A stretch of 64,000 bases of DNA from Ruania rhizosphaerae (GTDB lineage: Bacteria; Actinomycetota; Actinomycetes; Actinomycetales; Beutenbergiaceae). Shown here in pieces: positions 1 through 64,000 of this stretch. The notes beneath the pieces were generated by a model. The model had not been told where the DNA came from and ran no database searches. It worked only from the letters and a program-made list of their open reading frames with translations. Made by a program: the position numbers and the translations under genes. The DNA lies in contig NZ_VSMB01000010.1 in NCBI RefSeq assembly GCF_009805705.1, positions 62,001-126,000 on the forward strand, given 5' to 3'. Every line of letters begins with the position of its first letter. Position 1 is the first letter of the stretch.

Positions 1-1
1 G

Positions 2-673
2 ATCTGCCGGCGGCTCGCCGTGCACCTCGGGCCGCAGGATCCGCAACCACCGTCAGCGCAGGAGACCGCTGAGCGCCTCGCACTGGCCTCCGGAGTGCCC
101 TCGGTCGCCGAGTCGGTCCGGACTGCCGTCAGCTCGGCGCGCGCCGTTGCCCTGGCGCCTGTGCAGGAGCCGGCGAGTAGCAGGATCCAGGCGATCCGGG
201 ACCGATGGCTTGCGCAGGTCACCGAACGGCTCCCCGAACCGTGGACGGAGGCCGTGCTGGAGGGTGTGGCGTCATCCGAGGAGTTCGGGGCGCACGTCTG
301 GCAGGCGCTGTCGGGCTCCGCGCTCCCTTCTGGTCGTGACCGGGCCGCTGCGACGTTACGGCTGCTCGGGCTCGTCATCGGCGGGTTCGCTGTGGCGCTG
401 GTGATCGCTGCCGGAGCCGTGATGTCCACCTCGGGTGTGGTAGCGGCATCGATGGCGGGGGCGGCACTCGCCCAAGTGTTCGTGTGCATCGCATTTCTGA
501 TCGCAGCCCGTCGCCGGCGCCGGCACACGGGGCACGAGCGGGCCGAGGACTACCTCCAGCGCACGACCGAGGCACTCCGGGCCGTGGTCGAGGAGGATCT
601 GGTCAACCCGACGGCAGCACCGCTGCAGCGTCATGCGACCGTGCGCCGAGGCATCTCCTCGACTGATCACTGA
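2..673 (+). CDS. C-terminal part of a membrane protein, possibly a dynamin-like GTPase (5' end outside window)
   Basis: The reading frame is open to the left edge, so this is the end of a longer gene; an internal GTG at 20 is probably not the true start. The visible part has a soluble alpha-helical stretch, then two adjacent hydrophobic segments (about residues 115-165, counted from the GTG) with an arginine-rich stop-transfer stretch (ARRRRRH), then a charged cytoplasmic tail. In related actinobacteria a membrane-associated GTPase often precedes this ssb-ettA pair, so I suspect the end of such a GTPase. No G-box lies inside the window, so the function is inference from position only. Confidence 0.5.
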   Translation: MCRRLAVHLGPQDPQPPSAQETAERLALASGVPSVAESVRTAVSSARAVALAPVQEPASSRIQAIRDRWLAQVTERLPEPWTEAVLEGVASSEEFGAHVWQALSGSALPSGRDRAAATLRLLGLVIGGFAVALVIAAGAVMSTSGVVAASMAGAALAQVFVCIAFLIAARRRRRHTGHERAEDYLQRTTEALRAVVEEDLVNPTAAPLQRHATVRRGISSTDH

Positions 674-777
674 CGGGTCTGCCGCGCGCAGGCATATGGG
701 CCGCGCCTCCCGATGTTCCTTCGTCCACAGCCCCATGCCGGCGCACCTCGGCTGTCGCGCTCGTGCCTCCACTCTGG

Positions 778-806
778 GTTCAGCGCCGGAAGGCCCGGCG
801 CTGAAC
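778..806 (+). terminator. Perfect 12-bp hairpin just before the ssb ribosome-binding site
   Basis: The arms 778-789 and 795-806 are exact inverted complements with a 5-nt loop. There is no U tract. The 3' arm ends two bases before the GGAGGAG ribosome-binding site of the next gene. It could end transcription of the upstream gene or form in the ssb leader and affect translation. Confidence 0.6.
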
Positions 807-819
807 TGGAGGAGACGAG

Positions 820-1416
820 ATGGTCAACGAGGTAGATGTGACGATCCGTGGCTACATCGGGCACGACCCGACCCTCATGCAAGGCGAAGGAAAAGTGCCG
901 TATCTGCGCCTGAATGTGGGGAGCACCCCACGCATCCGGGACCGGGAGGGTCACTGGTCGGACGGGGCGACGCAATGGTTCGCGGTCAAGTTCTTCGGTG
1001 AGTTCGCCGTCAATGTTGCCAGGAGTATCCGTCGCGGAGACGCCGTGGTTGCCCGTGGTCGGCTCGAGCACGAGGAGTACGTGAGCAGGGACGGTGAGGA
1101 TCGGTGGAGCGCCACGATCATCGCGAACGCCTTCGGGCCAGATCTGCGTCACGCCGAGGCGAACGTACGCCGGAGCAGCTGGGCAGCCGAGGTGGCCCAG
1201 CAAGCGGCGGAACGGGCCCAGCACAATGTTCCGGATGTCTCCGGTATGGAGGAAGTGCCGGAGAACTGGGACACACGAACCGATCAGGCTGAGTCCGGCA
1301 CCGGCGATGCAGAAGGTGCTGACGACCCGCAACACGACGGGGCAGATCCCGGTGTGCTGGCGTCCACCGACGAACCCGCAAGTGAGGAGTCGCTGGTCGA
1401 GCGGGTCTCCGCCTGA
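820..1416 (+). CDS. ssb: Single-stranded DNA-binding protein paralogue (OB fold)
   Basis: The first 110 residues read as an SSB OB fold: an opening VTIRGYIGHDP strand, WFAVKFFGE in place of the usual trp-containing strand, a GDAVVARGRLEHEEY segment, and a strand ending in IIANAFGPDLRHA. The remaining roughly 80 residues are acidic and low in complexity, as in SSB tails. The tail ends in VERVSA and lacks the acidic DDDIPF-like tip that recruits partner proteins, so this is probably a second, specialised SSB and not the replicative one. The ATG at 820 is preceded by a strong GGAGGAG at a suitable distance. It lies 87 bp upstream of ettA on the same strand. Confidence 0.85.
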   Translation: MVNEVDVTIRGYIGHDPTLMQGEGKVPYLRLNVGSTPRIRDREGHWSDGATQWFAVKFFGEFAVNVARSIRRGDAVVARGRLEHEEYVSRDGEDRWSATIIANAFGPDLRHAEANVRRSSWAAEVAQQAAERAQHNVPDVSGMEEVPENWDTRTDQAESGTGDAEGADDPQHDGADPGVLASTDEPASEESLVERVSA

Positions 1417-1503
1417 GCAGATGACTCGGCCACAGGTACACCCCAGTGCGTCGAGGGCCGTAGGCTGGGAGATGCGATCCACCCGAACTGATCTGGGAGA
1501 ACT

Positions 1504-3186
1504 GTGGCCGAGTACATCTACTCGATGGTGAAAGCGCGCAAGGCGCACGGTGACAAGGTCATCCTCGACGACGTGTCGATGTCGTTCCTGCCGGGTGCGA
1601 AGATCGGCATGGTCGGCCCGAACGGAGCCGGAAAGTCCACGATCTTGAAGATCATGGCCGGTCTGGACACCCCCTCCAACGGAGAGGCACGCCTTTCGCC
1701 CGGCTACTCGGTGGGCATCCTGTTGCAGGAGCCGCCCCTGAACGAGGAAAAGACCGTCCTCGGCAACGTCGAGGAGGGGATGGGCGCGATCAAGGCAAAG
1801 CTCGACCGCTTCAACGAGATCGGCAACCTGATGGCCGAGCCGGACGCCGACTTCGATGCCCTGATGGCAGAGATGGGAAGTCTGCAGGCGGAGATCGACG
1901 CGGCGGACGCGTGGGACCTGGACTCACAGCTCGAGCAGGCGATGGACGCACTGCAGCTACCTCCGGGCGAGGAGGCGGTCACTCACCTCTCCGGTGGTGA
2001 GCGGCGCCGTGTCGCGCTCGCCAAATTGCTGCTGGAGCAGCCCGACCTGTTGCTGTTGGACGAGCCGACGAACCACCTCGACGCCGAGTCCGTGCAATGG
2101 CTCGAGCAGCATCTGGCCAAGTACCCCGGCGCCGTCATCGCCGTCACCCACGACCGGTACTTCCTTGACCACGTGGCAGGCTGGATCGCCGAGGTGGACC
2201 GTGGTCGCCTCTACCCCTATGAAGGCAACTACTCCACCTACCTGGAGAAGAAGGCTGCCCGACTGGACATCCAGGGCAAGAAGGACGCCAAGCTCGCCAA
2301 GCGACTCAAGGACGAACTGGACTGGGTGCGTTCCTCCGCCAAGGGCCGGCAGGCGAAGTCGAAGGCACGTCTGGCCCGCTATGAGGAGATGGCAGCGGAG
2401 GCTGAGCGCACTCGTAAGCTCGACTTCGAGGAGATCCAGATCCCGCCCGGTCCTCGACTGGGTTCAGTGGTCATCGAGGCCAGCGAACTGCGGAAGGGCT
2501 TCGGAGACCGGCCCCTCATCGACGGCCTCTCCTTCACACTGCCCAGGAACGGCATCGTCGGCGTCATCGGCCCCAACGGTGTCGGAAAGACGACGCTGTT
2601 CAAGACGATCGTCGGTCTGGAGCCACTCGACTCCGGCGACTTGAAGGTTGGCGAGACCGTCGACATCTCCTACGTCGACCAGGGCCGCGGTGGGATCGAC
2701 CCGAAGAAGACACTCTGGGAAGTGGTCTCCGATGGCCTCGACTTCATCCAGGTCGGGAACGTGGAGATCCCCTCGCGTGCGTATGTCTCCCAGTTCGGGT
2801 TCAAGGGCCCCGATCAGCAGAAGCCGGCCGGTGTGCTCTCCGGTGGTGAACGCAACCGGCTCAACCTTGCCCTGACCCTCAAGCAGGGCGGGAACCTGCT
2901 GCTGCTGGACGAGCCGACCAATGACCTGGACGTGGAGACGCTCGGCAGTCTCGAGAACGCGCTCCTGAACTTCCCGGGCTCGGCGGTGGTGATCTCCCAC
3001 GACCGGTGGTTCCTCGACCGCGTCGCCACCCACATCCTCGCCTACGAAGGAACGGAGGAGAACCCCGCGAACTGGTACTGGTTCGAGGGCAACTTCGCCG
3101 ACTACGAGGCCAACAAGGTTGAACGCCTCGGGCCGGAGGCCGCCCGTCCGCACCGTGTCACCTATCGCAAGCTCACGCGGGACTGA
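1504..3186 (+). CDS. ettA: Energy-dependent translational throttle protein EttA (ABC-F ATPase)
   Basis: A 560-residue soluble protein with two ABC ATPase domains and no membrane segment. Walker A motifs are GPNGAGKS (residues 38-45) and GPNGVGKT (356-363). Signature LSGGE motifs lie at about 162 and 445, each followed by a Walker B ending in LLLDEPTN. A charged helical linker of about 70 residues between the domains matches the P-site tRNA-interacting motif of ABC-F proteins. EttA binds the ribosomal E site and gates entry into elongation according to the ATP/ADP ratio. The GTG start follows GGGAGA. The length agrees with the family (about 555). The following thioesterase starts 5 bp downstream, so they are probably co-transcribed. 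Confidence 0.95.
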   Translation: MAEYIYSMVKARKAHGDKVILDDVSMSFLPGAKIGMVGPNGAGKSTILKIMAGLDTPSNGEARLSPGYSVGILLQEPPLNEEKTVLGNVEEGMGAIKAKLDRFNEIGNLMAEPDADFDALMAEMGSLQAEIDAADAWDLDSQLEQAMDALQLPPGEEAVTHLSGGERRRVALAKLLLEQPDLLLLDEPTNHLDAESVQWLEQHLAKYPGAVIAVTHDRYFLDHVAGWIAEVDRGRLYPYEGNYSTYLEKKAARLDIQGKKDAKLAKRLKDELDWVRSSAKGRQAKSKARLARYEEMAAEAERTRKLDFEEIQIPPGPRLGSVVIEASELRKGFGDRPLIDGLSFTLPRNGIVGVIGPNGVGKTTLFKTIVGLEPLDSGDLKVGETVDISYVDQGRGGIDPKKTLWEVVSDGLDFIQVGNVEIPSRAYVSQFGFKGPDQQKPAGVLSGGERNRLNLALTLKQGGNLLLLDEPTNDLDVETLGSLENALLNFPGSAVVISHDRWFLDRVATHILAYEGTEENPANWYWFEGNFADYEANKVERLGPEAARPHRVTYRKLTRD

Positions 3187-3191
3187 TCAGG

Positions 3192-3644
3192 ATGGCGCGG
3201 GTGCGCGTGCCGGTGCCGGTCCGCTGGTCCGACCTGGACGCCTACGGGCATGTCAACAATGCAGCGATGCTGACTCTCCTGGAGGAAGCGCGCATCGCGA
3301 CGTTCTGGACGAATGGCCAGGTCGCCAGTGGTACGAACGTCCTGGCCGGCGGCCCAGAGGCGAGTAGCTACACACTGGTGGCGCGTCAGGAGATCGAGTA
3401 CCTCGCACCACTCGGGCACTCCCATGAACCCGTGGTGGTCGAGTTGTGGATCGGGCGTATCGGCGAAGCGAGCCTCGAGGTCTGCTACGAGCTGCTCTCA
3501 CCCCGCGGGGAGGTTGCAGCCAAGGCGGCGACCTCCATCGTCATGGTGGATGCTGCCACCGGCCGGCCCCGGCGACTCAGCGACGAGGAGCGTGCGGCGC
3601 TCGCCCCGCTCGTCGAGGATCCGGTCGAGTTCAGGCGCCGCTGA
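3192..3644 (+). CDS. Acyl-CoA thioesterase, 4HBT hotdog family (FadM/YbgC-like)
   Basis: A 150-residue single hotdog domain. Near the N terminus the signature RWSDLDAYGHVNNA contains the catalytic Asp and the following HVNN of the 4-hydroxybenzoyl-CoA thioesterase family. Members hydrolyse short or medium acyl-CoA thioesters in the cytosol; the substrate cannot be told from sequence. It starts 5 bp after ettA stops, and this ettA-thioesterase order is common in actinobacteria. Transcription probably ends at the perfect hairpin about 70 bp downstream. The start ATG has only a weak upstream purine run, consistent with coupling to ettA. Confidence 0.85.
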   Translation: MARVRVPVPVRWSDLDAYGHVNNAAMLTLLEEARIATFWTNGQVASGTNVLAGGPEASSYTLVARQEIEYLAPLGHSHEPVVVELWIGRIGEASLEVCYELLSPRGEVAAKAATSIVMVDAATGRPRRLSDEERAALAPLVEDPVEFRRR

Positions 3645-3717
3645 CTCAACACGGCGCCGACCGTGCCCGACGACGGTGCGTGATCGTGCCCGCCCCGGTA
3701 CGGGTCCGTGCCGACAT

Positions 3718-3755
3718 AAGAACGGGGGCGGCCCGCCAGGGCCGCCCCCGTTCTT
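3718..3755. terminator. Bidirectional hairpin terminator between thioesterase and ectD
   Basis: A 17-bp perfect GC-rich stem (3718-3734 with 3739-3755) closed by a 4-nt loop lies between two convergent genes. The flanks AAGAA/TTCTT give A/U-rich ends in both directions, which fits a factor-independent terminator serving both strands. Confidence 0.85.
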
Positions 3756-3772
3756 GGTGGGTTCGGGTGCGA

Positions 3773-4672
3773 TCACCTCAGCGGGGTGAAGTCCCGGCTG
3801 GCGATGTGCTCCGGTCGCGGTGCCGGTGCTGCATAGGGCTCCACCAGCGCATTCTCAACGGAGTTGAACACCATGAACACGTTCGACCGGGGGAACGGGG
3901 TGATGTTGTTCCCGGAGCCGTGCATGATGTTGGAGTCGAACCACAGTGCGGACCCGGCCGGCCCGGTGAACTGGTCGATCCCGTATCGGTGGGCCATCTG
4001 CGTCACCGCCTCCTGGCTGGGAACGCCCACGGTCTGCTCCTTCAGCGAAGACGTGTGGTTGTCCGCCGGGGTCTCACCCACGCCCGGGGCGTAGGTTCGA
4101 TGCGAGCCTGGCATCACCATCAGTCCACCGTTGAACGGGTAGTTCGGCGTCAGCGCGATCGAGCAGCTGACGGCCCGCGGCAGCGGCATCCCGTCCTCGG
4201 CGTGCCAGGTCTCGAAATCGGAGTGCCAGTAGAACCCGCTGCCCTTGAACCCCGGCATGTAGTTGACGCGGGTCTGGTGCAGGTACACCTCGGAGCCGAG
4301 CAACTGCCGGGCCCGGTCGAGCACGCGTGGGTCGCGGCTCAGGGCGTCGATGGCCTGGCTGAGCTTGCTCACCTCGAACACTGAACGGACGTCGCCCGTC
4401 GACTTCTCGGTGATGAGACGCGGGTCGCCTGTCAGCGAGTCGTCGGAGGAGAGCCGGCGCAACTCGGCGGAGTAGAGTTCGATCTCGTCCCCGGTGATGA
4501 AGTCCTGGAGGATCGTGAAGCCACGCTTCTCGTGTTCCTCCAGGGCGTCGGCGTCGAACGGACCGTCCGAGGCCGAGCCCCAGACAGTCTGGTGCTCGCG
4601 TTCGAACGCCGGACCGGGCACCTCTCCGGTGCGGGTCGGGTAGAGATCCTGCTGGATCGTCGTGGTGGTCAT
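3773..4672 (-). CDS. ectD: Ectoine hydroxylase EctD
   Basis: Fe(II)/2-oxoglutarate dioxygenase that converts ectoine to 5-hydroxyectoine. The diagnostic EctD stretch around FYWHSDFETWHAEDGMP supplies iron ligands His150 and Asp152; the distal His251 lies in NIMHGSGNN. Length is 299 residues from the ATG at 4672, as usual for EctD. That ATG follows GAGAAGGG; an in-frame TTG six bases upstream is a less likely start. It lies downstream of ectABC on the same strand but is separated by 150 bp holding a strong hairpin and other dyads, so it may be expressed from its own promoter or by read-through. Confidence 0.97.
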   Translation of the reverse strand: MTTTTIQQDLYPTRTGEVPGPAFEREHQTVWGSASDGPFDADALEEHEKRGFTILQDFITGDEIELYSAELRRLSSDDSLTGDPRLITEKSTGDVRSVFEVSKLSQAIDALSRDPRVLDRARQLLGSEVYLHQTRVNYMPGFKGSGFYWHSDFETWHAEDGMPLPRAVSCSIALTPNYPFNGGLMVMPGSHRTYAPGVGETPADNHTSSLKEQTVGVPSQEAVTQMAHRYGIDQFTGPAGSALWFDSNIMHGSGNNITPFPRSNVFMVFNSVENALVEPYAAPAPRPEHIASRDFTPLR

Positions 4673-4687
4673 GGCCAATTCCCTTCT

Positions 4688-4744
4688 CCCGGAACGTTCC
4701 GGGTGTCGTGAACTTTCCCTGTCCGACCTAGCGGCTAGGCCGGA
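4688..4744. promoter_or_regulatory. Palindromes in the ectC-ectD spacer (candidate operator and hairpin)
   Basis: Two dyads lie just upstream of ectD. The first, 4688-4703, is a perfect 16-bp palindrome (CCCGGAACGTTCCGGG) whose edge touches the ectD ribosome-binding site. The second pairs 4722-4731 with 4735-4744 over a 3-nt loop with a single G-T pair. Position suggests an operator or leader structure controlling ectD separately from ectABC. No known regulator consensus was matched. Confidence 0.5.
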
Positions 4745-4759
4745 CCCACCAACGTCGAA

Positions 4760-4809
4760 GGCTGCGACTCCTCGCCCGTTCCGTTGGGAACGGGCGAGGG
4801 GTCGCAGCC
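4760..4809 (-). terminator. 23-bp hairpin after ectC
   Basis: The arms 4760-4782 and 4787-4809 pair over 23 positions with one G-T wobble and a 4-nt loop. The structure starts 13 bp after the ectC stop. It is expected to end or attenuate the ectABC transcript before ectD, though there is no U tract. Confidence 0.8.
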
Positions 4810-4822
4810 CCCGCGTGAGGTT

Positions 4823-5215
4823 TCAGGCTTCCTCAGTGACCAGCGGGTAGACCCCGTTCTCGTCGTGCACCTCCCGACCGGTCACCGGGGGGTTGAACAC
4901 ACACACCGTACGCATATCGGTGCGCGGAAGTACACGGTGCTTGTCGTGGTTGTTGAGCAGATACAGCGATCCGGGCTTGAGCTCGTGCACCTCGTTGGTC
5001 GCGAGATCGACGATCTGTCCCTCGCCTTCGACCACGAAGACGGCTTCATAGTGGTTGGCGTACCAGAACTCGTTCTCGGTACCCGCGTACAGCGTGGTCT
5101 CGTGTACCGAGAACCCGACGCCCTCCTTGGCGAGCACGATGCGCTTGCTGCGCCAGTTCGGTGTCTTGATGTCGGCGTCGGTGTCGTTGATCTCGTCGAT
5201 GGTGCGCACGAGCAT
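4823..5215 (-). CDS. ectC: L-ectoine synthase EctC
   Basis: Cupin-fold cyclase that closes N-gamma-acetyl-diaminobutyrate to ectoine. The 130-residue protein begins MLVRTIDEI and carries the EctC stretches [36 protein letters not shown], and the C-terminal [14 protein letters not shown], with the metal-site residues expected for the family. The ATG at 5215 follows AAAGGCAG; longer upstream frame has no family similarity. It is the third gene of ectABC, 56 bp after ectB. Confidence 0.97.
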
Positions 5216-5271
5216 GGGGCTTCTGCCTTTCGAATCGGGGGCCGCGGTCGGGCCGGGTGATGGGGTGGCTC

Positions 5272-6543
5272 TCAGGCCGAGAGCACAGTAGCGACAGAGT
5301 CGGCGATGATGTCCAGTCCCCGGTTCAGCTCGTCGTCGGTGAGGGTCAGTGGCGGCAGCAGCTTGACCACCTCGTCCTCTGGACCGGAGGTCTCCACGAG
5401 CAGCCCGCGCGTGAAGCACTCCTTGGCGACCTCACCGGCCTTGGCGGACTCGCCGAACTGCAGTCCTCGTGCCAGGCCCCGGCCCTTGGAGATGAGGTTG
5501 GCGTCGGGGTACTTGGCGACGAGAGCGTTGAACGCTCCCTCGATCACCATGCCCTTGGCAATGGTGGACTTGTGGAGGCTGTCGTCGCTCCAGTACTGCC
5601 GAATGGTCTCCGCGCCGGTAGCGAAGGCCGGGGCGAAACCGCGGAAGGTGCCGTTGTGCTCACCCGGCTCGAAGACGTCGAGCTCGGGCCGCACGAGCGT
5701 CAGCGCGAGCGGGAGTCCGTAGCCGCTGATGGACTTCGACAGGGTGATGATGTCGGGCACGATACCCGCCTCTTCGAAGCTGAAGAACGGACCGGTCCGG
5801 CCGCAGCCCATCTGGATGTCGTCGACGATCAGCAGCATGTCCTGCTTCTTGCACAGCTCCGCAAGACCCTGCAGCCACTCCACGCGGGCGCTGTTGATGC
5901 CGCCCTCACCCTGCAACGTCTCCACGATCACAGCCGCTGGCTCATTCAAGCCCGAACCGGCGTCCTGGAGCAGCCGCTCCAGGTAGAGGAAGTCGGGCAC
6001 GTCGTGCTCGTCGTCGAAGTAGTCGTCGTAGGGCATCGGGGTGGCGTGCACCAGCGGGATACCGGCGCCGCCGCGCTTCATCGAGTTCCCGGTCACGGAC
6101 AGCGCACCGAGGGTCATGCCGTGGAAGGCGTTCGTGAAGTTGACGATCGCTTCCCGGCCGGTGATCTTGCGAGCCAGCTTCAGCCCGGCCTCGACAGCGT
6201 TGGCGCCCCCTGGCCCCGGGAACATCACTCGGTGGTCCAACCCTCGGGGCTTGAGGATGTTGTCGGAGAAGGTCTGCAGGAACTCACTGCGGGCGGTGGT
6301 GAACATGTCGAGGGAGTGCACCACCCGGTCCGAGCTCAGGTAGTCCAGCAGCACCTTCTTCATGTGCGGGTTGTTGTGTCCGTAATTGAGGCTGCCCGCA
6401 CCAGCGAAGAAGTCGAGGTAGGCGGTGCCGTCCTCGGCGTACATGGTGGCACCCTGTGCTCGGTCGAACACCACCGGCCAGGAGCGCGAGTAGCTCCGGA
6501 CGTCAGATTCGAGCGCCGTCGTATCGGTCGTCATCAGACTCAT
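5272..6543 (-). CDS. ectB: L-2,4-diaminobutyrate transaminase EctB
   Basis: Class III PLP aminotransferase making 2,4-diaminobutyrate from aspartate semialdehyde and glutamate. The 423-residue protein has [19 protein letters not shown] near the phosphate-binding site, the Asp of [13 protein letters not shown], and the PLP lysine in LSKSISGYG (Lys270). The start is either the ATG at 6543 or the in-frame ATG three codons later. It lies 99 bp downstream of ectA, with ectC following, in the standard ectABC order. Confidence 0.97.
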
Positions 6544-6642
6544 GCCATTCTCTCGTGGTCGCGGCTGGTATCAGCCATCATCGGTGAACGTGAATTCTCG
6601 TACGGCGGTCCGTCGTACCCGGCGAAGCCCGGGTCGGTGGAC

Positions 6643-7161
6643 TCAGTGGGGATCCATACCTGTGATCTCGAGGCGTGGTTCGCTCGGGTGATCGTCGGGG
6701 AAGTCCTCGGCGCGCACCCCCTCGGTCCAACTCAGGGTTCCCCCGTGCGCACGGGCCACCGCGGCGAACAGCGCACGGGAGGCCTCGTTGGACTCTTCGA
6801 CAGTCGCCTCCAGCACCGTGCCCTCGGGGTGTGCGCGCAGGAGATCCTCCAGCATGCGCCGGGCGAGGCCCCGGCCACGAGCCCGGGAACTGACCGCCAC
6901 CTGCCATACGAACAGATGATCTGGCCGTTCCGGGGGCTGATACCCCAGCACGTAACCGACCGGCTCCCCGCCCAGCAACGCGATCCGGCAGGCCGCGGCG
7001 AAATCCGCGGCGAAGATCAGATAGGCGTAGGAGGAGTTCAGGTCCAAGCCGCACTCGCGGGCCAGGTTCCACATGGCTGCGCCGTCAGCGACGACGGTGC
7101 GGCGGATCTCCAGGTCGTCGTTCGATGTCGAAGGGCTCGGGTCTGCTGATGTGGTCGCCAT
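6643..7161 (-). CDS. ectA: L-2,4-diaminobutyrate N-gamma-acetyltransferase EctA
   Basis: GNAT-fold enzyme that acetylates diaminobutyrate using acetyl-CoA, first step committed to ectoine. The 172-residue protein carries the EctA hallmarks CGLDLNSSYAYLI, VGYVLGYQPPERPDHLFVWQVAV, and the acetyl-CoA loop RARGRGLARRML. The ATG at 7161 follows GAGG at five bases, so I prefer it to the ATG seven codons upstream. First gene of the ect run on the minus strand; its promoter should lie in the 300 bp before nagZ. Confidence 0.96.
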   Translation of the reverse strand: MATTSADPSPSTSNDDLEIRRTVVADGAAMWNLARECGLDLNSSYAYLIFAADFAAACRIALLGGEPVGYVLGYQPPERPDHLFVWQVAVSSRARGRGLARRMLEDLLRAHPEGTVLEATVEESNEASRALFAAVARAHGGTLSWTEGVRAEDFPDDHPSEPRLEITGMDPH

Positions 7162-7463
7162 ACGGACCTCTACGGTAGCCACTGTGCTTCTGGATGGGAA
7201 CCAGCGTAGCGCTCCATCGAGGCTGTCTGCGCCGCTTCGTCTTCCCCATCAGCGGTGTGGTGATGCGGAAAGGTCGAGGGTCGGCTACCACCCTCCGGTG
7301 GCTGCCCAGTTCAGTCCGTATAGTGAGACGGGCCGGGTGTTCGTGGCGCGATGTCGCGGAAATGAGGGCTGGGTCACAGGCGTGAGGGGAGTGTGCGCCT
7401 TGGGTCGAAGCAGGGTCGGTAGCCAGCCAGTAAGGTGTGAGGTGTGCACCCGGTGGAGCGTCG
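7162..7463. promoter_or_regulatory. Divergent control region between ectA and nagZ
   Basis: About 300 bp with no convincing gene. It must hold the ectA promoter on the minus strand and the nagZ promoter on the plus strand. A TAAGGT hexamer at 7431-7436 is a plausible -10 for nagZ. No good -35, and no clear osmotic or MarR-type (EctR) operator, was recognised by eye. Confidence 0.35.
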
Positions 7464-8915
7464 ATGACCAGCCAGCTGCGACGAGACATTCATGCTCTTC
7501 TGTTGCCAGGCTTCTCCGGCACCGCGGTTCCGCAGTGGGTGGCTGAGACTGAGGATCTGGGCGGTGTCCTGCTTTTCGGCCAGAATACGCCGGACCTCGA
7601 GACTACGGTCGCCCTCACTCAGGCGTTGCGCGCCGCGCAGCCCGGGTTGCTGGTGGCGATCGATGAAGAGGGTGGCAACGTCTCGCGTCTGCAGGCCCAG
7701 GCAGGTTCGGACCTGCCGGCACCGGCCGCCCTCGGCACCATCGACGATCCCGCGCTGACCGAGGCCTGTGCACACGCGATGGGAGAGCTCATCGCTGCCT
7801 GCGGTATCGACCTCACGTTTGCGCCTGTGCTCGACGTGGCCGCGCGGCCCGACAACCCTGTGATCGGTCCCCGCTCGTTCGGTGCAGACCCAGTACTGGT
7901 GGCGCGGCACGGACGGGCCGTGATTCGAGGACTCCGTGCCGCCGGTGTGCTCAGCGGAGGCAAGCACTTCCCGGGGCACGGTGACACCGATGTCGACTCC
8001 CACCTCGCGCTCCCGCGCCTGGACGTCACGGACGCTGAGCTCAGCGCACGCGATCTTCCACCGTTCATCGAGGCGTTTGCCGAACGTATGGACACGCTCA
8101 TGGTCGGGCATCTCATCGTGCCCGCCTGGGACCCGCATGCGCCCGCGTCACTGTCCGCGGTGGCGATCGACCGTGCGCGTTCCTTGGGCTTCGCCGGCCC
8201 GGTGGTGACAGATGCGCTGGACATGAAGGCGGTCTCGGAGGACGGCGTCGGAGCCGCTGCGGTGCGGGCGATCGCCGCAGGCGCCGACCTGCTGTGCCTG
8301 GGCTCTACGGCCGAAGTTCCCGACGACGCAGCTCACTTTTTCCAGGTGCGCGACACGATTGAGGACGCCGTCCGGGTGGGGAGTCTTGATGCGGGCCGTA
8401 TCCGCGAGGCAGCGGGACGCGTACGGGCACTGCGCGGCCGTTCCGGCCGGCCGGTGCCGGACCTTGACCGTGTCGGAGCACGCGTCGAAACTCTCGGTCT
8501 GGAGGCGGCCAGGCGCGGACTGCGCGTGCGCGGCGACGTCAGGTTGCAGGCGGGGGACGTTGTCGTCGACCTGATCACTCGCTGGGACCAGGCCGCTGGT
8601 GCCACCTCCGGACCGGTCGTCCGCGAGCTCAGCAACGCCCTCGGACTGACGCCGCTGAGTGCAGCGGACACGCCCCGCGTGCTGGACGGCGCTCGCCTGG
8701 CAGTCGTGGCCCGGGAGTCTGACGGTCGCCTGCTCCGCCTACTCACCGACCACCCGGACGCGGTTCTCGTGCATGTCGGGGTGGAGGATGCTGCCCCGGA
8801 TCACCCGCATATCGTCTACACCCACGGGATCGCGCGAGCCAGCGCTCGCGCGGCAGCTATCGCCTGCGAGTCCTCCAGGAGGTTTCGCACCGGTGACTTA
8901 CAGGAGGACGCATGA
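7464..8915 (+). CDS. nagZ: Glycoside hydrolase family 3 beta-N-acetylhexosaminidase (NagZ type)
   Basis: Releases N-acetylglucosamine from cell-wall muropeptide sugars. The N-terminal TIM barrel has the NagZ hallmark KHFPGHGDTDVDSH (from residue 167), supplying the His/Asp general acid-base pair, and the catalytic Asp250 in VTDALDMKAV. At 483 residues it is longer than single-domain NagZ; the last 130 residues resemble the C-terminal GH3 sandwich. There is no signal peptide, so it should be cytoplasmic. The ATG at 7464 follows GGTGGAG. It overlaps murQ by four bases (ATGA), tying it to MurNAc recycling. Confidence 0.9.
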   Translation: MTSQLRRDIHALLLPGFSGTAVPQWVAETEDLGGVLLFGQNTPDLETTVALTQALRAAQPGLLVAIDEEGGNVSRLQAQAGSDLPAPAALGTIDDPALTEACAHAMGELIAACGIDLTFAPVLDVAARPDNPVIGPRSFGADPVLVARHGRAVIRGLRAAGVLSGGKHFPGHGDTDVDSHLALPRLDVTDAELSARDLPPFIEAFAERMDTLMVGHLIVPAWDPHAPASLSAVAIDRARSLGFAGPVVTDALDMKAVSEDGVGAAAVRAIAAGADLLCLGSTAEVPDDAAHFFQVRDTIEDAVRVGSLDAGRIREAAGRVRALRGRSGRPVPDLDRVGARVETLGLEAARRGLRVRGDVRLQAGDVVVDLITRWDQAAGATSGPVVRELSNALGLTPLSAADTPRVLDGARLAVVARESDGRLLRLLTDHPDAVLVHVGVEDAAPDHPHIVYTHGIARASARAAAIACESSRRFRTGDLQEDA

Positions 8916-9877
8916 CACCGCACCCGCAGGACACGCCGTTGCGTGTGCAGTCCGCCACCGAGGACCGCAATCCGCGCACCACCGAGATCGACACGCTTAC
9001 CTCGGGCGATCTTGTGCGCCTGATCACCGCCGAGGATGCTGCCGTCGTACCGGCCGTGGCCGCGGTCGGTACGCAGATCGCGACACTGGTTGACCTGGCA
9101 GTCGATGCGCTTGGCTCCGGTGGGCGGATCGTCTACGTCGGGGCGGGCACGTCAGGTCGCCTCGGTGTGCTCGACGCTGTCGAGTTGCTCCCCACCTACC
9201 GCGTGGGTTCGGATCAGGTGGAGGCGTTCCTCGCCGGGGGAAGTGAAGCGATGACTGCTCCCGTCGAGGGGGCCGAGGACGACCCCGCGGCCGGAGCGGC
9301 GGCCGTGGCGGAGGTCGGACCGGGCGATCTCGTGGTGGGACTGGCGGCGAGTGGACGCACGCCCTATGTGGGCGGTGCCCTGGAACAGGCCCGATCCCGC
9401 GGCGCTGCGACTGGGCTGATTGCCTGCAACCCGCGCGCCACGCTCGCTTCATCGGCCGATGTGGCCGTACTGGTCGATACCGGACCTGAGGTGGTCACCG
9501 GGAGCACGCGGATGAAGGCGGGTACCGCGCAGAAGCTGGTGCTCAATACCTTCTCCACCGCGACGATGGTGAGACTGGGCAAGACGTACTCGAACCTGAT
9601 GATCGACGTGCTGCCGACGAACGAGAAGTTGCACGCCCGGATCGTGCGGATGCTCGCACAGGCCACCGGGCGCCCGGCCGATCAGTGCCGGATGGCGCTG
9701 ACCGAGGCGGGAGATGTGCGCACAGCGCTCGTGTGTCTACTCGCTTCAGTGGATGCGCTCGCGGCGCGCGCCGCACTTGCCCAGCATCCTCCGGACCCGG
9801 CTCGCGCTGGGGATCCGGCGGGGATCCGGACCGCTGTCGCTGAGCTCGGCGGACAAACTGTCGCGCTCGGCGGGTAG
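8912..9877 (+). CDS. murQ: N-acetylmuramic acid 6-phosphate etherase MurQ
   Basis: Cleaves the lactyl ether of MurNAc-6-phosphate to give GlcNAc-6-phosphate and lactate. The 321-residue SIS-domain protein opens with TEDRNPRTTEIDTL, has the sugar-binding YVGAGTSGRLGVLDAVEL, and the signature EVVTGSTRMKAGTAQK, all typical of MurQ. It overlaps nagZ by four bases, so translation is probably coupled. A MurNAc phosphotransferase transporter or kinase would be needed to supply the substrate and is not seen next to it; the PTS proteins at 12-17 kb could contribute. Confidence 0.96.
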   Translation: MTPHPQDTPLRVQSATEDRNPRTTEIDTLTSGDLVRLITAEDAAVVPAVAAVGTQIATLVDLAVDALGSGGRIVYVGAGTSGRLGVLDAVELLPTYRVGSDQVEAFLAGGSEAMTAPVEGAEDDPAAGAAAVAEVGPGDLVVGLAASGRTPYVGGALEQARSRGAATGLIACNPRATLASSADVAVLVDTGPEVVTGSTRMKAGTAQKLVLNTFSTATMVRLGKTYSNLMIDVLPTNEKLHARIVRMLAQATGRPADQCRMALTEAGDVRTALVCLLASVDALAARAALAQHPPDPARAGDPAGIRTAVAELGGQTVALGG

Positions 9878-9892
9878 ACCCGCCGAGCGCGA
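9861..9892. terminator. Bidirectional hairpin overlapping the murQ stop
   Basis: A 14-bp perfect stem (9861-9874 with 9879-9892) with a 4-nt loop that holds the TAG stop of murQ. It sits 7 bp before the end of the convergent doxX gene and likely ends both transcripts. Confidence 0.8.
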
Positions 9893-9899
9893 CTGGCGA

Positions 9900-10460
9900 T
9901 CATCGTAGCCAGGGCAGGCGCTGGACGATGGCGGTACCTGCCCACCATTTGCCCAGGCCCCAGGTGTCCCCGGCGAGGGTGAGAGCGGCGACGATCAGCA
10001 GCAGCGCTTCGTGCCAGTGCGAGTCGATGATCGGGTTGGTGGCCGGCTCGCCGATCCATGGCAGTGCCACCAGGTACATGAACAGCATCAGCAGTGCGCC
10101 GCCGACGGCGGCGATGCGTAGACCGGCCCCGGTGATCATGGCCACGCCGATACCGAGCAGACCGATCATGAACAACGCGTCCCCGAACGGGTTCAGGAAG
10201 AGATCCTGGAACAGGCCTGCGAGCGGCTGCGACGGGTCGAGATTGCCGAGATACCCCTGGGCGGGCGTGCCACCGTTGATCCAGGCTCGTTCAGCTGGGG
10301 TGGTGAATCCCAGGCCGAAGGTCTTGTCCAGGAATGGCCACAGGAAACTGAAGCCGATCACGATACGGCCGATCGCGAGAGCCCGCCGGGCCCACACGGA
10401 ACGGATGAGGTCGTCCTGCGTCCTCGTACCAGTAGCGGTCTGAGAGAGTGTCGTGCTCAT
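9900..10460 (-). CDS. DoxX/DoxD-family integral membrane protein
   Basis: A 186-residue protein with four hydrophobic segments (about residues 30-45, 92-112, 114-135 and 148-165) and the family features SFLWPFLDKTFGLGF near the first helix and SHWHEALLLI before the last. DoxX-type proteins are small membrane subunits linked to quinone or thiol redox chemistry; the exact role is unknown. The ATG at 10460 is preceded by AAGGAC. It is transcribed alone, away from tesB by about 110 bp. Confidence 0.8.
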   Translation of the reverse strand: MSTTLSQTATGTRTQDDLIRSVWARRALAIGRIVIGFSFLWPFLDKTFGLGFTTPAERAWINGGTPAQGYLGNLDPSQPLAGLFQDLFLNPFGDALFMIGLLGIGVAMITGAGLRIAAVGGALLMLFMYLVALPWIGEPATNPIIDSHWHEALLLIVAALTLAGDTWGLGKWWAGTAIVQRLPWLR

Positions 10461-10573
10461 CGTCGGTGTCCTTGTCTACGGGGGTTCTGGTGCACCCCGT
10501 GACACGTAGTCTGCTCCGGCGCCGTCCTCCTCCCTAGGGCCGAAGGTCCCACGGACACTCTCCACCCCTCGGG

Positions 10574-11452
10574 TCAGCCCTGACCCTGCGGCACCCGGAG
10601 CATCCCCTCCTGGGCGATTGTCGCGACCAGGCTGCCACTGCGGTCGAACACCTTCGCCTCACCCAGTCCACGACCACCCCGGGCAGAGGGGGACGACTGC
10701 GCGAACAGCAACCACTCCCCAGCGTCGACATCACGGTGCCACCACATGGCATGGTCGAGACTGGCCACACTCGCTTCCCTGGTCATCCACGACAGGCCGT
10801 GCCGGCGCATGATCGGCTCCAGCATCACCTGATCGCATGCGTAGGCGAGCATGGCCCGTTGCTGCAGCTGGTCACCGGGGATCGGTGCCCGTGCCCGCAT
10901 CCACAGGAACTGCCGGTCCGAGTGCTCGGCGGCAGGTCCGGTGAACAGGTTCCCGCTGACATGGCGCAGATCGAAGGCGCCGTTGCGGTAGAAGAACTGC
11001 GCGACCGGGTGGTCGAGGGAGTTGAACAGGGCCACCGAGCTCGGCAGCGACTCCGGCTCGGGTACCTCCGGCATCGGGTCAGCATGCTCCAAGCCGGGTT
11101 GCTCGGACTGGAAACTCGCGATCATCGACAGGATCGGCTTGCCGGATTGCAGCGCGTGGGTACGCCGCGCGCTGAACGATCGACCATCCCGCAGCCGCTC
11201 CACGGCAAAGGTGATCGGATCCTCCAGCGACCCGGGCCGCAGGAAGTATCCGTGCACAGAGTGCGGTAGCCGGCCGGGGTCCATCGTGCGTCCGGCGGCC
11301 AGCAGTGCCTGCGCGAGCACCTGCCCGCCGTAGACGCGGCCGTGCAGCTGCGGCAAGGAGGTCCCGACGAAGGTGTCGGAGTCGGTCTGCTCGAGGTCGA
11401 GCGCAGCTAGCACTGCCGCCAGCGGCATGGGCTCCTCGCCGTGTTCGCCCAT
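10574..11452 (-). CDS. tesB: Acyl-CoA thioesterase II (TesB)
   Basis: A double-hotdog thioesterase of 292 residues. N-terminal features include RVYGGQVLAQALLAAGRTM and HSVHGYFLRPG; the C-terminal half has the SLDHAMWWHR Asp and the closing SPSARGGRGLGEAKVFDRSG...QEGMLR, which carries the Ser/Thr and Gln of the TesB active site. It hydrolyses medium to long acyl-CoAs. The ATG at 11452 follows GGAGGAGTG and overlaps the stop of the upstream globin gene by one base (TGATG), so the two are translationally coupled. Confidence 0.94.
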   Translation of the reverse strand: MGEHGEEPMPLAAVLAALDLEQTDSDTFVGTSLPQLHGRVYGGQVLAQALLAAGRTMDPGRLPHSVHGYFLRPGSLEDPITFAVERLRDGRSFSARRTHALQSGKPILSMIASFQSEQPGLEHADPMPEVPEPESLPSSVALFNSLDHPVAQFFYRNGAFDLRHVSGNLFTGPAAEHSDRQFLWMRARAPIPGDQLQQRAMLAYACDQVMLEPIMRRHGLSWMTREASVASLDHAMWWHRDVDAGEWLLFAQSSPSARGGRGLGEAKVFDRSGSLVATIAQEGMLRVPQGQG

Positions 11453-11913
11453 CACTCCTCCTCGAACGTGTTCACCAGGGAGTGCGCGGCGCGCTCCAGG
11501 TAGTCCCACAACGTGGCGCGATGGATGGGAGCCAGGTCGGCCTCGTCCACGGCCACGCGCATGAAGTCCAGCCACCGGTCACGGGCGGCGGGGGAGACCC
11601 GGAACGGCGCGTGTCGCATCCGCAGTCGCGGGTGGCCGCGGGTCTCGGAGTAGGTGGTCGGACCGCCCCAGTACTGCTCGAGGAACATCCGCAGCCGGTC
11701 CTCGGCAGGCCCGAGGTCGGCGTCGGGGTACATCGGGCGCAGCAGGTCATCGCCGGCGACCTGCTCATAGAAGCGGTGCACGATGCGGCGGAAGGTCGCT
11801 TCGCCGCCGATCGCTTCGTAGAAGGAGGGCTGGCGTTCGCTACGCAGCGGCCCCGCGGCGGACAACCCCAGGGTGGGGCGGTTGCCGGCTGCGCTCTCGG
11901 GATTGGTGCTCAC
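11452..11913 (-). CDS. glbO: Group II truncated haemoglobin (GlbO type)
   Basis: A 153-residue 2-on-2 globin. Counting from the GTG at 11913, Tyr49 (B10), Tyr62 (CD1), the haem ligand His101 (F8) and Trp114 (G8) fall with the same spacing as in the mycobacterial GlbO. Proteins of this group bind O2 tightly and are linked to oxidative and nitrosative stress or membrane lipid metabolism. The first 30 residues are extra and poorly conserved, so a start further in is possible. The gene overlaps tesB by one base, a pairing that hints at a lipid-related role. Confidence 0.9.
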
Positions 11914-12001
11914 TGTCCCAGCGTAAGAGATCGCGCGCAGGGTCGGAGCCGACGCACGACAGCCGCCGACCTCTCCCTCGTCCTCGCAGGCGCCGTTCCT
12001 G

Positions 12002-13684
12002 CTACAGCGCCAGGTCGGCAAGCACCGGGAGCGCCTCACGTACCGCACGCCGCGCATCGTCCGCACTGTCTGCGGCGAGGGCGAGCCCGGCTGCCGCCTG
12101 GCACTCCTGGTGGGTCACTGCGCCGAGCAGGGCAGCCACGTCCCCCAGCGCCCGCGGTGTCATCGACAGGCTCGCGACGCCGAGTCCCACGAGTACGGCC
12201 GCCAGAGCCGGCGAGGCGGCGGCCTCTCCGCAGACCCCGACAGGGCGCCCCTGCGCCTGTCCGCCCGTGCACGTGAGCTGGATGAGCCGCAGTACCGCCG
12301 GGTCCCATGGCGTAGACAGGGGCGCGAGCGCACCGAGGAGCCGGTCGGCCGCCAGGGTGTACTGCACGAGGTCGTTGGTCCCGATCGAGGCGAAAGCAGC
12401 GCGTGCCAGCAGGGGGCCGGCCAGCAAGGCTGCGCTGGGCACTTCGACCATCACCCCGGCAGTGCGGAGCCCATGTGCCGTGCAGCGAGCCACGAAGTCC
12501 TCGGCCTCGGCCACCCGGCTGATCATCGGAGCCATCACCCACACGTCCGCCTCGTACTCGTCCGCTGCCCGGGCGATCGCTGTCAGCTGGTGATCGAGGA
12601 CGTCGGGGTTCTGCCATGACGTGCGGTAGCCGCGCACACCCAGCGCGGGGTTGGTCTCGTCGGTATCTGTCAGGAACGGCAGTGGCTTGTCCGCCCCGGC
12701 GTCCAGGGTGCGGATGACCACCTTCTTTCCCGCGAACGCCGCCATCACGGGCCCGTAGGCGGCGACCTGCTCGTCGATGGTCGGCTCGTCGTCACGGTCC
12801 AGGAAGCAGAACTCAGTCCGGAACAGGCCCACCCCCTCGGCTCCCGAAGCCGCGGCGGGCTCGGCGTCTTCCGCCTCCCCGACGTTCGCGAGCAGCTCCA
12901 CCCGATGACCGTCCTTCGTGGTGCCCGGGGGAGTGAACGTGCGCACGGTAGTGCGCTCGCGGGCTGCAGCGACCGCTTCCTCGGACGGGTCGAGGTAAAC
13001 CTGACCGGCCCCACCGTCGACGAGGACGACCATGTCGGTGCTGATCTGCTCGACTGCCTCCCCGATACCGACGACGGCGGGGATGCCGATCGCCCGGGCG
13101 AGGATCGCGGTGTGTGAGGTGGGTCCGCCCTCTTCGGTGACGAGACCGCGGACGATCTCCGGATCCAGTTGCGCCGTATCGGCTGGAGCGAGGTCGCGGG
13201 CGACGAGGATGAACGGTTCCTCCCGGCGTGGCACTCCCGGCGTGGGCGCGCCCAGCAGGTACGCCACGATCCGGTCCCGCACGTCGATCACGTCGCGCGC
13301 ACGTTCGGCGAGGTAGCCGCCGAGCGACTCGAACTGGTCGGCGACCGCCCCCGCAGCCTCCCAGACTGCCCGCTCGGGGCTGACCCTGTCCGCACGCACC
13401 CGCTGCTGGGCGTCCCGCACCAGCGTCGGATCCTGGGCGATCTGGGCTGTGGCCTCCAGCACATCCCGTGCCGTGCCGTCGGTCGCCTCCGCTCGGTCGG
13501 CCAGGTCCCTCCCGACGGCGCTGGCCGCATCCGCGATGGCCGCAGCACTGACCTCGGGATCGGCCGAGCTGCGCCGTTTGGGCGGCTCACCGGCGGCACT
13601 GGTCATCCACACCGCCGGACCGGCGGCGCGCCCTGGTGAGACACCTGCTCCCGAGATGCCCACCGGATGGTCGCCGTGCGTCAT
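12002..13684 (-). CDS. ptsI: Phosphoenolpyruvate-protein phosphotransferase (PTS enzyme I)
   Basis: Transfers phosphate from PEP to HPr in sugar uptake. The 560-residue protein has the N-terminal HPr-binding helices, the swivelling domain with phospho-His191 in [12 protein letters not shown], and the PEP-binding barrel with [23 protein letters not shown] and the catalytic Cys loop [10 protein letters not shown]. The ATG at 13684 follows a strong GGGGAGG. It is divergent from an EIIB gene 117 bp away, so the two share a control region. HPr is not encoded in the window. Confidence 0.95.
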
Positions 13685-13801
13685 GGATCGCCTCCCCGTC
13701 GTTGGTTGCTGATCATTGTGCTGGTGGGCAGTGCCCAGGGCCATGCGGTTGTAGAGTGGGATGTATCACAGAGCGATCGCATCGACGAAGAAGGAGTGGA
13801 C

Positions 13802-14041
13802 GTGACCAAGGCTGAGGAGTTCCTCGCGGCACTGGGCGGCGACCAGAACGTGGTCGACCTGGAGCCGTGCATCACGCGGTTGCGGGTCGAGGTGACCGAC
13901 CCGGGGCTCGTGAACGAGGACGGCCTACGTTCACATGGTGCCTTCGGTGTGGTGCGGTCCGGTCGCGTGGTGCAGGTCGTGGTCGGGCCGGAGGCGGATG
14001 ATCTCGCCGCCGAGATTGACGGGTTGCGCTCCGGGGCCTGA
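13802..14041 (+). CDS. Glucose-family PTS EIIB domain protein
   Basis: A stand-alone 79-residue EIIB of the glucose/N-acetylglucosamine type. The phosphorylated cysteine is Cys23 in LEPCITRLRVEV, followed by the GAFGVVRSG turn and VVVGPEADDLAAEI helix normal for the fold. The GTG at 13802 follows AAGGAG; a GTG two codons upstream overlaps that site and is less likely. It accepts phosphate from an EIIA (one is encoded at 16363) and passes it to sugar bound by an EIIC that is not in the window. Confidence 0.88.
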   Translation: MTKAEEFLAALGGDQNVVDLEPCITRLRVEVTDPGLVNEDGLRSHGAFGVVRSGRVVQVVVGPEADDLAAEIDGLRSGA

Positions 14042-14199
14042 CTCGGCGGAAGCGGTCGGCGTGTGGTGCTGATATCACCAGCTGGTGCCGACGCGCCCGC
14101 AGGCGGCGTCTCTGGCAGGATCGGGCCAAGCAGATCATGGTGAGCCGGATCGATGTCAGGAGCGGACCACCGTGCCGCCGAACCGACTGATGGGGAGCG

Positions 14200-16353
14200 T
14201 TGGACCACGCCGTGACCGAAGAGAGCACTGGTGCCTTGAGCGAAGACTTGCGTGCGCTCGCGGCCGCCTACGGGGTCGCGACGGACTTCTGGGATTTCCA
14301 CGGGGAGCACCGCGACGTCCCGGCCGCCACGGTGCGTGCTGTGCTCGCTGCGATGGGGGTGCGAACCGGCTCCGCTGAGGAAATCCTCGCCGAGCGCTCC
14401 CGCGCCGATCTCGCGCCGTGGCGCCGTGTGCTGCCTCCGTGTGTGGTGATCAGGCAGGGCACCGAGGCCACTGTGCCCGTCCATGTCGACGACGGTATGG
14501 CCGTGCGGGCACATGTGGTGCTCGAGTCCGCAGGATCCGTCGAGCTCGCACAGTCGGATCGCTGGGTCGAGCCGCGAACGATCGACGGCCGGTCCGTTGG
14601 CGAAGCGACCTTCATCCTGCCGGACGATTTGCCGTTGGGATGGCATGAGCTGGTGGTGGTGGTCGGTCTCGACGAGGAGAGTCGTGCGCCGTTGGCCGTC
14701 ACCCCGGTCACGCTCCCGCTCCCGCCGTTGCGGGAGGATCTCGGCGGCCGCGGATGGGGACTGATGGCGCAGTTGTACTCGGTGCGCTCTCATCGCTCGT
14801 GGGGAATCGGGGACTTTGCGGACCTGGCTGAGCTCGGGGCGCTCGGGGCCGAGGTGGGGGCGGATTTCCTGCTCATCAACCCGGTTCATGCAGCCGAGCC
14901 GAGCGTGCCGATGACGCCCTCCCCGTACCTGCCGGCGACGAGACGGTTCGTCAACCCGATCTACATCCGTCCCGAAGAGGTAGCCGAGGCGGCGTACCTG
15001 CCCAACAATCAGCGCACGCTCCTGGAGTGGGGAGCGCAGTCGGTGCAGGTCATGAACACCGATACCTCGCCCTTGGACCGGGATGCGGTCTGGCAAGAGA
15101 AGAGGTCGGCACTCGAGACGATCTTCGCCGCGGGCCGAAGCCGCTCCCGCCAGGGCGAGTTCAACCGGTTCCGCGCTGAACAGGGACAGGGGCTGGAAGA
15201 TTTCGCATTGTGGTGCGCCGCCCGGGAGTCCTTCAGCTCGGACGAGTGGCCGCTCACCGACGGCGCCACCTCTGGTGCGATTGCCGCGCTGCGTCGTCAG
15301 CTGGCCGAACGGGTCACCTTCCACTGCTGGCTGCAGTGGGTGGCCGATGAGCAGCTGGCCCGGGCCCAGCGGGTCGCGCGTGAGGCCGGTATGCGCATCG
15401 GAGTCATGCAGGACTTGGCGGTCGGCGTGCACCCGGAAGGGGCCGACTCGTGGTCGATGCGGCACGTGCTCGCCCGGGGGATGTCGGTCGGTGCGCCGCC
15501 GGACATGTACAACCAGCAGGGGCAGGACTGGTCCCAGCCGCCGTGGCGGCCCGATGCACTCGCCGACGTGGGGTATGCCCCCGTGCGCGATCTGGTCCGT
15601 ACCGCACTGCGTCACGCGGGTGCGCTCCGGGTTGACCACATCATGGGCCTGTTCCGGTTGTGGTGGATACCCCACGGCTGCAGCGCGGGAGAGGGCACCT
15701 ACGTCAGCTACGACCACGAGGCGATGGTCGGCGTGCTGGCACTGGAAGCACACCGGGCCGGGGCCGTGGTGATCGGTGAAGACCTGGGAACGGTCGAACC
15801 GTGGGTGCGCGACTACCTGAGCGAACGGGGGGTATTGGGCACCTCGGTGCTGTGGTTCGAACAGGAGGATGCTCGTCCCAGGCCGCCGGAGGACTACCGC
15901 GAACTGGTCCTTGCCACCGTCACCACCCACGACCTGCCCCCGACGGCCGGATACCTCGCTGAGGAACACGTCGATCTGCGGCACCGCCTCGGACTGCTGA
16001 CTGAACCGGTGGAACGCGTACGACTGGCCGCACGAATCGAGCGAGAACGCATGCTCCAGGGGTTGCGTGAGCGGTTCCTGCTGCCCGCCGATCCCACGGA
16101 GCGCCAGATCGTCGAGGCCTTACACCGCTACGTCGCCCAGACTCCCGCCGTCCTGGTGGGGGTCTCGCTCGCCGATGCGGTGGGTGAGCGCCGCGCTCAG
16201 AACCAGCCCGGCACCGACACCGAGTACCCGAACTGGAAGATCCCCTTGGCCGACGGTGCCGAACAGGCTGTGCTCGTCGAGGATCTTCCGGGCAATGCCC
16301 GGTTCGCGTCGCTGGTGACGGCCCTGACCCACGAGCTTCGCGAACGCGGGTGA
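14200..16353 (+). CDS. malQ: 4-alpha-glucanotransferase (amylomaltase) MalQ
   Basis: Disproportionates maltodextrins by transferring glucan chains. At about 717 residues it is the long actinobacterial form with an N-terminal extension of some 150 residues. The GH77 core has WGIGDFADL, the nucleophile Asp479 in RVDHIMGLFRLWW, the acid/base Glu527 in GEDLGTV, and TTHDLPPTAGYL. The start is unclear: TTG at 14200 is too close to GGGGAG, and GTG at 14212 is far from it. It lies between EIIB and EIIA genes, which links glycogen or maltose use to PTS signalling. Confidence 0.93.
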   Translation: MDHAVTEESTGALSEDLRALAAAYGVATDFWDFHGEHRDVPAATVRAVLAAMGVRTGSAEEILAERSRADLAPWRRVLPPCVVIRQGTEATVPVHVDDGMAVRAHVVLESAGSVELAQSDRWVEPRTIDGRSVGEATFILPDDLPLGWHELVVVVGLDEESRAPLAVTPVTLPLPPLREDLGGRGWGLMAQLYSVRSHRSWGIGDFADLAELGALGAEVGADFLLINPVHAAEPSVPMTPSPYLPATRRFVNPIYIRPEEVAEAAYLPNNQRTLLEWGAQSVQVMNTDTSPLDRDAVWQEKRSALETIFAAGRSRSRQGEFNRFRAEQGQGLEDFALWCAARESFSSDEWPLTDGATSGAIAALRRQLAERVTFHCWLQWVADEQLARAQRVAREAGMRIGVMQDLAVGVHPEGADSWSMRHVLARGMSVGAPPDMYNQQGQDWSQPPWRPDALADVGYAPVRDLVRTALRHAGALRVDHIMGLFRLWWIPHGCSAGEGTYVSYDHEAMVGVLALEAHRAGAVVIGEDLGTVEPWVRDYLSERGVLGTSVLWFEQEDARPRPPEDYRELVLATVTTHDLPPTAGYLAEEHVDLRHRLGLLTEPVERVRLAARIERERMLQGLRERFLLPADPTERQIVEALHRYVAQTPAVLVGVSLADAVGERRAQNQPGTDTEYPNWKIPLADGAEQAVLVEDLPGNARFASLVTALTHELRERG

Positions 16354-16362
16354 GGACGGCCG

Positions 16363-16827
16363 ATGACGCTGCATGTGCTCGCCCCGGTCTCAGGAGACGT
16401 GATGGCGATGTCCCAGGTTCCGGACCCGGTCTTTGCGCAGGAGATCGTCGGACCCGGGGCCGCGATTGACCCGTTGGCTGCCGCCGCTGGCGACCCCGTG
16501 GACGTGCTCGCCCCGATCTCCGGGCGCATCCTGAAACTGCACCCGCACGCTTTCGTGGTGGTCGCCGCGTCAGGTCAGGGGGTGCTGGTGCACCTGGGTG
16601 TCGACACGGTCCAGCTCGGCGGCGAGGGCTTCACCGTGCACGTGGCCGAGGGCGAGAGTGTGGAACGACGCCAGCGGATGGTCACCTTCTCGCCACGGGA
16701 GATTGCCGACGGCGGCCGCTCGCCCGTGTGCCCGGTGGTCGCCCTGGAAGCGGTGTCGGAGGCGGTACGTATCGGCCCCCGCGGGTCCGTCCAGGCGGGG
16801 GAGTCGCTGCTGGAGTGGATCGAGTGA
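16363..16827 (+). CDS. crr: Glucose-type PTS EIIA protein
   Basis: A 154-residue EIIA of the Crr family. His62 (HAFVVV) and His77 (VLVHLGVDTVQL) are 15 residues apart, as the two active-site histidines of E. coli EIIA-Glc are; His77 is the phosphorylated one. The N terminus APVSGDVMAMSQVPDPVFAQEIVGPG is also typical. It carries phosphate from HPr to EIIB and in other bacteria regulates carbohydrate uptake. It starts 9 bp after malQ and is probably in its operon. The symbol crr is by homology only. Confidence 0.92.
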   Translation: MTLHVLAPVSGDVMAMSQVPDPVFAQEIVGPGAAIDPLAAAAGDPVDVLAPISGRILKLHPHAFVVVAASGQGVLVHLGVDTVQLGGEGFTVHVAEGESVERRQRMVTFSPREIADGGRSPVCPVVALEAVSEAVRIGPRGSVQAGESLLEWIE

Positions 16828-16831
16828 GGGC

Positions 16832-19414
16832 TCAGCCCGCCGAACGGTCCACCTGCTGTGCGGCCAGGGCTCGTCGCACCGTGTCACGGTTCTCCACCAT
16901 CAGGCGGCGCAGCGCCGGCCTCCGGTCGCCGAGCTGATCGAGGAAGGCGTCGGTGCGGGCGAGCACGTCCACTCCGGTCGAGGTGTCGATATCGGCGATC
17001 CGGGAGGGGTACAGACCCACCACAATGTTCTGGGCGATCTCGTTCGTGCGCTTGGCCCAGACTCCTTCGATCGCTTCGAAGTAGCGATCCGCGAAGCCGG
17101 CCAGCAGGGCTCGGCCCGCCTGCCCGTGCACTCGCGTGAAGCCACCGATCAAAGCGCTCTGGACGGCGTTCGGGAGGTCGTCGGCGTCCACCACGGACGC
17201 CCAGACGGCCTCCTTCGCCTCCCTCGTCGGCAGGGATGACCGGGCTGCTGCCGCGGCCCTGCGTCCAGCCGCAGTGGAGTCACGCTTCTCCTCGGCCGCG
17301 ATCTCGCGTTCGCCGACCGCTCCCAAGGTTGCCATCCTGCTCAGGAGCTCCCACCGCAGATCGGTGTCCACCGTCAGACCCTCGAGGGTTGTCTTGTCGG
17401 CGAGTATCCGGGTCAGTGCGGCCCGGTGCGCGGCGGTGGTCGCGTGGGTCGCGAACGCCTTGAGGAGCTGGAACTGACTGTCCGACCCAGGTGTGGCTGC
17501 GTTGGCGAGGTCCCAGAGTCGATCCGCGACGGTGGCCCTGACCCGGTCGACGTCCGCTGGGTCGGTGTAGAAGGTCACCGCAGTGGCGAGTTGGCGCAAT
17601 AGCACCAACGCCATGGTGGAGTCGGTCTCGGCGCCGATGTTGTCCGTCACCAGGTCGATGAAGCGACGTGCCGGCCACTCCCCGTCCCGGGTCATGTCCC
17701 ATGCGGAGCTCCAGACCAGCGAACGGGGGAGGGAATCGGTGAAGGCATGCAGGTGCTGGGTCGCCGTCGTGAGCGAGTTCTCGTCGAGGCGCATCTTCGC
17801 GTACGCCAGGTCGTCGTCATTGACCAGGATCAGCTGCGGTCGGTCGATCCCGACGAAGTCCGGCACGGGGGTGCTTGCCCCGTCGATGTCGAGTTCGACC
17901 CGGTGGGTGCGCCGCAGATGCCCCTCGGCATCGATGTCGTAGCCGCCGACGGCGATGCGGTGCGGGCGCAGAGCCGGGTGCTCGTCGGGAGCCTCCTGGC
18001 TGATGAAGAAGGAGGCGATCCTGCCCATGGAGTCCACCTCGATCTGCGGACGCAGTGTGGTCACGCCTGACTCTTGCAGCCACACGCGTGACCAAGCGCT
18101 CAGGTCGCGACCACTGGTGGTTTCCAGCTCGGCGAGCAGATCGCGCAGCTCGGTGTTGCCGTGGGCGTGCTTGCGGAAGTACGCCTGCACGCCGGCGAGG
18201 AAGTCCTCTTGCCCTACCCACGCGACGAGCTGCTTGAGCACCGAGGCGCCCTTGGCGTAGGTGATGCCGTCGAAGTTGACCTCGACGTCCTCGAGGTCGT
18301 TGATCTCGGCCACGATGGGATGGGTGGTGGGCAGCTGGTCCTGCCGGTAGGCCCACGACTTCTCCAGTGAACTGAAGGTGGTCCACGCCTGTGTCCACCG
18401 CGTGGCTTCAGCGGTGGCCAGCGTGGAGGCGTACTCGGCGAACGACTCGTTCAGCCACAGGTCGTTCCACCAGCGCATGGTGACCAGATCGCCGAACCAC
18501 ATGTGCGCGAGCTCGTGCAGGATCGTGACGGCTCGTCGTTCGATCGTGGCCTCGGGCACCTTCGACCGGAAAATGTAGTTCTCCACGAGGGTCACGCAGC
18601 CGGCGTTCTCCATCGCACCGGCGTTGAACTCCGGTACGAACAACTGGTCGTACTTCTCGAACGGGTAGGCCATGTCGAAGGCCGTCTCGAAGAAGGCGAA
18701 CCCGGCGCGGGTGACCTCCATGATGTTCTCGGAATCCAGGTGCTCGGCGAGGGATGCCCGGCAAAACACTCCCAGCGGGACGGTGCGACCGTCACGGGAG
18801 GTGAGCTCACTCTCGACCCGGTGGTAAGGGCCGGCGACCAGGGCGGTGACATAGCACGGCAGAATCCCGGTGGGCTGGAAGACCCAGGTGGCTGCGCCGT
18901 CGTGGGCCGCGCGGGGTGCGGGAGTGGGAGCGTTGGAGACCACCTCCCAGTGCTCGGGCGCGGTGACCGTGAACTGGAAGGTGGCCTTGAGGTCGGGCTG
19001 CTCGAAGACGGCGAACATTCTCCGGGTGTCAGCCACCTCGAATTGGGAGTACAGGTAGACCTCCTTGTCCACGGGGTCCACGAACCGGTGCAGTCCCTCC
19101 CCGGTGTTCATGTAGGCGCAGTCGGCCACCACGTGGAGTTCGTTCTCGGCCCGGAGGCCGTTCAACTGGATCCGTGAGTCGGCGAACACCAACTCCGGGT
19201 CCAGCGAGACTCCGTTCAGCACGATCTCGTGCACAGCCGGCGCGATCAGGTCGATGAACGTGCTCGCTCCAGGGGTGGCAGTGAACCGCACTCGCGTCCT
19301 CGAGCGGAAAGTCGGTTCGGACCCGATGAGATCGAGCGCTACCTCGTAGGCGGCGGGTTGGACCGTCGCGGCCCGTTCAGCAGCTTCGATACGGGTGAGG
19401 TTCTCTCCAGGCAC
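16832..19414 (-). CDS. pepN: Aminopeptidase N (M1 family)
   Basis: An 860-residue zinc aminopeptidase that removes N-terminal residues from peptides in the cytosol. It has the M1 substrate motif GAMENAG and the zinc site HELAHMWFGDLV beginning at His300, followed by the second Glu in NESFAEY. The C-terminal half is the helical ERAP1-like domain. No signal peptide is present. The GTG at 19414 follows GAGGAG at eight bases. Its stop is 4 bp from the end of the convergent EIIA gene. Length matches actinobacterial PepN (850-860). Confidence 0.96.
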   Translation of the reverse strand: MPGENLTRIEAAERAATVQPAAYEVALDLIGSEPTFRSRTRVRFTATPGASTFIDLIAPAVHEIVLNGVSLDPELVFADSRIQLNGLRAENELHVVADCAYMNTGEGLHRFVDPVDKEVYLYSQFEVADTRRMFAVFEQPDLKATFQFTVTAPEHWEVVSNAPTPAPRAAHDGAATWVFQPTGILPCYVTALVAGPYHRVESELTSRDGRTVPLGVFCRASLAEHLDSENIMEVTRAGFAFFETAFDMAYPFEKYDQLFVPEFNAGAMENAGCVTLVENYIFRSKVPEATIERRAVTILHELAHMWFGDLVTMRWWNDLWLNESFAEYASTLATAEATRWTQAWTTFSSLEKSWAYRQDQLPTTHPIVAEINDLEDVEVNFDGITYAKGASVLKQLVAWVGQEDFLAGVQAYFRKHAHGNTELRDLLAELETTSGRDLSAWSRVWLQESGVTTLRPQIEVDSMGRIASFFISQEAPDEHPALRPHRIAVGGYDIDAEGHLRRTHRVELDIDGASTPVPDFVGIDRPQLILVNDDDLAYAKMRLDENSLTTATQHLHAFTDSLPRSLVWSSAWDMTRDGEWPARRFIDLVTDNIGAETDSTMALVLLRQLATAVTFYTDPADVDRVRATVADRLWDLANAATPGSDSQFQLLKAFATHATTAAHRAALTRILADKTTLEGLTVDTDLRWELLSRMATLGAVGEREIAAEEKRDSTAAGRRAAAAARSSLPTREAKEAVWASVVDADDLPNAVQSALIGGFTRVHGQAGRALLAGFADRYFEAIEGVWAKRTNEIAQNIVVGLYPSRIADIDTSTGVDVLARTDAFLDQLGDRRPALRRLMVENRDTVRRALAAQQVDRSAG

Positions 19415-19534
19415 GAACGTTGCTCCTCATCGATGCGGGCAGATCGGGGTGTGCTACCCCGGCCGGTAGCGCAGTGACACGATCCTGCCATCACCAACCG
19501 CCACGGGAGCGGCACCCGGCCATAGGGTGGGTCC

Positions 19535-19867
19535 ATGATCGATCAACGGTGGGTTTTTCGCGACGACGTCGAGGCGACTGAGGCAGGCGGCGGGGTCACC
19601 CGCCGGGTGCTCGCCTACGACCAGGCGATGATGTGCGTGGAGAACACGTTCGAGACCGGAGCAGTCGGGCCGCTCCACCACCACCCGCACACCCAGATCA
19701 CCTATGTCGTCAGCGGGGTGTTCGAGTTCGAGATCGATGGCGTCGTCAAGACCGTCAGAGCCGGTGATTCGATGCTCAAGGCGAGCAACGTCGAGCACGG
19801 GTGCCGCTGCCGTGAGGCGGGAGTGCTGCTCGACCTGTTCACACCGATGCGCGAGGATTTCGTCTGA
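19535..19867 (+). CDS. Small cupin protein (KdgF-like)
   Basis: A single-domain cupin of 110 residues. The first cupin motif, HHHPHTQITYVVSGVFEFEI, and a second, weaker motif around GDSMLKASNVEHG, supply the His residues for a metal site. The pattern resembles KdgF and related sugar-acid proteins that help linearise uronates, but the substrate here is not indicated by neighbours. It is expressed alone between two minus-strand genes. Confidence 0.75.
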   Translation: MIDQRWVFRDDVEATEAGGGVTRRVLAYDQAMMCVENTFETGAVGPLHHHPHTQITYVVSGVFEFEIDGVVKTVRAGDSMLKASNVEHGCRCREAGVLLDLFTPMREDFV

Positions 19868-19889
19868 GCGTGCCTCCCCGGCCGGTTGA

Positions 19890-20435
19890 CTACCCGGGTC
19901 GGAGCGCGGCATAGAGCGCCATGTCGCGTCGCACACCGTCGATCTCCTGGTGCGAGCGGAGCAGGCCCTCCCGCAGGTAGCCGGCACGCTCGGCCGTACG
20001 GATGGAGGCAATGTTCCACGGCTCGATGTACAGCTCGATTCTGTGCAGCGCCGGGATGCTCCAGCCGAAGCCCGTCAGCGCGATCAGTGCGTCTTTGGCG
20101 TACCCGCGTCCACGACATGGTGGCGAGATCGAGTAGCCGCCTACAGCCCGGCCGCTGTCGAGGGCTCGCAGGGAGAGACCAGCATGGCCGACCGCACGAT
20201 CGGTGCGCTTGTCGGCCACGGCGAACGAGTAGCCCGTCCCTTGCTCGGCCCGGGCGAGCTGGCGCGAGATCCACGCCGCGGCCTTGTCGTCGTCGACCTG
20301 CGCAGGCACGGACCCGATGGTGGGGATGTAGGAGTCGGAAGCGAACTCGGCCACCAGGCGGGCATCGATCGCTCTCCAGGGGCGCAGCAGGACCGATCCT
20401 GCTGAGGGTGCCTCGGACGGCCACGTAAGACGCAT
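19890..20435 (-). CDS. GNAT acetyltransferase (RimJ/RimL-like)
   Basis: A 181-residue acetyl-CoA-dependent N-acetyltransferase. The acetyl-CoA loop reads CRGRGYAKDAL, followed by the helix and strand HRIELYIEPWNIASIRTAERAGY typical of the RimJ/RimL group that acetylates protein N termini or small amines. The target cannot be inferred. It is convergent with the cupin gene, whose stop is 22 bp away. Confidence 0.85.
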   Translation of the reverse strand: MRLTWPSEAPSAGSVLLRPWRAIDARLVAEFASDSYIPTIGSVPAQVDDDKAAAWISRQLARAEQGTGYSFAVADKRTDRAVGHAGLSLRALDSGRAVGGYSISPPCRGRGYAKDALIALTGFGWSIPALHRIELYIEPWNIASIRTAERAGYLREGLLRSHQEIDGVRRDMALYAALRPG

Positions 20436-20532
20436 CCGGCGATCATCCCAGCCACCTCACCCTCGCGGAATGTCGGACGGTCGTTCTCGGTTGGCGACAA
20501 TGGACATGTCTCGACCTGACGAAGGAGATTCG

Positions 20533-21186
20533 ATGAGCACTGCCGCCCAGGCCGCCTCTGATTCGGCCGATGCCACGCACACAGACGTCGCCGACTTCTG
20601 GTTCGACCCCGCCTGCCCGTGGGCGTGGATGACCTCCCGCTGGATCACCGAGGTGGAGAAGGTCCGTGATATCTCTGTCCGCTGGCACATCATGAGCCTG
20701 TCGGTCCTGAACGAGGGGCGGGACGAGCTGCCCGAGGAGTACAAGGCGATGCTCACGAAGGCCTGGGGCCCCGTGCGGGTGATCAACGCTGCCCGGGTGC
20801 TGCACGGCGAAGAGTGGGTCAAGCCGCTCTACGACGCGATCGGCACACGTTTCCACCCGGGAGGCCGCGGCGACGACCGGCATGAGGTGCTGGTCGAGGC
20901 GCTTGCTGAGGTGGGTCTTCCCGCCGATCTGATCCGGTTCGAGGACTCCGACGAGCACGACGAGTCCCTGCGCGCCTCGCACGCCGCAGCCATCTCGCGC
21001 GTCGGTGAGGACGTCGGCACGCCGGTCGTCGCCTTCAACGGCACGGCGTTCTTCGGCCCGGTCATCACCCCCGCACCCAAGGGTGAGGAAGCCGGCAAAC
21101 TGTGGGACGGCGTGGTGGCCGTGGCTGCCTATCCCGGCTTTTACGAGATCAAGCGCACCCGCTCCCAGGGGCCGATCTTCGACTGA
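20533..21186 (+). CDS. DsbA-family protein (mycothiol-dependent nitroreductase type)
   Basis: A 217-residue thioredoxin-fold protein with the helical insertion of the DsbA/FrnE family. The active-site region reads FWFDPACPWAWMTSRWI, with a single Cys where DsbA has CxxC, a form common in actinobacterial mycothiol-dependent reductases and isomerases. The cis-Pro loop is GTPVVAFNG. No signal peptide, so cytosolic. The ATG at 20533 follows GAAGGAG. The mycothiol link is by family, not shown directly. Confidence 0.75.
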   Translation: MSTAAQAASDSADATHTDVADFWFDPACPWAWMTSRWITEVEKVRDISVRWHIMSLSVLNEGRDELPEEYKAMLTKAWGPVRVINAARVLHGEEWVKPLYDAIGTRFHPGGRGDDRHEVLVEALAEVGLPADLIRFEDSDEHDESLRASHAAAISRVGEDVGTPVVAFNGTAFFGPVITPAPKGEEAGKLWDGVVAVAAYPGFYEIKRTRSQGPIFD

Positions 21187-21285
21187 GAGTTCTCTCGGCC
21201 TCCGGGGTGAGTTCCGGTCAGGTCGTCCGCATGGTCTCCGGCCGCTACCGTAGACGAGCATTCGGAACCGGACGACGGAGGATCG

Positions 21286-21876
21286 ATGGCCCAGCGCGGC
21301 GGCCTTGGACCATGGGGTGTCGCACTCGTGTGCGTGGACGCGCTGCTGATCGTGGCTTTGGTGATCATTCTGGTCACCTGGCCGGACAGCGGCGCTGCGC
21401 GGGAGGACCCCACCGGCGACGCCGGCACCGCGACGGGCGGGGCCGCGGCGACCGATGGAGCAGGAGCCGGTGACGATGGGAGCGACAGTGGTGAGACCAC
21501 CGATGCCCCGCAGGTCGACGTACCCGAAGACGTGCTCGACGTGGCTGGTTTCATGTTGCCCAGCGGCAACATCTGGTGCGAGCTCGGCAATGACGCCGCG
21601 TCGTGCGTGATCGAGTCCTTCTCGTACTCGCCGCCGAGCATCGATGACTGTGCCGCCGACGACTCCGGGTACCGGTGGGAGGTCTCCGCCGACGGCGCCA
21701 CGCCTGTCTGCGGTGCGGCACCCGAACAGCCCGGTGACCTCACCGAGCTCGACTACGGTCAGGCGACGCGCGTCGGCGACATCCTGTGTGAGAGCACGAG
21801 GGACGGGCCCGTCTGCCGGTCCATCACCACCGGGCACGGGTTCCAGATCGCGCGCGGAGGTACCCGAACCTTCTGA
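21286..21876 (+). CDS. Membrane-anchored protein with extracellular cysteine-rich domain (DUF6636-like)
   Basis: A 196-residue protein with one N-terminal hydrophobic segment (residues 11-31), a low-complexity Gly/Ala/Asp/Thr linker, and a C-terminal domain of about 110 residues that contains the GFMLPSGNIWCEL and WEVSADGATPVCG patterns of the DUF6636 type. Six cysteines in the exported part suggest disulphides. The function is unknown. The start ATG follows GACGGAGG. Confidence 0.7.
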   Translation: MAQRGGLGPWGVALVCVDALLIVALVIILVTWPDSGAAREDPTGDAGTATGGAAATDGAGAGDDGSDSGETTDAPQVDVPEDVLDVAGFMLPSGNIWCELGNDAASCVIESFSYSPPSIDDCAADDSGYRWEVSADGATPVCGAAPEQPGDLTELDYGQATRVGDILCESTRDGPVCRSITTGHGFQIARGGTRTF

Positions 21877-22270
21877 ATCTCCTCTACCGGTGACGTGGCA
21901 CTGGTGTGGTTCCCGTGGTGCGCCGCGCCGTCCGTCTGACTAAGGTTCCGCAGACTGACCCACTGACGGCAGGGGACGACGGTCTGTCAGTCTGCCTCCG
22001 GTGTGTCGGACGCGACGGGCATGCCCCGCGTCCCATCTGATGAGACAAGTGGTGGGCTTGCCCGGCGCCGCCGGTCGATGTGGTGAAGTACTTCTCATGT
22101 TCCTCGACCTCGTGGCCACCGGTGCGCGGGTCGAGCACGCCCTGATGGGGGCACCGGCGCGAATGCCGGGGCGAATGCGCTGTCGCTCGATGAGCAGCGC
22201 CGCGATGTGCGACACCTGTCGCCGTCGCTGACTCGCCCCGCACCCGCCCACCCATCAGGAGCACATGCAC
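21877..22270 (+). promoter_or_regulatory. Long leader region upstream of the rhodanese-like gene
   Basis: About 390 bp without an ordinary gene. A TAAGGT hexamer at 21941-21946 could be a -10, giving a leader of some 315 nt. It holds a 9-bp inverted repeat (21951-21959 with 21986-21994) and a short cysteine-containing reading frame described separately. No known riboswitch class was recognised. Confidence 0.35.
22175..22231 (+). CDS. Possible short leader peptide with Cys and Arg codons
   Basis: An 18-codon frame from ATG 22175 (inner starts at 22190 and 22205) reads MRCRSMSSAAMCDTCRRR. It has three Cys codons and ends in three Arg codons, 39 bp before the rhodanese-like start. Cysteine-bearing uORFs upstream of sulfur genes are known attenuators in mycobacteria. 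This one has no strong ribosome-binding site and could be chance. Confidence 0.25.
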   Translation: MRCRSMSSAAMCDTCRRR

Positions 22271-22651
22271 ATGGCCGTCACCACCGGCACCACCTGGGAC
22301 GTCGTCCTCTCCGCCCGCCCCACCCAGACTGAGCCAGGCAGCGCCGCGATCTCAGTCCGCGCCGCCTACCAGGCAGCCCTCTACGAGCGTGCGCTGCTGG
22401 TCGACCTGGGTGACCAGCACGCTACCGGTGAGGTGCACCCTGACCTCGCGGCTGCCGTCCTCGCGCCGCAAGAGCTGCTCGGACATCTGCTCAACTCCAC
22501 CGACTCGCGGCCGGTGATCCTGCTCAGCGAGGATGGACAGCTGGCACGGGAGACAGCCGAGGCGCTTGCCGAACTCGAGCTCGCCCGGGTGAGCTACGCC
22601 GTCGGGGGATTCCAGGGGTGGCTGCGGGCCGGATTGCCGGCCCGCAACTGA
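22271..22651 (+). CDS. Rhodanese-like domain protein lacking the catalytic cysteine
   Basis: A 126-residue single rhodanese-fold domain. The position of the active-site loop, normally C-x-S-G-x-x-S, reads SEDGQLA after the VILL strand, so the sulfur-carrying Cys is a Ser; the protein has no cysteine at all. The closing YAVGGFQGWLRAGLP is typical of rhodaneses. It is therefore unlikely to be a sulfurtransferase and may be a binding or regulatory form. The ATG at 22271 is better spaced from AGGAG than the one at 22265. Its stop abuts the stop of the convergent M13 peptidase gene with no spacer. Confidence 0.75.
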   Translation: MAVTTGTTWDVVLSARPTQTEPGSAAISVRAAYQAALYERALLVDLGDQHATGEVHPDLAAAVLAPQELLGHLLNSTDSRPVILLSEDGQLARETAEALAELELARVSYAVGGFQGWLRAGLPARN

Positions 22652-24625
22652 TCACCAGATCCGGACGCGCTCGTCAGGGTCGAGCCACAGCCCGTCGCCC
22701 GGCTGCACGTCGAACGCGTCGACGAACTCGTCCAGGTTGCGTACGGGGGCGTTGCAGCGGATCTCGTCGGGGGAGTGGGGGTCGATCGAGAGCAGCCGTA
22801 GTGCCTCCTGCTCGCGGGCTTTCGTACGCCAGCACCGGGCCCACGCGAGGAACAGCCGCTGCATCTCCTCCTGCGTAGGCTCCTCGCCGCTGCGCTCCTT
22901 CGCGATCCGGAACGCCTTGATGCCGATACCGAGACCGCCCAGGTCGCCGATGTTCTCGCCGACCGTCAGGGCGCCATTCACGGTATGGGAATCGTCCAGC
23001 TCGCTGGGGGAGAGGACGTCGTACTGCGCGATCAGGGCCTGGGTACGGGTGTCGAACTCAGCCCGGTCGTCCTCAGTCCACCAGTCGAGCAGGCGACCGG
23101 TGCCGTCGTACCGACTGCCCTGATCGTCGAATCCGTGCCCGATCTCATGCCCGATCACTGCGCCGATTGCGCCGTAGTTCGTGGCATCGTCCGCGTCGGC
23201 GTCGAAGAACGGGGGCTGCAGGATCGCCGCCGGGAAGACGATCTCGTTCATCGATGGGTTGTAGTAGGCGTTCACCGTCTGCGGGGACATGAACCACTCG
23301 TCACGATCGATCGGCCCGCCGAGCTTGTTCAACTCGTAGTCGGTCTCGAACGCGTGCGCTGCGCGGACGTTGCCGAGCAGGTCGTCGCTGGCGACCTCAA
23401 GGCCGGAATAGTCGCGCCACTTATCCGGGTAGCCGACCTTCGGGGTGAACGCCTCGAGCTTGTCGAGGGCCTTCTGACGAGTGGCTGGGCTCATCCAGTC
23501 CAGGTCGTTGATCGAGCGCCGGTAGGCCTCCACCAGGTCGGCCACCAGCACCCGCATGGCCTCCTTGTGCTCGGGCGGGAAGTGCCGGGCCACGTACAGC
23601 TTGCCCACGGCTTCCCCGAGCACACCTTGTACCAGGCTCACGCCCCGCTTCCACCGTTCGCGCATCTCCGGGGCGCCGGTGAGGGTCCGGCCGACGAAGT
23701 CGAAGTTCTCCTCCACGAGTTCGCTGTGCAGGTACGGGGCACGTGCACGCACCACCCGCCACGTCAGCCACAGCCGCCACAGGTCGGTCGGCTCGTTCGC
23801 CCACGCCGCCGAGAGCTCGGCGAGGAACTCCGGCTGCCGGACGACGACCTCCGCCAGCGTGGACTCCTCGCCTCCCAGGGCGCTCACCCAGGTGGACCAG
23901 TCGAACTCCGGGGCGAGTTCGCTCAGCTGGGCCAGCGTCATCCGGTTGTAGGTGGCCTGGGCGTCGCGGCACCGCACCCGGTCCCAGTGCGCGCCGGCCA
24001 GCTTGGTCTCCAGGGCCATCACCCGCTCGGCAGCGCCGTGTGCTTCAGCCTCGGTCACCACACCCGCGGTGGCGAGCATCGCAGCCACGTGTGGGATGTA
24101 GGCAGCTCGGACGGCCGCATGCTCCTCCGCTTGGTAATACGCCTCGTCGGGCATCCCGAGACCGGACTGCTCGAGATAGACGATGTACCGGCTGGGGTCG
24201 TCGGAATCGACATCGATGAACGGTTCGACTACGCCGCCGACGCCCGTGCGCTGCAGCGTCCCGAGTGCGCGGGTGAGCTGATCCTTCGTGTGCGCCGCCG
24301 TCACCAGTTCCAGGTCGGCCGCAAGGGGGAGGATACCGAGGGCGTCCACTCGTTCGGTCGCCATGAACGAGACGTAGACGGCTGCGATCTTCGCTGCCTC
24401 GTCCCCGGCCGGATCATCGGCCGGGACGTCGGCAGCCTCAGTGATCAGGGTTCGCACGTGTTGCTCGGCCTGATCGTGCAACTGGTGGAAGGTGCCGTCC
24501 CGCCCACGGTCGGCTGGGATCTCGTGCGAGTCCAGCCACGTGCCGTTGACGTGGCGGAACAGGTCGTCCTGCGGACGGACGGAGTGGTCCATGGCAGCGG
24601 CGTCAGCTTCGGAGATGATGCTCAT
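22652..24625 (-). CDS. pepO: M13 family metallopeptidase (neprilysin/PepO-like)
   Basis: A 657-residue zinc endopeptidase without signal peptide, so probably cytosolic. The zinc site is HEIGH (His493-His497), the third ligand Glu lies in GENIGDLGG, and the substrate loop reads VNAYYNPSMNEIVFPAAILQ. The C terminus ends in a Trp (RVRIW), conserved in the family. It cleaves oligopeptides. An intact length and all motifs suggest it is active. Upstream it is divergent from rpiB by about 50 bp. Confidence 0.94.
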   Translation of the reverse strand: MSIISEADAAAMDHSVRPQDDLFRHVNGTWLDSHEIPADRGRDGTFHQLHDQAEQHVRTLITEAADVPADDPAGDEAAKIAAVYVSFMATERVDALGILPLAADLELVTAAHTKDQLTRALGTLQRTGVGGVVEPFIDVDSDDPSRYIVYLEQSGLGMPDEAYYQAEEHAAVRAAYIPHVAAMLATAGVVTEAEAHGAAERVMALETKLAGAHWDRVRCRDAQATYNRMTLAQLSELAPEFDWSTWVSALGGEESTLAEVVVRQPEFLAELSAAWANEPTDLWRLWLTWRVVRARAPYLHSELVEENFDFVGRTLTGAPEMRERWKRGVSLVQGVLGEAVGKLYVARHFPPEHKEAMRVLVADLVEAYRRSINDLDWMSPATRQKALDKLEAFTPKVGYPDKWRDYSGLEVASDDLLGNVRAAHAFETDYELNKLGGPIDRDEWFMSPQTVNAYYNPSMNEIVFPAAILQPPFFDADADDATNYGAIGAVIGHEIGHGFDDQGSRYDGTGRLLDWWTEDDRAEFDTRTQALIAQYDVLSPSELDDSHTVNGALTVGENIGDLGGLGIGIKAFRIAKERSGEEPTQEEMQRLFLAWARCWRTKAREQEALRLLSIDPHSPDEIRCNAPVRNLDEFVDAFDVQPGDGLWLDPDERVRIW

Positions 24626-24675
24626 CCTCCGAACATACCCGTGAGGAGCGACCTCCTGTGCGGCACAATGACCGC

Positions 24676-25122
24676 ATGCGCCTTCACCTCGCCGCCGACC
24701 ACGCCGGGTTCGAGTTCAAAGCCGTACTCGCCGACCACCTACGCAGCAGCGGGCACGACGTGACCGACCACGGAGCTCATGCCTACGACGCTCTGGACGA
24801 CTACCCTGCCTTCTGTTTCGCAGCCGGTGAAGCCGTGGTCGCGGACCCGGGTTCGCTCGGAGTGGTGATCGGCGGGAGCGGCAACGGAGAGCAGATTGCT
24901 GCCAACAAGGTCGCGGGAGTGCGGGCCGCCCTCGCATGGAACGTGGAGACTGCTCGCCTGGGGCGCCAGCACAACAACGCGAATGTCGTCGCGGTCGGGG
25001 CCCGCCAGCACAGCACCGCGGATGCCCTGGCGATTGTCGATGCCTTCGTGGCTGAGGCGTTCTCCGGCGACGAACGCCACCAGCGGCGTATTGACCAGCT
25101 GGCCGAGTACGAGGCGCGCTGA
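24676..25122 (+). CDS. rpiB: Ribose-5-phosphate isomerase B
   Basis: A 148-residue sugar isomerase interconverting ribose-5-phosphate and ribulose-5-phosphate in the pentose phosphate pathway. It begins MRLHLAADHAGFEFK, has the phosphate loop VIGGSGNGEQIAANKVAGVRAAL and the RQHNNANVVAVGAR segment of RpiB. The ATG at 24676 fits the family N terminus; a GTG 18 bp upstream has the better GAGGAG site, so a slightly longer protein is possible. Confidence 0.94.
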   Translation: MRLHLAADHAGFEFKAVLADHLRSSGHDVTDHGAHAYDALDDYPAFCFAAGEAVVADPGSLGVVIGGSGNGEQIAANKVAGVRAALAWNVETARLGRQHNNANVVAVGARQHSTADALAIVDAFVAEAFSGDERHQRRIDQLAEYEAR

Positions 25123-25136
25123 GCGCTTCGTTCTGA

Positions 25137-25784
25137 CTAGGCGGAGGTCCGCCGGGGCCAGGCAGCCCACCCGTCGGAGACAGTCCGCAGGAGTGGTTGA
25201 GCGGCTCGGAGACGCTCGATGGGGAGATCGTCTGAATTCGACGACCCTGAGCTCGCGCCGTCAGGATAGGTGAGGCCGAAGTCGACCCAGGGCTGGCTAC
25301 CTTCCCCGATGCCCTCCCGGTAGTGCCCGTTGACCACCGCCAACACCAGACGCTCCACAGTGTCCGCTTCCTCGGACCACGTGGAATCGCACGCATCGCA
25401 GCCGCAGACCGGGAGATGGAAGTCGTGCAGCAGGCCGGCGTGCAGGAAGATGCCGGGGAAGGCAGTGAACACGAACGTCAACGATGCGCAGGCCGGATCG
25501 TTCGGCCGGATCCGCACCGCACGCACCACCTCGGCTCGGGCTGACGTCAGCAGGTCCAGCGCCGTCTCCTCACCCTCGTCGGTTTCGACGTCATAGTTCT
25601 CCTGGAGGTGGGCGATCAGTGCGTCGCCGATCGCGTGGAGCGGTGCGAATCGATCCGGGTGCGTGACCACGGAGTAGGTCTCCTCCGGGGGATGATCGAA
25701 CCACCGGTTCCCGTAGTCGATAACCCGACCGTCGGTGTCGCGGAAGACCGGCGCATCGATCGGCGGGCGTCGGTAGGTGCTCAC
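25137..25784 (-). CDS. Conserved hypothetical protein (DUF6226-like)
   Basis: A 215-residue soluble protein with no known catalytic motif. Recognisable features are YSVVTHPDRFAPLHAIGDALI near residue 40, a central hydrophobic core of LTFVFTAFPGIFLHAGLLH, and CGCDACDSTW, which places three cysteines close together and might bind metal. The pattern fits the actinobacterial DUF6226 family as I remember it. It is convergent with rpiB and next to a membrane protein on the same strand. Confidence 0.6.
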   Translation of the reverse strand: MSTYRRPPIDAPVFRDTDGRVIDYGNRWFDHPPEETYSVVTHPDRFAPLHAIGDALIAHLQENYDVETDEGEETALDLLTSARAEVVRAVRIRPNDPACASLTFVFTAFPGIFLHAGLLHDFHLPVCGCDACDSTWSEEADTVERLVLAVVNGHYREGIGEGSQPWVDFGLTYPDGASSGSSNSDDLPIERLRAAQPLLRTVSDGWAAWPRRTSA

Positions 25785-25812
25785 CCACCCAGCCTCTCGT
25801 ACTCGATCGGCT

Positions 25813-26565
25813 CTAGGGGAGGGGGAGCGGGCGGCGTTGCTGCGCCCGGCCGACCAGCGCCGCCACTGCCACGTGCAGGGGTATGAGCACGATCACCAGG
25901 ATCGGCAGCCACAGGCATACCAGGAGCTCGATCCCCACGACGATGGCGGTTGCCGCTGCGGTACCCAGCCCGCGCCACTCATGTGTGTGCTTGCGCAGCC
26001 GCACTGCTGCTTCCCGGGCCACCTCTCCGGCGCGGGTATCCGCGACCAGTAGAGCGCGCAACCTGAGGTTGCTGATCGTCTCGGCGGTCGCTGAACCGGC
26101 GAACCAGCCGGCCGCGGCTGCGCCTGCCACCGTGAGCGGATGCGCCTCGACGACTGCGCCGGCTGTCAGCGCGAGGCCGAGTGCGGCGAGCGGCGTGAGC
26201 GCGGCGCCGGTGAGTACCGAGACCAGCACGAACCGGCGCTCGTCGCGCTGCGCCGTTCCCATCCGCGTTCCAGAGTGCGGGCGGCGAGCGAGGTCGACGA
26301 CGGCCGCGCCCCATCCGGCGCCGGTGACCACTGCCCAGCTGAGGAGCCCGAGCCCCGCCAGTGCCAGCAGGCCGAGAGAGCCGAGCAACACGGCGGTGAG
26401 GGTGACCAGTATCACCGCCATCCGGGCAGCGCTGGCCCGGGCCAGAGTGCGGCGGTAGCCGTCGACCACCGCTCGCTCGTCGACGTGCTCGTGCTCGTGG
26501 GTGGCCTCGCAGTGCGGGCAGACGTAGGTCTCGCCCGGCGCAGTGGCGCTGTCGCTGTCCGTCAT
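25813..26565 (-). CDS. Multi-pass membrane protein with N-terminal Cys pair
   Basis: About 250 residues. A short cytosolic head holds YVCPHCEATHEHEHVDE, a possible zinc knuckle, followed by four to five hydrophobic segments in two pairs (about residues 50-85, 120-165 and 205-235). No family function was recognised. Start choice is uncertain: ATGs at 26565, 26580 and 26595 lack a ribosome-binding site, and the longest would overlap the divergent alkyltransferase-like gene. Confidence 0.6.
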   Translation of the reverse strand: MTDSDSATAPGETYVCPHCEATHEHEHVDERAVVDGYRRTLARASAARMAVILVTLTAVLLGSLGLLALAGLGLLSWAVVTGAGWGAAVVDLARRPHSGTRMGTAQRDERRFVLVSVLTGAALTPLAALGLALTAGAVVEAHPLTVAGAAAAGWFAGSATAETISNLRLRALLVADTRAGEVAREAAVRLRKHTHEWRGLGTAAATAIVVGIELLVCLWLPILVIVLIPLHVAVAALVGRAQQRRPLPLP

Positions 26566-26587
26566 GTCATGGGAGATCATAGGGCGG

Positions 26588-26932
26588 GTGAACACTGCCG
26601 CTGAGCAAGGGCCTGGGGACTATGTGGAGACGGTGCTCGATCTGGTCGAGCAGATTCCATCGGGCCGGGCCACCACCTACGGGGTGATCGCTGAAGCGGC
26701 GAGGGCATTGACGGGCAAGGGCAGCGCGCGGACGGTCGGCACCGTCATGGCTCAGTACGGTGGCGGCGTGCCCTGGTGGCGCGTCGTCACGGCCAGCGGT
26801 GCCGTGGCCGAACGGGTGGCCGGGCGTGGATTGGAGCTGTTGCGGAACGAGGGGGTGTCGATGACGGCGCACGATCCGCCCCGCGTCGACCTCTCCGAGG
26901 CAGGGTGGGAACCGGGCGAGCAGGAGCCCTGA
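26588..26932 (+). CDS. Alkyltransferase-like DNA repair protein (ATL)
   Basis: A 114-residue protein with the winged-helix DNA-binding domain of O6-alkylguanine-DNA alkyltransferase (IPSGRATTYGVIAEAA, GSARTVGTVMA), but the active-site PCHR is PWWRVV. Trp63 replaces the alkyl-accepting cysteine. Such ATL proteins bind O6-alkylguanine, flip it and flag it for nucleotide excision repair, with no transfer. The GTG at 26588 is the first sensible start. It is divergent from a membrane protein with almost no spacer. Confidence 0.88.
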   Translation: MNTAAEQGPGDYVETVLDLVEQIPSGRATTYGVIAEAARALTGKGSARTVGTVMAQYGGGVPWWRVVTASGAVAERVAGRGLELLRNEGVSMTAHDPPRVDLSEAGWEPGEQEP

Positions 26933-26943
26933 CGGGCGGGGCC

Positions 26944-27549
26944 TCAGATGTAGATCGCGGGATCCAGGTAGAGGGCCGGGTCGGCGGTGTCGTCCTTGCT
27001 GGACGGGGGAGCCTGGCGGGTCTGCCCCGGGACGCCGACGACCACGGATGCGGCCGGGACGTCCTTGACGACGACGGCGTTCGCCCCGATCTTGACGTCG
27101 TCCCCGATGTCGATCGGGCCGAGTACCTTGGCTCCCGCACCGATCACCACCCGGTCTCCGATGCTCGGGTGACGCTTGCCGGCACTCATCGACCGTCCGC
27201 CGAGTGTGGACCCGTGGAACATCAGCACGTCGTCGCCGACCTCGGCGGTCTCGCCGATGACCACTCCCATGCCGTGATCGATGAAGAACCGGCGCCCGAG
27301 TACCGCACCGGGGTGGATCTCCACCCCGGTGACGGCGCGCGCCACCTGCGAGATCAGCCGGGCGGGCAACTTGAGCAGCGGATTGGTCACCCACAGTCGG
27401 TTCGCCAGCCGGTGCAACCACAGCGCGTGGACGCCGGGATACAGGAGGGCGACCTCGAGACCGCTCCGGGCCGCGGGGTCGCGGCGCCGGGCGGTCTCGA
27501 GATCCTCTGCGACCAGCTCACGCAGGCGCAGGTGACGCGTCGGACTCAT
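26944..27549 (-). CDS. cysE: Serine O-acetyltransferase CysE
   Basis: Makes O-acetylserine from serine and acetyl-CoA for cysteine synthesis. The 201-residue protein has the short N-terminal helical part of bacterial EpsC/CysE forms and a left-handed beta-helix of hexapeptide repeats with the catalytic [22 protein letters not shown] and HGSTLGG. The ATG at 27549 is chosen because upstream codons show no family similarity. It starts 19 bp after cysK ends, on the same strand, so cysK-cysE form an operon. It is convergent with the ATL gene. Confidence 0.95.
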
Positions 27550-27568
27550 GAAAGCGACCTTGTCCCGA

Positions 27569-28504
27569 TCACTCGGCGAGGTCGGCGTACAGGATGGTCG
27601 ACAGGTAGCGCTCACCGAAGGAGGGGATGATCACCACGATGTTCTTGCCGGCGTTCTCCGGGCGCTGCGCCACCTGGACGGCGGCGTGCAGGGCGGCACC
27701 AGAGGAGATGCCGACGAGCAGGCCCTCCTCGCGGGCCGCGCGTCGGGCGACCTCGACGGCGGTCTCGGCGTTGACGTCGATGACCTCGTCGTAGATCGAG
27801 GTGTCGAGGATCTCCGGCACGAAGTTCGCGCCGATGCCCTGGATCTTGTGCGGACCGGGCTGCCCGCCGTTGAGGATCGCGGACTCCTCCGGCTCGACGG
27901 CGATGATCTTGACGTCGGGCTTGCGCTCCTTCAGCACCTGGCCCACACCGGTGATCGTGCCGCCGGTGCCGATGCCCGCCACCACGATGTCGACCTCGCC
28001 GTCGGTGTCGGCCCAGATCTCCTCGGCCGTGGTCTTGCGGTGGATGGCGGGGTTCGCTTCGTTGGCGAACTGGCGCGCCAGGATCGCACCGGGGCGCTCT
28101 GAGGCGATCTGCTCGGCGCGGGTGACCGCACCCTTCATGCCTTCTGCTCCCGGGGTGAGGACCAGTTCGGCACCGAAGGCGCGCAGCAGCATCTTGCGCT
28201 CGTTCGACATCGTCTCCGGCATGGTCAGCACGACGTTGTAGCCGCGGGCCGCGCCGACGAACGCCAGCGCGATACCGGTGTTGCCGCTGGTGGCCTCCAC
28301 GATGGTGCCACCGGCGGGCAGCTCGCCAGCAGCCTCGGCGGCGTCGACGATGGCGACGCCGATCCGGTCCTTGACGCTGTTGGCCGGGTTGTAGAACTCG
28401 AGCTTCGCGAGCACGTTCGCGCCCGCGCCCTCGGTGAGTTTGTTGATGCGGACCAGCGGGGTGTTGCCGATCAGCGCAGTAGCGTTGTCGTAGATGCGGG
28501 CCAT
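27569..28504 (-). CDS. cysK: Cysteine synthase CysK (O-acetylserine sulfhydrylase)
   Basis: A 311-residue PLP enzyme joining O-acetylserine and sulfide. It begins [18 protein letters not shown], has the PLP Lys45 in NPANSVKDR, the substrate loop [12 protein letters not shown], the phosphate cup [10 protein letters not shown], and SSGAALHAA near the end. The ATG at 28504 follows GAAGGAC; the frame stays open for about 70 more codons upstream without similarity to the family. First gene of the cysK-cysE pair. Confidence 0.96.
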
Positions 28505-28988
28505 GGGGTCTCGTCCTTCGTTGACTGGTTGTTCGGTATGGACGCCGGCTGGACCCTCGGGAACGGTGGGACCGGCGGGCCGGACAGCCGCTCGGGCTCG
28601 CGGGGAGCTGTGGGCGTCGCTCGTCCTCATCTTCGCAGTGCCTCTGCGCAAGGGAAGGGAGGTTGCCGACTGTCCCACGATACGGGCACGCCCGGGTGAG
28701 TTGTTCGTCACAGTCGCCGACCTACGGTCCTGACCTGCGTCGTCGTGGGTGCGCCTGCGCAGAGGTGAGTAGGCGTCCAGCGCCAGATATGGGTATCATT
28801 CCGTGGGCGCGCCGTGAACCGATGCCCGCGTGGAACCAGCTCTTCCGCGACGGGTGACCACTCGGTTGCCCGATCCGCCCGACGTCATGAGGTGCCGTGA
28901 CGAGGCGTGTGAACGGTGCTGCTCGCAGCGCAGACCACAGAGCACAGACCACTGAAGCAACCGCGTGAGAAGTAGGTAGGAAGTAGAC
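28505..28988. promoter_or_regulatory. Divergent control region between cysK and rpmE2
   Basis: About 480 bp with no convincing gene. TATCAT at 28794-28799 is a plausible -10 for the ribosomal protein genes and would give a leader near 185 nt. The 15 bases around it (28790-28804) share about half of a Zur-box consensus, too little to call. The cysK promoter was not identified. Confidence 0.3.
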
Positions 28989-29246
28989 ATGAAGAAGGAC
29001 ATCCACCCCGAGTACGGGCCGGTCGTGTTCCGTGACATCTCCGCGAACTTCGCCATCCTGACGAAGTCGACGATCTCTTCCGAGACCACGGTCGAGTGGG
29101 AGGACGGCAACACCTACCCGGTGGTCGACGTCGACATCTCCTCTGCCTCGCATCCCTTCTACACGGGCAAGCAGAAGATCATGGACACCGCCGGGCGCGT
29201 CGAGAAGTTCCGCCAGCGGTACGCCAAGGCTGGCAACAAGGCCTGA
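28989..29246 (+). CDS. rpmE2: 50S ribosomal protein L31 type B (cysteine-free)
   Basis: An 85-residue protein beginning [21 protein letters not shown]. It has the type B length and lacks the CxxC zinc ribbon of ordinary L31, so it needs no zinc. In many actinobacteria such C-minus paralogues replace the zinc forms when zinc is scarce and are repressed by Zur. The ATG follows a purine-rich AGGTAGGAAG. The L32 gene follows 87 bp downstream on the same strand. Confidence 0.95.
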
Positions 29247-29333
29247 TTTCTCCGGCGCCCGTAGGCGCTGGCAGTACATGCTGCGGCGGACCAGCCGCAG
29301 GAAGACAACGACGACGGAAGGGGAGGTAGAGCC

Positions 29334-29504
29334 ATGGCAGTTCCCAAGCGCAAGATGTCGCGCAGCAACACCCGCGCGCGCCGTTCGCAGTGGAAGACCA
29401 AGGCGGCGGACCTCGTCCCGGTCCGCTCCGGTGGTCGTGAGGTCCGGGTGCCGCGGCGCCTGGCCCGCGCCGTCGAGCGCGGTCTGGTCGACGTCGAGAG
29501 CTGA
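29334..29504 (+). CDS. rpmF: 50S ribosomal protein L32 (cysteine-free)
   Basis: A 56-residue basic protein, [20 protein letters not shown] and onward, clearly L32. The four cysteines that bind zinc in the C-plus form are missing. The ATG at 29334 follows GGGGAGG. Together with the preceding L31 type B it makes a zinc-independent ribosomal pair. A hairpin terminator lies about 25 bp after the stop. Confidence 0.95.
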
Positions 29505-29530
29505 GTTTCACACTCGCGACACGCGAACCT

Positions 29531-29565
29531 CGAAGCGGTCGCCCCCTGACGGGGCGGCCGCTTCG
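29531..29565 (+). terminator. Hairpin terminator after rpmF
   Basis: The arms 29531-29545 and 29551-29565 pair over 15 positions with one G-T wobble and a 5-nt loop. It follows rpmF by 26 bp and precedes the surface-protein gene. Confidence 0.8.
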
Positions 29566-29707
29566 TCGCGTTCGGGGATCTGGCCTCGTGTCTTATACGA
29601 GCGGCTAGGTCTGCGCTACGATCCGCTTGGTGCCGCGTGCTGAGCCGGGCCGTCGACGGGTATGTGAGTACCGGTCGACTCACCCACTGCAGGGAGCAGA
29701 CGTTCCG

Positions 29708-32215
29708 ATGGTGTCTCGTGCTGATTTCCACACTTGTGTGCAGCGGCTGATTGCAGTCGTTGCCGCTGCAATCCTGGTCTGCCTCGGCGGCGTCGTCACT
29801 GCGCCGAACGCATCGGCCGTCGGCACGGTCGTCATCGACGACTTCGCCGGGAACTCGCTCGGCACGAGGACGGTGACGCTCTCTCCCGCGATGGGCGGTA
29901 CCCAGGCCTCGACGTTCACCGAGTCCGGTGGCGTGGGCGTGTTCTCGATCGGCGGGCAGGGCAACACCCAGGGCAGTGTGCGACTCGACTACACGTTGCC
30001 TGGCCCGACCGACCTCACCGAGGGGTGGACGAACACCCGAATCAGTTTCGCCTTCGACTCGATCCAGCGGACGCCAGACGACGGTGGCACTGCGCTCAGC
30101 TACTCGCTGACGCTGGTCGATTCGGACGGCGGTACGGACAGCATCTCCTCCGGGATCGCCTCCACGGAGAACTTCGACGCGAGCTTTCCGCTGCTGTGCG
30201 AGGGGTTGCTGTGCTACGAGGACGTCGATGTGACCCGGGTTGTCAGCGCGACGCTGGAGTTGCGGGCACCTGGCACCTACGACGAGGGCCACTCGGTCAC
30301 GGTCAGGATGGAGGGGGTGCAGGCGGCTCCACCCGTGGGAACGCCCACCGAGCCGCTTACCCCGACGGTCACGACCCCGACGACGACGATCGCCGCGAGT
30401 GCGCCGACCTCCGTGCAGTTCACGGTCTCGTTCGCCTCTGATGGGTTTCTCGAGGGGGCCACTGCACTCGAAGCGTCCGACCTGACCGTCTCGGGCACCG
30501 CGGCAGGACGGGACAACGTCCAGGTCAGCGGTGGGCCATCGGTCTATCAGGTGACGGTCGGCCCACTGACGTCGGATGGGACGGTGTCGGTGGGAGTGCC
30601 CGCCGATGTGGTGACTGGACTCGCGAGCCGCCCCAACATCGCCAGCAGCGATGACCCAGTCGTCACCTTCGACCTCGGGGCTGCACCGACCATCACGAGT
30701 GAAGACTCGGCGACCTTCATCGCCGGTGAGGCTGGGTCGTTCGATATCGCCTCGACCGGGGACCCCGTACCGGATGTCACGATCACCGGCGGGCTCCCGG
30801 CCGGCCTCACGATCTCCGACCTCGGCAGCGGCACTTTGGCGATCACCGGAACACCGGAGGCCGCCACCGGCGGAACCTACCCCGTCATCGTGACGGCATC
30901 GAACGGCTACACACCGAACGCCGTGCAGGAGCTGCTGGTCACGGTGAACGAGGCGCCGGCTTTCACGAGTGCGGATGCGGTGACGTTTACTGCTGGTGAG
31001 GTGGGCAGTTTCACGGTGGAGGTCTCGGCGGGGTTTCCTGGGCCGGTGACGGTGGGGGCTGAGTCGGTGTTGCCTGAGGGTTTGTCGTTGGTGGATCACG
31101 GTGATGGTTCGGCGACGTTGTCGGGGGCTCCGGTTGCTGGTGGGGTGAGTGTGTTGGAGTTGGTGGCGAGTAACGGTGCGGGTTTGTCGGCGCAGCAGTC
31201 TCTGACGGTCACTGTGGATGAGGCGCCGGCTTTCACGAGTGCGGATGCGGTGACGTTTACTGCTGGTGAGGTGGGCAGTTTCACGGTGGAGGTCTCGGCG
31301 GGGTTTCCTGGGCCGGTGACGGTGGGGGCTGAGTCGGTGTTGCCTGAGGGTTTGTCGTTGGTGGATCACGGTGATGGTTCGGCGACGTTGTCGGGGGCTC
31401 CGGTTGCTGGTGGGGTGAGTGTGTTGGAGTTGGTGGCGAGTAACGGTGCGGGTCTGTCGGCGCAGCAGCAACTCACCCTCACGATCCAGCAGTCGGTTGA
31501 ACTCCTCACAGAACCCTCCCTCGTGCTGGTGGCCGGCGTGCAGGACGCGCTCGTGCTTGAGTCAGTTCCCGGTTTTCCGCCCGAAACCACACTGACCCTG
31601 ACCGGAGATCTCCCAGTGGGGGTGACGTTCACCGATCACGGTGACGGTACGGCGACGCTCGCGGGCGTAGCCGGGCCGGACGCCGTCGGGCAGTACCCGA
31701 TCACGGTGACTGCCAGCAACGGTGCTGCGCCGGATGCTGTTCGCGCGGGCACGGTCGCGGTCGAGCTCGCCGCCGCTGTGACCCTTCCGGACGACGAGCC
31801 CGTTGCAACTGGTCAGCTCAGTGGAGTGCCGGCTCGGACCACGGTCGGCCAGGAGATCACCGTGACTGGCACCGGGTTCGCTGCCGGTGCCCCAGTGAGC
31901 CTCGGCATGTACTCCGAGCTCACGGTGCTCGGCAGCGCGGCCGCGGATGCGGCCGGTGAGTTCACGGCCACCTTCGTGATCCCCGATCAGCTCGGTAACC
32001 ACACGATCGTGGCGGCCGGGCTCAGTGCATCCGGCGAGGTGCAGTACCTGACCGCACCCACCGAGATCGCTCCGGAGCCAGTGGTGGAACCCACCGACGA
32101 CGGCCCCTCCTTGCCTGTCACCGGCACCACCGTGGGTGGAGTCCTGAGCCTCGCGATCGTCCTGGTCGGACTGGGCGCCTTCCTCAGCCGGCAAGGACGC
32201 CACAGGCAGGCATAG
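29708..32215 (+). CDS. LPXTG-anchored surface protein with repeated Ig-like domains
   Basis: An 835-residue secreted protein. From the ATG at 29708 it has a signal peptide (basic start, hydrophobic core IAVVAAAILVCLGGVV, likely cut after ASA near residue 38), an N-terminal domain of about 160 residues of unknown type, then a series of Ig-like beta-sandwich domains. Four of these (about residues 320-410, 415-504, 505-594 and 595-690) follow the putative-Ig (He_PIG) pattern with F-x-AGE-x-GSF and GxxxxLSGxP. The end is a sortase signal: LPVTG at 802-806, a hydrophobic helix, and RQGRHRQA. It should be covalently linked to the cell wall, perhaps as an adhesin. No sortase lies nearby. Confidence 0.9.
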   Translation: MVSRADFHTCVQRLIAVVAAAILVCLGGVVTAPNASAVGTVVIDDFAGNSLGTRTVTLSPAMGGTQASTFTESGGVGVFSIGGQGNTQGSVRLDYTLPGPTDLTEGWTNTRISFAFDSIQRTPDDGGTALSYSLTLVDSDGGTDSISSGIASTENFDASFPLLCEGLLCYEDVDVTRVVSATLELRAPGTYDEGHSVTVRMEGVQAAPPVGTPTEPLTPTVTTPTTTIAASAPTSVQFTVSFASDGFLEGATALEASDLTVSGTAAGRDNVQVSGGPSVYQVTVGPLTSDGTVSVGVPADVVTGLASRPNIASSDDPVVTFDLGAAPTITSEDSATFIAGEAGSFDIASTGDPVPDVTITGGLPAGLTISDLGSGTLAITGTPEAATGGTYPVIVTASNGYTPNAVQELLVTVNEAPAFTSADAVTFTAGEVGSFTVEVSAGFPGPVTVGAESVLPEGLSLVDHGDGSATLSGAPVAGGVSVLELVASNGAGLSAQQSLTVTVDEAPAFTSADAVTFTAGEVGSFTVEVSAGFPGPVTVGAESVLPEGLSLVDHGDGSATLSGAPVAGGVSVLELVASNGAGLSAQQQLTLTIQQSVELLTEPSLVLVAGVQDALVLESVPGFPPETTLTLTGDLPVGVTFTDHGDGTATLAGVAGPDAVGQYPITVTASNGAAPDAVRAGTVAVELAAAVTLPDDEPVATGQLSGVPARTTVGQEITVTGTGFAAGAPVSLGMYSELTVLGSAAADAAGEFTATFVIPDQLGNHTIVAAGLSASGEVQYLTAPTEIAPEPVVEPTDDGPSLPVTGTTVGGVLSLAIVLVGLGAFLSRQGRHRQA
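30950..31468 (+). repeat. Near-perfect 270-bp tandem duplication inside the surface-protein gene
   Basis: The segment 30950-31198 recurs at 31220-31468, offset by exactly 270 bp (90 codons). The two copies differ at one position (31184 T versus 31454 C) over 249 bp. Each encodes one Ig-like domain. Both copies use many T-ending codons and TTG/GTG, unlike the C/G-ending codons on either side. Confidence 0.95.
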
Positions 32216-32221
32216 CCCCGT

Positions 32222-32498
32222 CACCCTCGTTCCTCGGGCGACCGGCCCTCCTGATGGTCGGGATGACAGGAGCCGTCGCTCGCGAGGGCGAGCTCCTCGG
32301 CAAATCCTGCAAGCCAGATAATGAGTGTGGCCAGCCACCCTCGTTCCTCGGGCGACCGGCCACACTCATTGGTCGGGATGACAGGAGCCGTCGCTCGCCA
32401 GGGCGAGCTCCTCCCAAATCCTGCAAGCCAGATATCAGGAGGGCCTGCCACCCTCGTTCCTCGGATGACAGGCCCTCCTGATGGTCGGGATGACAGGA
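32222..32498. repeat. Tandem repeat array containing copies of the tRNA-Pro 3' end
   Basis: Three units of about 112-115 bp (starting near 32222, 32321 and 32435) lie between the surface-protein gene and tRNA-Pro. Each contains TGGTCGGGATGACAGGA, the reverse complement of the last 17 bases of tRNA-Pro including CCA (at 32255, 32370 and 32482, the third being the tRNA itself). Units also share CACCCTCGTTCCTCGG and AAATCCTGCAAGCCAGATA. Units 2 and 3 each hold a perfect hairpin: 32320-32332 with 32358-32370 (13 bp) and 32434-32447 with 32469-32482 (14 bp). The stem sequences differ but both pair fully. Confidence 0.85.
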
Positions 32499-32558
32499 TT
32501 TGAACCTGCGACCTTCCGCTCCCAAAGCGGACGCGCTACCAACCTGCGCCACATCCCG
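32482..32558 (-). tRNA. tRNA-Pro (TGG anticodon)
   Basis: Read on the minus strand it folds as a standard cloverleaf: acceptor CGGGATG paired with CATCCCG, D arm GCGC-AGGTTGGTA-GCGC, anticodon stem TCCGC/GCGGA with loop TTTGGGA (anticodon TGG), T arm GCAGG-TTCAAAT-CCTGT, discriminator A and an encoded CCA. The gene is divergent from tRNA-Gly, with 95 bp between them. Confidence 0.97.
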
Positions 32559-32653
32559 GTGCGACCCGCAGGTCGCCGGGACGAGTCTACGGCGTCGGAG
32601 GCAGTGTCTTGGACCGTGCACTGCCGGAGAGCAGGTACGCTAGGACACGCCTT

Positions 32654-32727
32654 GCGGGTGTAGCTCAATGGTAGAGCCTCTGCCTTCCAAGCAGATGGTG
32701 CGGGTTCGATTCCCGTCACCCGCTCCA
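32654..32727 (+). tRNA. tRNA-Gly (TCC anticodon)
   Basis: Cloverleaf with acceptor GCGGGTG/CACCCGC, D arm GCTC-AATGGTA-GAGC, anticodon stem TCTGC/GCAGA with loop CTTCCAA (anticodon TCC), T arm CGGGT-TCGATTC-CCGTC (one mismatched end), discriminator T and an encoded CCA. TACGCT at 32637-32642 is a possible -10. Confidence 0.97.
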
Positions 32728-32899
32728 GATCTCCTCTGCGGCTGGTCCTCGGCCGTGCTGCAGGTGCCGTACGATAGGTGGCTGCGTCCGATTTCGCATG
32801 CCCGCTCCGGGTGTTCGTGGACGCGACCGATCGTCGCCCGCAGATTCTCTTCGCGCGGGCGTGTCCCTCATATGCCGACCCACGAGTGGAGAGCACGTA

Positions 32900-34357
32900 G
32901 TGAAGAGCGCCGTCGAGAACCTCGAGCCCACACGGGCAAAGCTGACCGTGGAGGTGCCTCTGGCCGAGCTGCAGCCGAGCGTGGACCACGCGTACTCCCA
33001 CATCGCCTCCCAGGTGAACATCCCTGGCTTCCGCCGCGGGAAGGTTCCGCCGCGAATCATCGACCAGCGCGTCGGCAAGGGCGCGGTCATGGAGCACGCG
33101 ATCAACGAGGCACTGCCGGGCCTGTACCGCCAGGCAGTGACCGAGTCCGAGCTCAAGCCTCTCGGCCAGCCGGAGATCGAGGTCACCGCCGTGCCCGGCC
33201 TCACCGACGAAGCCGAGGAACTGATCTTCACCGCCGAGCTGGACGTGCGGCCCGAGATCGAGCTGCCGGACCTGGAGAGCCTGACGATCACCGTCGAGTC
33301 CACCGAGGTCACCGACGAGGACATCGAGGAGCGCCTGACGTCGCTGCGCGAGCAGCACGCCACCCTCGCCGGCGTCGATCGCGCAGCCCAGGACGGCGAC
33401 TTCGTCACCATCGATCTGAAGGCGACGATCGGCGACGACGAGATCGACTCGGTCTCCGGAGTCTCGTACCAGATCGGCTCGGGCAACATGCTCGAAGGCA
33501 TGGACGAGGCGTTGACCGGCCTCTCCGCGGACGAAACGGCCACCTTCACCGCTCCGCTCGCCGGTGGAGACCGCGCCGGTCAGGAGGCGGAGATCACCGT
33601 CACGCCTACTGCGATCAAGGTGCAGGAGCTGCCGGAGGTCGATGACGAGTTCGCTCAGACCGCCTCCGAGTTCGACACCGTGGACGAGTTGCGGGAGAAC
33701 CTGCGTACGCAGGTGGCCGAGGCCAAGGAGAACAACCGCGCCGTCACTGCCCGCGACCAGCTGCTCGAGCAGCTCGTCGAGGCTACTGACTTCCCGCTGC
33801 CGGCCAAGGTGATCGAGGCCGAGGTGCACCAGCACCTCGAGAACGAAGGCCGCCTCGAGGATGATGAGCATCGTGCAGAGGTCACCGAGGAGACCACGTC
33901 GGTACTCACGCGTCAGTTGCTGCTCGACACGCTCGCTGAGAAGGTGTCGGTCTCTGTCGGACAGAACGAGCTCCTGGAGTTCCTGCTCCGCACGGCGCAG
34001 CAGTCCCAGCAGGACCCGAGCGAATTCATCCGCCAGGCGGACGAGAACGGTCAGATCCCGCTCTTCGTCGCTGAGCTCACCCGCAACAAGTCCCTCGCCG
34101 TCGCACTGCGCCAGGTCAAGGTCGTCGACTCTGCCGGTGATGACGTCGACCTGTCCGCCTATATCGGATCGGATGAGGAGGACGCGGCTGAGGCCGCGGC
34201 CGCTGCGGCCGCCGCGCAGGATGAGGTGGCCGGGACCGAGACCGTCGACGTGACGGACGCTGCCGAGGGCGAGGGCGCCTCCTCTGAGGACGCGCCTGCC
34301 GAGGACACCTCCGACGACGAGAACGAGTCTGAGGGCGACGAGGCCGCCAAGGCCTGA
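32900..34357 (+). CDS. tig: Trigger factor (ribosome-associated chaperone and prolyl isomerase)
   Basis: A 485-residue chaperone that receives nascent chains at the ribosome exit. The N-terminal ribosome-binding domain has the signature GFRRGKVPP (residues 43-51). A FKBP-type isomerase domain follows (about 155-240, [18 protein letters not shown]), then the helical chaperone arms. The last 50 residues are strongly acidic and alanine-rich, a common actinobacterial tail. The GTG at 32900 follows GGAG at nine bases. Tig upstream of clpP and clpX is a widely conserved order that joins folding to proteolysis. Confidence 0.96.
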
Positions 34358-34369
34358 CCGTCGCTCGAG

Positions 34370-34414
34370 CTGCCCCCGTTGCCTCCAGGATTGCCCTGGC
34401 AGGAACGGGGGCAG
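34370..34414 (+). terminator. Hairpin terminator after tig
   Basis: An 11-bp perfect outer stem (34370-34380 with 34404-34414, CTGCCCCCGTT/AACGGGGGCAG) encloses an imperfect inner stem. It begins 12 bp past the tig stop and separates tig from clpP1P2. Confidence 0.7.
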
Positions 34415-34438
34415 TTCTCGTTCCGCCGAGCACGCGTG

Positions 34439-34451
34439 CGCCGACAGCGAA
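34439..34451 (+). promoter_or_regulatory. Putative ClgR operator upstream of clpP1P2
   Basis: The sequence CGCCGACAGCGAA matches every fixed position of the ClgR core as I recall it from Corynebacterium and Streptomyces (CGC-Y-N-A-N-R-GCG-W-W). It lies about 80 bp upstream of clpP1, within the promoter region, where ClgR activates clpP1P2 in those genera. Confidence 0.6.
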
Positions 34452-34532
34452 ACAGGTGCGGCTGCGGGCAGGTCTGACCTCCCGACGGCGTTAGTGTCAT
34501 CGCAGACATCACCACGATCGAGGAGCATGCAC

Positions 34533-35141
34533 GTGAGCGACTTCCCGCAGGCCGCCGGTAGCGACACCCAGGGTCTGGCACTGGGCGACCACATCTACAA
34601 CCGTCTCCTGAAGGAGCGGATCATCTGGCTCGGCTCCGAAGTCCGGGACGAGAACGCGAACCAGATCTGTGCCCAGATGCTGCTGCTGGCAGCGGAGGAC
34701 CCGGAGAAGGACATCGCCCTCTACATCAATTCCCCGGGTGGTTCAGTCACTGCCGGGATGGCGATCTACGACACCATGCAGTACGTCAAGCCCGACGTGG
34801 CGACCGTCGCGATGGGCATGGCGGCCTCCATGGGGCAGTTCCTGCTTTCTTCAGGTGCGAAGGGCAAGCGTTATGCGACACCCCATGCCCGGGTGATGAT
34901 GCATCAGCCCTCCGGCGGCATCGGTGGTACGGCCTCCGACATCAAGATCAATGCGGAGCTGATCCTGCACATGAAGAAGGTGATGGCGGAGCTGACCGCC
35001 GAGCAGACCGGCCGTACGGCCGAGGAGATCAACCGCGACGCCGACCGTGACCGCTGGTTCACTGCGGACCAGGCGCGCGAGTACGGCTTCATCGATCACG
35101 TGGTCTCCGACTCCGATGCCGTGACCGCGGCCCAGTCCTGA
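34533..35141 (+). CDS. clpP1: ATP-dependent Clp protease proteolytic subunit ClpP1
   Basis: A 202-residue serine peptidase of the Clp barrel. Catalytic Ser99 lies in [11 protein letters not shown] and His124 in [27 protein letters not shown] precedes them. The GTG at 34533 is seven bases from GAGGAG, whereas the ATG at 34527 is too close to it. In actinobacteria ClpP1 and ClpP2 form a mixed tetradecamer with ClpX or ClpC. clpP2 follows after 32 bp and is surely co-transcribed. Confidence 0.97.
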
Positions 35142-35173
35142 CGCCCGCCCACCACATCCAAGGAGCGAGAACT

Positions 35174-35845
35174 GTGAACCTTTCCCCCCAGGCATTCGGT
35201 GGCCGGGCCCCGCAGCCGGCGACGGCGCGTTACGTGCTCCCGCAGTTCGAGGAGCGCACCCCCTACGGCTTCAAGCGCCAGGACCCGTACACGAAGTTGT
35301 TCGAGGACCGCATCATCTTCCTCGGCGTGCAGGTGGACGACGCCTCGGCCGACGACATCATGGCCCAGCTGCTGGTGCTCGAGAGCCAGGACCCGGACCA
35401 GGACATCACGATCTACATCAACTCCCCGGGTGGCTCGTTCACGGCGATGACAGCCATCTACGACACGATGCAATACATCCGCCCGCAGATTCAGACCGTG
35501 TGCCTGGGTCAGGCCGCCTCAGCGGCGGCCGTTCTCCTGGCTGCGGGGACTCCGGGCAAGCGTCTGGCGCTGCCGAACGCCCGCGTCCTTATCCACCAGC
35601 CCTCCCTCGAGGGCGGCTTCGGACAGGCTTCCGACATCGAGATCCACGCCAACGAGGTGATGCGGATGCGTGAGTGGCTCGAGACTACGCTCGCTCAGCA
35701 CACCGGCACGGATCTGGAGAAGGTGCGTCAGGACATCGAGCGCGACAAGATCCTCTCGGCCCAGCAGTCGCTCGAGTACGGACTGGTCGATCAGGTGCTC
35801 GACAGCCGCAAGGCACCGGCACTGACGGCCGGCGAGGGCTCCTGA
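35174..35845 (+). CDS. clpP2: ATP-dependent Clp protease proteolytic subunit ClpP2
   Basis: The 223-residue partner of ClpP1. Catalytic Ser116 sits in [14 protein letters not shown] and His141 in [16 protein letters not shown]. The N-terminal 30 residues precede the mature barrel and may be a cleaved propeptide or axial loop. The GTG at 35174 follows AGGAG at eight bases. A hairpin downstream separates it from clpX. Confidence 0.97.
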
Positions 35846-35863
35846 GGCTTGGAGCTTTCGGGT

Positions 35864-35904
35864 CGGACGGGCCACCGCACTCACGACACGCGGTGGCCCG
35901 TCCG
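35864..35904 (+). terminator. Hairpin terminator between clpP2 and clpX
   Basis: A 15-bp perfect stem (35864-35878 with 35890-35904) with an 11-nt loop, 18 bp after the clpP2 stop. It indicates that clpX has its own promoter in the following 136 bp. Confidence 0.8.
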
Positions 35905-36040
35905 GCCTTCATGTGTCAGGCCACGTATCGTGGATGCAGGTTCGCCTGACGGCAGGATTTCGGCTGGTCGCCCAGCCGTGCTTGGCGCACAATGATCACG
36001 ACGAGTGCCTCGGCCCCCGACGGCAGGAAAGTGAGGAGAG

Positions 36041-37324
36041 ATGGCGCGAGTAGGTGAAGGCGCCGATCTGCTCAAGTGCTCCTTCTGCGGGAAGAGCCAG
36101 AAGCAGGTCGTCAAGCTCATCGCCGGTCCCGGCGTGTACATCTGCGACGAGTGCATCGACCTGTGCAACGAGATCATCGAGGAGGAGCTCGCCGAGGCGA
36201 ACGAGCTGGGTCTGGTCGACCTGCCGAAGCCGCGCGAGATCTTCGATTTTCTCGAGGAGTACATCATCGGCCAGGAGGATGCGAAGAAGTCCCTGGCCGT
36301 TGCGGTCTACAACCACTACAAGCGGGTGCAGTCCGGCGCCACGGGCGCTTCGACCACGGGCGAGAAGGACGACGTCGAGCTGGCGAAATCCAACATTCTC
36401 CTCATCGGCCCCACGGGGTGCGGGAAGACCTACCTGGCGCAGACGCTTGCCCGGATGCTCAACGTCCCGTTCGCGATCGCCGATGCCACTGCCCTCACCG
36501 AGGCCGGCTATGTCGGTGAGGATGTCGAGAACATCCTCCTCAAACTCATCCAGGCGGCGGACTTCGATGTCAAGAAGGCCGAGACCGGGATCATCTACAT
36601 CGACGAGATCGACAAGATCGCACGCAAGAGCGAGAACCCGTCGATCACCCGGGATGTCTCCGGCGAGGGCGTCCAGCAGGCGCTGCTGAAGATCCTCGAA
36701 GGCACACAGGCCTCCGTTCCCCCGCAGGGGGGCCGCAAGCACCCGCACCAGGAGTTCATCACGATCGATACGTCGAATGTGTTGTTCATCGTGGCCGGCG
36801 CCTTCGCCGGGCTGGACGAGATCATCACCAGCCGCTCCGGCCGTCGAGGCATCGGCTTCGGCGCTCCGTTGCGTGAGGCCGACCAGGCTGACGTCATCGA
36901 AGACGTCATGCCAGAAGACCTGCTGAAGTTCGGCCTCATCCCGGAGTTCATCGGGCGACTTCCCGTGCTGACCACGGTCACGCCACTGGACGCCCCCGCC
37001 CTGACTCGTATCCTCACCGAGCCGAAGAACGCCCTCATCAGGCAGTACGAGCGCATGTTCGAGATCGACGGCGTGGAGTTGGAATTCACCGACGACGCGA
37101 TCGCGGCGGTCGCCGACCAGGCGATCATGCGTGGAACCGGCGCTCGCGGGCTCCGCGCGATCATGGAGGAAGTGCTCCAGCCGGTCATGTTCGACGTACC
37201 GAGCCGTGAGGACATCGCCCGGGTTGTCATCACCCGCGAGGTGGTGCTGGAGAACGTCAACCCCACTCTCGTTCCTCGTGAGGCGCCTCGGTCGAAGCGA
37301 ACCCCGCGGGAGAAGAGCGCCTGA
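36041..37324 (+). CDS. clpX: ATP-dependent Clp protease ATPase subunit ClpX
   Basis: A 427-residue AAA+ unfoldase feeding substrates to ClpP1P2. The zinc-binding domain has Cys13, Cys16, Cys35 and Cys38. Walker A is GPTGCGKT (123-130), Walker [11 protein letters not shown], and the ClpP-docking loop is RRGIGFGAP. Sensor 2 is [11 protein letters not shown]. The basic tail RSKRTPREK is a normal variant. The ATG follows GTGAGGAGAG. It lies after clpP2, in the conserved tig-clpP-clpX order. Confidence 0.98.
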
Positions 37325-37412
37325 GGTTCAACGCTTGCCGCTGAGGTCGCGAGCGCCGCCGCGAGGAGGCACGCTAGAGGGGACCAGCATCCGATCAGGA
37401 AGCGAGGTCTCC

Positions 37413-38642
37413 ATGGTGGACCTTCCTCAGTTGTCTCTCCCGGATCATGCGCCGGTCTTGAGCGTGGTCATTGATGCCACCCGCTCTGATGACGGTCGCA
37501 ACGCGGTGGTGCTCGACCGGTGGGCCGACCTGCAACGTTCGGTCACGCTCGATGGTGCCGACGATGTGCCGCGGGCCGACGCCGACGCGGTCGCCGCCGC
37601 ACTGGAGCGCCCCACCTGGGTCCACGGTCCGCACGGCCGGGTACTGGTGGCCGCGGGTGGTGAGGTGCTGCTCGACCGGGTCATCCCGGATCCCCCGACC
37701 GAGGGCAGGGCCGTCCTCTCCGACCACGCCCACGCTCTTGCGCTCGCATACGCGGCCGATGCCGCCGCGCGGTACCTCGTGGTCGAGTCAGATCGTGCGG
37801 GGGCGCACCTGTCACTGCACGAGGCGTCAGCCGTCATGGGCAGTCAACTGTTGCAGGACAGAGAGATCGACGGTGACCACGATGTGCTCACCAAGGTCCG
37901 GCCCAGCCGCGATCTTCCCCGGGACCGGGTCAACAATCGTGCCGAGGATTCGTGGGAGCGCAACGCTGAGACCGTCGCCGCGGAGGTCGACCGGGTGATG
38001 GCGCGGGAGAAACCCGATCTGGTGCTGCTCACCGGCGACGTGCGCTCCACCGCCTACGTCGAGGAGGCCCTCGGCGCGCATGCCCGCGAGGTGCTGGTGG
38101 ACGTCCCCGGAGGCGCCCGCACCGAAGGCGTCAACTCGCGCGCCTTCGCCGCCGCGGTGGACGAGGCCGTCACCGGCTTTCGAATGCGCCGGAGGCAGTC
38201 GGTGCTCGACCACGTCGAGCAGGAGATCGGCCGCGAGGGCGCAGCGGTGAGCGGCCTGGAGGACGTGGTCGCCGTACTGCGACGCGGTCAGGTGACTGAG
38301 CTGGTGCTGGACGTCGGTGCCGTCAGTTCCCCGCGTCAGCGGCTCGCTGCGCACAGGCTCTGGATCGGTGACGCCCCTCTCCAGCTGGGTACCTCGGCGG
38401 AGGAACTCGCCGACCTCGGCGTGGGGGAGCCGAGGCAGGTCCGCGCCGACCTCGCCCTCGGCCGGGCGGCTACGGACCAATCGGCAGGTATCACGATCGC
38501 CGAGCAGCTCGATGTCGCCGACGGCGTGGCTGCCTTGCTGCGCTGGACCGATGCCGCGACTCCCGCTGAGACCGCGTTCACCCAGAGCGGAGATGCTCAG
38601 CGCGTGCATGCCTCAGCCCAGGCGGAGGAGCCGAGCCCTTAA
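37413..38642 (+). CDS. Rv2629/Balon-type ribosome hibernation factor (aeRF1-like)
   Basis: A 409-residue protein of the bacterial archaeo-eukaryotic release-factor family. It shows the middle-domain stretch [16 protein letters not shown], the [17 protein letters not shown] helix, the [13 protein letters not shown] strand, and the C-terminal L7Ae-like part [17 protein letters not shown] ending in a Gln-poor helix. Proteins of this type (Rv2629, Balon) bind the ribosomal A site of idle ribosomes; I infer that role here by family. The ATG at 37413 follows GAGG at five bases. It is 88 bp after clpX and 11 bp before a chorismate mutase gene. Confidence 0.75.
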
Positions 38643-38653
38643 GATGGGGGACC

Positions 38654-38992
38654 ATGAGCGATGCACCCCGCAGCCAGGGACCAGTGGTCGGAGTAGCGGT
38701 ACCGGAGCGGCTGCGCGGACTGCGCGGGAGCATCGACAACATCGACGCCGCGCTCGTGCACCTGCTGGCGGAGCGGTTCAAATGCACGCAGGCCGTCGGG
38801 CGGCTGAAGGCCGAGCACGGCCTCCCGCCGTCGGACCCTGCACGCGAAGAGGAGCAGATCGCCCGCCTGCGGTCTCTCGCCGAGGCTGCCGGCCTGAACC
38901 CGGTCTTCGCGGAGAAGTTCCTGGCGTTCATCGTCGCCGAGGTGATCCGCCACCACGCCGATATCGCGGCTGAGCGCCCGCCCGCCTCCTGA
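38654..38992 (+). CDS. Chorismate mutase (AroQ class)
   Basis: A 112-residue all-helical enzyme turning chorismate into prephenate for Phe/Tyr synthesis. The first long helix, RLRGLRGSIDNIDAALVHLLAERF, has the conserved ID-x-ID and ER positions, and the later AREEEQIARL and FLAFIVAEVIRHH helices complete the AroQ fold. No signal peptide. It starts 11 bp after the hibernation-factor gene and is probably co-transcribed with it. Confidence 0.9.
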   Translation: MSDAPRSQGPVVGVAVPERLRGLRGSIDNIDAALVHLLAERFKCTQAVGRLKAEHGLPPSDPAREEEQIARLRSLAEAAGLNPVFAEKFLAFIVAEVIRHHADIAAERPPAS

Positions 38993-39034
38993 CCCGCATC
39001 TCACACCGGCGCCGCGGTGCGGTGTGCGATCTTC

Positions 39035-39072
39035 CTTACGGCAGCGAAACTGCTCGCGACGTGCGCTGAAAC
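39035..39072 (+). promoter_or_regulatory. Tandem GlnR box upstream of narK
   Basis: Four 5-base elements with exact 6-base spacers: CTTAC (39035), GAAAC (39046), CGACG (39057), GAAAC (39068). This is the a1-n6-b1-n6-a2-n6-b2 layout of actinobacterial GlnR sites, with both b elements perfect. It ends about 10 bp before a TAGCGT possible -10 (39083-39088), so a bound activator would sit at the -35 region. Confidence 0.75.
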
Positions 39073-39124
39073 ACGGCCTCCCTAGCGTCGTACCCACTCG
39101 CCGGTACGACACCAGGAGCCAGAT

Positions 39125-40489
39125 ATGTCTGCACCGTCATCGCCGCAGGTTGCTGAACCCACGGCCACCGAATCCGATCGAGAACTCGCCCCTCGCCGGC
39201 GGACCGGCCGGTGGATCGAGCACTGGGATCCGGAGGACACCACGTTCTGGGCTGGCGGTGGCCGCCTGGTCGCACGCCGGAACCTCTGGATCTCGATCTT
39301 TGCCGAGTTCCTCGGCTTCGGCGTCTGGGCGCTGTGGTCGATTGTGGTCCCGCAGCTGCCGGCAGCAGGCTTCGCCCTCACAGTCGATCAGCAGTTCTGG
39401 CTGATCGCAGTGCCGAGCCTGGTCGGCGCCACCTTGCGGATCCCGTACACCTTCGCCGTGCCGCTGTTCGGTGGGCGGAACTGGACGATCATCTCAGCAC
39501 TGTTGTTGCTGCTGCCGACCACCGCGCTCGTCTTCGCGGTGCAGCGCCCGGACCTCTCCTTCGGGGTTCTGCTGGCCGTGGCGGCCCTCGCCGGCGTCGG
39601 AGGCGGGAACTTCGCTTCCTCGATGGCCAACATCTCCTTCTTCTACCCGGAGCGAGAGAAGGGTCGCGCGCTCGGGATGAACGCCGCCGGCGGCAACGTG
39701 GGCACCGCGGCCGTGCAACTGGCCGTCCCGTTGGTCATCGTCGCCGGGGCTGGGCTCGCCCTGGAACGTGCCGGGCTGATGTTCATCCCGCTCGCGATCC
39801 TGGCGGCCTTCCTCGCGTGGCGATTCATGGACAACCTCGGCACCGCCAAGGCCGATCCGCGCTCGTTCGCCGTGGCCACCCGCAAGAAGCACACCTGGAT
39901 CATCTCCTTCCTCTACATCGGCACCTTCGGGTCCTTCATCGGCTACTCCGGCGCCTTCCCGACCCTCATGCGCAACGAGTTCAGCGAGGTCACGCTCTCG
40001 ATCGCGTTCCTCGGCGCCCTCGTCGGGTCGGTCTCACGCCCCCTGGGTGGCATCATCGCCGACAAGGTCGGCGGAGCCTGGGTGACGATCGTCTCCTACG
40101 CCGTGATGGCAGCAGGAGCCGTCGGTGTGATCGCGGCGCTCGGCCAGCACCACTTCGTGCTGTTCTTCGCCTCCTTCATGATCCTGTTCATCGCCAGCGG
40201 TGTCGGCAACGGCTCCCTGTACCGGATGATCCCCGCGGTGTTCCGCAACGGTGCGCACACTCCCGAGGAGGCGTCGGCGGCGCGCCGAACCGCCGCCGGG
40301 TGCATCGGTATCGCCGGGGCGACCGGCGCCTTCGGCGGATTCCTGATCCCACGAGGGTTCGCCGTCTCCACCGACCTGGCGGGCTCATTGGTTCCCGCGC
40401 TGTGGTTGTTCATCGGGTGCTACGTCGTGATGGCTGCCGTGACGTGGGTGGTGTACGCACGCCGGAGCAGCGGTATGGCCGGCATCTGA
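39125..40489 (+). CDS. narK: Nitrate/nitrite transporter NarK (MFS)
   Basis: A 454-residue major-facilitator protein with 12 predicted membrane segments. The NarK/NRT nitrate signatures are seen in two halves: GVGGGNFASSMANISFFYPEREKGRALGMNAAGGN and the matching GVGNGSLYRMIPAVFR. A conserved substrate-binding Arg is in RIPYTF. It imports nitrate, possibly exporting nitrite. The ATG follows AGGAG at seven bases, and its stop overlaps the nasA start by one base (TGATG). Confidence 0.94.
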   Translation: MSAPSSPQVAEPTATESDRELAPRRRTGRWIEHWDPEDTTFWAGGGRLVARRNLWISIFAEFLGFGVWALWSIVVPQLPAAGFALTVDQQFWLIAVPSLVGATLRIPYTFAVPLFGGRNWTIISALLLLLPTTALVFAVQRPDLSFGVLLAVAALAGVGGGNFASSMANISFFYPEREKGRALGMNAAGGNVGTAAVQLAVPLVIVAGAGLALERAGLMFIPLAILAAFLAWRFMDNLGTAKADPRSFAVATRKKHTWIISFLYIGTFGSFIGYSGAFPTLMRNEFSEVTLSIAFLGALVGSVSRPLGGIIADKVGGAWVTIVSYAVMAAGAVGVIAALGQHHFVLFFASFMILFIASGVGNGSLYRMIPAVFRNGAHTPEEASAARRTAAGCIGIAGATGAFGGFLIPRGFAVSTDLAGSLVPALWLFIGCYVVMAAVTWVVYARRSSGMAGI

Positions 40490-42681
40490 TGCCCACCACG
40501 ACGGCGCAGGTCACCCCGGTCACCGACGTCACCTCGGCTGCCACGCACTGCCCGTACTGCGCCCTGCAGTGCGCGATGGTGCTGGATCCGGCCGATCCGG
40601 GAACAACCGGCCCCGTCTCGGTTCAGCCGCGCCAGTTCCCGACGAATGCCGGGGGGCTGTGCCAGAAGGGCTGGACGAGCGGTGAACTCCTGCACACTCC
40701 GGACCGCATCACCGCCCCGTTGCTCCGCGGCCCCGACGGGCAGCTTCACCCGGCGAGCTGGGACGAGGCGCTGGACGCGATCGTCGTCCGCCTGGCTCAG
40801 CTGCAGGCCGAGAGCGGCCCGGAGACAGTGGCCGTCTTCGGGGGAGGGGGCCTGACGAACGAGAAGGCGTACACCCTCGGCAAGTTCGCCCGTACCGTGC
40901 TGCGCACCCCGAATATCGACTACAACGGCCGGTTCTGCATGTCGAGTGCGGCGGCGGCCACGAACCGCGCCCTCGGCCTGGACCGGGGCCTGCCGTTCCC
41001 ACTCACCGACCTCGCTGGGGCGGACGCCGTGATGCTGCTCGGCTCTAACCTGGCCGAGACGATGCCACCGTCGGTGCAGCATCTCGCCCCCGTTCGCTCC
41101 CGTGGCGGGCTGGTCGTGATGGACCCCCGCCGCAGTCGCACGGCAGCCCTCACCGAGAACGGACAGGGCGCGCACCTGCAACCGGTGCCGGGGACCGATC
41201 TGGCGGTGCTGCTGGCCCTGACGCACATCGTCATCGCCGAGAACCTCGTCGACTCGGTGTACCTGGACGAGCGCACCTCTGGTTTCGAGGCAGTTCGCCG
41301 GTCGGTGGCGGCCTGGTGGCCCGAGCGTGCCGAGACTGTCTGCGGGGTGCCCGCCGCTCAGCTGCGCCGGGTGGCTCGCCTGCTCGCGGCCGCGTCCCCG
41401 GCCGGTGGTGGCCGGGGCGCCTATCTGCTCACCGGGCGCGGGGTCGAGCAGTCCAGTCAGGGCACCGCCACCGTCACCGCGACGATCAACCTCGCCCTCG
41501 TGCTCGGCCTGCCGGGACGAATCGGCAGCGGGTACGGCGCCATCACCGGGCAGGGCAACGGGCAGGGAGGACGTGAGCACGGCCAGAAGGCCGACCAGCT
41601 GCCCGGCTATCGGTCCATCACCGACCCCGCAGCGCGTGCGCACGTTGCCGCCGTGTGGGGCGTGGCGCCCGAGACGATCCCGGGGCCAGGGCGTCCCGCG
41701 GTCGAACTGCTCTCCTCGCTCGGCCGCCCGGCCACCGCAGACCGGCCGGCTGGTCCGCGTGCCCTGTTCGTCCACGGTGCGAATGTGCTCGTCAGCGCTC
41801 CCAATGCCGGCCGCGTCGCCGACGCCCTCGACCGGCTGGATCTGCTCGTCGTGTGTGACTTCGTCCCCTCCGAGACCGCCTCCCGCGCCGATGTGGTGCT
41901 TCCGGTCACGCAGTGGGCCGAGGAGGAGGGCACTATGACCTCCCTTGAAGGGAGAGTGATCCGCCGCCGCCAGGCGCTCCCGGCGCCCGGCCAGGCACGC
42001 TCAGAGCTGTGGATTCTCGCTGAGCTCGGCCGCCGTCTGGGCGCCCAGGTCGAGTTCGCCGTCGAGCCCTCGGACGTCTTCGATGAGCTGGCCCGTGCCT
42101 CGGCGGGCGGAGTGGCCGACTACGCCGGGCTGAGCCACGCCCGCCTGGACGACGATGAGGCTGCCAGCGGTCCGGGCTTCTACTGGCCGGTCCCCGCCGC
42201 CGACCACTTGGGCACGCCGCGTCCGTTCCAGGACCGGTTCGCCACCCCGGACGGCCGGGCGCGAATGGTGGCCGTCAACCACCACGCCCCCGCCGATGAC
42301 GTCCGGCCGGGTGCGCCGATCTACCTCGTCACCGGCCGGGTGCTGCAGCACTACCAGTCCGGTGCGCAGACCCGGCGAGTGGCCGACCTGAACCGGGTCG
42401 TCCCCGAACCCGTGGTCGAGCTGCACCCGCTGCTGGCCAGTCGGCTCGGTATCGAGGACGGTGAAGAAGTGCGGTTGCGCTCCGCCCGGGGCGAGGCGGT
42501 CGCCCGGGCCCGGTGGTCCGACGAGATCCGCCCCGACACCGTCTTCATGCCGTTCCACTTCGCCGGGACCGGCAGCGTCAATCTGCTCACCAGTGACGCC
42601 ACGGACCCGATCTCCGGGATGCCGGAGTTCAAGGTGTGCGCTGTCGACCTGAGCCCAGCCACCGATGGAGGCCAGCCATGA
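40489..42681 (+). CDS. nasA: Assimilatory nitrate reductase catalytic subunit NasA
   Basis: A 730-residue cytoplasmic molybdopterin enzyme reducing nitrate to nitrite. The N-terminal [4Fe-4S] site is Cys21, Cys24, Cys28 and Cys58 (CPYCALQC...GLCQKG). Molybdenum is probably held by Cys150 in GRFCMSS, as in NasA/NapA enzymes. GSGYGAITGQGNGQGGREHGQK is the typical cofactor loop. There is no Tat signal, so it is assimilatory. It starts one base inside narK and shares ATGA with the next gene, an electron-transfer partner. Confidence 0.95.
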   Translation: MPTTTAQVTPVTDVTSAATHCPYCALQCAMVLDPADPGTTGPVSVQPRQFPTNAGGLCQKGWTSGELLHTPDRITAPLLRGPDGQLHPASWDEALDAIVVRLAQLQAESGPETVAVFGGGGLTNEKAYTLGKFARTVLRTPNIDYNGRFCMSSAAAATNRALGLDRGLPFPLTDLAGADAVMLLGSNLAETMPPSVQHLAPVRSRGGLVVMDPRRSRTAALTENGQGAHLQPVPGTDLAVLLALTHIVIAENLVDSVYLDERTSGFEAVRRSVAAWWPERAETVCGVPAAQLRRVARLLAAASPAGGGRGAYLLTGRGVEQSSQGTATVTATINLALVLGLPGRIGSGYGAITGQGNGQGGREHGQKADQLPGYRSITDPAARAHVAAVWGVAPETIPGPGRPAVELLSSLGRPATADRPAGPRALFVHGANVLVSAPNAGRVADALDRLDLLVVCDFVPSETASRADVVLPVTQWAEEEGTMTSLEGRVIRRRQALPAPGQARSELWILAELGRRLGAQVEFAVEPSDVFDELARASAGGVADYAGLSHARLDDDEAASGPGFYWPVPAADHLGTPRPFQDRFATPDGRARMVAVNHHAPADDVRPGAPIYLVTGRVLQHYQSGAQTRRVADLNRVVPEPVVELHPLLASRLGIEDGEEVRLRSARGEAVARARWSDEIRPDTVFMPFHFAGTGSVNLLTSDATDPISGMPEFKVCAVDLSPATDGGQP

Positions 42682-44369
42682 CCACACCGACCAAGATCGT
42701 CGTCGTGGGCCACGGGATGGTCGGCGCCCGGTTCGTCGACGACGTGCTCGCCCGTGCCGAACCCGGCACGCTGGAGATCGAGGTGCTCGGCGGGGAGGAG
42801 TACGAGCCCTACAACCGGGTGCTGCTCAGTGACGTGGTGGCCGGGCGCACGGATCTGAACTCGCTCACGCTGCCGGTCACCGCGTCCGAGCACGTCACCG
42901 TCACGCGGGGCGCCGTCGCGACCGCCATCGACCGTGCCGGACAGTGTGTGCACACCCCGCTCGGGCGCCATCACTACGACCACCTCGTACTGGCGACCGG
43001 TGCGCGGGCCCGCATCCCCGCCGTCGAGGGCTTGGACTACGGCCTCCCAGCCGGGGTCCATGCCCTTCGCACCCTGGACGACGCCCGCGAGATCATCGCG
43101 GCCACGACCAACGCCCGCCACGCCACCGTCGTCGGGGCGGGAGTCCTGGGGCTGGAGGCGGCCTGTGGGTTGGTGCGGCGCGGACTGGACGTCACCGTGC
43201 TCCACACCGGCCACGGCCCGATGGATCGCCAGCTCGATCAAGGGGCCTCCGCCGTCGTGACGTCCGAGCTGGAACGTCTCGGTGCCCAGGTGCGCACCCA
43301 GGCCCGCACGACGGCGGTACGTACCCAGGGCGGACGGCTCACCGGGGTCGTCGCCACCGTGGGCGAGACGGAGCATATCCTCCCGACGGACCTGCTCGTC
43401 CTGGCATGCGGTACGCAGCCGGAGGCCAGGCTCGCCCAGGACGCGGGCTTGCCCGTCGGGCGGGGGATCCGTGTGGGAGCGGACCTGGCCAGCCCGGCGG
43501 ACCCCCGTGTCCACGCCATTGGCGACTGCGCCGAGCCCGCGGAGGGCGCTACGGGTCTGATCGCTCAGGGATGGGACCAGGCGCGTCGCTTGGCCGACCG
43601 GATTGCCGGTGTGGTGGCCGCCCGGGCTGATCGGGCCACCAGAGTTGATCGGGCTGCCCCGCTGTTGGGGTCACGGCGACCGAGCATGGCGCTCCGCCTG
43701 GCGCTCGCGGCAGGTACCCGGCCGATCGCCTCGCACGAGGTCGATGCCGACAGTTCCGGCAGTGCTGCCGATCTCGCCGATCCAGCCGCAGGTCTCGCCG
43801 GGACGGATGTGGTGCGGCTGAAGGCGGCCGGTCTGGACGTGGTCACCATGGGGCGCACGGCCACGGGCGGGCGGGTGCGGACCGTCGCGCTCTCCGATCC
43901 CTCGGCAGGCCGGCATCTGACGGCGACCGTGTCCGACGGCCTGATCGTCGCCGCCACCTGTGTCGGGGCGCCGGACGTGGGTGCCGACCTGGTGGCCGCC
44001 TACACGCGGCGCCTGCCCGTCCCCAGCGATCCGGCGCACCTGCTGCTTCGTCCACTCACGCAGACGCCGGCTCCCGCAGCCGACCCGTCCCGGATGCCGG
44101 CCGGTACCACGGTGTGCACCTGCAACGGCGTCACCAAGGCCGATATCACCGACTCCTGGGAGCGTGGCGCTCGAAGCACCGAGGAGATTGCCCGCGCCAC
44201 CCGCGCCACCACCGGGTGCGGGGGCTGCACCGACGCCGTGTGCGGCCTGGCGCAGTGGCTCTCACAGACCGACCACCCCGCGGCCTCTCATGAGGGAGAC
44301 GGTGGCGGTGAGGAAACCGTGACGGAGGCGCAACGCAGGCAGCACACGTGCGAAATCGCCGCCACCTAA
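42678..44369 (+). CDS. nasB: Nitrate reductase electron-transfer flavoprotein with BFD-like [2Fe-2S] domain
   Basis: A 563-residue FAD/NAD(P)H oxidoreductase. The N terminus has the FAD fold VVVGHGMVGARF and EEYEPYNRVLLSD as in NirB; a second nucleotide fold is VVGAGVLGLEAA. The C-terminal BFD-like domain has Cys480 and Cys482 (VCTCNGVTKADI) and the pair in TGCGGCTDAVC. It should pass electrons from NAD(P)H to NasA. It resembles the front half of NirB, encoded next. Overlaps nasA by four bases; a 48-bp gap to nirB follows. Confidence 0.88.
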   Translation: MTTPTKIVVVGHGMVGARFVDDVLARAEPGTLEIEVLGGEEYEPYNRVLLSDVVAGRTDLNSLTLPVTASEHVTVTRGAVATAIDRAGQCVHTPLGRHHYDHLVLATGARARIPAVEGLDYGLPAGVHALRTLDDAREIIAATTNARHATVVGAGVLGLEAACGLVRRGLDVTVLHTGHGPMDRQLDQGASAVVTSELERLGAQVRTQARTTAVRTQGGRLTGVVATVGETEHILPTDLLVLACGTQPEARLAQDAGLPVGRGIRVGADLASPADPRVHAIGDCAEPAEGATGLIAQGWDQARRLADRIAGVVAARADRATRVDRAAPLLGSRRPSMALRLALAAGTRPIASHEVDADSSGSAADLADPAAGLAGTDVVRLKAAGLDVVTMGRTATGGRVRTVALSDPSAGRHLTATVSDGLIVAATCVGAPDVGADLVAAYTRRLPVPSDPAHLLLRPLTQTPAPAADPSRMPAGTTVCTCNGVTKADITDSWERGARSTEEIARATRATTGCGGCTDAVCGLAQWLSQTDHPAASHEGDGGGEETVTEAQRRQHTCEIAAT

Positions 44370-44417
44370 CGTCTCTGACCAGAACGAGAAGTCCCCTCTC
44401 GCCGCAAGGAGCACACC

Positions 44418-47069
44418 ATGACCTCAGCCGACCAGCAGCGCCGGCACCTCGTCGTCATCGGCGGTGGGATGGCCGCTCAACGACTCGTCGAGGCACTCGT
44501 GGCCCGCGACAGCGACACTGACGGACGGTGGCAGGTCTCGGTCTTCGCCGAGGAGCCCCTTAAGCCCTACGACCGGGTGGCTCTGACCTCCTACTTCTCC
44601 GCGCGTGACGCCGACGAGCTGACCCTCGGTGATCCGGGACTGTGGGACCAGCCGCATGTGCGCCTGTACCGCGACCGCAAGATCGAGAGCATCGACCGCG
44701 AGGCCCAGCAGGTCACTGACCGGCTGGGGGAGACGTGGAACTACGACGAGCTGGTGCTGGCCACCGGCTCCAGTGCAGCGATGCCGCCGATCCCTGGCAA
44801 CGACCTGCCCGGTGTGTTCGTCTACCGCACGATCGACGACGTCGCCGCGCTGCGCGGGTGGGTCGAGGCCAAGCGGGAGGAGGGGAAAGGGGCCCGCTTC
44901 GATCGACCGGTGCGGGGCGCCGTCATCGGTGGTGGTCTGCTGGGACTGGAGGCTGCCGGGGCGCTGAAGGCGCTCGATGCCCAGGCCACCGTGATCCAGT
45001 TCGGCACCCACCTGATGGACGCTCAGATCGACCTCGGCGGAGGTCAGGCGCTCAAGCGCCTCATCAATGACAAGTTCATCGCCGTCCGCACCGACACCGT
45101 GACCCAGGAGATGCGGCCCTCCCGGCGCACCGGCCACGTGGGCCGGCTCGACTTCGGTGATGGCGGCCGCCTGGACGTGGACGTGGTGGTGGTCGCGACC
45201 GGTGTGCGTCCCCGGGATGAGCTCGCCCGGGATGCCGGTCTGGCGATCGGGGAGCGCGGCGGTGCGGTGGTCGATCTGAGCTGCCACACCGAGGACCCGC
45301 ACATCTGGGCCATCGGTGAGGTCGCCTGTATCGAGGGCCGCTGTATCGGGCTGGTCGCTCCCGGCTACGCGATGGCCGAGGTGGTCGCCGATCGGCTCTT
45401 GGGCGGCCAGGCCACCTTCCCGGGAGCCGACACTGCGACGAAACTCAAGTTGCAGGGCGTGGACGTCGCGAGTTTCGGTGACGCTTTCGCCCGCACCGAG
45501 GACTCGATGGAGATCGTCTACGCCGACCCGGTGGCGGGGATCTACAAGAAACTCGTGATGTCGGACGACGGCAAGACTCTGCTCGGTGGTGTGTTCGTCG
45601 GCGACGTGGCTGCCTATGCGAGCTTGCGCCCGCTGCAGGGGTCCGAGCTGCCGGGTGACCCGTCCTCCTACATCACGCCCACAGGCTCCGGTGACGGACT
45701 GGCTGGGCTGGAACTGCCCGACGACGCCGGCGTCTGCTCGTGCAACAACGTCTCGGCCGGCACCATCCGGTCGGCGGTGACCGAGCAGGGATGCACCGAT
45801 CTGGCCGGCGTGAAGGCGTGCACGAGGGCGGGTACCAGCTGTGGGTCGTGCCTGCCGCTGGTCAAGAAGATCACCACCACCGAGCTCGAGAAAGTTGGGG
45901 TTGAGGTCTCCAACGCGCTGTGCGAGCACTTCGAGCTCTCCCGCGCCCAGCTCTTCGACGCCGTCCGTGTGGCCGAGGTGCACACGTTCACCGAGATCAT
46001 CGACCGCTTCGGGTACGTGCCTGAGGGCGCCGCCGATGCCGGACGTGGGTGCGACATCTGCAAGCCGGTCATCGCCTCGATCCTGGCCTCGCTCGGCAAC
46101 GGGCACATTCTCGACGGTGAGCAGGAGACCCTGCAGGACACCAATGACCATGTGATGGCCAACATGCAGAAGGACGGTACCTACTCGGTGGTGCCGCGGG
46201 TCCCGGGCGGGGAGATCACTCCGGACGGGTTGCTGGTGATCGGGCAGGTGGCCAAGGACTTCGGCCTGTACACGAAGATCACCGGCGGGCAGCGCATCGA
46301 CATGTTCGGAGCACGGATCGAACAGCTCCCGCAGATCTGGCGCCGGCTGGTCGAGCATGGGTTCGAGTCCGGCCATGCCTACGGCAAGTCACTGCGCACG
46401 GTGAAGTCGTGCGTCGGGTCCACATGGTGCCGGTATGGCGTGCAGGACTCGGTGGCGATGGCCGTCGAGTTGGAACTGCGCTACCGGGGTCTACGTTCAC
46501 CGCACAAGCTCAAACTCGGCGTCTCCGGTTGTGCCCGGGAGTGCGCCGAGGCACGCGGTAAGGATGTCGGCGTCATCGCGACCGACAAGGGCTGGAACGT
46601 CTACGTCGGGGGCAATGGAGGATTCACGCCGCGCCACGCGAAGCTGCTCGCCGAGGACCTCACCTCGGAGGAGCTACTGCGCACGATCGACCGATTCCTC
46701 ATGTACTACATCCGCACTGCGGACCGCTTGCAGCGCACCGCCGCCTGGATCGAGGACGTCGAGGGCGGTCTGGAGGGGGTACGTGAGGTGATCATGGACG
46801 ACAGCCTCGGGATCGCCGCCGACCTCGACGAGGCGATGAGCCGGCACGTGGGTGCCTACCGGGACGAGTGGCGCGCCGTGCTGGAGGACCCGGAGAAGCT
46901 GAGCCGGTTCTCCTCATTCGTGAACGCCCCCACGACACCCGACCCCGACCTGGCCTACGCCTCCGAGCGTGGGCAGATCCGGCCGGCCACGCCGCAGGAG
47001 CGGGACGCAGACGAGGACCTGATCCGGCCGGTGCTGATCGCCGGGACCACGCTGGAGGTACGCGCATGA
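44418..47069 (+). CDS. nirB: Nitrite reductase [NAD(P)H] large subunit NirB
   Basis: An 883-residue enzyme reducing nitrite to ammonium. In order: FAD/NAD oxidoreductase domains (VVIGGGMAAQRLVEA; GAVIGGGLLGLEAAGA), a BFD-like [2Fe-2S] domain (Cys440, Cys442 and TSCGSC), a ferredoxin-like half-domain, and the siroheme/[4Fe-4S] domain with Cys665, Cys671, Cys705 and Cys709 (CVGSTWC ... GCARECAEA). The ATG follows CAAGGAG. Its stop overlaps nirD by four bases. Confidence 0.97.
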   Translation: MTSADQQRRHLVVIGGGMAAQRLVEALVARDSDTDGRWQVSVFAEEPLKPYDRVALTSYFSARDADELTLGDPGLWDQPHVRLYRDRKIESIDREAQQVTDRLGETWNYDELVLATGSSAAMPPIPGNDLPGVFVYRTIDDVAALRGWVEAKREEGKGARFDRPVRGAVIGGGLLGLEAAGALKALDAQATVIQFGTHLMDAQIDLGGGQALKRLINDKFIAVRTDTVTQEMRPSRRTGHVGRLDFGDGGRLDVDVVVVATGVRPRDELARDAGLAIGERGGAVVDLSCHTEDPHIWAIGEVACIEGRCIGLVAPGYAMAEVVADRLLGGQATFPGADTATKLKLQGVDVASFGDAFARTEDSMEIVYADPVAGIYKKLVMSDDGKTLLGGVFVGDVAAYASLRPLQGSELPGDPSSYITPTGSGDGLAGLELPDDAGVCSCNNVSAGTIRSAVTEQGCTDLAGVKACTRAGTSCGSCLPLVKKITTTELEKVGVEVSNALCEHFELSRAQLFDAVRVAEVHTFTEIIDRFGYVPEGAADAGRGCDICKPVIASILASLGNGHILDGEQETLQDTNDHVMANMQKDGTYSVVPRVPGGEITPDGLLVIGQVAKDFGLYTKITGGQRIDMFGARIEQLPQIWRRLVEHGFESGHAYGKSLRTVKSCVGSTWCRYGVQDSVAMAVELELRYRGLRSPHKLKLGVSGCARECAEARGKDVGVIATDKGWNVYVGGNGGFTPRHAKLLAEDLTSEELLRTIDRFLMYYIRTADRLQRTAAWIEDVEGGLEGVREVIMDDSLGIAADLDEAMSRHVGAYRDEWRAVLEDPEKLSRFSSFVNAPTTPDPDLAYASERGQIRPATPQERDADEDLIRPVLIAGTTLEVRA

Positions 47070-47494
47070 TGAATGCAGGAGCGACAACGCGGAGCGAGCA
47101 GACGTCCGGCCCGGCGCCGTCGACGTGGGTGGCGGTGTGCCAGCGTGCCGAGCTGGGCGTGGAACGCGGGATCGCTGCCCTCGTCGACGGACAGCAGATG
47201 GCTCTGTTCCGCCTCCGGGACGATTCGGTGCACGCGGTGCAACAGCGAGATCCCTTCAGTGGGGCGAATGTGATGTCCCGGGGCATCGTGGGCACTCGGC
47301 AGGGTGAGCCGACAGTCGCCGGCCCGATGTACAAGCAGGTGTTCTCGTTGCGAACCGGCGCATGCCTGGAGCGGGGGAGCTACGAACCGGTCGACGACAG
47401 TGCCGATCTGCGGACCTGGGACGTCCAGGTGCTGGACGGTGTCGTGCACGTCCGTGCACCTCACAACGGTTCGGTGGAGGATGTGAAGTCATGA
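47066..47494 (+). CDS. nirD: Nitrite reductase small subunit NirD
   Basis: A 142-residue Rieske-fold protein without the Cys/His iron-sulfur ligands, as usual for NirD. Recognisable stretches are GIAALVDGQQMALFRLRDDSVHAVQQRDPFSGANVMSRGIVG and MYKQVFSLRTGACLE. It stabilises NirB. ATG at 47066 overlaps the nirB stop (ATGA) and follows GGAGG; a second ATG directly after it is also possible. Its stop overlaps the following siroheme gene. Confidence 0.94.
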   Translation: MMNAGATTRSEQTSGPAPSTWVAVCQRAELGVERGIAALVDGQQMALFRLRDDSVHAVQQRDPFSGANVMSRGIVGTRQGEPTVAGPMYKQVFSLRTGACLERGSYEPVDDSADLRTWDVQVLDGVVHVRAPHNGSVEDVKS

Positions 47495-48714
47495 CGAGCT
47501 TGTTCGGCCTCGATCTGGCCGACCGCACCGTGCTGATCGCCGGTGGCGGTCCGGTCGCGGCTCGTCGCGCCCAGACGCTCGCGGACGAGGGGGCGTTGCT
47601 GCGAGTCGTCGCACCGTACGTGTGCGAGGACTTGTCGGACCTGCTGCGTCTGATGCCCGACCGTGCCGAGTGGCTCGAGCGAGATGTCCAGGCGTCCGAC
47701 CTGGACGGGGTGTGGCTCGCGCTCGCTGCGACCGATTCGAAGGTCGCCAATGCCGATGTGGCGGCATGGGCCGAGCAGCACCGGGTGTTCTGCGTCAACG
47801 CCGGGGCCGCGAACGAGGGCAGCGCCCGGACACCGGCGACGACGCGCTCGGGAGACCTGCTGGTGGGTGTGGTCACCGATGTCTCACGCACCCCGGTGGG
47901 CGTCGGCGCGGATCCGCGCCGGGTGGCGTCGGTCCGGGATCAGATCGGGGACCTGCTGCGGGCGGGCGTCGATCAGCGCCGGCAGCGTCCTGCCACGGGG
48001 CAGGTGACGCTCGTGGGAGGGGGACCGGGCGCCGTCGACCTGCTGACGATCCGGGGCCGGCAGGCCCTCGCGCAAGCGGACGTGGTGGTCACCGACCGGC
48101 TCGGCCCTGTGGACGTGCTCGCCGATCTCGCGCCCGGTGTCGAGGTCATCAACGTCGGAAAGACCCCCGGGCATCACCCGGTGCCACAGCACGAGATCAA
48201 CACCATCCTGGTGGAGCAAGCCCAGCGCGGGCGGCAGGTGGTCCGGCTCAAGGGCGGAGACCCGTTCGTCTTCGGGCGTGGGGGCGAAGAGGCCATCGCG
48301 TGCCGTGAGGCGGGCGTGCCGGTGCACGTGGTGCCGGGGATCAGCAGTGCACTGTCGGTGCCCGCGCTGGCGGGGATCCCGCTGACGCATCGGGGGACAT
48401 CGGCCTCCTTCCACGTGACGACCGGTCACGTGGGCCTCGACCGCGCTGCGGCAGTCGCTGTCGCCGAGGGGTCGACGCTGGTGGTGCTGATGGGTGTCTC
48501 GAAGCTGGCGACGATCGCGGCGCAGGCGGTGGAGGCGGGCGCGCGGGCGGACTGCCCGGTCGCAGTGGTCGAGCGTGGGTCCACGCCGCACGAGCGGATC
48601 ACTCGTAGCACTCTGGAGCGCGTGGCCGACGAGGCCGGGCGAGTGGGGGTACGGGCGCCGGCGATCATTGTGATCGGGGACGTGGCCGACGAGGACAGGC
48701 TCGGGCCTACATGA
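47491..48714 (+). CDS. cysG: Siroheme synthase, CysG-like fusion (dehydrogenase plus methyltransferase)
   Basis: A 407-residue protein with two parts. The N-terminal domain (1-150) is a precorrin-2 dehydrogenase with the NAD fold VLIAGGGPVAARRAQTL. The C-terminal domain (about 170-400) is uroporphyrinogen-III C-methyltransferase with VGGGPGAVDLLTIRG, DRLGPVDVL, VRLKGGDPFVFGRGGEE and GISSALSVPALAGIPLTHRG. It makes siroheme precursors for NirB. It overlaps both neighbours by four bases. The methyltransferase is complete; iron insertion may be done by the chelatase at 54 kb. Confidence 0.93.
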   Translation: MTSLFGLDLADRTVLIAGGGPVAARRAQTLADEGALLRVVAPYVCEDLSDLLRLMPDRAEWLERDVQASDLDGVWLALAATDSKVANADVAAWAEQHRVFCVNAGAANEGSARTPATTRSGDLLVGVVTDVSRTPVGVGADPRRVASVRDQIGDLLRAGVDQRRQRPATGQVTLVGGGPGAVDLLTIRGRQALAQADVVVTDRLGPVDVLADLAPGVEVINVGKTPGHHPVPQHEINTILVEQAQRGRQVVRLKGGDPFVFGRGGEEAIACREAGVPVHVVPGISSALSVPALAGIPLTHRGTSASFHVTTGHVGLDRAAAVAVAEGSTLVVLMGVSKLATIAAQAVEAGARADCPVAVVERGSTPHERITRSTLERVADEAGRVGVRAPAIIVIGDVADEDRLGPT

Positions 48715-49847
48715 GCGAGGGTGAGTCCGTCCGCCCCAACCTCCACCAGGTGATGGCCGGGTGTACAGTGCTGCTCACCGCCGACCGGCGCAAAGGCGAG
48801 CTGGCGGCGGCCCTGGAACGCCGTGGAGCGAATGTGCGGCACGCGCCGGCGCTGAGCATTACCTCGCATGTCGATGACGAGTTGCTGGTCGCGGACACGC
48901 GGCGGTTGATCGATGAACCACCGGATGTGGTGGTGGTGACCACCGGTATCGGCTTTCGCGGGTGGGTGGAGGCGGCGGATGCACATGGCATCGCCGAGCC
49001 TTTCCTGGCGGTGCTGGAGAAGTCGCGGATCGTCGCTCGCGGGCCGAAGGCGCGTGGTGCCATTCAGGCGGCGGGACTGACCGCGGACTGGGTGGCCGAG
49101 TCGGAGACGTCGGCAGAGATCGCGGATGTGCTGCTGGGGGAGGGCGTCGCCGGTTTACGGGTGGCTGTGCAGCACCACGGTGCCGGTGCCGACGGGCTCG
49201 ATGTGGTGTTCGCCGAGGCCGGGGCCGAGGTATGCAGCCTGGTCGTCTACCGTTGGGGACCGCCGCCAGACCCGGTCGCCTTGCGGGACTCGGTGCATGC
49301 GGCGGCCGACGGCGAGATCGATGCGGTGGTCTTCACCTCGGCTCCCGGGGCGGAGGCGTGGCTGAGCGCTGCCGAGGGCGAGGGGGTGGACGCCGGTGTG
49401 CTGGCACGCTTCAAGGACTGGTCGATGCTGCCGGCCGCGGTCGGGCCGGTGACGGCTAAGCCGTTGGAGCACCGCGGTGTCACGCCGCTGCAGCCGGAGC
49501 GGGGTCGCCTGGGTGCCCTGGTGCGTGCGTTGGTGGCGCACTACGAGCATGCGGAGACCGTGGCCCTGTGCACCCCCGTCGGCGCGTTGCAGATCCGCTC
49601 CCGGGTCGCGGTGCTGGACGGGCAGGTGCTGCCGCTCTCGCCGAGCGGTATTGCGGTGCTGCGGCTTCTCGCCGCGTCCGCGGGCGGAGTGGTCTCCCGT
49701 GCGGACGTGCTCGCTGCCCTTCCTGGCGAGTCGACAGATCCGCATGCGGCTGAGGTCGCGATCGCCCGGCTGCGGGAGGCGGCAGGAAAGGAACTCATCA
49801 AGACCGTGGTCAAGCGTGGCTACCGGCTGGAGCTGACGTCCGCCTGA
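48711..49847 (+). CDS. nnaR: NnaR-type regulator: uroporphyrinogen-III synthase domain fused to winged helix
   Basis: A 378-residue fusion. Residues 15-270 read as a HemD-like uroporphyrinogen-III synthase (TADRRKGELAAALERRGA, VVVTTGIGFRGWVEAA, VVFTSAPGAEAWL). Residues 275-378 are an OmpR/PhoB-type winged helix ending VVKRGYRLELTSA. The same fusion is known in Mycobacterium and Streptomyces as NnaR, which co-activates nitrate and nitrite assimilation genes with GlnR. Being last in the operon, overlapping cysG by four bases, fits autoregulation. Whether the HemD part is active or senses a tetrapyrrole cannot be told. Confidence 0.88.
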   Translation: MSEGESVRPNLHQVMAGCTVLLTADRRKGELAAALERRGANVRHAPALSITSHVDDELLVADTRRLIDEPPDVVVVTTGIGFRGWVEAADAHGIAEPFLAVLEKSRIVARGPKARGAIQAAGLTADWVAESETSAEIADVLLGEGVAGLRVAVQHHGAGADGLDVVFAEAGAEVCSLVVYRWGPPPDPVALRDSVHAAADGEIDAVVFTSAPGAEAWLSAAEGEGVDAGVLARFKDWSMLPAAVGPVTAKPLEHRGVTPLQPERGRLGALVRALVAHYEHAETVALCTPVGALQIRSRVAVLDGQVLPLSPSGIAVLRLLAASAGGVVSRADVLAALPGESTDPHAAEVAIARLREAAGKELIKTVVKRGYRLELTSA

Positions 49848-49885
49848 CCACGTGGCACCACCGTGTGGCCCCGGTGATGGTCGCG

Positions 49886-50287
49886 TCAGCGCGGCGCTGG
49901 GGCTTTCGCGCGCGCCCGTGCTGTGAATGCGGCTGACCCGATGATGGCACCGACTCCGAACACCAGCAGCGCCCCGTTCGCCAGGTCACCCTGCGGGGCG
50001 ATGTAGGCATCCGTGAGCACCGGCTTACCGTCGACCGACCACGTGCACGTCAGGCGGGTGGGCATCGCTGCGAGGCGGGCATCGGCGAGGGAGAGCGAGG
50101 GCTTGCCCTCGATCGCTGCCGGCATGGAGTCGGCACGGTTCGCGCAGATCAGTTCGGGTCCGGTCTTCAGCCCGGACAGGTACGCAAGCGTGCCACCGAG
50201 GATTCCCAGGACGATCAGCACGGCACCCACGGTACGAACCAGGCGTGCCACAGGATGCGGCTGCTGGTTGGCGATCAGGTCTCCCAT
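49886..50287 (-). CDS. Small two-helix membrane protein, unknown function
   Basis: About 133 residues with two hydrophobic segments (residues 19-40 and 104-120) flanking an exported loop of about 60 residues holding two cysteines (ELICANRAD, LTCTWSVDG), which may form a disulphide. No family was recognised. The start is uncertain because no clear ribosome-binding site precedes the ATG at 50287. It is convergent with nnaR. Confidence 0.6.
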   Translation of the reverse strand: MGDLIANQQPHPVARLVRTVGAVLIVLGILGGTLAYLSGLKTGPELICANRADSMPAAIEGKPSLSLADARLAAMPTRLTCTWSVDGKPVLTDAYIAPQGDLANGALLVFGVGAIIGSAAFTARARAKAPAPR

Positions 50288-50356
50288 GCTGCCCAGGTTC
50301 ACACACACGCCAGCGGCCCCGCAGAGCGTGGCTCGGCAGGGTCCGGGGCGGCACAG

Positions 50357-52099
50357 TCAGAACGGGGGAGGGTCGAGCCACTCGTCGATCGCTGGCCGAT
50401 CTGCTCTGGGCGCAGGGTCAACCTGCGTGCCATGGACTTGCGTGCCATGGACTTGCGTGCCGTGGACTTGCGTGCCGCCAGGCTGCGTGTTCGCAGCAGG
50501 TGCCGAGCGTGCCGGATCCGAGATCGGTCGATCGGGTGGCTCCGACCGGTCCCGGTGGGCGGCGTGCCCGCATGGGGTATCGGGTGCCGCATGGCTCGGG
50601 ACACGGGTGGGGACCGCGAAGGTTCCGCGCCCGTCCACAAACCACAACTCACCGCCGGGCGAGGTCCACAGGTATGTCCCGGGCGTGACCATCACGTAGG
50701 ACCACGAGCCATGCGTCTTCGCTCGATGATGGCGACGACATAACGGCGCCAGATTGCACCCGCAGGTAGGCCCACCCTGCTCGAACGGGACGATGTGGTC
50801 GAGGTCGCAGGCCCGGGCGCGCCGGGTGCATGAAGGAAAGACACAGTGCGGGTCGCGCGTGGCCACCTGGCGGCGCAGCCGGCCCGGAATCTCGTAGCAC
50901 TCGGCCGGGTAGTGGCCGGCGAGATCGACCACGGGGCGTACCAGCACCTTCGTCCCGGGTGAGCCGCACCAGGCCCTGATCTGCTCGGCCGAGACCGGCG
51001 AGCGCGTGTTCTCGCACCGGCCGACCGCACCTGAGCCGGGACCGGATTCGAGGGCGGGGTCGAGCGCCGGGTTGAGGGCGTCGACGCCCAGATGCAGGAC
51101 GAGTTCGATCCTGCGCCCTGGGTCGCCCGGGACCGGGGCCCTCACGTCCAGGCTCCCGCCATTCATATCCGGTCGTTGGCCGTCAACGTCGGAGAGTTGC
51201 TCAACCACACCCTCGGAGCGGCTGACCGGTGGCGGACCGGCGGATTCCGGATCGCTCTCGGTGCGCTCGGCCGACGGCAGCGGCAGCATCAGATCCCTGC
51301 GCGCGATCTCACCCACAGCACGGGCACGGCGGGCGTCGAGGCTCTCAATGGACCCGAGCGCCTGCAGCTGGGCGGCGCTCGCGGCCACCGCGGCATCGAG
51401 GTCGAGCGCGTCGGCCAGGTCGATCACGCCCTCGACGGCCGCGGTTCCTGCCGCGCCGACCAGGTCCGGTCCTTCGGGCTCGTCGAGGTGGATGTCGAAG
51501 TGCCGATGCTCGTCCGCCTCGCGCCGCCGTGCCTCGGCAGCCTCGGGGTCGAATCGGTCCAGTGCGGCAGCGACCGCGCGCTGCACCTGGGCTCCGGAGC
51601 AGGAACCGATGACCGGGGCGAGCTGGGCGTCGACCCAGGCTGCGCCGTCGGGAGGGAGGATCCGCGTACCACGGGCTACTTCCCGCGCCCGCCACAGGCG
51701 CACCTGCCCGGACGAGACCCGGTCCCACAGGTGTGGCAACCGGAATGCGAGCTCGGTCACCTCCCCGACGTAGCCGCGTGCCGCATCCGGCGACATGCAC
51801 AACGTGGCCGCGACCTCGCAGAACTCCAGATCCGGGACCAACGGAGCGCCCGGGCCCGCTAGCTGCATCGGTGCCTCCAGCCCGGCGAGCGCTGGTCGCT
51901 CGATCGGCTCGTCCGGCCCGATCACGCGCTCGGTCGACTCCGGACCGGCGTCGGGGATGGCGTGCTCGGCGACCCAGGCCGCCACGAGCCGTGCCGTCTC
52001 CACCTCCCACGCCGACGCTGCCGTCCGGGCATGCCGCAACGACGACAGCACGCTCCGCGATGCGTCCACCGCGGGTGCCGAGGGAGATGTCGTCGTCAT
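50357..52099 (-). CDS. HNH endonuclease with DUF222 domain
   Basis: A 580-residue protein. The long N-terminal helical part (about residues 30-330) fits DUF222, including LPHLWDRVSSGQVRLWRAREVA. The HNH site near residues 425-470 reads CVFPSCTRRARACDLDHIVPFEQGG followed by NLAPLCRRHHRAKTH. DUF222-HNH genes are abundant and repeated in actinobacterial genomes and may be mobile; their role is unknown. The C terminus contains a tandem peptide repeat from a 15-bp DNA repeat. No methylase or toxin partner is next to it. Confidence 0.9.
   Translation of the reverse strand: MTTTSPSAPAVDASRSVLSSLRHARTAASAWEVETARLVAAWVAEHAIPDAGPESTERVIGPDEPIERPALAGLEAPMQLAGPGAPLVPDLEFCEVAATLCMSPDAARGYVGEVTELAFRLPHLWDRVSSGQVRLWRAREVARGTRILPPDGAAWVDAQLAPVIGSCSGAQVQRAVAAALDRFDPEAAEARRREADEHRHFDIHLDEPEGPDLVGAAGTAAVEGVIDLADALDLDAAVAASAAQLQALGSIESLDARRARAVGEIARRDLMLPLPSAERTESDPESAGPPPVSRSEGVVEQLSDVDGQRPDMNGGSLDVRAPVPGDPGRRIELVLHLGVDALNPALDPALESGPGSGAVGRCENTRSPVSAEQIRAWCGSPGTKVLVRPVVDLAGHYPAECYEIPGRLRRQVATRDPHCVFPSCTRRARACDLDHIVPFEQGGPTCGCNLAPLCRRHHRAKTHGSWSYVMVTPGTYLWTSPGGELWFVDGRGTFAVPTRVPSHAAPDTPCGHAAHRDRSEPPDRPISDPARSAPAANTQPGGTQVHGTQVHGTQVHGTQVDPAPRADRPAIDEWLDPPPF
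50421..50480. repeat. 15-bp tandem repeat in the HNH gene tail
   Basis: Four units of 15 bp (ACTTGCGTGCCATGG and variants) at 50421, 50436, 50451 and 50466. They encode GTQVH repeats near the protein's C terminus. The two middle copies differ at one base. The repeat keeps the frame, so copy-number changes would not disrupt the gene. Confidence 0.9.
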
Positions 52100-52294
52100 G
52101 GTCTTACTCAACCATCGACCACCGACAATGACCTGTGAGTGAGTCCGTGGGCGGGCCGAACCACTGACACTGGACCGAGGAGGTGCTCGTCCGGCTTCAC
52201 GAGAGGTACGGCGTTCACCCCGTTCTGGTGACCCACGGTATGTCAGTGCGAGCGGTGTCCCGCTGTGCCGGGAGATCACGATGCCCGAACTGAC

Positions 52295-52819
52295 TCAGCC
52301 GGCCGGTTGCGTGACGCGATCACCCAGGCACGGATCCCAGTGGGTGTCCGACTCGCTCGTCGCCGCGATGCGGACACCGTCCCAGAACACCGGCATCTGC
52401 ATCCGCGCGCCGGCGGCGGTTGCGATGATGAGCACATCTGATTCGTAGTGCTGTCCCTCGCCGTCGATGCCTTCCACCCGGAGGGCGAACCCCCGCGGGC
52501 TCGAGCTACTCGCTGGTGCCTCACGCTGGCACACGATCACTGGCGGGCGCTGTGCATCCGGAGGCGAGGCAAGCGGGGCGATCCCGTCCTCCACGTACTG
52601 GCGGCACAGGCCTTCACTCGCGGCGATCCCCGCACCGCAGAGACGATCCCAATCCTGTGCAGCGGCTGCCTCATGGGCTGCGAGAAGCAGGGCGCGGGAC
52701 TCCTCTGCCGTCGGTTGCCGGCCTCGGCTGAAGGTGGTGGTCCCGAGCGCAACGTAGGCAAGCCCGCCCACCAGTCCGAGCAGCACGACGACGGCGACAA
52801 TCACACTCCGCGGCTGCAT
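52295..52819 (-). CDS. Membrane-anchored hypothetical protein
   Basis: About 174 residues. One N-terminal hydrophobic helix (SVIVAVVVLLGLVGGLAYVAL) anchors an exported domain of about 140 residues with four cysteines (LCGAG, GLCRQY, VICQRE, DPCLGD). The domain opens with a helical segment, TAEESRALLLAAHEAAAAQDWDRLC, like those of small lipoprotein-like domains. Function is unknown. A longer start seven codons upstream is possible. Confidence 0.6.
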   Translation of the reverse strand: MQPRSVIVAVVVLLGLVGGLAYVALGTTTFSRGRQPTAEESRALLLAAHEAAAAQDWDRLCGAGIAASEGLCRQYVEDGIAPLASPPDAQRPPVIVCQREAPASSSSPRGFALRVEGIDGEGQHYESDVLIIATAAGARMQMPVFWDGVRIAATSESDTHWDPCLGDRVTQPAG

Positions 52820-52958
52820 CCGCAAGGAACTCCTCGGCACCGGCGCCCCCCATCTCCCGCTTGCCAGGTGACTCTACTCCGAACGCTGGCCATACTCGGG
52901 AAGGTGAGGGCCGCCGTCGGGGTTAGATTCGACATACCCCATCGAAAGGACGCACGCG

Positions 52959-53981
52959 ATGCTGCCCCTCACCCTCGGCTACAAGGCCTCCGCCGAACAG
53001 TTCGGCCCCCGTCAGCTCGTCGAACTGGGCGTTGCTGCCGAGGCGCATGGCATGGATTCTGTCGCGATCAGTGACCACTTCCAGCCGTGGCGGCACGAGG
53101 GAGGCCACGCCCCGTTCTCGCTCGCATGGATGGCGGCAGTCGGGGAGCGCACCGAGCGAATCCGGATCGGCACCTCCGTCATGACGCCCACCTTCCGCTA
53201 CAACCCCGCCGTACTCGCTCAGGCGTTCGCCACGATGGGCATGCTCTACCCGGGCCGGATCATGCTCGGCGTCGGCTCCGGGGAGGCCCTGAACGAGATC
53301 GCCACCGGATTCCAGGGAGCGGGGGAGCAGCAGTGGCCGGAGTTCAAGGAGCGCTTCGCCCGCTTGCGCGAAGCGGTCCGGCTGATGCGGGCGCTCTGGT
53401 CGGGGGAGCGGGTGGATTTCGACGGTGAGTACTACTCGACCCACGGCGCCAGCATCTACGACACCCCCGATGGTGGTATCCCGGTCTACATCGCGGCCGG
53501 TGGCCCGATGGTCGCCCGCTACGCCGGGCGAGCCGGGGACGGGTTCATCTGCACCTCCGGCAAGGGCATGGACCTCTACACCGAGAAGCTGCTGCCCGCG
53601 GTGGCCGAAGGGGCCGCGAAGGCCGAGCGCGACGCCGAGCAGATCGACAGGATGATCGAGATCAAGATCTCCTATGACACCGACCCCGAGCTCGCGCTGG
53701 AGAACACCCGATTCTGGTCCCCGCTCTCGCTCACTGCCGAGCAGAAGCACTCCATCAATGACCCGATCGAGATGGAACGTGCCGCCGATGCCCTGCCGAT
53801 CGAGCAGATCGCGAAGCGGTGGATCGTCGCCTCCGACCCCGACGACGCCGTGGAGCAGGTGCTCGCCTACCGTCGCATCGGGTTCAACCACCTCGTCTTC
53901 CACGCCCCGGGCCACGACCAGCGGCGCTTCCTCGAACTGTTCGAGCGCGACCTGGCGCCGCGGTTGCGCGCCGCTGAGTGA
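52959..53981 (+). CDS. fgd: F420-dependent glucose-6-phosphate dehydrogenase
   Basis: A 340-residue luciferase-like monooxygenase-fold enzyme that oxidises glucose-6-phosphate and reduces coenzyme F420. Family-specific stretches are [77 protein letters not shown] (starting as VYIAAGG), [18 protein letters not shown] and [13 protein letters not shown], all normal for Fgd. The ATG follows AAAGGACG. It provides reduced F420 for oxidoreductases such as that at 61 kb. Confidence 0.96.
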
Positions 53982-54104
53982 GCACGCCGCCACACGGCGA
54001 GACGGATGTAACACAGCCGTCACTGCCCCGCCCGGATGTGGAAACCTGAGGGTCCTATCGTCACGATCGTGACGACCACCGATGTGGCTCCACCTGAGGA
54101 CCCG

Positions 54105-54821
54105 ATGATCACCGACCAGCCGCCAGCGACCCCACCGGTGCTGCTCGCGTGCTCCCACGGGACGTCCTCTCCGGCCGGGCAGCGGGCGATCGAAGCGTTG
54201 GTGGAGGTCGTCGCCACCCGTGCGCCGGAGCTTGCCGTCTCCGCTGCATTCGTGGACGTGCAGGACCCTGACGTTCCCTCCACGCTCGACGCGCTCGGCG
54301 AGTCTCAGGTGCAGGTGGTGCCGCTGTTGCTCTCGGCCGGCTACCACGTGCACGTCGACCTTGCCGAGGCTGTGGAGGGCCGTGACCACGCTCGCGTCAC
54401 CGGTGCGCTGGGCCCCGATTCCCGGCTGGTGCGCCTCCTCGCGCGCCGCCTGCACGAGGCGGGGCTGCGCGAGGAGGATGCCGTGGTGCTCGCTGCTGCC
54501 GGATCGTCCAACACCAGCGCTGTGGCGGACTGCCGGCATGTGGGGGAGGAACTGGCCGCCACGCTGGGCCGCCGGGTCACCACGGCGTTTCTCTCCGCGG
54601 CACAGCCGCGCCTTCCCGACGTCGTAACCCAGGCCCGTAGCCGCCTCACCTCACCCAGTGCCCGGGTGGTGGTGGCCACCTACCTCCTCGCGCCGGGATT
54701 CTTCGCCGATCTCGCGGCCGCCTCGGGAGCCGACGTGGTCACCCCGCCGCTGCTCACCGACGACGAACCCCCTGCCGCCGAGCTGGTCGAGATCGTGCTG
54801 GACCGGTACCGGGGCCGCTGA
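54105..54821 (+). CDS. Sirohydrochlorin chelatase (CbiX/SirB family)
   Basis: A 238-residue two-half chelatase. His18 in ACSHGTSS and His81/His83 in SAGYHVHVDL are the metal-binding histidines; a second-half pattern (VVLAAAGSSNTSA, ATYLLAPGFFADL) matches the duplicated fold. It would insert iron (or cobalt) into sirohydrochlorin. Given the nitrite reductase and siroheme genes 7 kb upstream, iron for siroheme is likely. The ATG at 54105 follows GAGG at five bases; GTG at 54069 is possible. Confidence 0.88.
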   Translation: MITDQPPATPPVLLACSHGTSSPAGQRAIEALVEVVATRAPELAVSAAFVDVQDPDVPSTLDALGESQVQVVPLLLSAGYHVHVDLAEAVEGRDHARVTGALGPDSRLVRLLARRLHEAGLREEDAVVLAAAGSSNTSAVADCRHVGEELAATLGRRVTTAFLSAAQPRLPDVVTQARSRLTSPSARVVVATYLLAPGFFADLAAASGADVVTPPLLTDDEPPAAELVEIVLDRYRGR

Positions 54822-54838
54822 CTGCCCGGCTCGGACGC

Positions 54839-55774
54839 TCACTCGATCCGTAGCACGACCTTGCCGGTGGTGGATCCGGACTCGACCGCCTCGTGCGCGG
54901 CGGCCGCCTGATTCCATGGCAGCACCCTGTCGATGATCACCTCGAACCGGCCCTCGGTGATCAGCTGCGCGACCTCGCCGAGCGCGTACCAGGCGCGGCC
55001 CTCGGATCCGTCGGAGACGATCGCGTCCGTCTCGCCCGAGAAGTCGGCGATGGTCACTACCCGGCGCGCATCGCCGGTCAGTTCAATCAGTTCCCCGGCC
55101 GCACCCTTCCCCGCCAGGTCGGCGCCGAGCAGAGCCTCCGCCTCGAGCCCAGCAGACTCGAGCCCAGCCTCGGCCAACACACTCCGCACCCGGCCGGCCA
55201 GCCCCGGACCGTAGGTTGTCGGCAGCCCACCCAGGCGACGCACCAGCTCGTGCTTGCTCTCCGAGGCGGTGCCCACCACGTGCAGGCCACGGGCAGCGGC
55301 CAGCTGTACCAGCGTCGTCCCGACACCGCCGGAGGCGCCGTCGACCACCAGCACCTGGCCCTCCTGCGCGTCCAGTGCCTGCAGAATGCGCGCCGCTGTC
55401 TCGGCCACGGTCACCACAGCGGCCCCCTGCTCACTGGAGACTCCCTCCGGAGTGCGCCAGAACGCCGTCAGGGTAGCGTGTTCGGCCGTGACCGAGGTCC
55501 CGGCGCCGAACACGCGCTGGCCGATCTCGTACCCCTGCACGCCCTCACCGATCTCGTCCACCACTCCGGCGGCGTCGAAGCCCGGGATGCGCGGGGCACG
55601 CAGCACCCGCCCGGGCTTGGCCATCGCTCCCGAGCGCAGGGTGGCGTCGATCGGGTTCACTGCCGCCGCCTCGACGGCGATACGCACCTCACCGGGGCCG
55701 GCGTGCGGCTCCTCCGCCTCACCCAGGGTCAAGACGTCAGGTCCACCGAAAGTGTCGTACTGAAGTGCGCGCAC
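54839..55774 (-). CDS. Zinc-independent MDR oxidoreductase (quinone reductase-like)
   Basis: A 311-residue medium-chain dehydrogenase/reductase. The N-terminal GroES-like domain has AVNPIDATLRSGAM and RIPGFDAAGVVDEIGEGV; the NADPH fold is VLVVDGASGGVGTTLVQLA. Zinc-binding cysteines are missing, so it resembles NADPH:quinone reductases. It starts 17 bp after valS ends on the same strand, so it may be co-transcribed with it. Confidence 0.9.
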   Translation of the reverse strand: MRALQYDTFGGPDVLTLGEAEEPHAGPGEVRIAVEAAAVNPIDATLRSGAMAKPGRVLRAPRIPGFDAAGVVDEIGEGVQGYEIGQRVFGAGTSVTAEHATLTAFWRTPEGVSSEQGAAVVTVAETAARILQALDAQEGQVLVVDGASGGVGTTLVQLAAARGLHVVGTASESKHELVRRLGGLPTTYGPGLAGRVRSVLAEAGLESAGLEAEALLGADLAGKGAAGELIELTGDARRVVTIADFSGETDAIVSDGSEGRAWYALGEVAQLITEGRFEVIIDRVLPWNQAAAAHEAVESGSTTGKVVLRIE

Positions 55775-55791
55775 GAGAAGCTCCGATCTCG

Positions 55792-58455
55792 CTACTTGGG
55801 CTGCTTCGGTTCGGGAGGCAGCAGTTCACCGGTCACGCCGATCGCACCGGCGTCAGCGTCGGTCGACGTGGTGACTGTCAACTCTCCGGCCACGCGTCCG
55901 GCTGACTTCAGGTCACCGGCCACCGCCGCGACCAGCGCCTGCTGGCCAGAACGAACGGCCAGCTCGGCCGACACGAACGCGGTGCGCTGGGAGACCTTGG
56001 CTTCCGACTTCACCTTCCGCATCGCGGCCAGGGCGCCACCGGCGGCGGGCAGCAGCGCCGGATCCCCGTCTGCGGCAGCCAGCCGGAGCGTGTCGGACGT
56101 CGGCCAGGCGGCGCGGTGCACCGACCCCTCCCGCCACCAGGACCAGACCTCCTCGGTGGCGAACGGCAGGAACGGGGCGAACAGCCGCAGCAGCGTGTCG
56201 AGGGACAACCACAGCGCCGCCCTGGCGCTCGCGATCGCCTCCGGGCTCACCGCAGCGGCCTCACCGCCGTAGGCGCGATCCTTGACCAGCTCCAGGTAGT
56301 CGTCGGTGAAGGTCCAGAAGAACGACTCTGACAGCTCCAGCGCCCGCGCGTGATCGAACGCCTCGAATGCTGTGCTCGCCTTGTCCACCACGCCCGCCAA
56401 CTCGGCCAGCACGGCGCGGTCGATCGGCTCGGTCACCGCCACGGGGTCCAGTGTCACCTGCGAATCACCGGCGAAGGACAGTGCGAACTTGCTGGCGTTC
56501 AGCAGCTTGATCGCCAACCGGCGCCCGATCTTCATCTGGCCCTCGTCGAAGGCCGTATCCGCGCCCAGACGGGCCGAGGCCGACCAGTAGCGGACGGCGT
56601 CGGAGCCGTGCTGCTCCAGCAGCCCCAGCGGGGTGACCACGTTCCCCTTCGACTTCGACATCTTCTTGCGGTCCGGGTCCAGGATCCAGCCCGAGATGGC
56701 GGCCCGGTGCCAGGGCAAGCAGTCGTGCTCGGCATTGGCGCGCACCACGGTGGAGAACAGCCACGTCCGGATGATGTCGTGCCCCTGCGGGCGTACGTCG
56801 TAGGGGAAGACAGTCTCGAAGAACTCCGGGTCGCGCTCCCAGCGCCCCGCCAGCTGCGGTGTCAGTGACGAGGTGGCCCAGGTGTCGAGCACGTCCGGAT
56901 CGCCCGCGAAGCCGCCCGGCTTCCCGCGCTGCTCGGGCGTGTAGCCCTCGGGCACATCGGTGGCCGGGTCGATCGGCAGCTGGTCCTCCGTGGGCACCAG
57001 CGGATCGTCATACAGCACCTCGCCCGCATCGTTCAAGCGGTACCAGACCGGGAACGGCACGCCGAAGAACCGCTGCCGGGATAGCAGCCAGTCGCCGGTG
57101 AGACCGTCCACCCAGTTCTCATAGCGGGACTCCATGTGCCCCGGATACCAGGTGATCTCCTTGCCGCGCTTGACCAGCGACTCGCGCAGATCGGCATCGC
57201 GGCCCCCGTTGCGCACGTACCACTGCCGGGAAGAGACGATCTCCAGCGGCTTGTCGCCCTTCTCGAAGAACTTCACCGGGTGGGAGATCTTGCGCGGCTC
57301 GCCGTGCAGATCCCCGGACTCGGTGAGCAGCTCCACCATCGTCTTCTGCGCGGAGAACACCGTCAGCCCCACCAGGCGCTCGTAGGCAGCCAGCCCCTCG
57401 GCGGAGGCGATCGCGGCGGGCGGCTCGGCCAGGATCCGGCCGTCGCGGCCGATGATGGTACGCGTGGGCAGGTTCAGCTCCCGCCACCACGTGACGTCGG
57501 TCGTGTCACCGAAGGTGCAGATCATCGCGATCCCGGCGCCCTTCTCCGGGTCAGCCAGCTGGTGGGCGAGCACCGGCACCTCCACCCCGAACACCGGGGA
57601 GGTGACCGTGGAGCCGAACAATGGCTGGTAGCGCTCGTCGTCGGGGTGGGCCACCAGCGCCACACACGCGGCGAGGAGCTCCGGACGGGTGGTCTCGATG
57701 AACACGGGACCGTCAGCGCTGTGGAAGGAGATCCGGTGGTACGCGCCCTCGCGCTCTCGGTCCTCCAGCTCGGCCTGCGCCACCGCCGTCTGGAAGGTGA
57801 CATCCCACAGGGTCGGCGCCTCGATCTGGTACGCCTCACCCCGCGCGAGCTGACGCAGGAAGGCGCGCTGCGACGTCTGCTGCGCCACGGGTGAGATGGT
57901 CTGGTACGTCTGCGCCCAGTCCACGCTCAGCCCCAGGTAGCGGAAGACCCGCTCGAAGCTCTTCTCGTCCTCGGCCGCCAGCGTCAGGCACAGCTCGACG
58001 AAGTTCTGCCGCGAGATGGGGGTGGGACGGTGCTTCTTCGGCACATCGCCCGCGTACGGCGGGGTGAAGTCCGGGTCGTAGGGCAGGGAGGTGTCCACCT
58101 GCACCCCGTAGTAGTTCTGCACCCGCCGCTCGGTGGGCAGGCCGTTGTCGTCCCAGCCCATCGGGTAGAACACCTCGCGGCCGCGCATCCGCTGGTAGCG
58201 GGCCATGCAGTCGGTGTGGGTGTAGGAGAACACGTGCCCGATGTGCAGCGAGCCGGACGCCGTCGGGGGCGGGGTGTCGATCGAGAAGACCTGCTCGCGC
58301 GGGCGCGTGCGGTCGAAGGCGTAGGTACCGTTCTCGCCCCACGCCTGCGACCAGCGGTCCTCAAGGCCGTCGAGCGAAGGCTTCTCCGGTACCTGCGCGA
58401 CCGGGCGGAGTGGCTCGGTCACGGCGGTGGCAGGGTTCGGGATGTTCTCGCTCAT
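55792..58455 (-). CDS. valS: Valyl-tRNA synthetase
   Basis: An 887-residue class Ia synthetase charging tRNA-Val. HIGH is at residues 71-74 (SLHIGHVFSYTH) and KMSKS at 598-602 (DRKKMSKSKGN). The editing domain contains the IETTRPELLAACVALVAHP threonine-rich loop. A tRNA-binding helical domain follows, and the C-terminal coiled arm is present but short. The length is normal for actinobacteria. It lies between a PfkB kinase gene and an MDR oxidoreductase gene in a close minus-strand run. Confidence 0.97.
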   Translation of the reverse strand: MSENIPNPATAVTEPLRPVAQVPEKPSLDGLEDRWSQAWGENGTYAFDRTRPREQVFSIDTPPPTASGSLHIGHVFSYTHTDCMARYQRMRGREVFYPMGWDDNGLPTERRVQNYYGVQVDTSLPYDPDFTPPYAGDVPKKHRPTPISRQNFVELCLTLAAEDEKSFERVFRYLGLSVDWAQTYQTISPVAQQTSQRAFLRQLARGEAYQIEAPTLWDVTFQTAVAQAELEDREREGAYHRISFHSADGPVFIETTRPELLAACVALVAHPDDERYQPLFGSTVTSPVFGVEVPVLAHQLADPEKGAGIAMICTFGDTTDVTWWRELNLPTRTIIGRDGRILAEPPAAIASAEGLAAYERLVGLTVFSAQKTMVELLTESGDLHGEPRKISHPVKFFEKGDKPLEIVSSRQWYVRNGGRDADLRESLVKRGKEITWYPGHMESRYENWVDGLTGDWLLSRQRFFGVPFPVWYRLNDAGEVLYDDPLVPTEDQLPIDPATDVPEGYTPEQRGKPGGFAGDPDVLDTWATSSLTPQLAGRWERDPEFFETVFPYDVRPQGHDIIRTWLFSTVVRANAEHDCLPWHRAAISGWILDPDRKKMSKSKGNVVTPLGLLEQHGSDAVRYWSASARLGADTAFDEGQMKIGRRLAIKLLNASKFALSFAGDSQVTLDPVAVTEPIDRAVLAELAGVVDKASTAFEAFDHARALELSESFFWTFTDDYLELVKDRAYGGEAAAVSPEAIASARAALWLSLDTLLRLFAPFLPFATEEVWSWWREGSVHRAAWPTSDTLRLAAADGDPALLPAAGGALAAMRKVKSEAKVSQRTAFVSAELAVRSGQQALVAAVAGDLKSAGRVAGELTVTTSTDADAGAIGVTGELLPPEPKQPK

Positions 58456-58507
58456 GGTGCCTGATCATCCCAGATCCTCCCGGCGCCGTGGTAATCGCGG
58501 CGCCGCC

Positions 58508-59632
58508 TCATTGCCCTGAGGAGGGCGCCGTCGGAGGCTCCGCATCCGGTGAGGCGAGATCCGCGTCGGAGAAGCGGGCGATGGTGGCTTCCGCGCGCCG
58601 CACCCGCCGGGTGGTCATTCCCGCGAGGCACTCGGTGAGGAAGGAATATGCTCCGGCGGTCTCGCGGGCGCTGCTCTCGCCGGCGTCGGCCCGGGTGCGC
58701 ACGTCCCGCCACCAGTCGGCGATGTCACCCCACCCGGGAGCGGCCAGCGACCCTCCGAACTGCTGGACCGCCAGGGAGGAGCACAACGTGGCGAACCGGA
58801 GCCGCTTGGTCAGCGGCCACCCGCGCACGGTGCCGAGTACCAGGGCGGCGGCGAAGACATCGCCGGCGCCGGTCGGGTCGATCGCGGCCACATCCAGGGC
58901 AGGCACCTCGGCCTCCTCGCCGGTGGCGGAGTCGATCGCGATCACGCCCTCGTGGCCACGGGTCACCACGGCCAGCGGCACATGATCGGCGAGTGCGCGC
59001 AGCGCAGCCTGGGGGGAGTCGGTGCGCGTGTAGCCCATTGCTTCCTGTGCGTTGGGCGTGAACGCGTAGCAGTCGGCGAGGTCAGTCAGGATCCGCCGGT
59101 CCCACACCTGTTCGGGATCCCAGCCGGCGTCAGCGAACACCAGCGCGCCCTGCGTGGCGGCGGTGCGCCACCAGTCGGCTGACCTGACCTCAGGGTCACC
59201 CAGGTCGGCGAGCACCGCCCGGGTGGGAGGCGGCGGATCGAGCAGGGCTGCTACCGACTCCGGCGGCGGGTGACCGTGGGTGACCATCGACCTGTCGTCG
59301 TCCATGGCCAGGGAGACGGTCACCGGCGTGTGCCAGGCGTGGAAGCGGCGCGATCGGCTCAGGTCCACGTGCTCCTGGTCCCGCAGCACCTGCCACATCC
59401 AGTCCCCGTACAGGTCGTCACCGAACCCTGCCGCCAGGCCGGTGCACAGTCCCAGCCGCGAGGTGGCCACCGCGAGATTGGCGATTCCGCCGGGGGAGGA
59501 GCCCATGCCGGTGGTCCACACCTCGGTTCCCGGCGCCGGGGGATGCGGGAAGCCGGTGAAGACGATGTCGAAGAAGACGGTGCCGGCGAGCAGCACGTCG
59601 AAGGTCGGGGCGTCCTCGGAGCTGGTGGACAT
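58508..59632 (-). CDS. PfkB-family sugar kinase
   Basis: A 374-residue ribokinase-fold kinase. The N-terminal PfkB motif is GMGSSPGGIANLAVATSRLG, and the C-terminal one is DPTGAGDVFAAALVLG, holding the catalytic Asp. Substrate may be a sugar, nucleoside or sugar phosphate; not assignable. The ATG at 59632 begins MSTSSEDAP; no strong ribosome-binding site was seen. It is divergent from a GH4 glycosidase 76 bp away, so the two may use one sugar. Confidence 0.88.
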   Translation of the reverse strand: MSTSSEDAPTFDVLLAGTVFFDIVFTGFPHPPAPGTEVWTTGMGSSPGGIANLAVATSRLGLCTGLAAGFGDDLYGDWMWQVLRDQEHVDLSRSRRFHAWHTPVTVSLAMDDDRSMVTHGHPPPESVAALLDPPPPTRAVLADLGDPEVRSADWWRTAATQGALVFADAGWDPEQVWDRRILTDLADCYAFTPNAQEAMGYTRTDSPQAALRALADHVPLAVVTRGHEGVIAIDSATGEEAEVPALDVAAIDPTGAGDVFAAALVLGTVRGWPLTKRLRFATLCSSLAVQQFGGSLAAPGWGDIADWWRDVRTRADAGESSARETAGAYSFLTECLAGMTTRRVRRAEATIARFSDADLASPDAEPPTAPSSGQ

Positions 59633-59708
59633 GATGGTGTGAGTCTGCCATGGGACTGCCACGAGTGTGCCGTCTGGATGCCATGATCCGTGGGATACGT
59701 TGAGGCTC

Positions 59709-61109
59709 ATGAAGCTGGTGATTCTCGGTGGTGGCGGGTTCCGCGTGCCGTTGGTCTTCTCGGCGGTGCTGGCTGCACGCCACCGTGTGCCGATCACCGA
59801 GGTGGTGCTGCATGACGCCGATGCCGCCCGGTTGAGCGTGATGCACCGCGTGCTCACCGCGCAGGCGGAGCGGCTGGCTCCCGACGGCGGGGCTCGCTCT
59901 GATGGTGCACGGGGACTTGGGCAGGCTCCCGGCCCGGGCGTGCGCGTGCATGCCACCACGGACCTGGACGAGGCAGTCACCGGAGCGGATGTGGTGTTCG
60001 CCGCGATCCGGGTGGGTGGCACCCGCGGCCGGGTCCTGGATGAGCAGGTGGCGCTCCAGCGCGGGCTGCTCGGCCAGGAGACGATCGGGCCCGGTGGCCT
60101 GGCCTACGCCCTGCGGACGCTGCCCATGATGGACCACATCGCGGCCCGGATCGCGGAGCTGGCACCGCAGGCGTGGACGATCAACTTCACCAACCCGGCC
60201 GGGCTGATCACTGAAGCCATGCGCACCCACCTGGGCGAGCGGGTGGTCGGCATCTGCGACACCCCGATCGGCCTGGTGCGGCGCGTGGCCCGTGTGCTCG
60301 GTGTGGACCCGGCCGCCGAGTCCGTGCAGGTGGACTACCTGGGGCTGAACCACCTGGGGTTCCTGCACGGGCTGCACGTCGACGGCGTGGACCGGCTGCC
60401 GGAGCTCCTTGCCGACGATGGCCTGCTGGGCCAGATCGAGGAGGCGCGCACCCTCGGTCTGGACTGGGTGCGTGCCCGCGGTGCGATTCCCAACGAGTAC
60501 CTCTACTACTACGACTACGCGCGGGAGGCGACCGCCGCGATCCGTGGCGCCGGCCAGACCCGTGGTGAGTTTCTCGACGCCCAGCAGGCCGCGTTCTATC
60601 TCGAGGCGGCCCGCGCCGAGGATCCGCGAGCGCTGTGGGTGGACACCCTGGCTGAACGCGAGGCCAGCTACATGGCCGAGGCACGCGATGCCGACGCGTC
60701 GAGGGACGACGACGACCTTCAGGGCGGGTACCACGAGGTGGCGGTGGATTTGATGGCCGCGCTGCTGGCGGGGGAGCGGCACCGGATGATCCTGGACGTC
60801 GCCAATGACGGGATCGTGCCCACGCTCGCTGATGAGGCGGTGATCGAGGTGCCATGCGTGGTGAGTGAGGGGACGATCCGTGCGGACGTACCTCCCACGC
60901 CGCTCGCACTCGACGAGCTGGCACTGGTCACGGCGGTCAAGTCAGCCGATCGCGGCATCATTTGCGCTGCGCGGTCCGGTTCCCGGCAGCGGGCCTGGCA
61001 CGCCTTCGCCGTGCACCCGCTGGTCGACTCAGCCGCCGTGGCGCGTGATCTCGTGGATGCCTACATCGACGCCCACCCGACCATCGCAGCGGTTCTCGTC
61101 GAACCGTGA
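59709..61109 (+). CDS. GH4 family glycosidase (6-phospho-beta-glucosidase-like)
   Basis: A 466-residue NAD- and metal-dependent glycosidase. The Rossmann start is MKLVILGGGGFRVPLVFSAV; the metal Cys lies in GICDTPIGLVRRVA and the ligand His in YLGLNHLGFLHGL. NFTNPAGLITEA is the GH4 loop. GH4 enzymes act by redox-elimination on phosphorylated sugars delivered by a PTS, which fits PTS genes in this window. The substrate (6-phospho-beta-glucoside) is by resemblance only. ATG follows TTGAGG. Confidence 0.9.
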   Translation: MKLVILGGGGFRVPLVFSAVLAARHRVPITEVVLHDADAARLSVMHRVLTAQAERLAPDGGARSDGARGLGQAPGPGVRVHATTDLDEAVTGADVVFAAIRVGGTRGRVLDEQVALQRGLLGQETIGPGGLAYALRTLPMMDHIAARIAELAPQAWTINFTNPAGLITEAMRTHLGERVVGICDTPIGLVRRVARVLGVDPAAESVQVDYLGLNHLGFLHGLHVDGVDRLPELLADDGLLGQIEEARTLGLDWVRARGAIPNEYLYYYDYAREATAAIRGAGQTRGEFLDAQQAAFYLEAARAEDPRALWVDTLAEREASYMAEARDADASRDDDDLQGGYHEVAVDLMAALLAGERHRMILDVANDGIVPTLADEAVIEVPCVVSEGTIRADVPPTPLALDELALVTAVKSADRGIICAARSGSRQRAWHAFAVHPLVDSAAVARDLVDAYIDAHPTIAAVLVEP

Positions 61110-61183
61110 GGACCTGATCTCCCGACAATCCCGGATACTGGATACAATCGTGGGGTGAGTCGAGGACGTCTAGGCTGACTGGC

Positions 61184-62179
61184 ATGGCGACCATCGGCTA
61201 CGCGGCGGCACTGGAGCAGCTGCACCCGAGAGACGCCGTCGGCCTCGCGCAGACGGCGGAACGCCACGGTCTCACCGGCGTCATGGCCACCGATGTGATG
61301 CAGCCCTGGGTGCCTGCCCAAGGTCAGGCGAGTTTCGTCTGGAACGTGCTCACCGCCGTCGCGGAGCGAACGCAGGGGGATATCGGACCGGGCGTGGCCG
61401 TGCCGACGTTCCGCTGGCACCCGGCAGTGCTTGCGCAGGCAAGCGCCACCCTGGCTGCCATGTATCCGGGACGGCACTGGCTCGGTGTCGGCTCAGGTGA
61501 GGCGATCAACGAGCACGCGGTGGGACGGTACTGGCCGGAGGCACCGGAGCGGATCAACCGGATGTTCGAGGCGATCGACATCATCACCAAGGTGTTCAGC
61601 AACTCCCTGGCGGGGAAGGACTACAAGCACTCGGGGGAGTTCTTCCGGATGGAGTCCACGCGGCTGTGGACCATGCCCGAGACGCCGCCGGAGATTCTGG
61701 TGGCGACCGCGGGGCCCGTGACGGCACGACGTGCCGGACGCCTCGCCAACGGGCTGATCACCATGGGTGGACCGAGCGAGAAGGTGGCCAGGCTGTTCGA
61801 CCGGTTCGCAGTCGGTGCCAGGGATGCGGGGAAGGACCCGGCCATGATGCCGAAGGTGATACGGCTGCACCTGAGCTGGGCACGCACCCAGGGTGAGGCG
61901 ATGCGCAACGCGGTCACCGAGTGGCCCAACGGGGCGATGAAGTTCTCGAAGGCGGACCTGCGTTCACCGTTCGAGGTGGCTCAGATCGCCAAGCTGATCC
62001 GGCCCGAAGACTTCTCCGGTGCCATGGTCGTCTCGGCGGACCCGGCCGATCACCTGCGCGAGATCCAACGTTACGTCGATCTCGGTGCCAGCCGGATCTA
62101 CCTGCACAATGTGGGTCGCAACCAGGACGAGTTCCTGCGTGTGTTCGGCTCCGACGTACTCCCCAAGGTGGTTCATTGA
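61184..62179 (+). CDS. LLM-class F420-dependent oxidoreductase
   Basis: A 331-residue TIM-barrel oxidoreductase related to Fgd but distinct: [56 protein letters not shown]. It most likely uses F420, since cofE follows with a one-base overlap (TGATG). The substrate is unknown. A TACAAT hexamer at 61142-61147 is a good -10 upstream. Confidence 0.85.
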
Positions 62180-62913
62180 TGTTGCTCGCCCAAGCCCCCG
62201 ACGGCCTTCCCGAGGTGACGTCCTCGACCGATCTTGCCGCTGCGCTGACCCCGGTGCTGGGCGGGCTCACGTGGCCGGACGGGTCCACGGGGCTGGCCGA
62301 GGGTGACATCGTGGTGGTCGCCTCGAAGGTGATCGCCAAGGCGGAGGGACGGCTGCGCAAGGCCGCAGACCGGGAGGCCGCGATCGAGGACGAGACGGTG
62401 CGGGTGGTGGCCACCCGCGACTACCCGGACGGGTCCACGCTCAAGATCGTCGAGAACCGGCAGGGGCTGGTGATGGCGGCCGCCGGGGTGGACACCTCCA
62501 ACGTGCTTCCCGGGACGGTGCTGCTGCTGCCCGAGGATCCCGACGAATCCGCACGGGTGCTGCGTCGTGGCCTGAACGCACGTCTCGGGCTGCGACCGGG
62601 GGTGCTGGTGACCGACTCGGTGGGCCGGCCCTGGCGGCGCGGCATCGCCGACATCAGCATCGGGGCGGCGGGTATCGACGTCCTGCAGGATCTGCGGGGG
62701 CGCCAGGATGCTCAAGGGCGCGAACTGCGGGCCACCGTGATCGCGGTGGCCGACGAGATCGCGGCCGCCGCCGACCTGGTGCGGGGCAAGACCGGCGGGC
62801 GACCGGTCGCGGTGGTGCGGGGCCTGGGGCACCTGGTCACCGCCGAGGACGGTGACGGCGCCAACGTGGCGATCCGGCCGCCCGAGGAGGACATGTTCCG
62901 TACCGGCACCTGA
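62179..62913 (+). CDS. cofE: F420-0:L-glutamate ligase CofE
   Basis: A 244-residue GTP-dependent ligase adding glutamates to the F420 side chain. Motifs are [61 protein letters not shown] and the closing [18 protein letters not shown]. Mycobacterial FbiB has an added C-terminal nitroreductase-like domain; this protein ends before it, so it is the single-domain form. It is coupled to the F420 oxidoreductase gene upstream and ends at a strong hairpin. Confidence 0.94.
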
Positions 62914-62965
62914 AATCGCTCGTCGATCTGGCGGTTCGTCAACGACCAGATCGACGAGCGATTTC
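62912..62965. terminator. 20-bp perfect hairpin between cofE and MMPL gene
   Basis: The arms 62912-62931 and 62946-62965 are exact complements with a 14-nt loop. It starts within the cofE stop codon and ends 2 bp before the end of the convergent transporter gene. A bidirectional terminator. Confidence 0.85.
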
Positions 62966-62967
62966 GG

Positions 62968-64000
62968 CTAGGCGTCGATGGAGTGCCGTCCCTTGCGTGG
63001 CGCGGCCGACTCTCCGGTGCCGTCGGCCTCGGCGAGGGACTGGACCAGCTTGTCACCCTCGACGTCCAGGTTCGGCAGGATCTTCTCGAGCCAGCGCGGC
63101 AGCCACCACGCCTTCTCCCCGGCGATGGCCATCACCGCGGGGATCAGCGTCATCCTTACCACGAAGGCGTCGAAGAGGATGCCGATGGCGAGGGCGAAGC
63201 CGATCTGCTTGATCATCGCGTCGTGAGCGAAGATGAAGCCAGCGAACACCGAGACCATGATCACCGCAGCGGCGAGCACGACCCGAGCGGCGAGCTGGTA
63301 GCCGTGCACCACGCCCTTCACACCCGGGTGGCCGTGCACGTGTGACTCGCGCATGGAGGAGACGAGGAATACCTGGTAGTCCATCGCCAGCCCGTACAGG
63401 ATCCCGGTGATGATGATCGGCAGGAAGCTCAGTAGCGGGCCGGGGGTGTCGAAGCCGAACAGCTCCTTCGCCCAGCCCCACTGGAACACCGCGGTGGTGG
63501 CCCCGAGGGTGGCGAGGATGCTGAGCACGAAGCCGAGCGTCGCCGTCACCGGCACGAAGAGCGACCGGAACACCAGCAGCAGGATGATCAGCGAGAGCAC
63601 CACGATCACCGCCAGATAGGGAATCAGCGCGTCGGAGAGCACCTGGGACATATCGATGTTGATGGCGGTCACCCCGGTCACGCCCAACTCGGAGCTGCCC
63701 AGGTTGCTCACGCCGTCCAGATCGAGGTCGCGGATCTTGTTCACCAGGTCCGCGGTGGTCTCATCGTTCGGACCTGCGTCGGGCACGACCGTCAGCGTCA
63801 GGAGCGTGCCGTCCTCGGACTGCCCGGAGGGCATGACGGCGCTCGCACCGGCCAGATCGAGCAGCTCCGCCTTGAGCGTCGCGACATCGTCCGGGGTGTA
63901 GGCCTCTCCGGACTCGGCAACGACGAGCAGCGGGGCATTGAACCCCTCCCCGAAACCTTCGGTGAGGGCGTCGTAGCTCTGCCGCTCCACCGTGTCCTGG
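62968..64000 (-). CDS. MMPL-family transporter, C-terminal part (5' end outside window)
   Basis: The frame runs past the right edge, so only the last 340 residues or so are present. An extracytoplasmic domain is followed by the C-terminal membrane bundle with segments such as YLAVIVVLSLIILLLVF, the MMPL/RND stretch GILYGLAMDYQVFLVSSMRE (conserved GxxxDY), and FVVRMTLIPAVMAIAGEKAWWLP. These transporters move lipids or drugs. The tail RKGRHSIDA is cytoplasmic. The apparent GTG start at 63990 is internal. Confidence 0.88.
   Translation of the reverse strand, partial: QDTVERQSYDALTEGFGEGFNAPLLVVAESGEAYTPDDVATLKAELLDLAGASAVMPSGQSEDGTLLTLTVVPDAGPNDETTADLVNKIRDLDLDGVSNLGSSELGVTGVTAINIDMSQVLSDALIPYLAVIVVLSLIILLLVFRSLFVPVTATLGFVLSILATLGATTAVFQWGWAKELFGFDTPGPLLSFLPIIITGILYGLAMDYQVFLVSSMRESHVHGHPGVKGVVHGYQLAARVVLAAAVIMVSVFAGFIFAHDAMIKQIGFALAIGILFDAFVVRMTLIPAVMAIAGEKAWWLPRWLEKILPNLDVEGDKLVQSLAEADGTGESAAPRKGRHSIDA

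Follow-up and report, generated by a model that had tools for sequence, protein, structure and literature searches.

Positions 39000–39088 of the 64-kb window (the whole stretch of DNA that was analysed) very probably form a composite promoter, at which GlnR and NnaR would jointly switch on nitrate use. The region carries a palindrome of the NnaR type, a GlnR-type box that follows after 6 nt and a -10 element, and it lies in front of an operon that encodes a nitrate/nitrite transporter, nitrate and nitrite reductases and NnaR itself (Table 1). The promoter is of a known kind, and its orderliness and conservation go beyond what a preliminary description of the same DNA could see.

Table 1. Promoter elements and genes of the nitrate region, in window coordinates.
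Feature	Position	Strand	Remarks
NnaR-type palindrome, CTCACA-N17-TGTGCG	39000–39028	+	half-sites 39000–39005 and 39023–39028
GlnR half-site a1, CTTAC	39035–39039	+	columns 7–11 downstream of the palindrome
GlnR half-site b1, GAAAC	39046–39050	+	AC in 70/74 distinct upstream sequences
a2 slot, CGACG	39057–39061	+	no proper half-site; AC in 9/74 distinct upstream sequences (register beside b2)
GlnR half-site b2, GAAAC	39068–39072	+	A 74/77 and A 76/77 at columns 42–43 after the palindrome
-10 element TAGCGT	39083–39088	+	10 nt past b2; predicted start at about 39095
Inverted repeat GTCGTACC-N8-GGTACGAC	39087–39110	.	spans the predicted start; arms 8+8
narK, nitrate/nitrite transporter	39125–40489	+	MFS_1; TIGR00886 292 bits (cut-off 311.7) and NF011608 334 bits (cut-off 836), both cut-offs unreached
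narB-like molybdopterin nitrate reductase gene	40489–42681	+	Molybdopterin, Molydop_binding and Molybdop_Fe4S4 in the enclosing ORF; predicted start
nasB (name used here), NirB-like flavoprotein ORF	42636–44369	+	TIGR02374 partial, below cut-off, best stretch residues 21–327; true start perhaps further in
NnaR-type palindrome of the nirB promoter, CTCTCA-N16-GGTGAG	44285–44312	+	left half degenerate; 6 nt upstream of the box
nirB GlnR box GTGAC-6-GCAAC-6-AGCAC-6-GAAAT	44319–44356	+	within the coding end of nasB
nirB -10 element TAACGT	44367–44372	+	10 nt past the box; opens with the stop codon of nasB
nirB, nitrite reductase large subunit	44418–47069	+	TIGR02374 1004 bits, above cut-off
nirD-like gene	47066–47494	+	ORF 46868–47494; predicted start; taken to be nirD-like from its position
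cysG-like siroheme synthase ORF	47362–48714	+	TIGR01469 above cut-off, NF007922 below
nnaR, HemD-like and winged-helix DNA-binding domains	48711–49847	+	NF005568 417 bits (cut-off 273); HEM4 and Trans_reg_C
sirB-like GlnR box GTAAC-6-GTCAC-6-GCCCG-6-GAAAC	54008–54045	+	
sirB-like promoter -10 element TATCGT	54056–54061	+	
CbiX/sirB-like sirohydrochlorin chelatase gene	54105–54821	+	PF01903 80.9 bits, above cut-off; predicted start

The GlnR-type box and its -10 element

The sequence CTTACggcagcGAAACtgctcgCGACGtgcgctGAAAC is read directly from the window at 39035–39072 on the + strand, with spacers of exactly 6 nt. It had been described as a textbook GlnR box with the full set of four elements. 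The letters and the exact spacings are present, but the label fails because the third element, in the a2 slot, has CG at its positions 4–5, where AC is expected, and because this slot is unconserved in relatives (9/74). The box fits the half-site pattern GTnAC-n6-GaAAc for an a-b pair, with b2 (GAAAC) in addition and with C instead of G as the first base of a1; the complete a-b-a-b arrangement is not found at narK, where the a2 slot reads CGACG. Of the 18 positions fixed in the published four-site consensus, the box agrees with 13. Four sites in the window score at least 13/18 (39035, 44319 and 54008 on the + strand, 29505 on the - strand), where 60 shuffles average 1.8. By itself the narK box is within chance and its letters are insufficient as proof.

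What makes the box convincing is the spacing of the -10 element and the conservation in relatives. When 9–17 nt were allowed, TANNNT was found exactly 10 nt past b2 in 88 of 109 narK loci, in a search that kept the last match per row and so favoured short spacers, and in a set to which 28 further loci had been added, some of them copies of loci in the first set and a few of them distant paralogues; the b2/-10 pattern as searched was absent from the other 21 of the 109. A GlnR-type box stands where an activator would sit, as the preliminary description had proposed. The reading of the narK box as a chance match in GC-rich DNA, for which its chance-level score against the published consensus speaks, is extremely unlikely, as its position, the spacing to the -10 element and the conservation oppose it. 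If transcription starts 7 nt past the -10 element, as assumed for these promoter coordinates, the a2 slot would occupy the predicted -35 position (-38 to -34) and b2 would lie at -27 to -23; no -35 element is conserved at the narK promoters. In PhoB-dependent promoters the direct repeats of the pho box stop some 10 bp short of the -10 element and replace the -35 element. The narK promoter is like these in that its repeats end about 10 bp before the -10 element and unlike them in regulator, signal and half-site sequence.

A core pattern of a1, b1, b2, 10 nt and TANNNT occurs at three places in the 64-kb window, i.e., before narK, nirB and the CbiX/sirB-like gene, and in 0 of 200 shuffles; as the pattern was composed after these sites had been seen, it describes more than it tests. 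Without the -10 element there are also three places in the window, and 4 of the 200 shuffles give one or two.

Conservation at narK in relatives

Loci with relatives of NarK (80, kept from at least 543 confirmed) were compared. By title they belong mostly to Cellulomonas, Cellulosimicrobium, Actinotalea and their kin, with Micromonospora, Salinispora, Kineococcus and others also represented. In an alignment anchored on the palindrome only (77 distinct sequences), a1, b1 and b2 stand at a fixed distance and the a2 slot is flat; the conserved bases are T (71/77) and C (70/77) in a1 and A (71/77) and C (75/77) in b1. The distance between b1 and b2 among the 78 anchored loci is 17 nt in 43, 18 nt in 32 and neither in three, the three palindrome-bearing loci where b2 is not at its fixed place. 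The -10 element is at its fixed place in 35 of the 43 loci with 17 nt and in all 32 with 18 nt. It keeps its place after b2 in both spacing classes, and b2 and the -10 element therefore shift together. When distinct sequences are counted for the 17-nt and 18-nt classes, respectively, AC is found at b1 in 38/42 and 32/32, at the a2 slot beside b2 in 8/42 and 1/32, and at a1 in 28/42 and 8/32 (36/74 in total), while [AC]C is found at a1 in 35/42 and 25/32 (60/74 in total). The presence of AC at b2 in 74/74 follows from classing the rows by the presence of b2.

The palindrome at 39000–39028, overlooked by the preliminary description, is most likely the NnaR site, judged from its sequence. It fits the published NnaR motif apart from its spacer of 17 and a right half in which C replaces a. 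The form CTCAC[AC]-N16-NGTGCG is found within 350 bp upstream of narK in 64 of 81 loci (the 80 and the window, which itself misses on account of its N17); 200 shuffle sets gave 0 matches 190 times and 1 match 10 times, and in each of three coding stretches the form was found in 0/81. With looser ends, spacers of 15–18 and four congeners added, the palindrome could be anchored in 78 of 85 loci, with a spacer of 16 in 70, 17 in four and 15 in four; from seven of the 85 it is missing even in this relaxed form. The spacer of 17 is shared by the window and two congeners (G004 and G001; loci L128 and L129), and two other congeners (G002 and G005) have 16. The one-base difference in the window may not matter. 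Genome-wide, CTCAC-GTGCG alone with spacers of 15–18 gives 56 matches versus 14 for a reversed control, most of them ending in GGTGCG. A search of the genome for the two-gap composite returned six places, among which narK alone was accepted; nirB escaped this search on account of its degenerate left NnaR half. The locus L123:3001-4344 of Halotalea alkalilenta, presumably a gammaproteobacterium, encodes a NarK that is 61% identical and has no palindrome upstream; gene transfer or a mislabelled contig are possible explanations.

The operon and two further predicted promoters

The preliminary description had nnaR closing the operon, and the domains found in the product of 48711–49847 bear this out. 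The gene order narK-narB-nasB-nirB-cysG-nnaR recurs in 13 of the operon stretches compared from 16 relatives. An ORF for a NirB-like flavoprotein with a partial NirB match (nasB) lies between narB and nirB, and it comes after narB in 16/16 relatives.

The same layout recurs in a second predicted promoter, in front of nirB. The gene is present in 13 of the 16 relatives (not in G014, G021 and G031), and a box with a -10 element was taken in 14/14 (the 13 and the window) by a search that could settle on the highest-scoring position within 260 bp; weaker boxes were seen in four, that of G049 being the weakest, followed by G019, G015 and G039. The NnaR pattern was found at nirB in 10/14, and CTCAC...GTG pairs can be made out by eye in the remaining four. 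In five of the 14, namely the window and its four congeners, the -10 element opens with the three bases of the nasB stop codon, whereas the other nine differ. With the stop codon shared in this way, the nirB promoter of these five is written into the tail of nasB. The promoter of the CbiX/sirB-like gene is present in the window and in 4/4 congeners. In G017 and G010 it scores low in the register of the window and fits by eye after a shift of one base, and it was not seen at two more distant matches (L193 and L199). By eye it has the right half of an NnaR site at most.

The regulators

Absence of a GlnR gene from the genome had been named in advance as grounds for rejecting the box. Such a gene is found at L001:1447-2190(-). 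The closest solved chains to its product are 8hih and 8hig; phmmer gives E 4e-84 to 8hih over residues 11–239, and E 8.7e-28 to 4o1h, which is named GlnR. The entry 8hih is listed as "Transcriptional regulatory protein" and is, we take it, the complex of GlnR with RNA polymerase. A search of NCBIfam at E 1e-30 or better gave no family above its cut-off for this protein. It is one of 14 winged-helix (PF00486) matches in the genome, which comprises 4.43 Mb in 43 contigs.

When the genome was scanned for GlnR-like boxes, allowing up to 3 mismatches, 17 places were found, compared with 4 in a reversed control, and such boxes also stand upstream of amtB and glnA. TACCGT lies 10 nt past the last half-site of the glnA box, and no TANNNT was found 10 nt downstream of the amtB box. 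Both boxes look GlnR-only, because the NnaR palindrome was not found within 300 bp of either. A close match before miaB (C42:91144, L032) was set aside as likely chance, having no fitting function and no TANNNT at 10 nt.

According to earlier reports, MtrA competes with GlnR, binds GlnR boxes and has a nearly identical motif (PMC10704036, PMC6277429), and an MtrA gene is present in the genome (L005; NF040689 386 bits, cut-off 300). It is conceivable from this that the narK box is mainly a site for MtrA, acting as a repressor, or that the two proteins share it competitively. Two observations fit nitrogen control, however. Boxes of the narK kind stand in front of genes for nitrate, nitrite, ammonium and glutamine, and the one at narK comes with an NnaR-type site in operons of which nnaR is a member (13/16). 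A box that serves chiefly, or competitively, for MtrA is thus unlikely, and activation by GlnR together with NnaR is the reading followed below.

Relation to known systems

The comparisons that follow draw on parts of the cited papers. In its sequence the narK box resembles the box of the Amycolatopsis mediterranei nas promoter, where, according to a review, a1, b1 and b2 suffice and a2 is dispensable (PMC10704036). In both cases a1-b1-b2 half-sites precede a nitrate assimilation operon, while the spacer between b1 and b2 is 16 bp in A. mediterranei and 17 here, and the A. mediterranei account, in the parts drawn on, mentions no upstream NnaR palindrome, whereas the window has one of the NnaR type (PMC10704036). 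Like GlnR targets of S. coelicolor the narK promoter has half-sites of the GTnAC and GAAAC kind at 11-bp spacing, and unlike the a-b-a-b boxes described there it is missing the second a-site (PMC10704036). By cryo-EM, four GlnR molecules were seen on a four-site promoter (PMC10704036). In M. smegmatis the GlnR motif was given as AC/T-n9-AC, with those letters essential (PMC3662644).

Cooperation between NnaR and GlnR has been reported in S. coelicolor and M. smegmatis (PMC10704036, PMC6277429). The NnaR motif of M. smegmatis, ctCAC[a/c]-N16-[t/g]GTGag, lies beside GlnR sites at similar spacing (PMC6277429), and for promoters of S. coelicolor and M. tuberculosis the motif was given as CTCAC[A/C][Cg]-13-16 bp-GTGAG (PMC11162112). 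An M. smegmatis site that is one base short was shifted by NnaR plus GlnR and not by NnaR alone, and a second promoter, in which the motif is present, was likewise shifted only by the two together (PMC6277429). Because the short site behaved in this way, the palindrome of the window may also lean on GlnR. The association between the two M. smegmatis proteins was weak, with none in a two-hybrid test, and a stable complex was not clearly seen (PMC6277429). The narK promoter is like the NnaR/GlnR promoters of M. smegmatis (narK3, nirB and others) in having an NnaR-type palindrome near a GlnR-type site at conserved spacing, and is unlike them in its spacer of 17 and in the further promoter copy inside a coding tail (PMC6277429). 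The narK3-nirBD-nnaR-sirB operon of M. abscessus, with a predicted NnaR site, likewise combines transporter, nitrite reductase, nnaR and sirB genes, whereas in the window the sirB-like gene stands apart, under a GlnR-type promoter of its own (PMC11162112). For Micrococcales or Cellulomonas no report of this promoter type was found in the open-licence literature, judged partly by title.

Proposed mechanism

We propose that when preferred nitrogen is exhausted GlnR and NnaR together would activate 39000–39088, with NnaR bound to the palindrome and GlnR bound 6 nt downstream to a1, b1 and b2. GlnR would replace the -35 element and, from its place 10 nt upstream of TAGCGT, recruit RNA polymerase. 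Activators of the OmpR/PhoB family recruit RNA polymerase in this manner. The narK promoter would drive narK-narB-nasB and probably read through into nirB-nirD-cysG-nnaR, and given this probable read-through NnaR would reinforce its own synthesis. The second promoter, of the same layout and within the end of nasB, would drive nirB, and the third, with a GlnR box and a -10 element and no full NnaR site, would drive the CbiX/sirB-like gene to supply siroheme for NirB.

It is tempting to speculate, though with some doubt, that the nitrate promoters consist of two rigid modules, one of the NnaR palindrome, 6 nt and GlnR a1-b1 and the other of b2, 10 nt and the -10 element, which are joined at the empty a2/-35 slot with one base of slack (17 or 18 nt from b1 to b2). 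GlnR might then make three contacts with the DNA and NnaR act as the fourth partner, which could amount to an AND gate, and the copy at nirB might be lodged in the coding tail of nasB, with the stop codon opening the -10 element, as a trait of the window's genus. The findings carry the promoter grammar of GlnR and NnaR beyond Streptomyces and mycobacteria, into Cellulomonas-like bacteria and related groups, and the fixed spacings should make the GlnR/NnaR regulon readable from genomes. Natural spacing variants are at hand in the palindrome (16 or 17) and between b1 and b2 (17 or 18).

The inverted repeat at the predicted start

The preliminary description had pointed to a repeat, CGTACC-8-GGTACG, between the box and narK as a possible NnaR site or operator. 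The repeat is present, and its arms are really 8+8, but it is most likely not the site of NnaR, since the motif published for that protein is found upstream of the box instead. Among 2000 shuffles of 39035–39124, 31 contain a perfect inverted repeat of 8 bp whose loop length is 3–12, and some perfect 8-bp repeat is found within the last 90 bp in 6 of 80 relatives. Eight genomes of the same genus were examined, which gave five operons, including the window, and only weak NarK matches in the other three. The repeat is kept in the window and in all four congeners with the operon, in two of them with one mismatch, and over these five operons one of the 16 arm columns is variable, compared with five of the 8 loop columns (Fisher p 0.007, from five related rows). 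At least 6 of 8 pairs are formed at the true register in 10 of 78 distinct rows, compared with 0–6 rows in 12 slid registers; the ten are the five genus rows, three rows from a sister genus group (L061, L072, L133 and copies), L055 and L112, and the five from outside the genus differ in arm sequence. There is thus a weak hint of a dyad that reaches beyond the genus.

These observations lend something to the reading of 39087–39110 as a working NnaR site or an operator. Against that reading, the repeat is unlike the published NnaR motif, its mean pairing over all 78 distinct rows is 0.40, where slid registers give 0.40–0.47, and a second copy in the genome was not found at up to 2 mismatches, with 34 forward matches versus 32 in the control at up to 3. 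A working site of either kind is decidedly unlikely. The repeat might instead form a hairpin in the 5' leader and control narK translation or early transcription, for the RNA folds at -13.1 kcal/mol with exactly the repeat arms, just upstream of the ribosome site, and the five rows from outside the genus pair with other arm sequences. The z-score of this fold is only -1.64, however, and 18 of 200 shuffles fold equally well, which led to the rejection of a leader hairpin as the main function; moreover, given the -10 element at 39083–39088, the left arm would come before the predicted start and stay outside the transcript. Control through such a hairpin is very unlikely. With the NnaR site placed in the upstream palindrome, the repeat is possibly an operator of the genus and its near kin, or has no role at all. 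On the other side of the promoter, just upstream of it, the stretch 37131–38992 holds a gene like that of a ribosome hibernation factor (baeRF_family2; NF052289 below cut-off) and a chorismate mutase gene.
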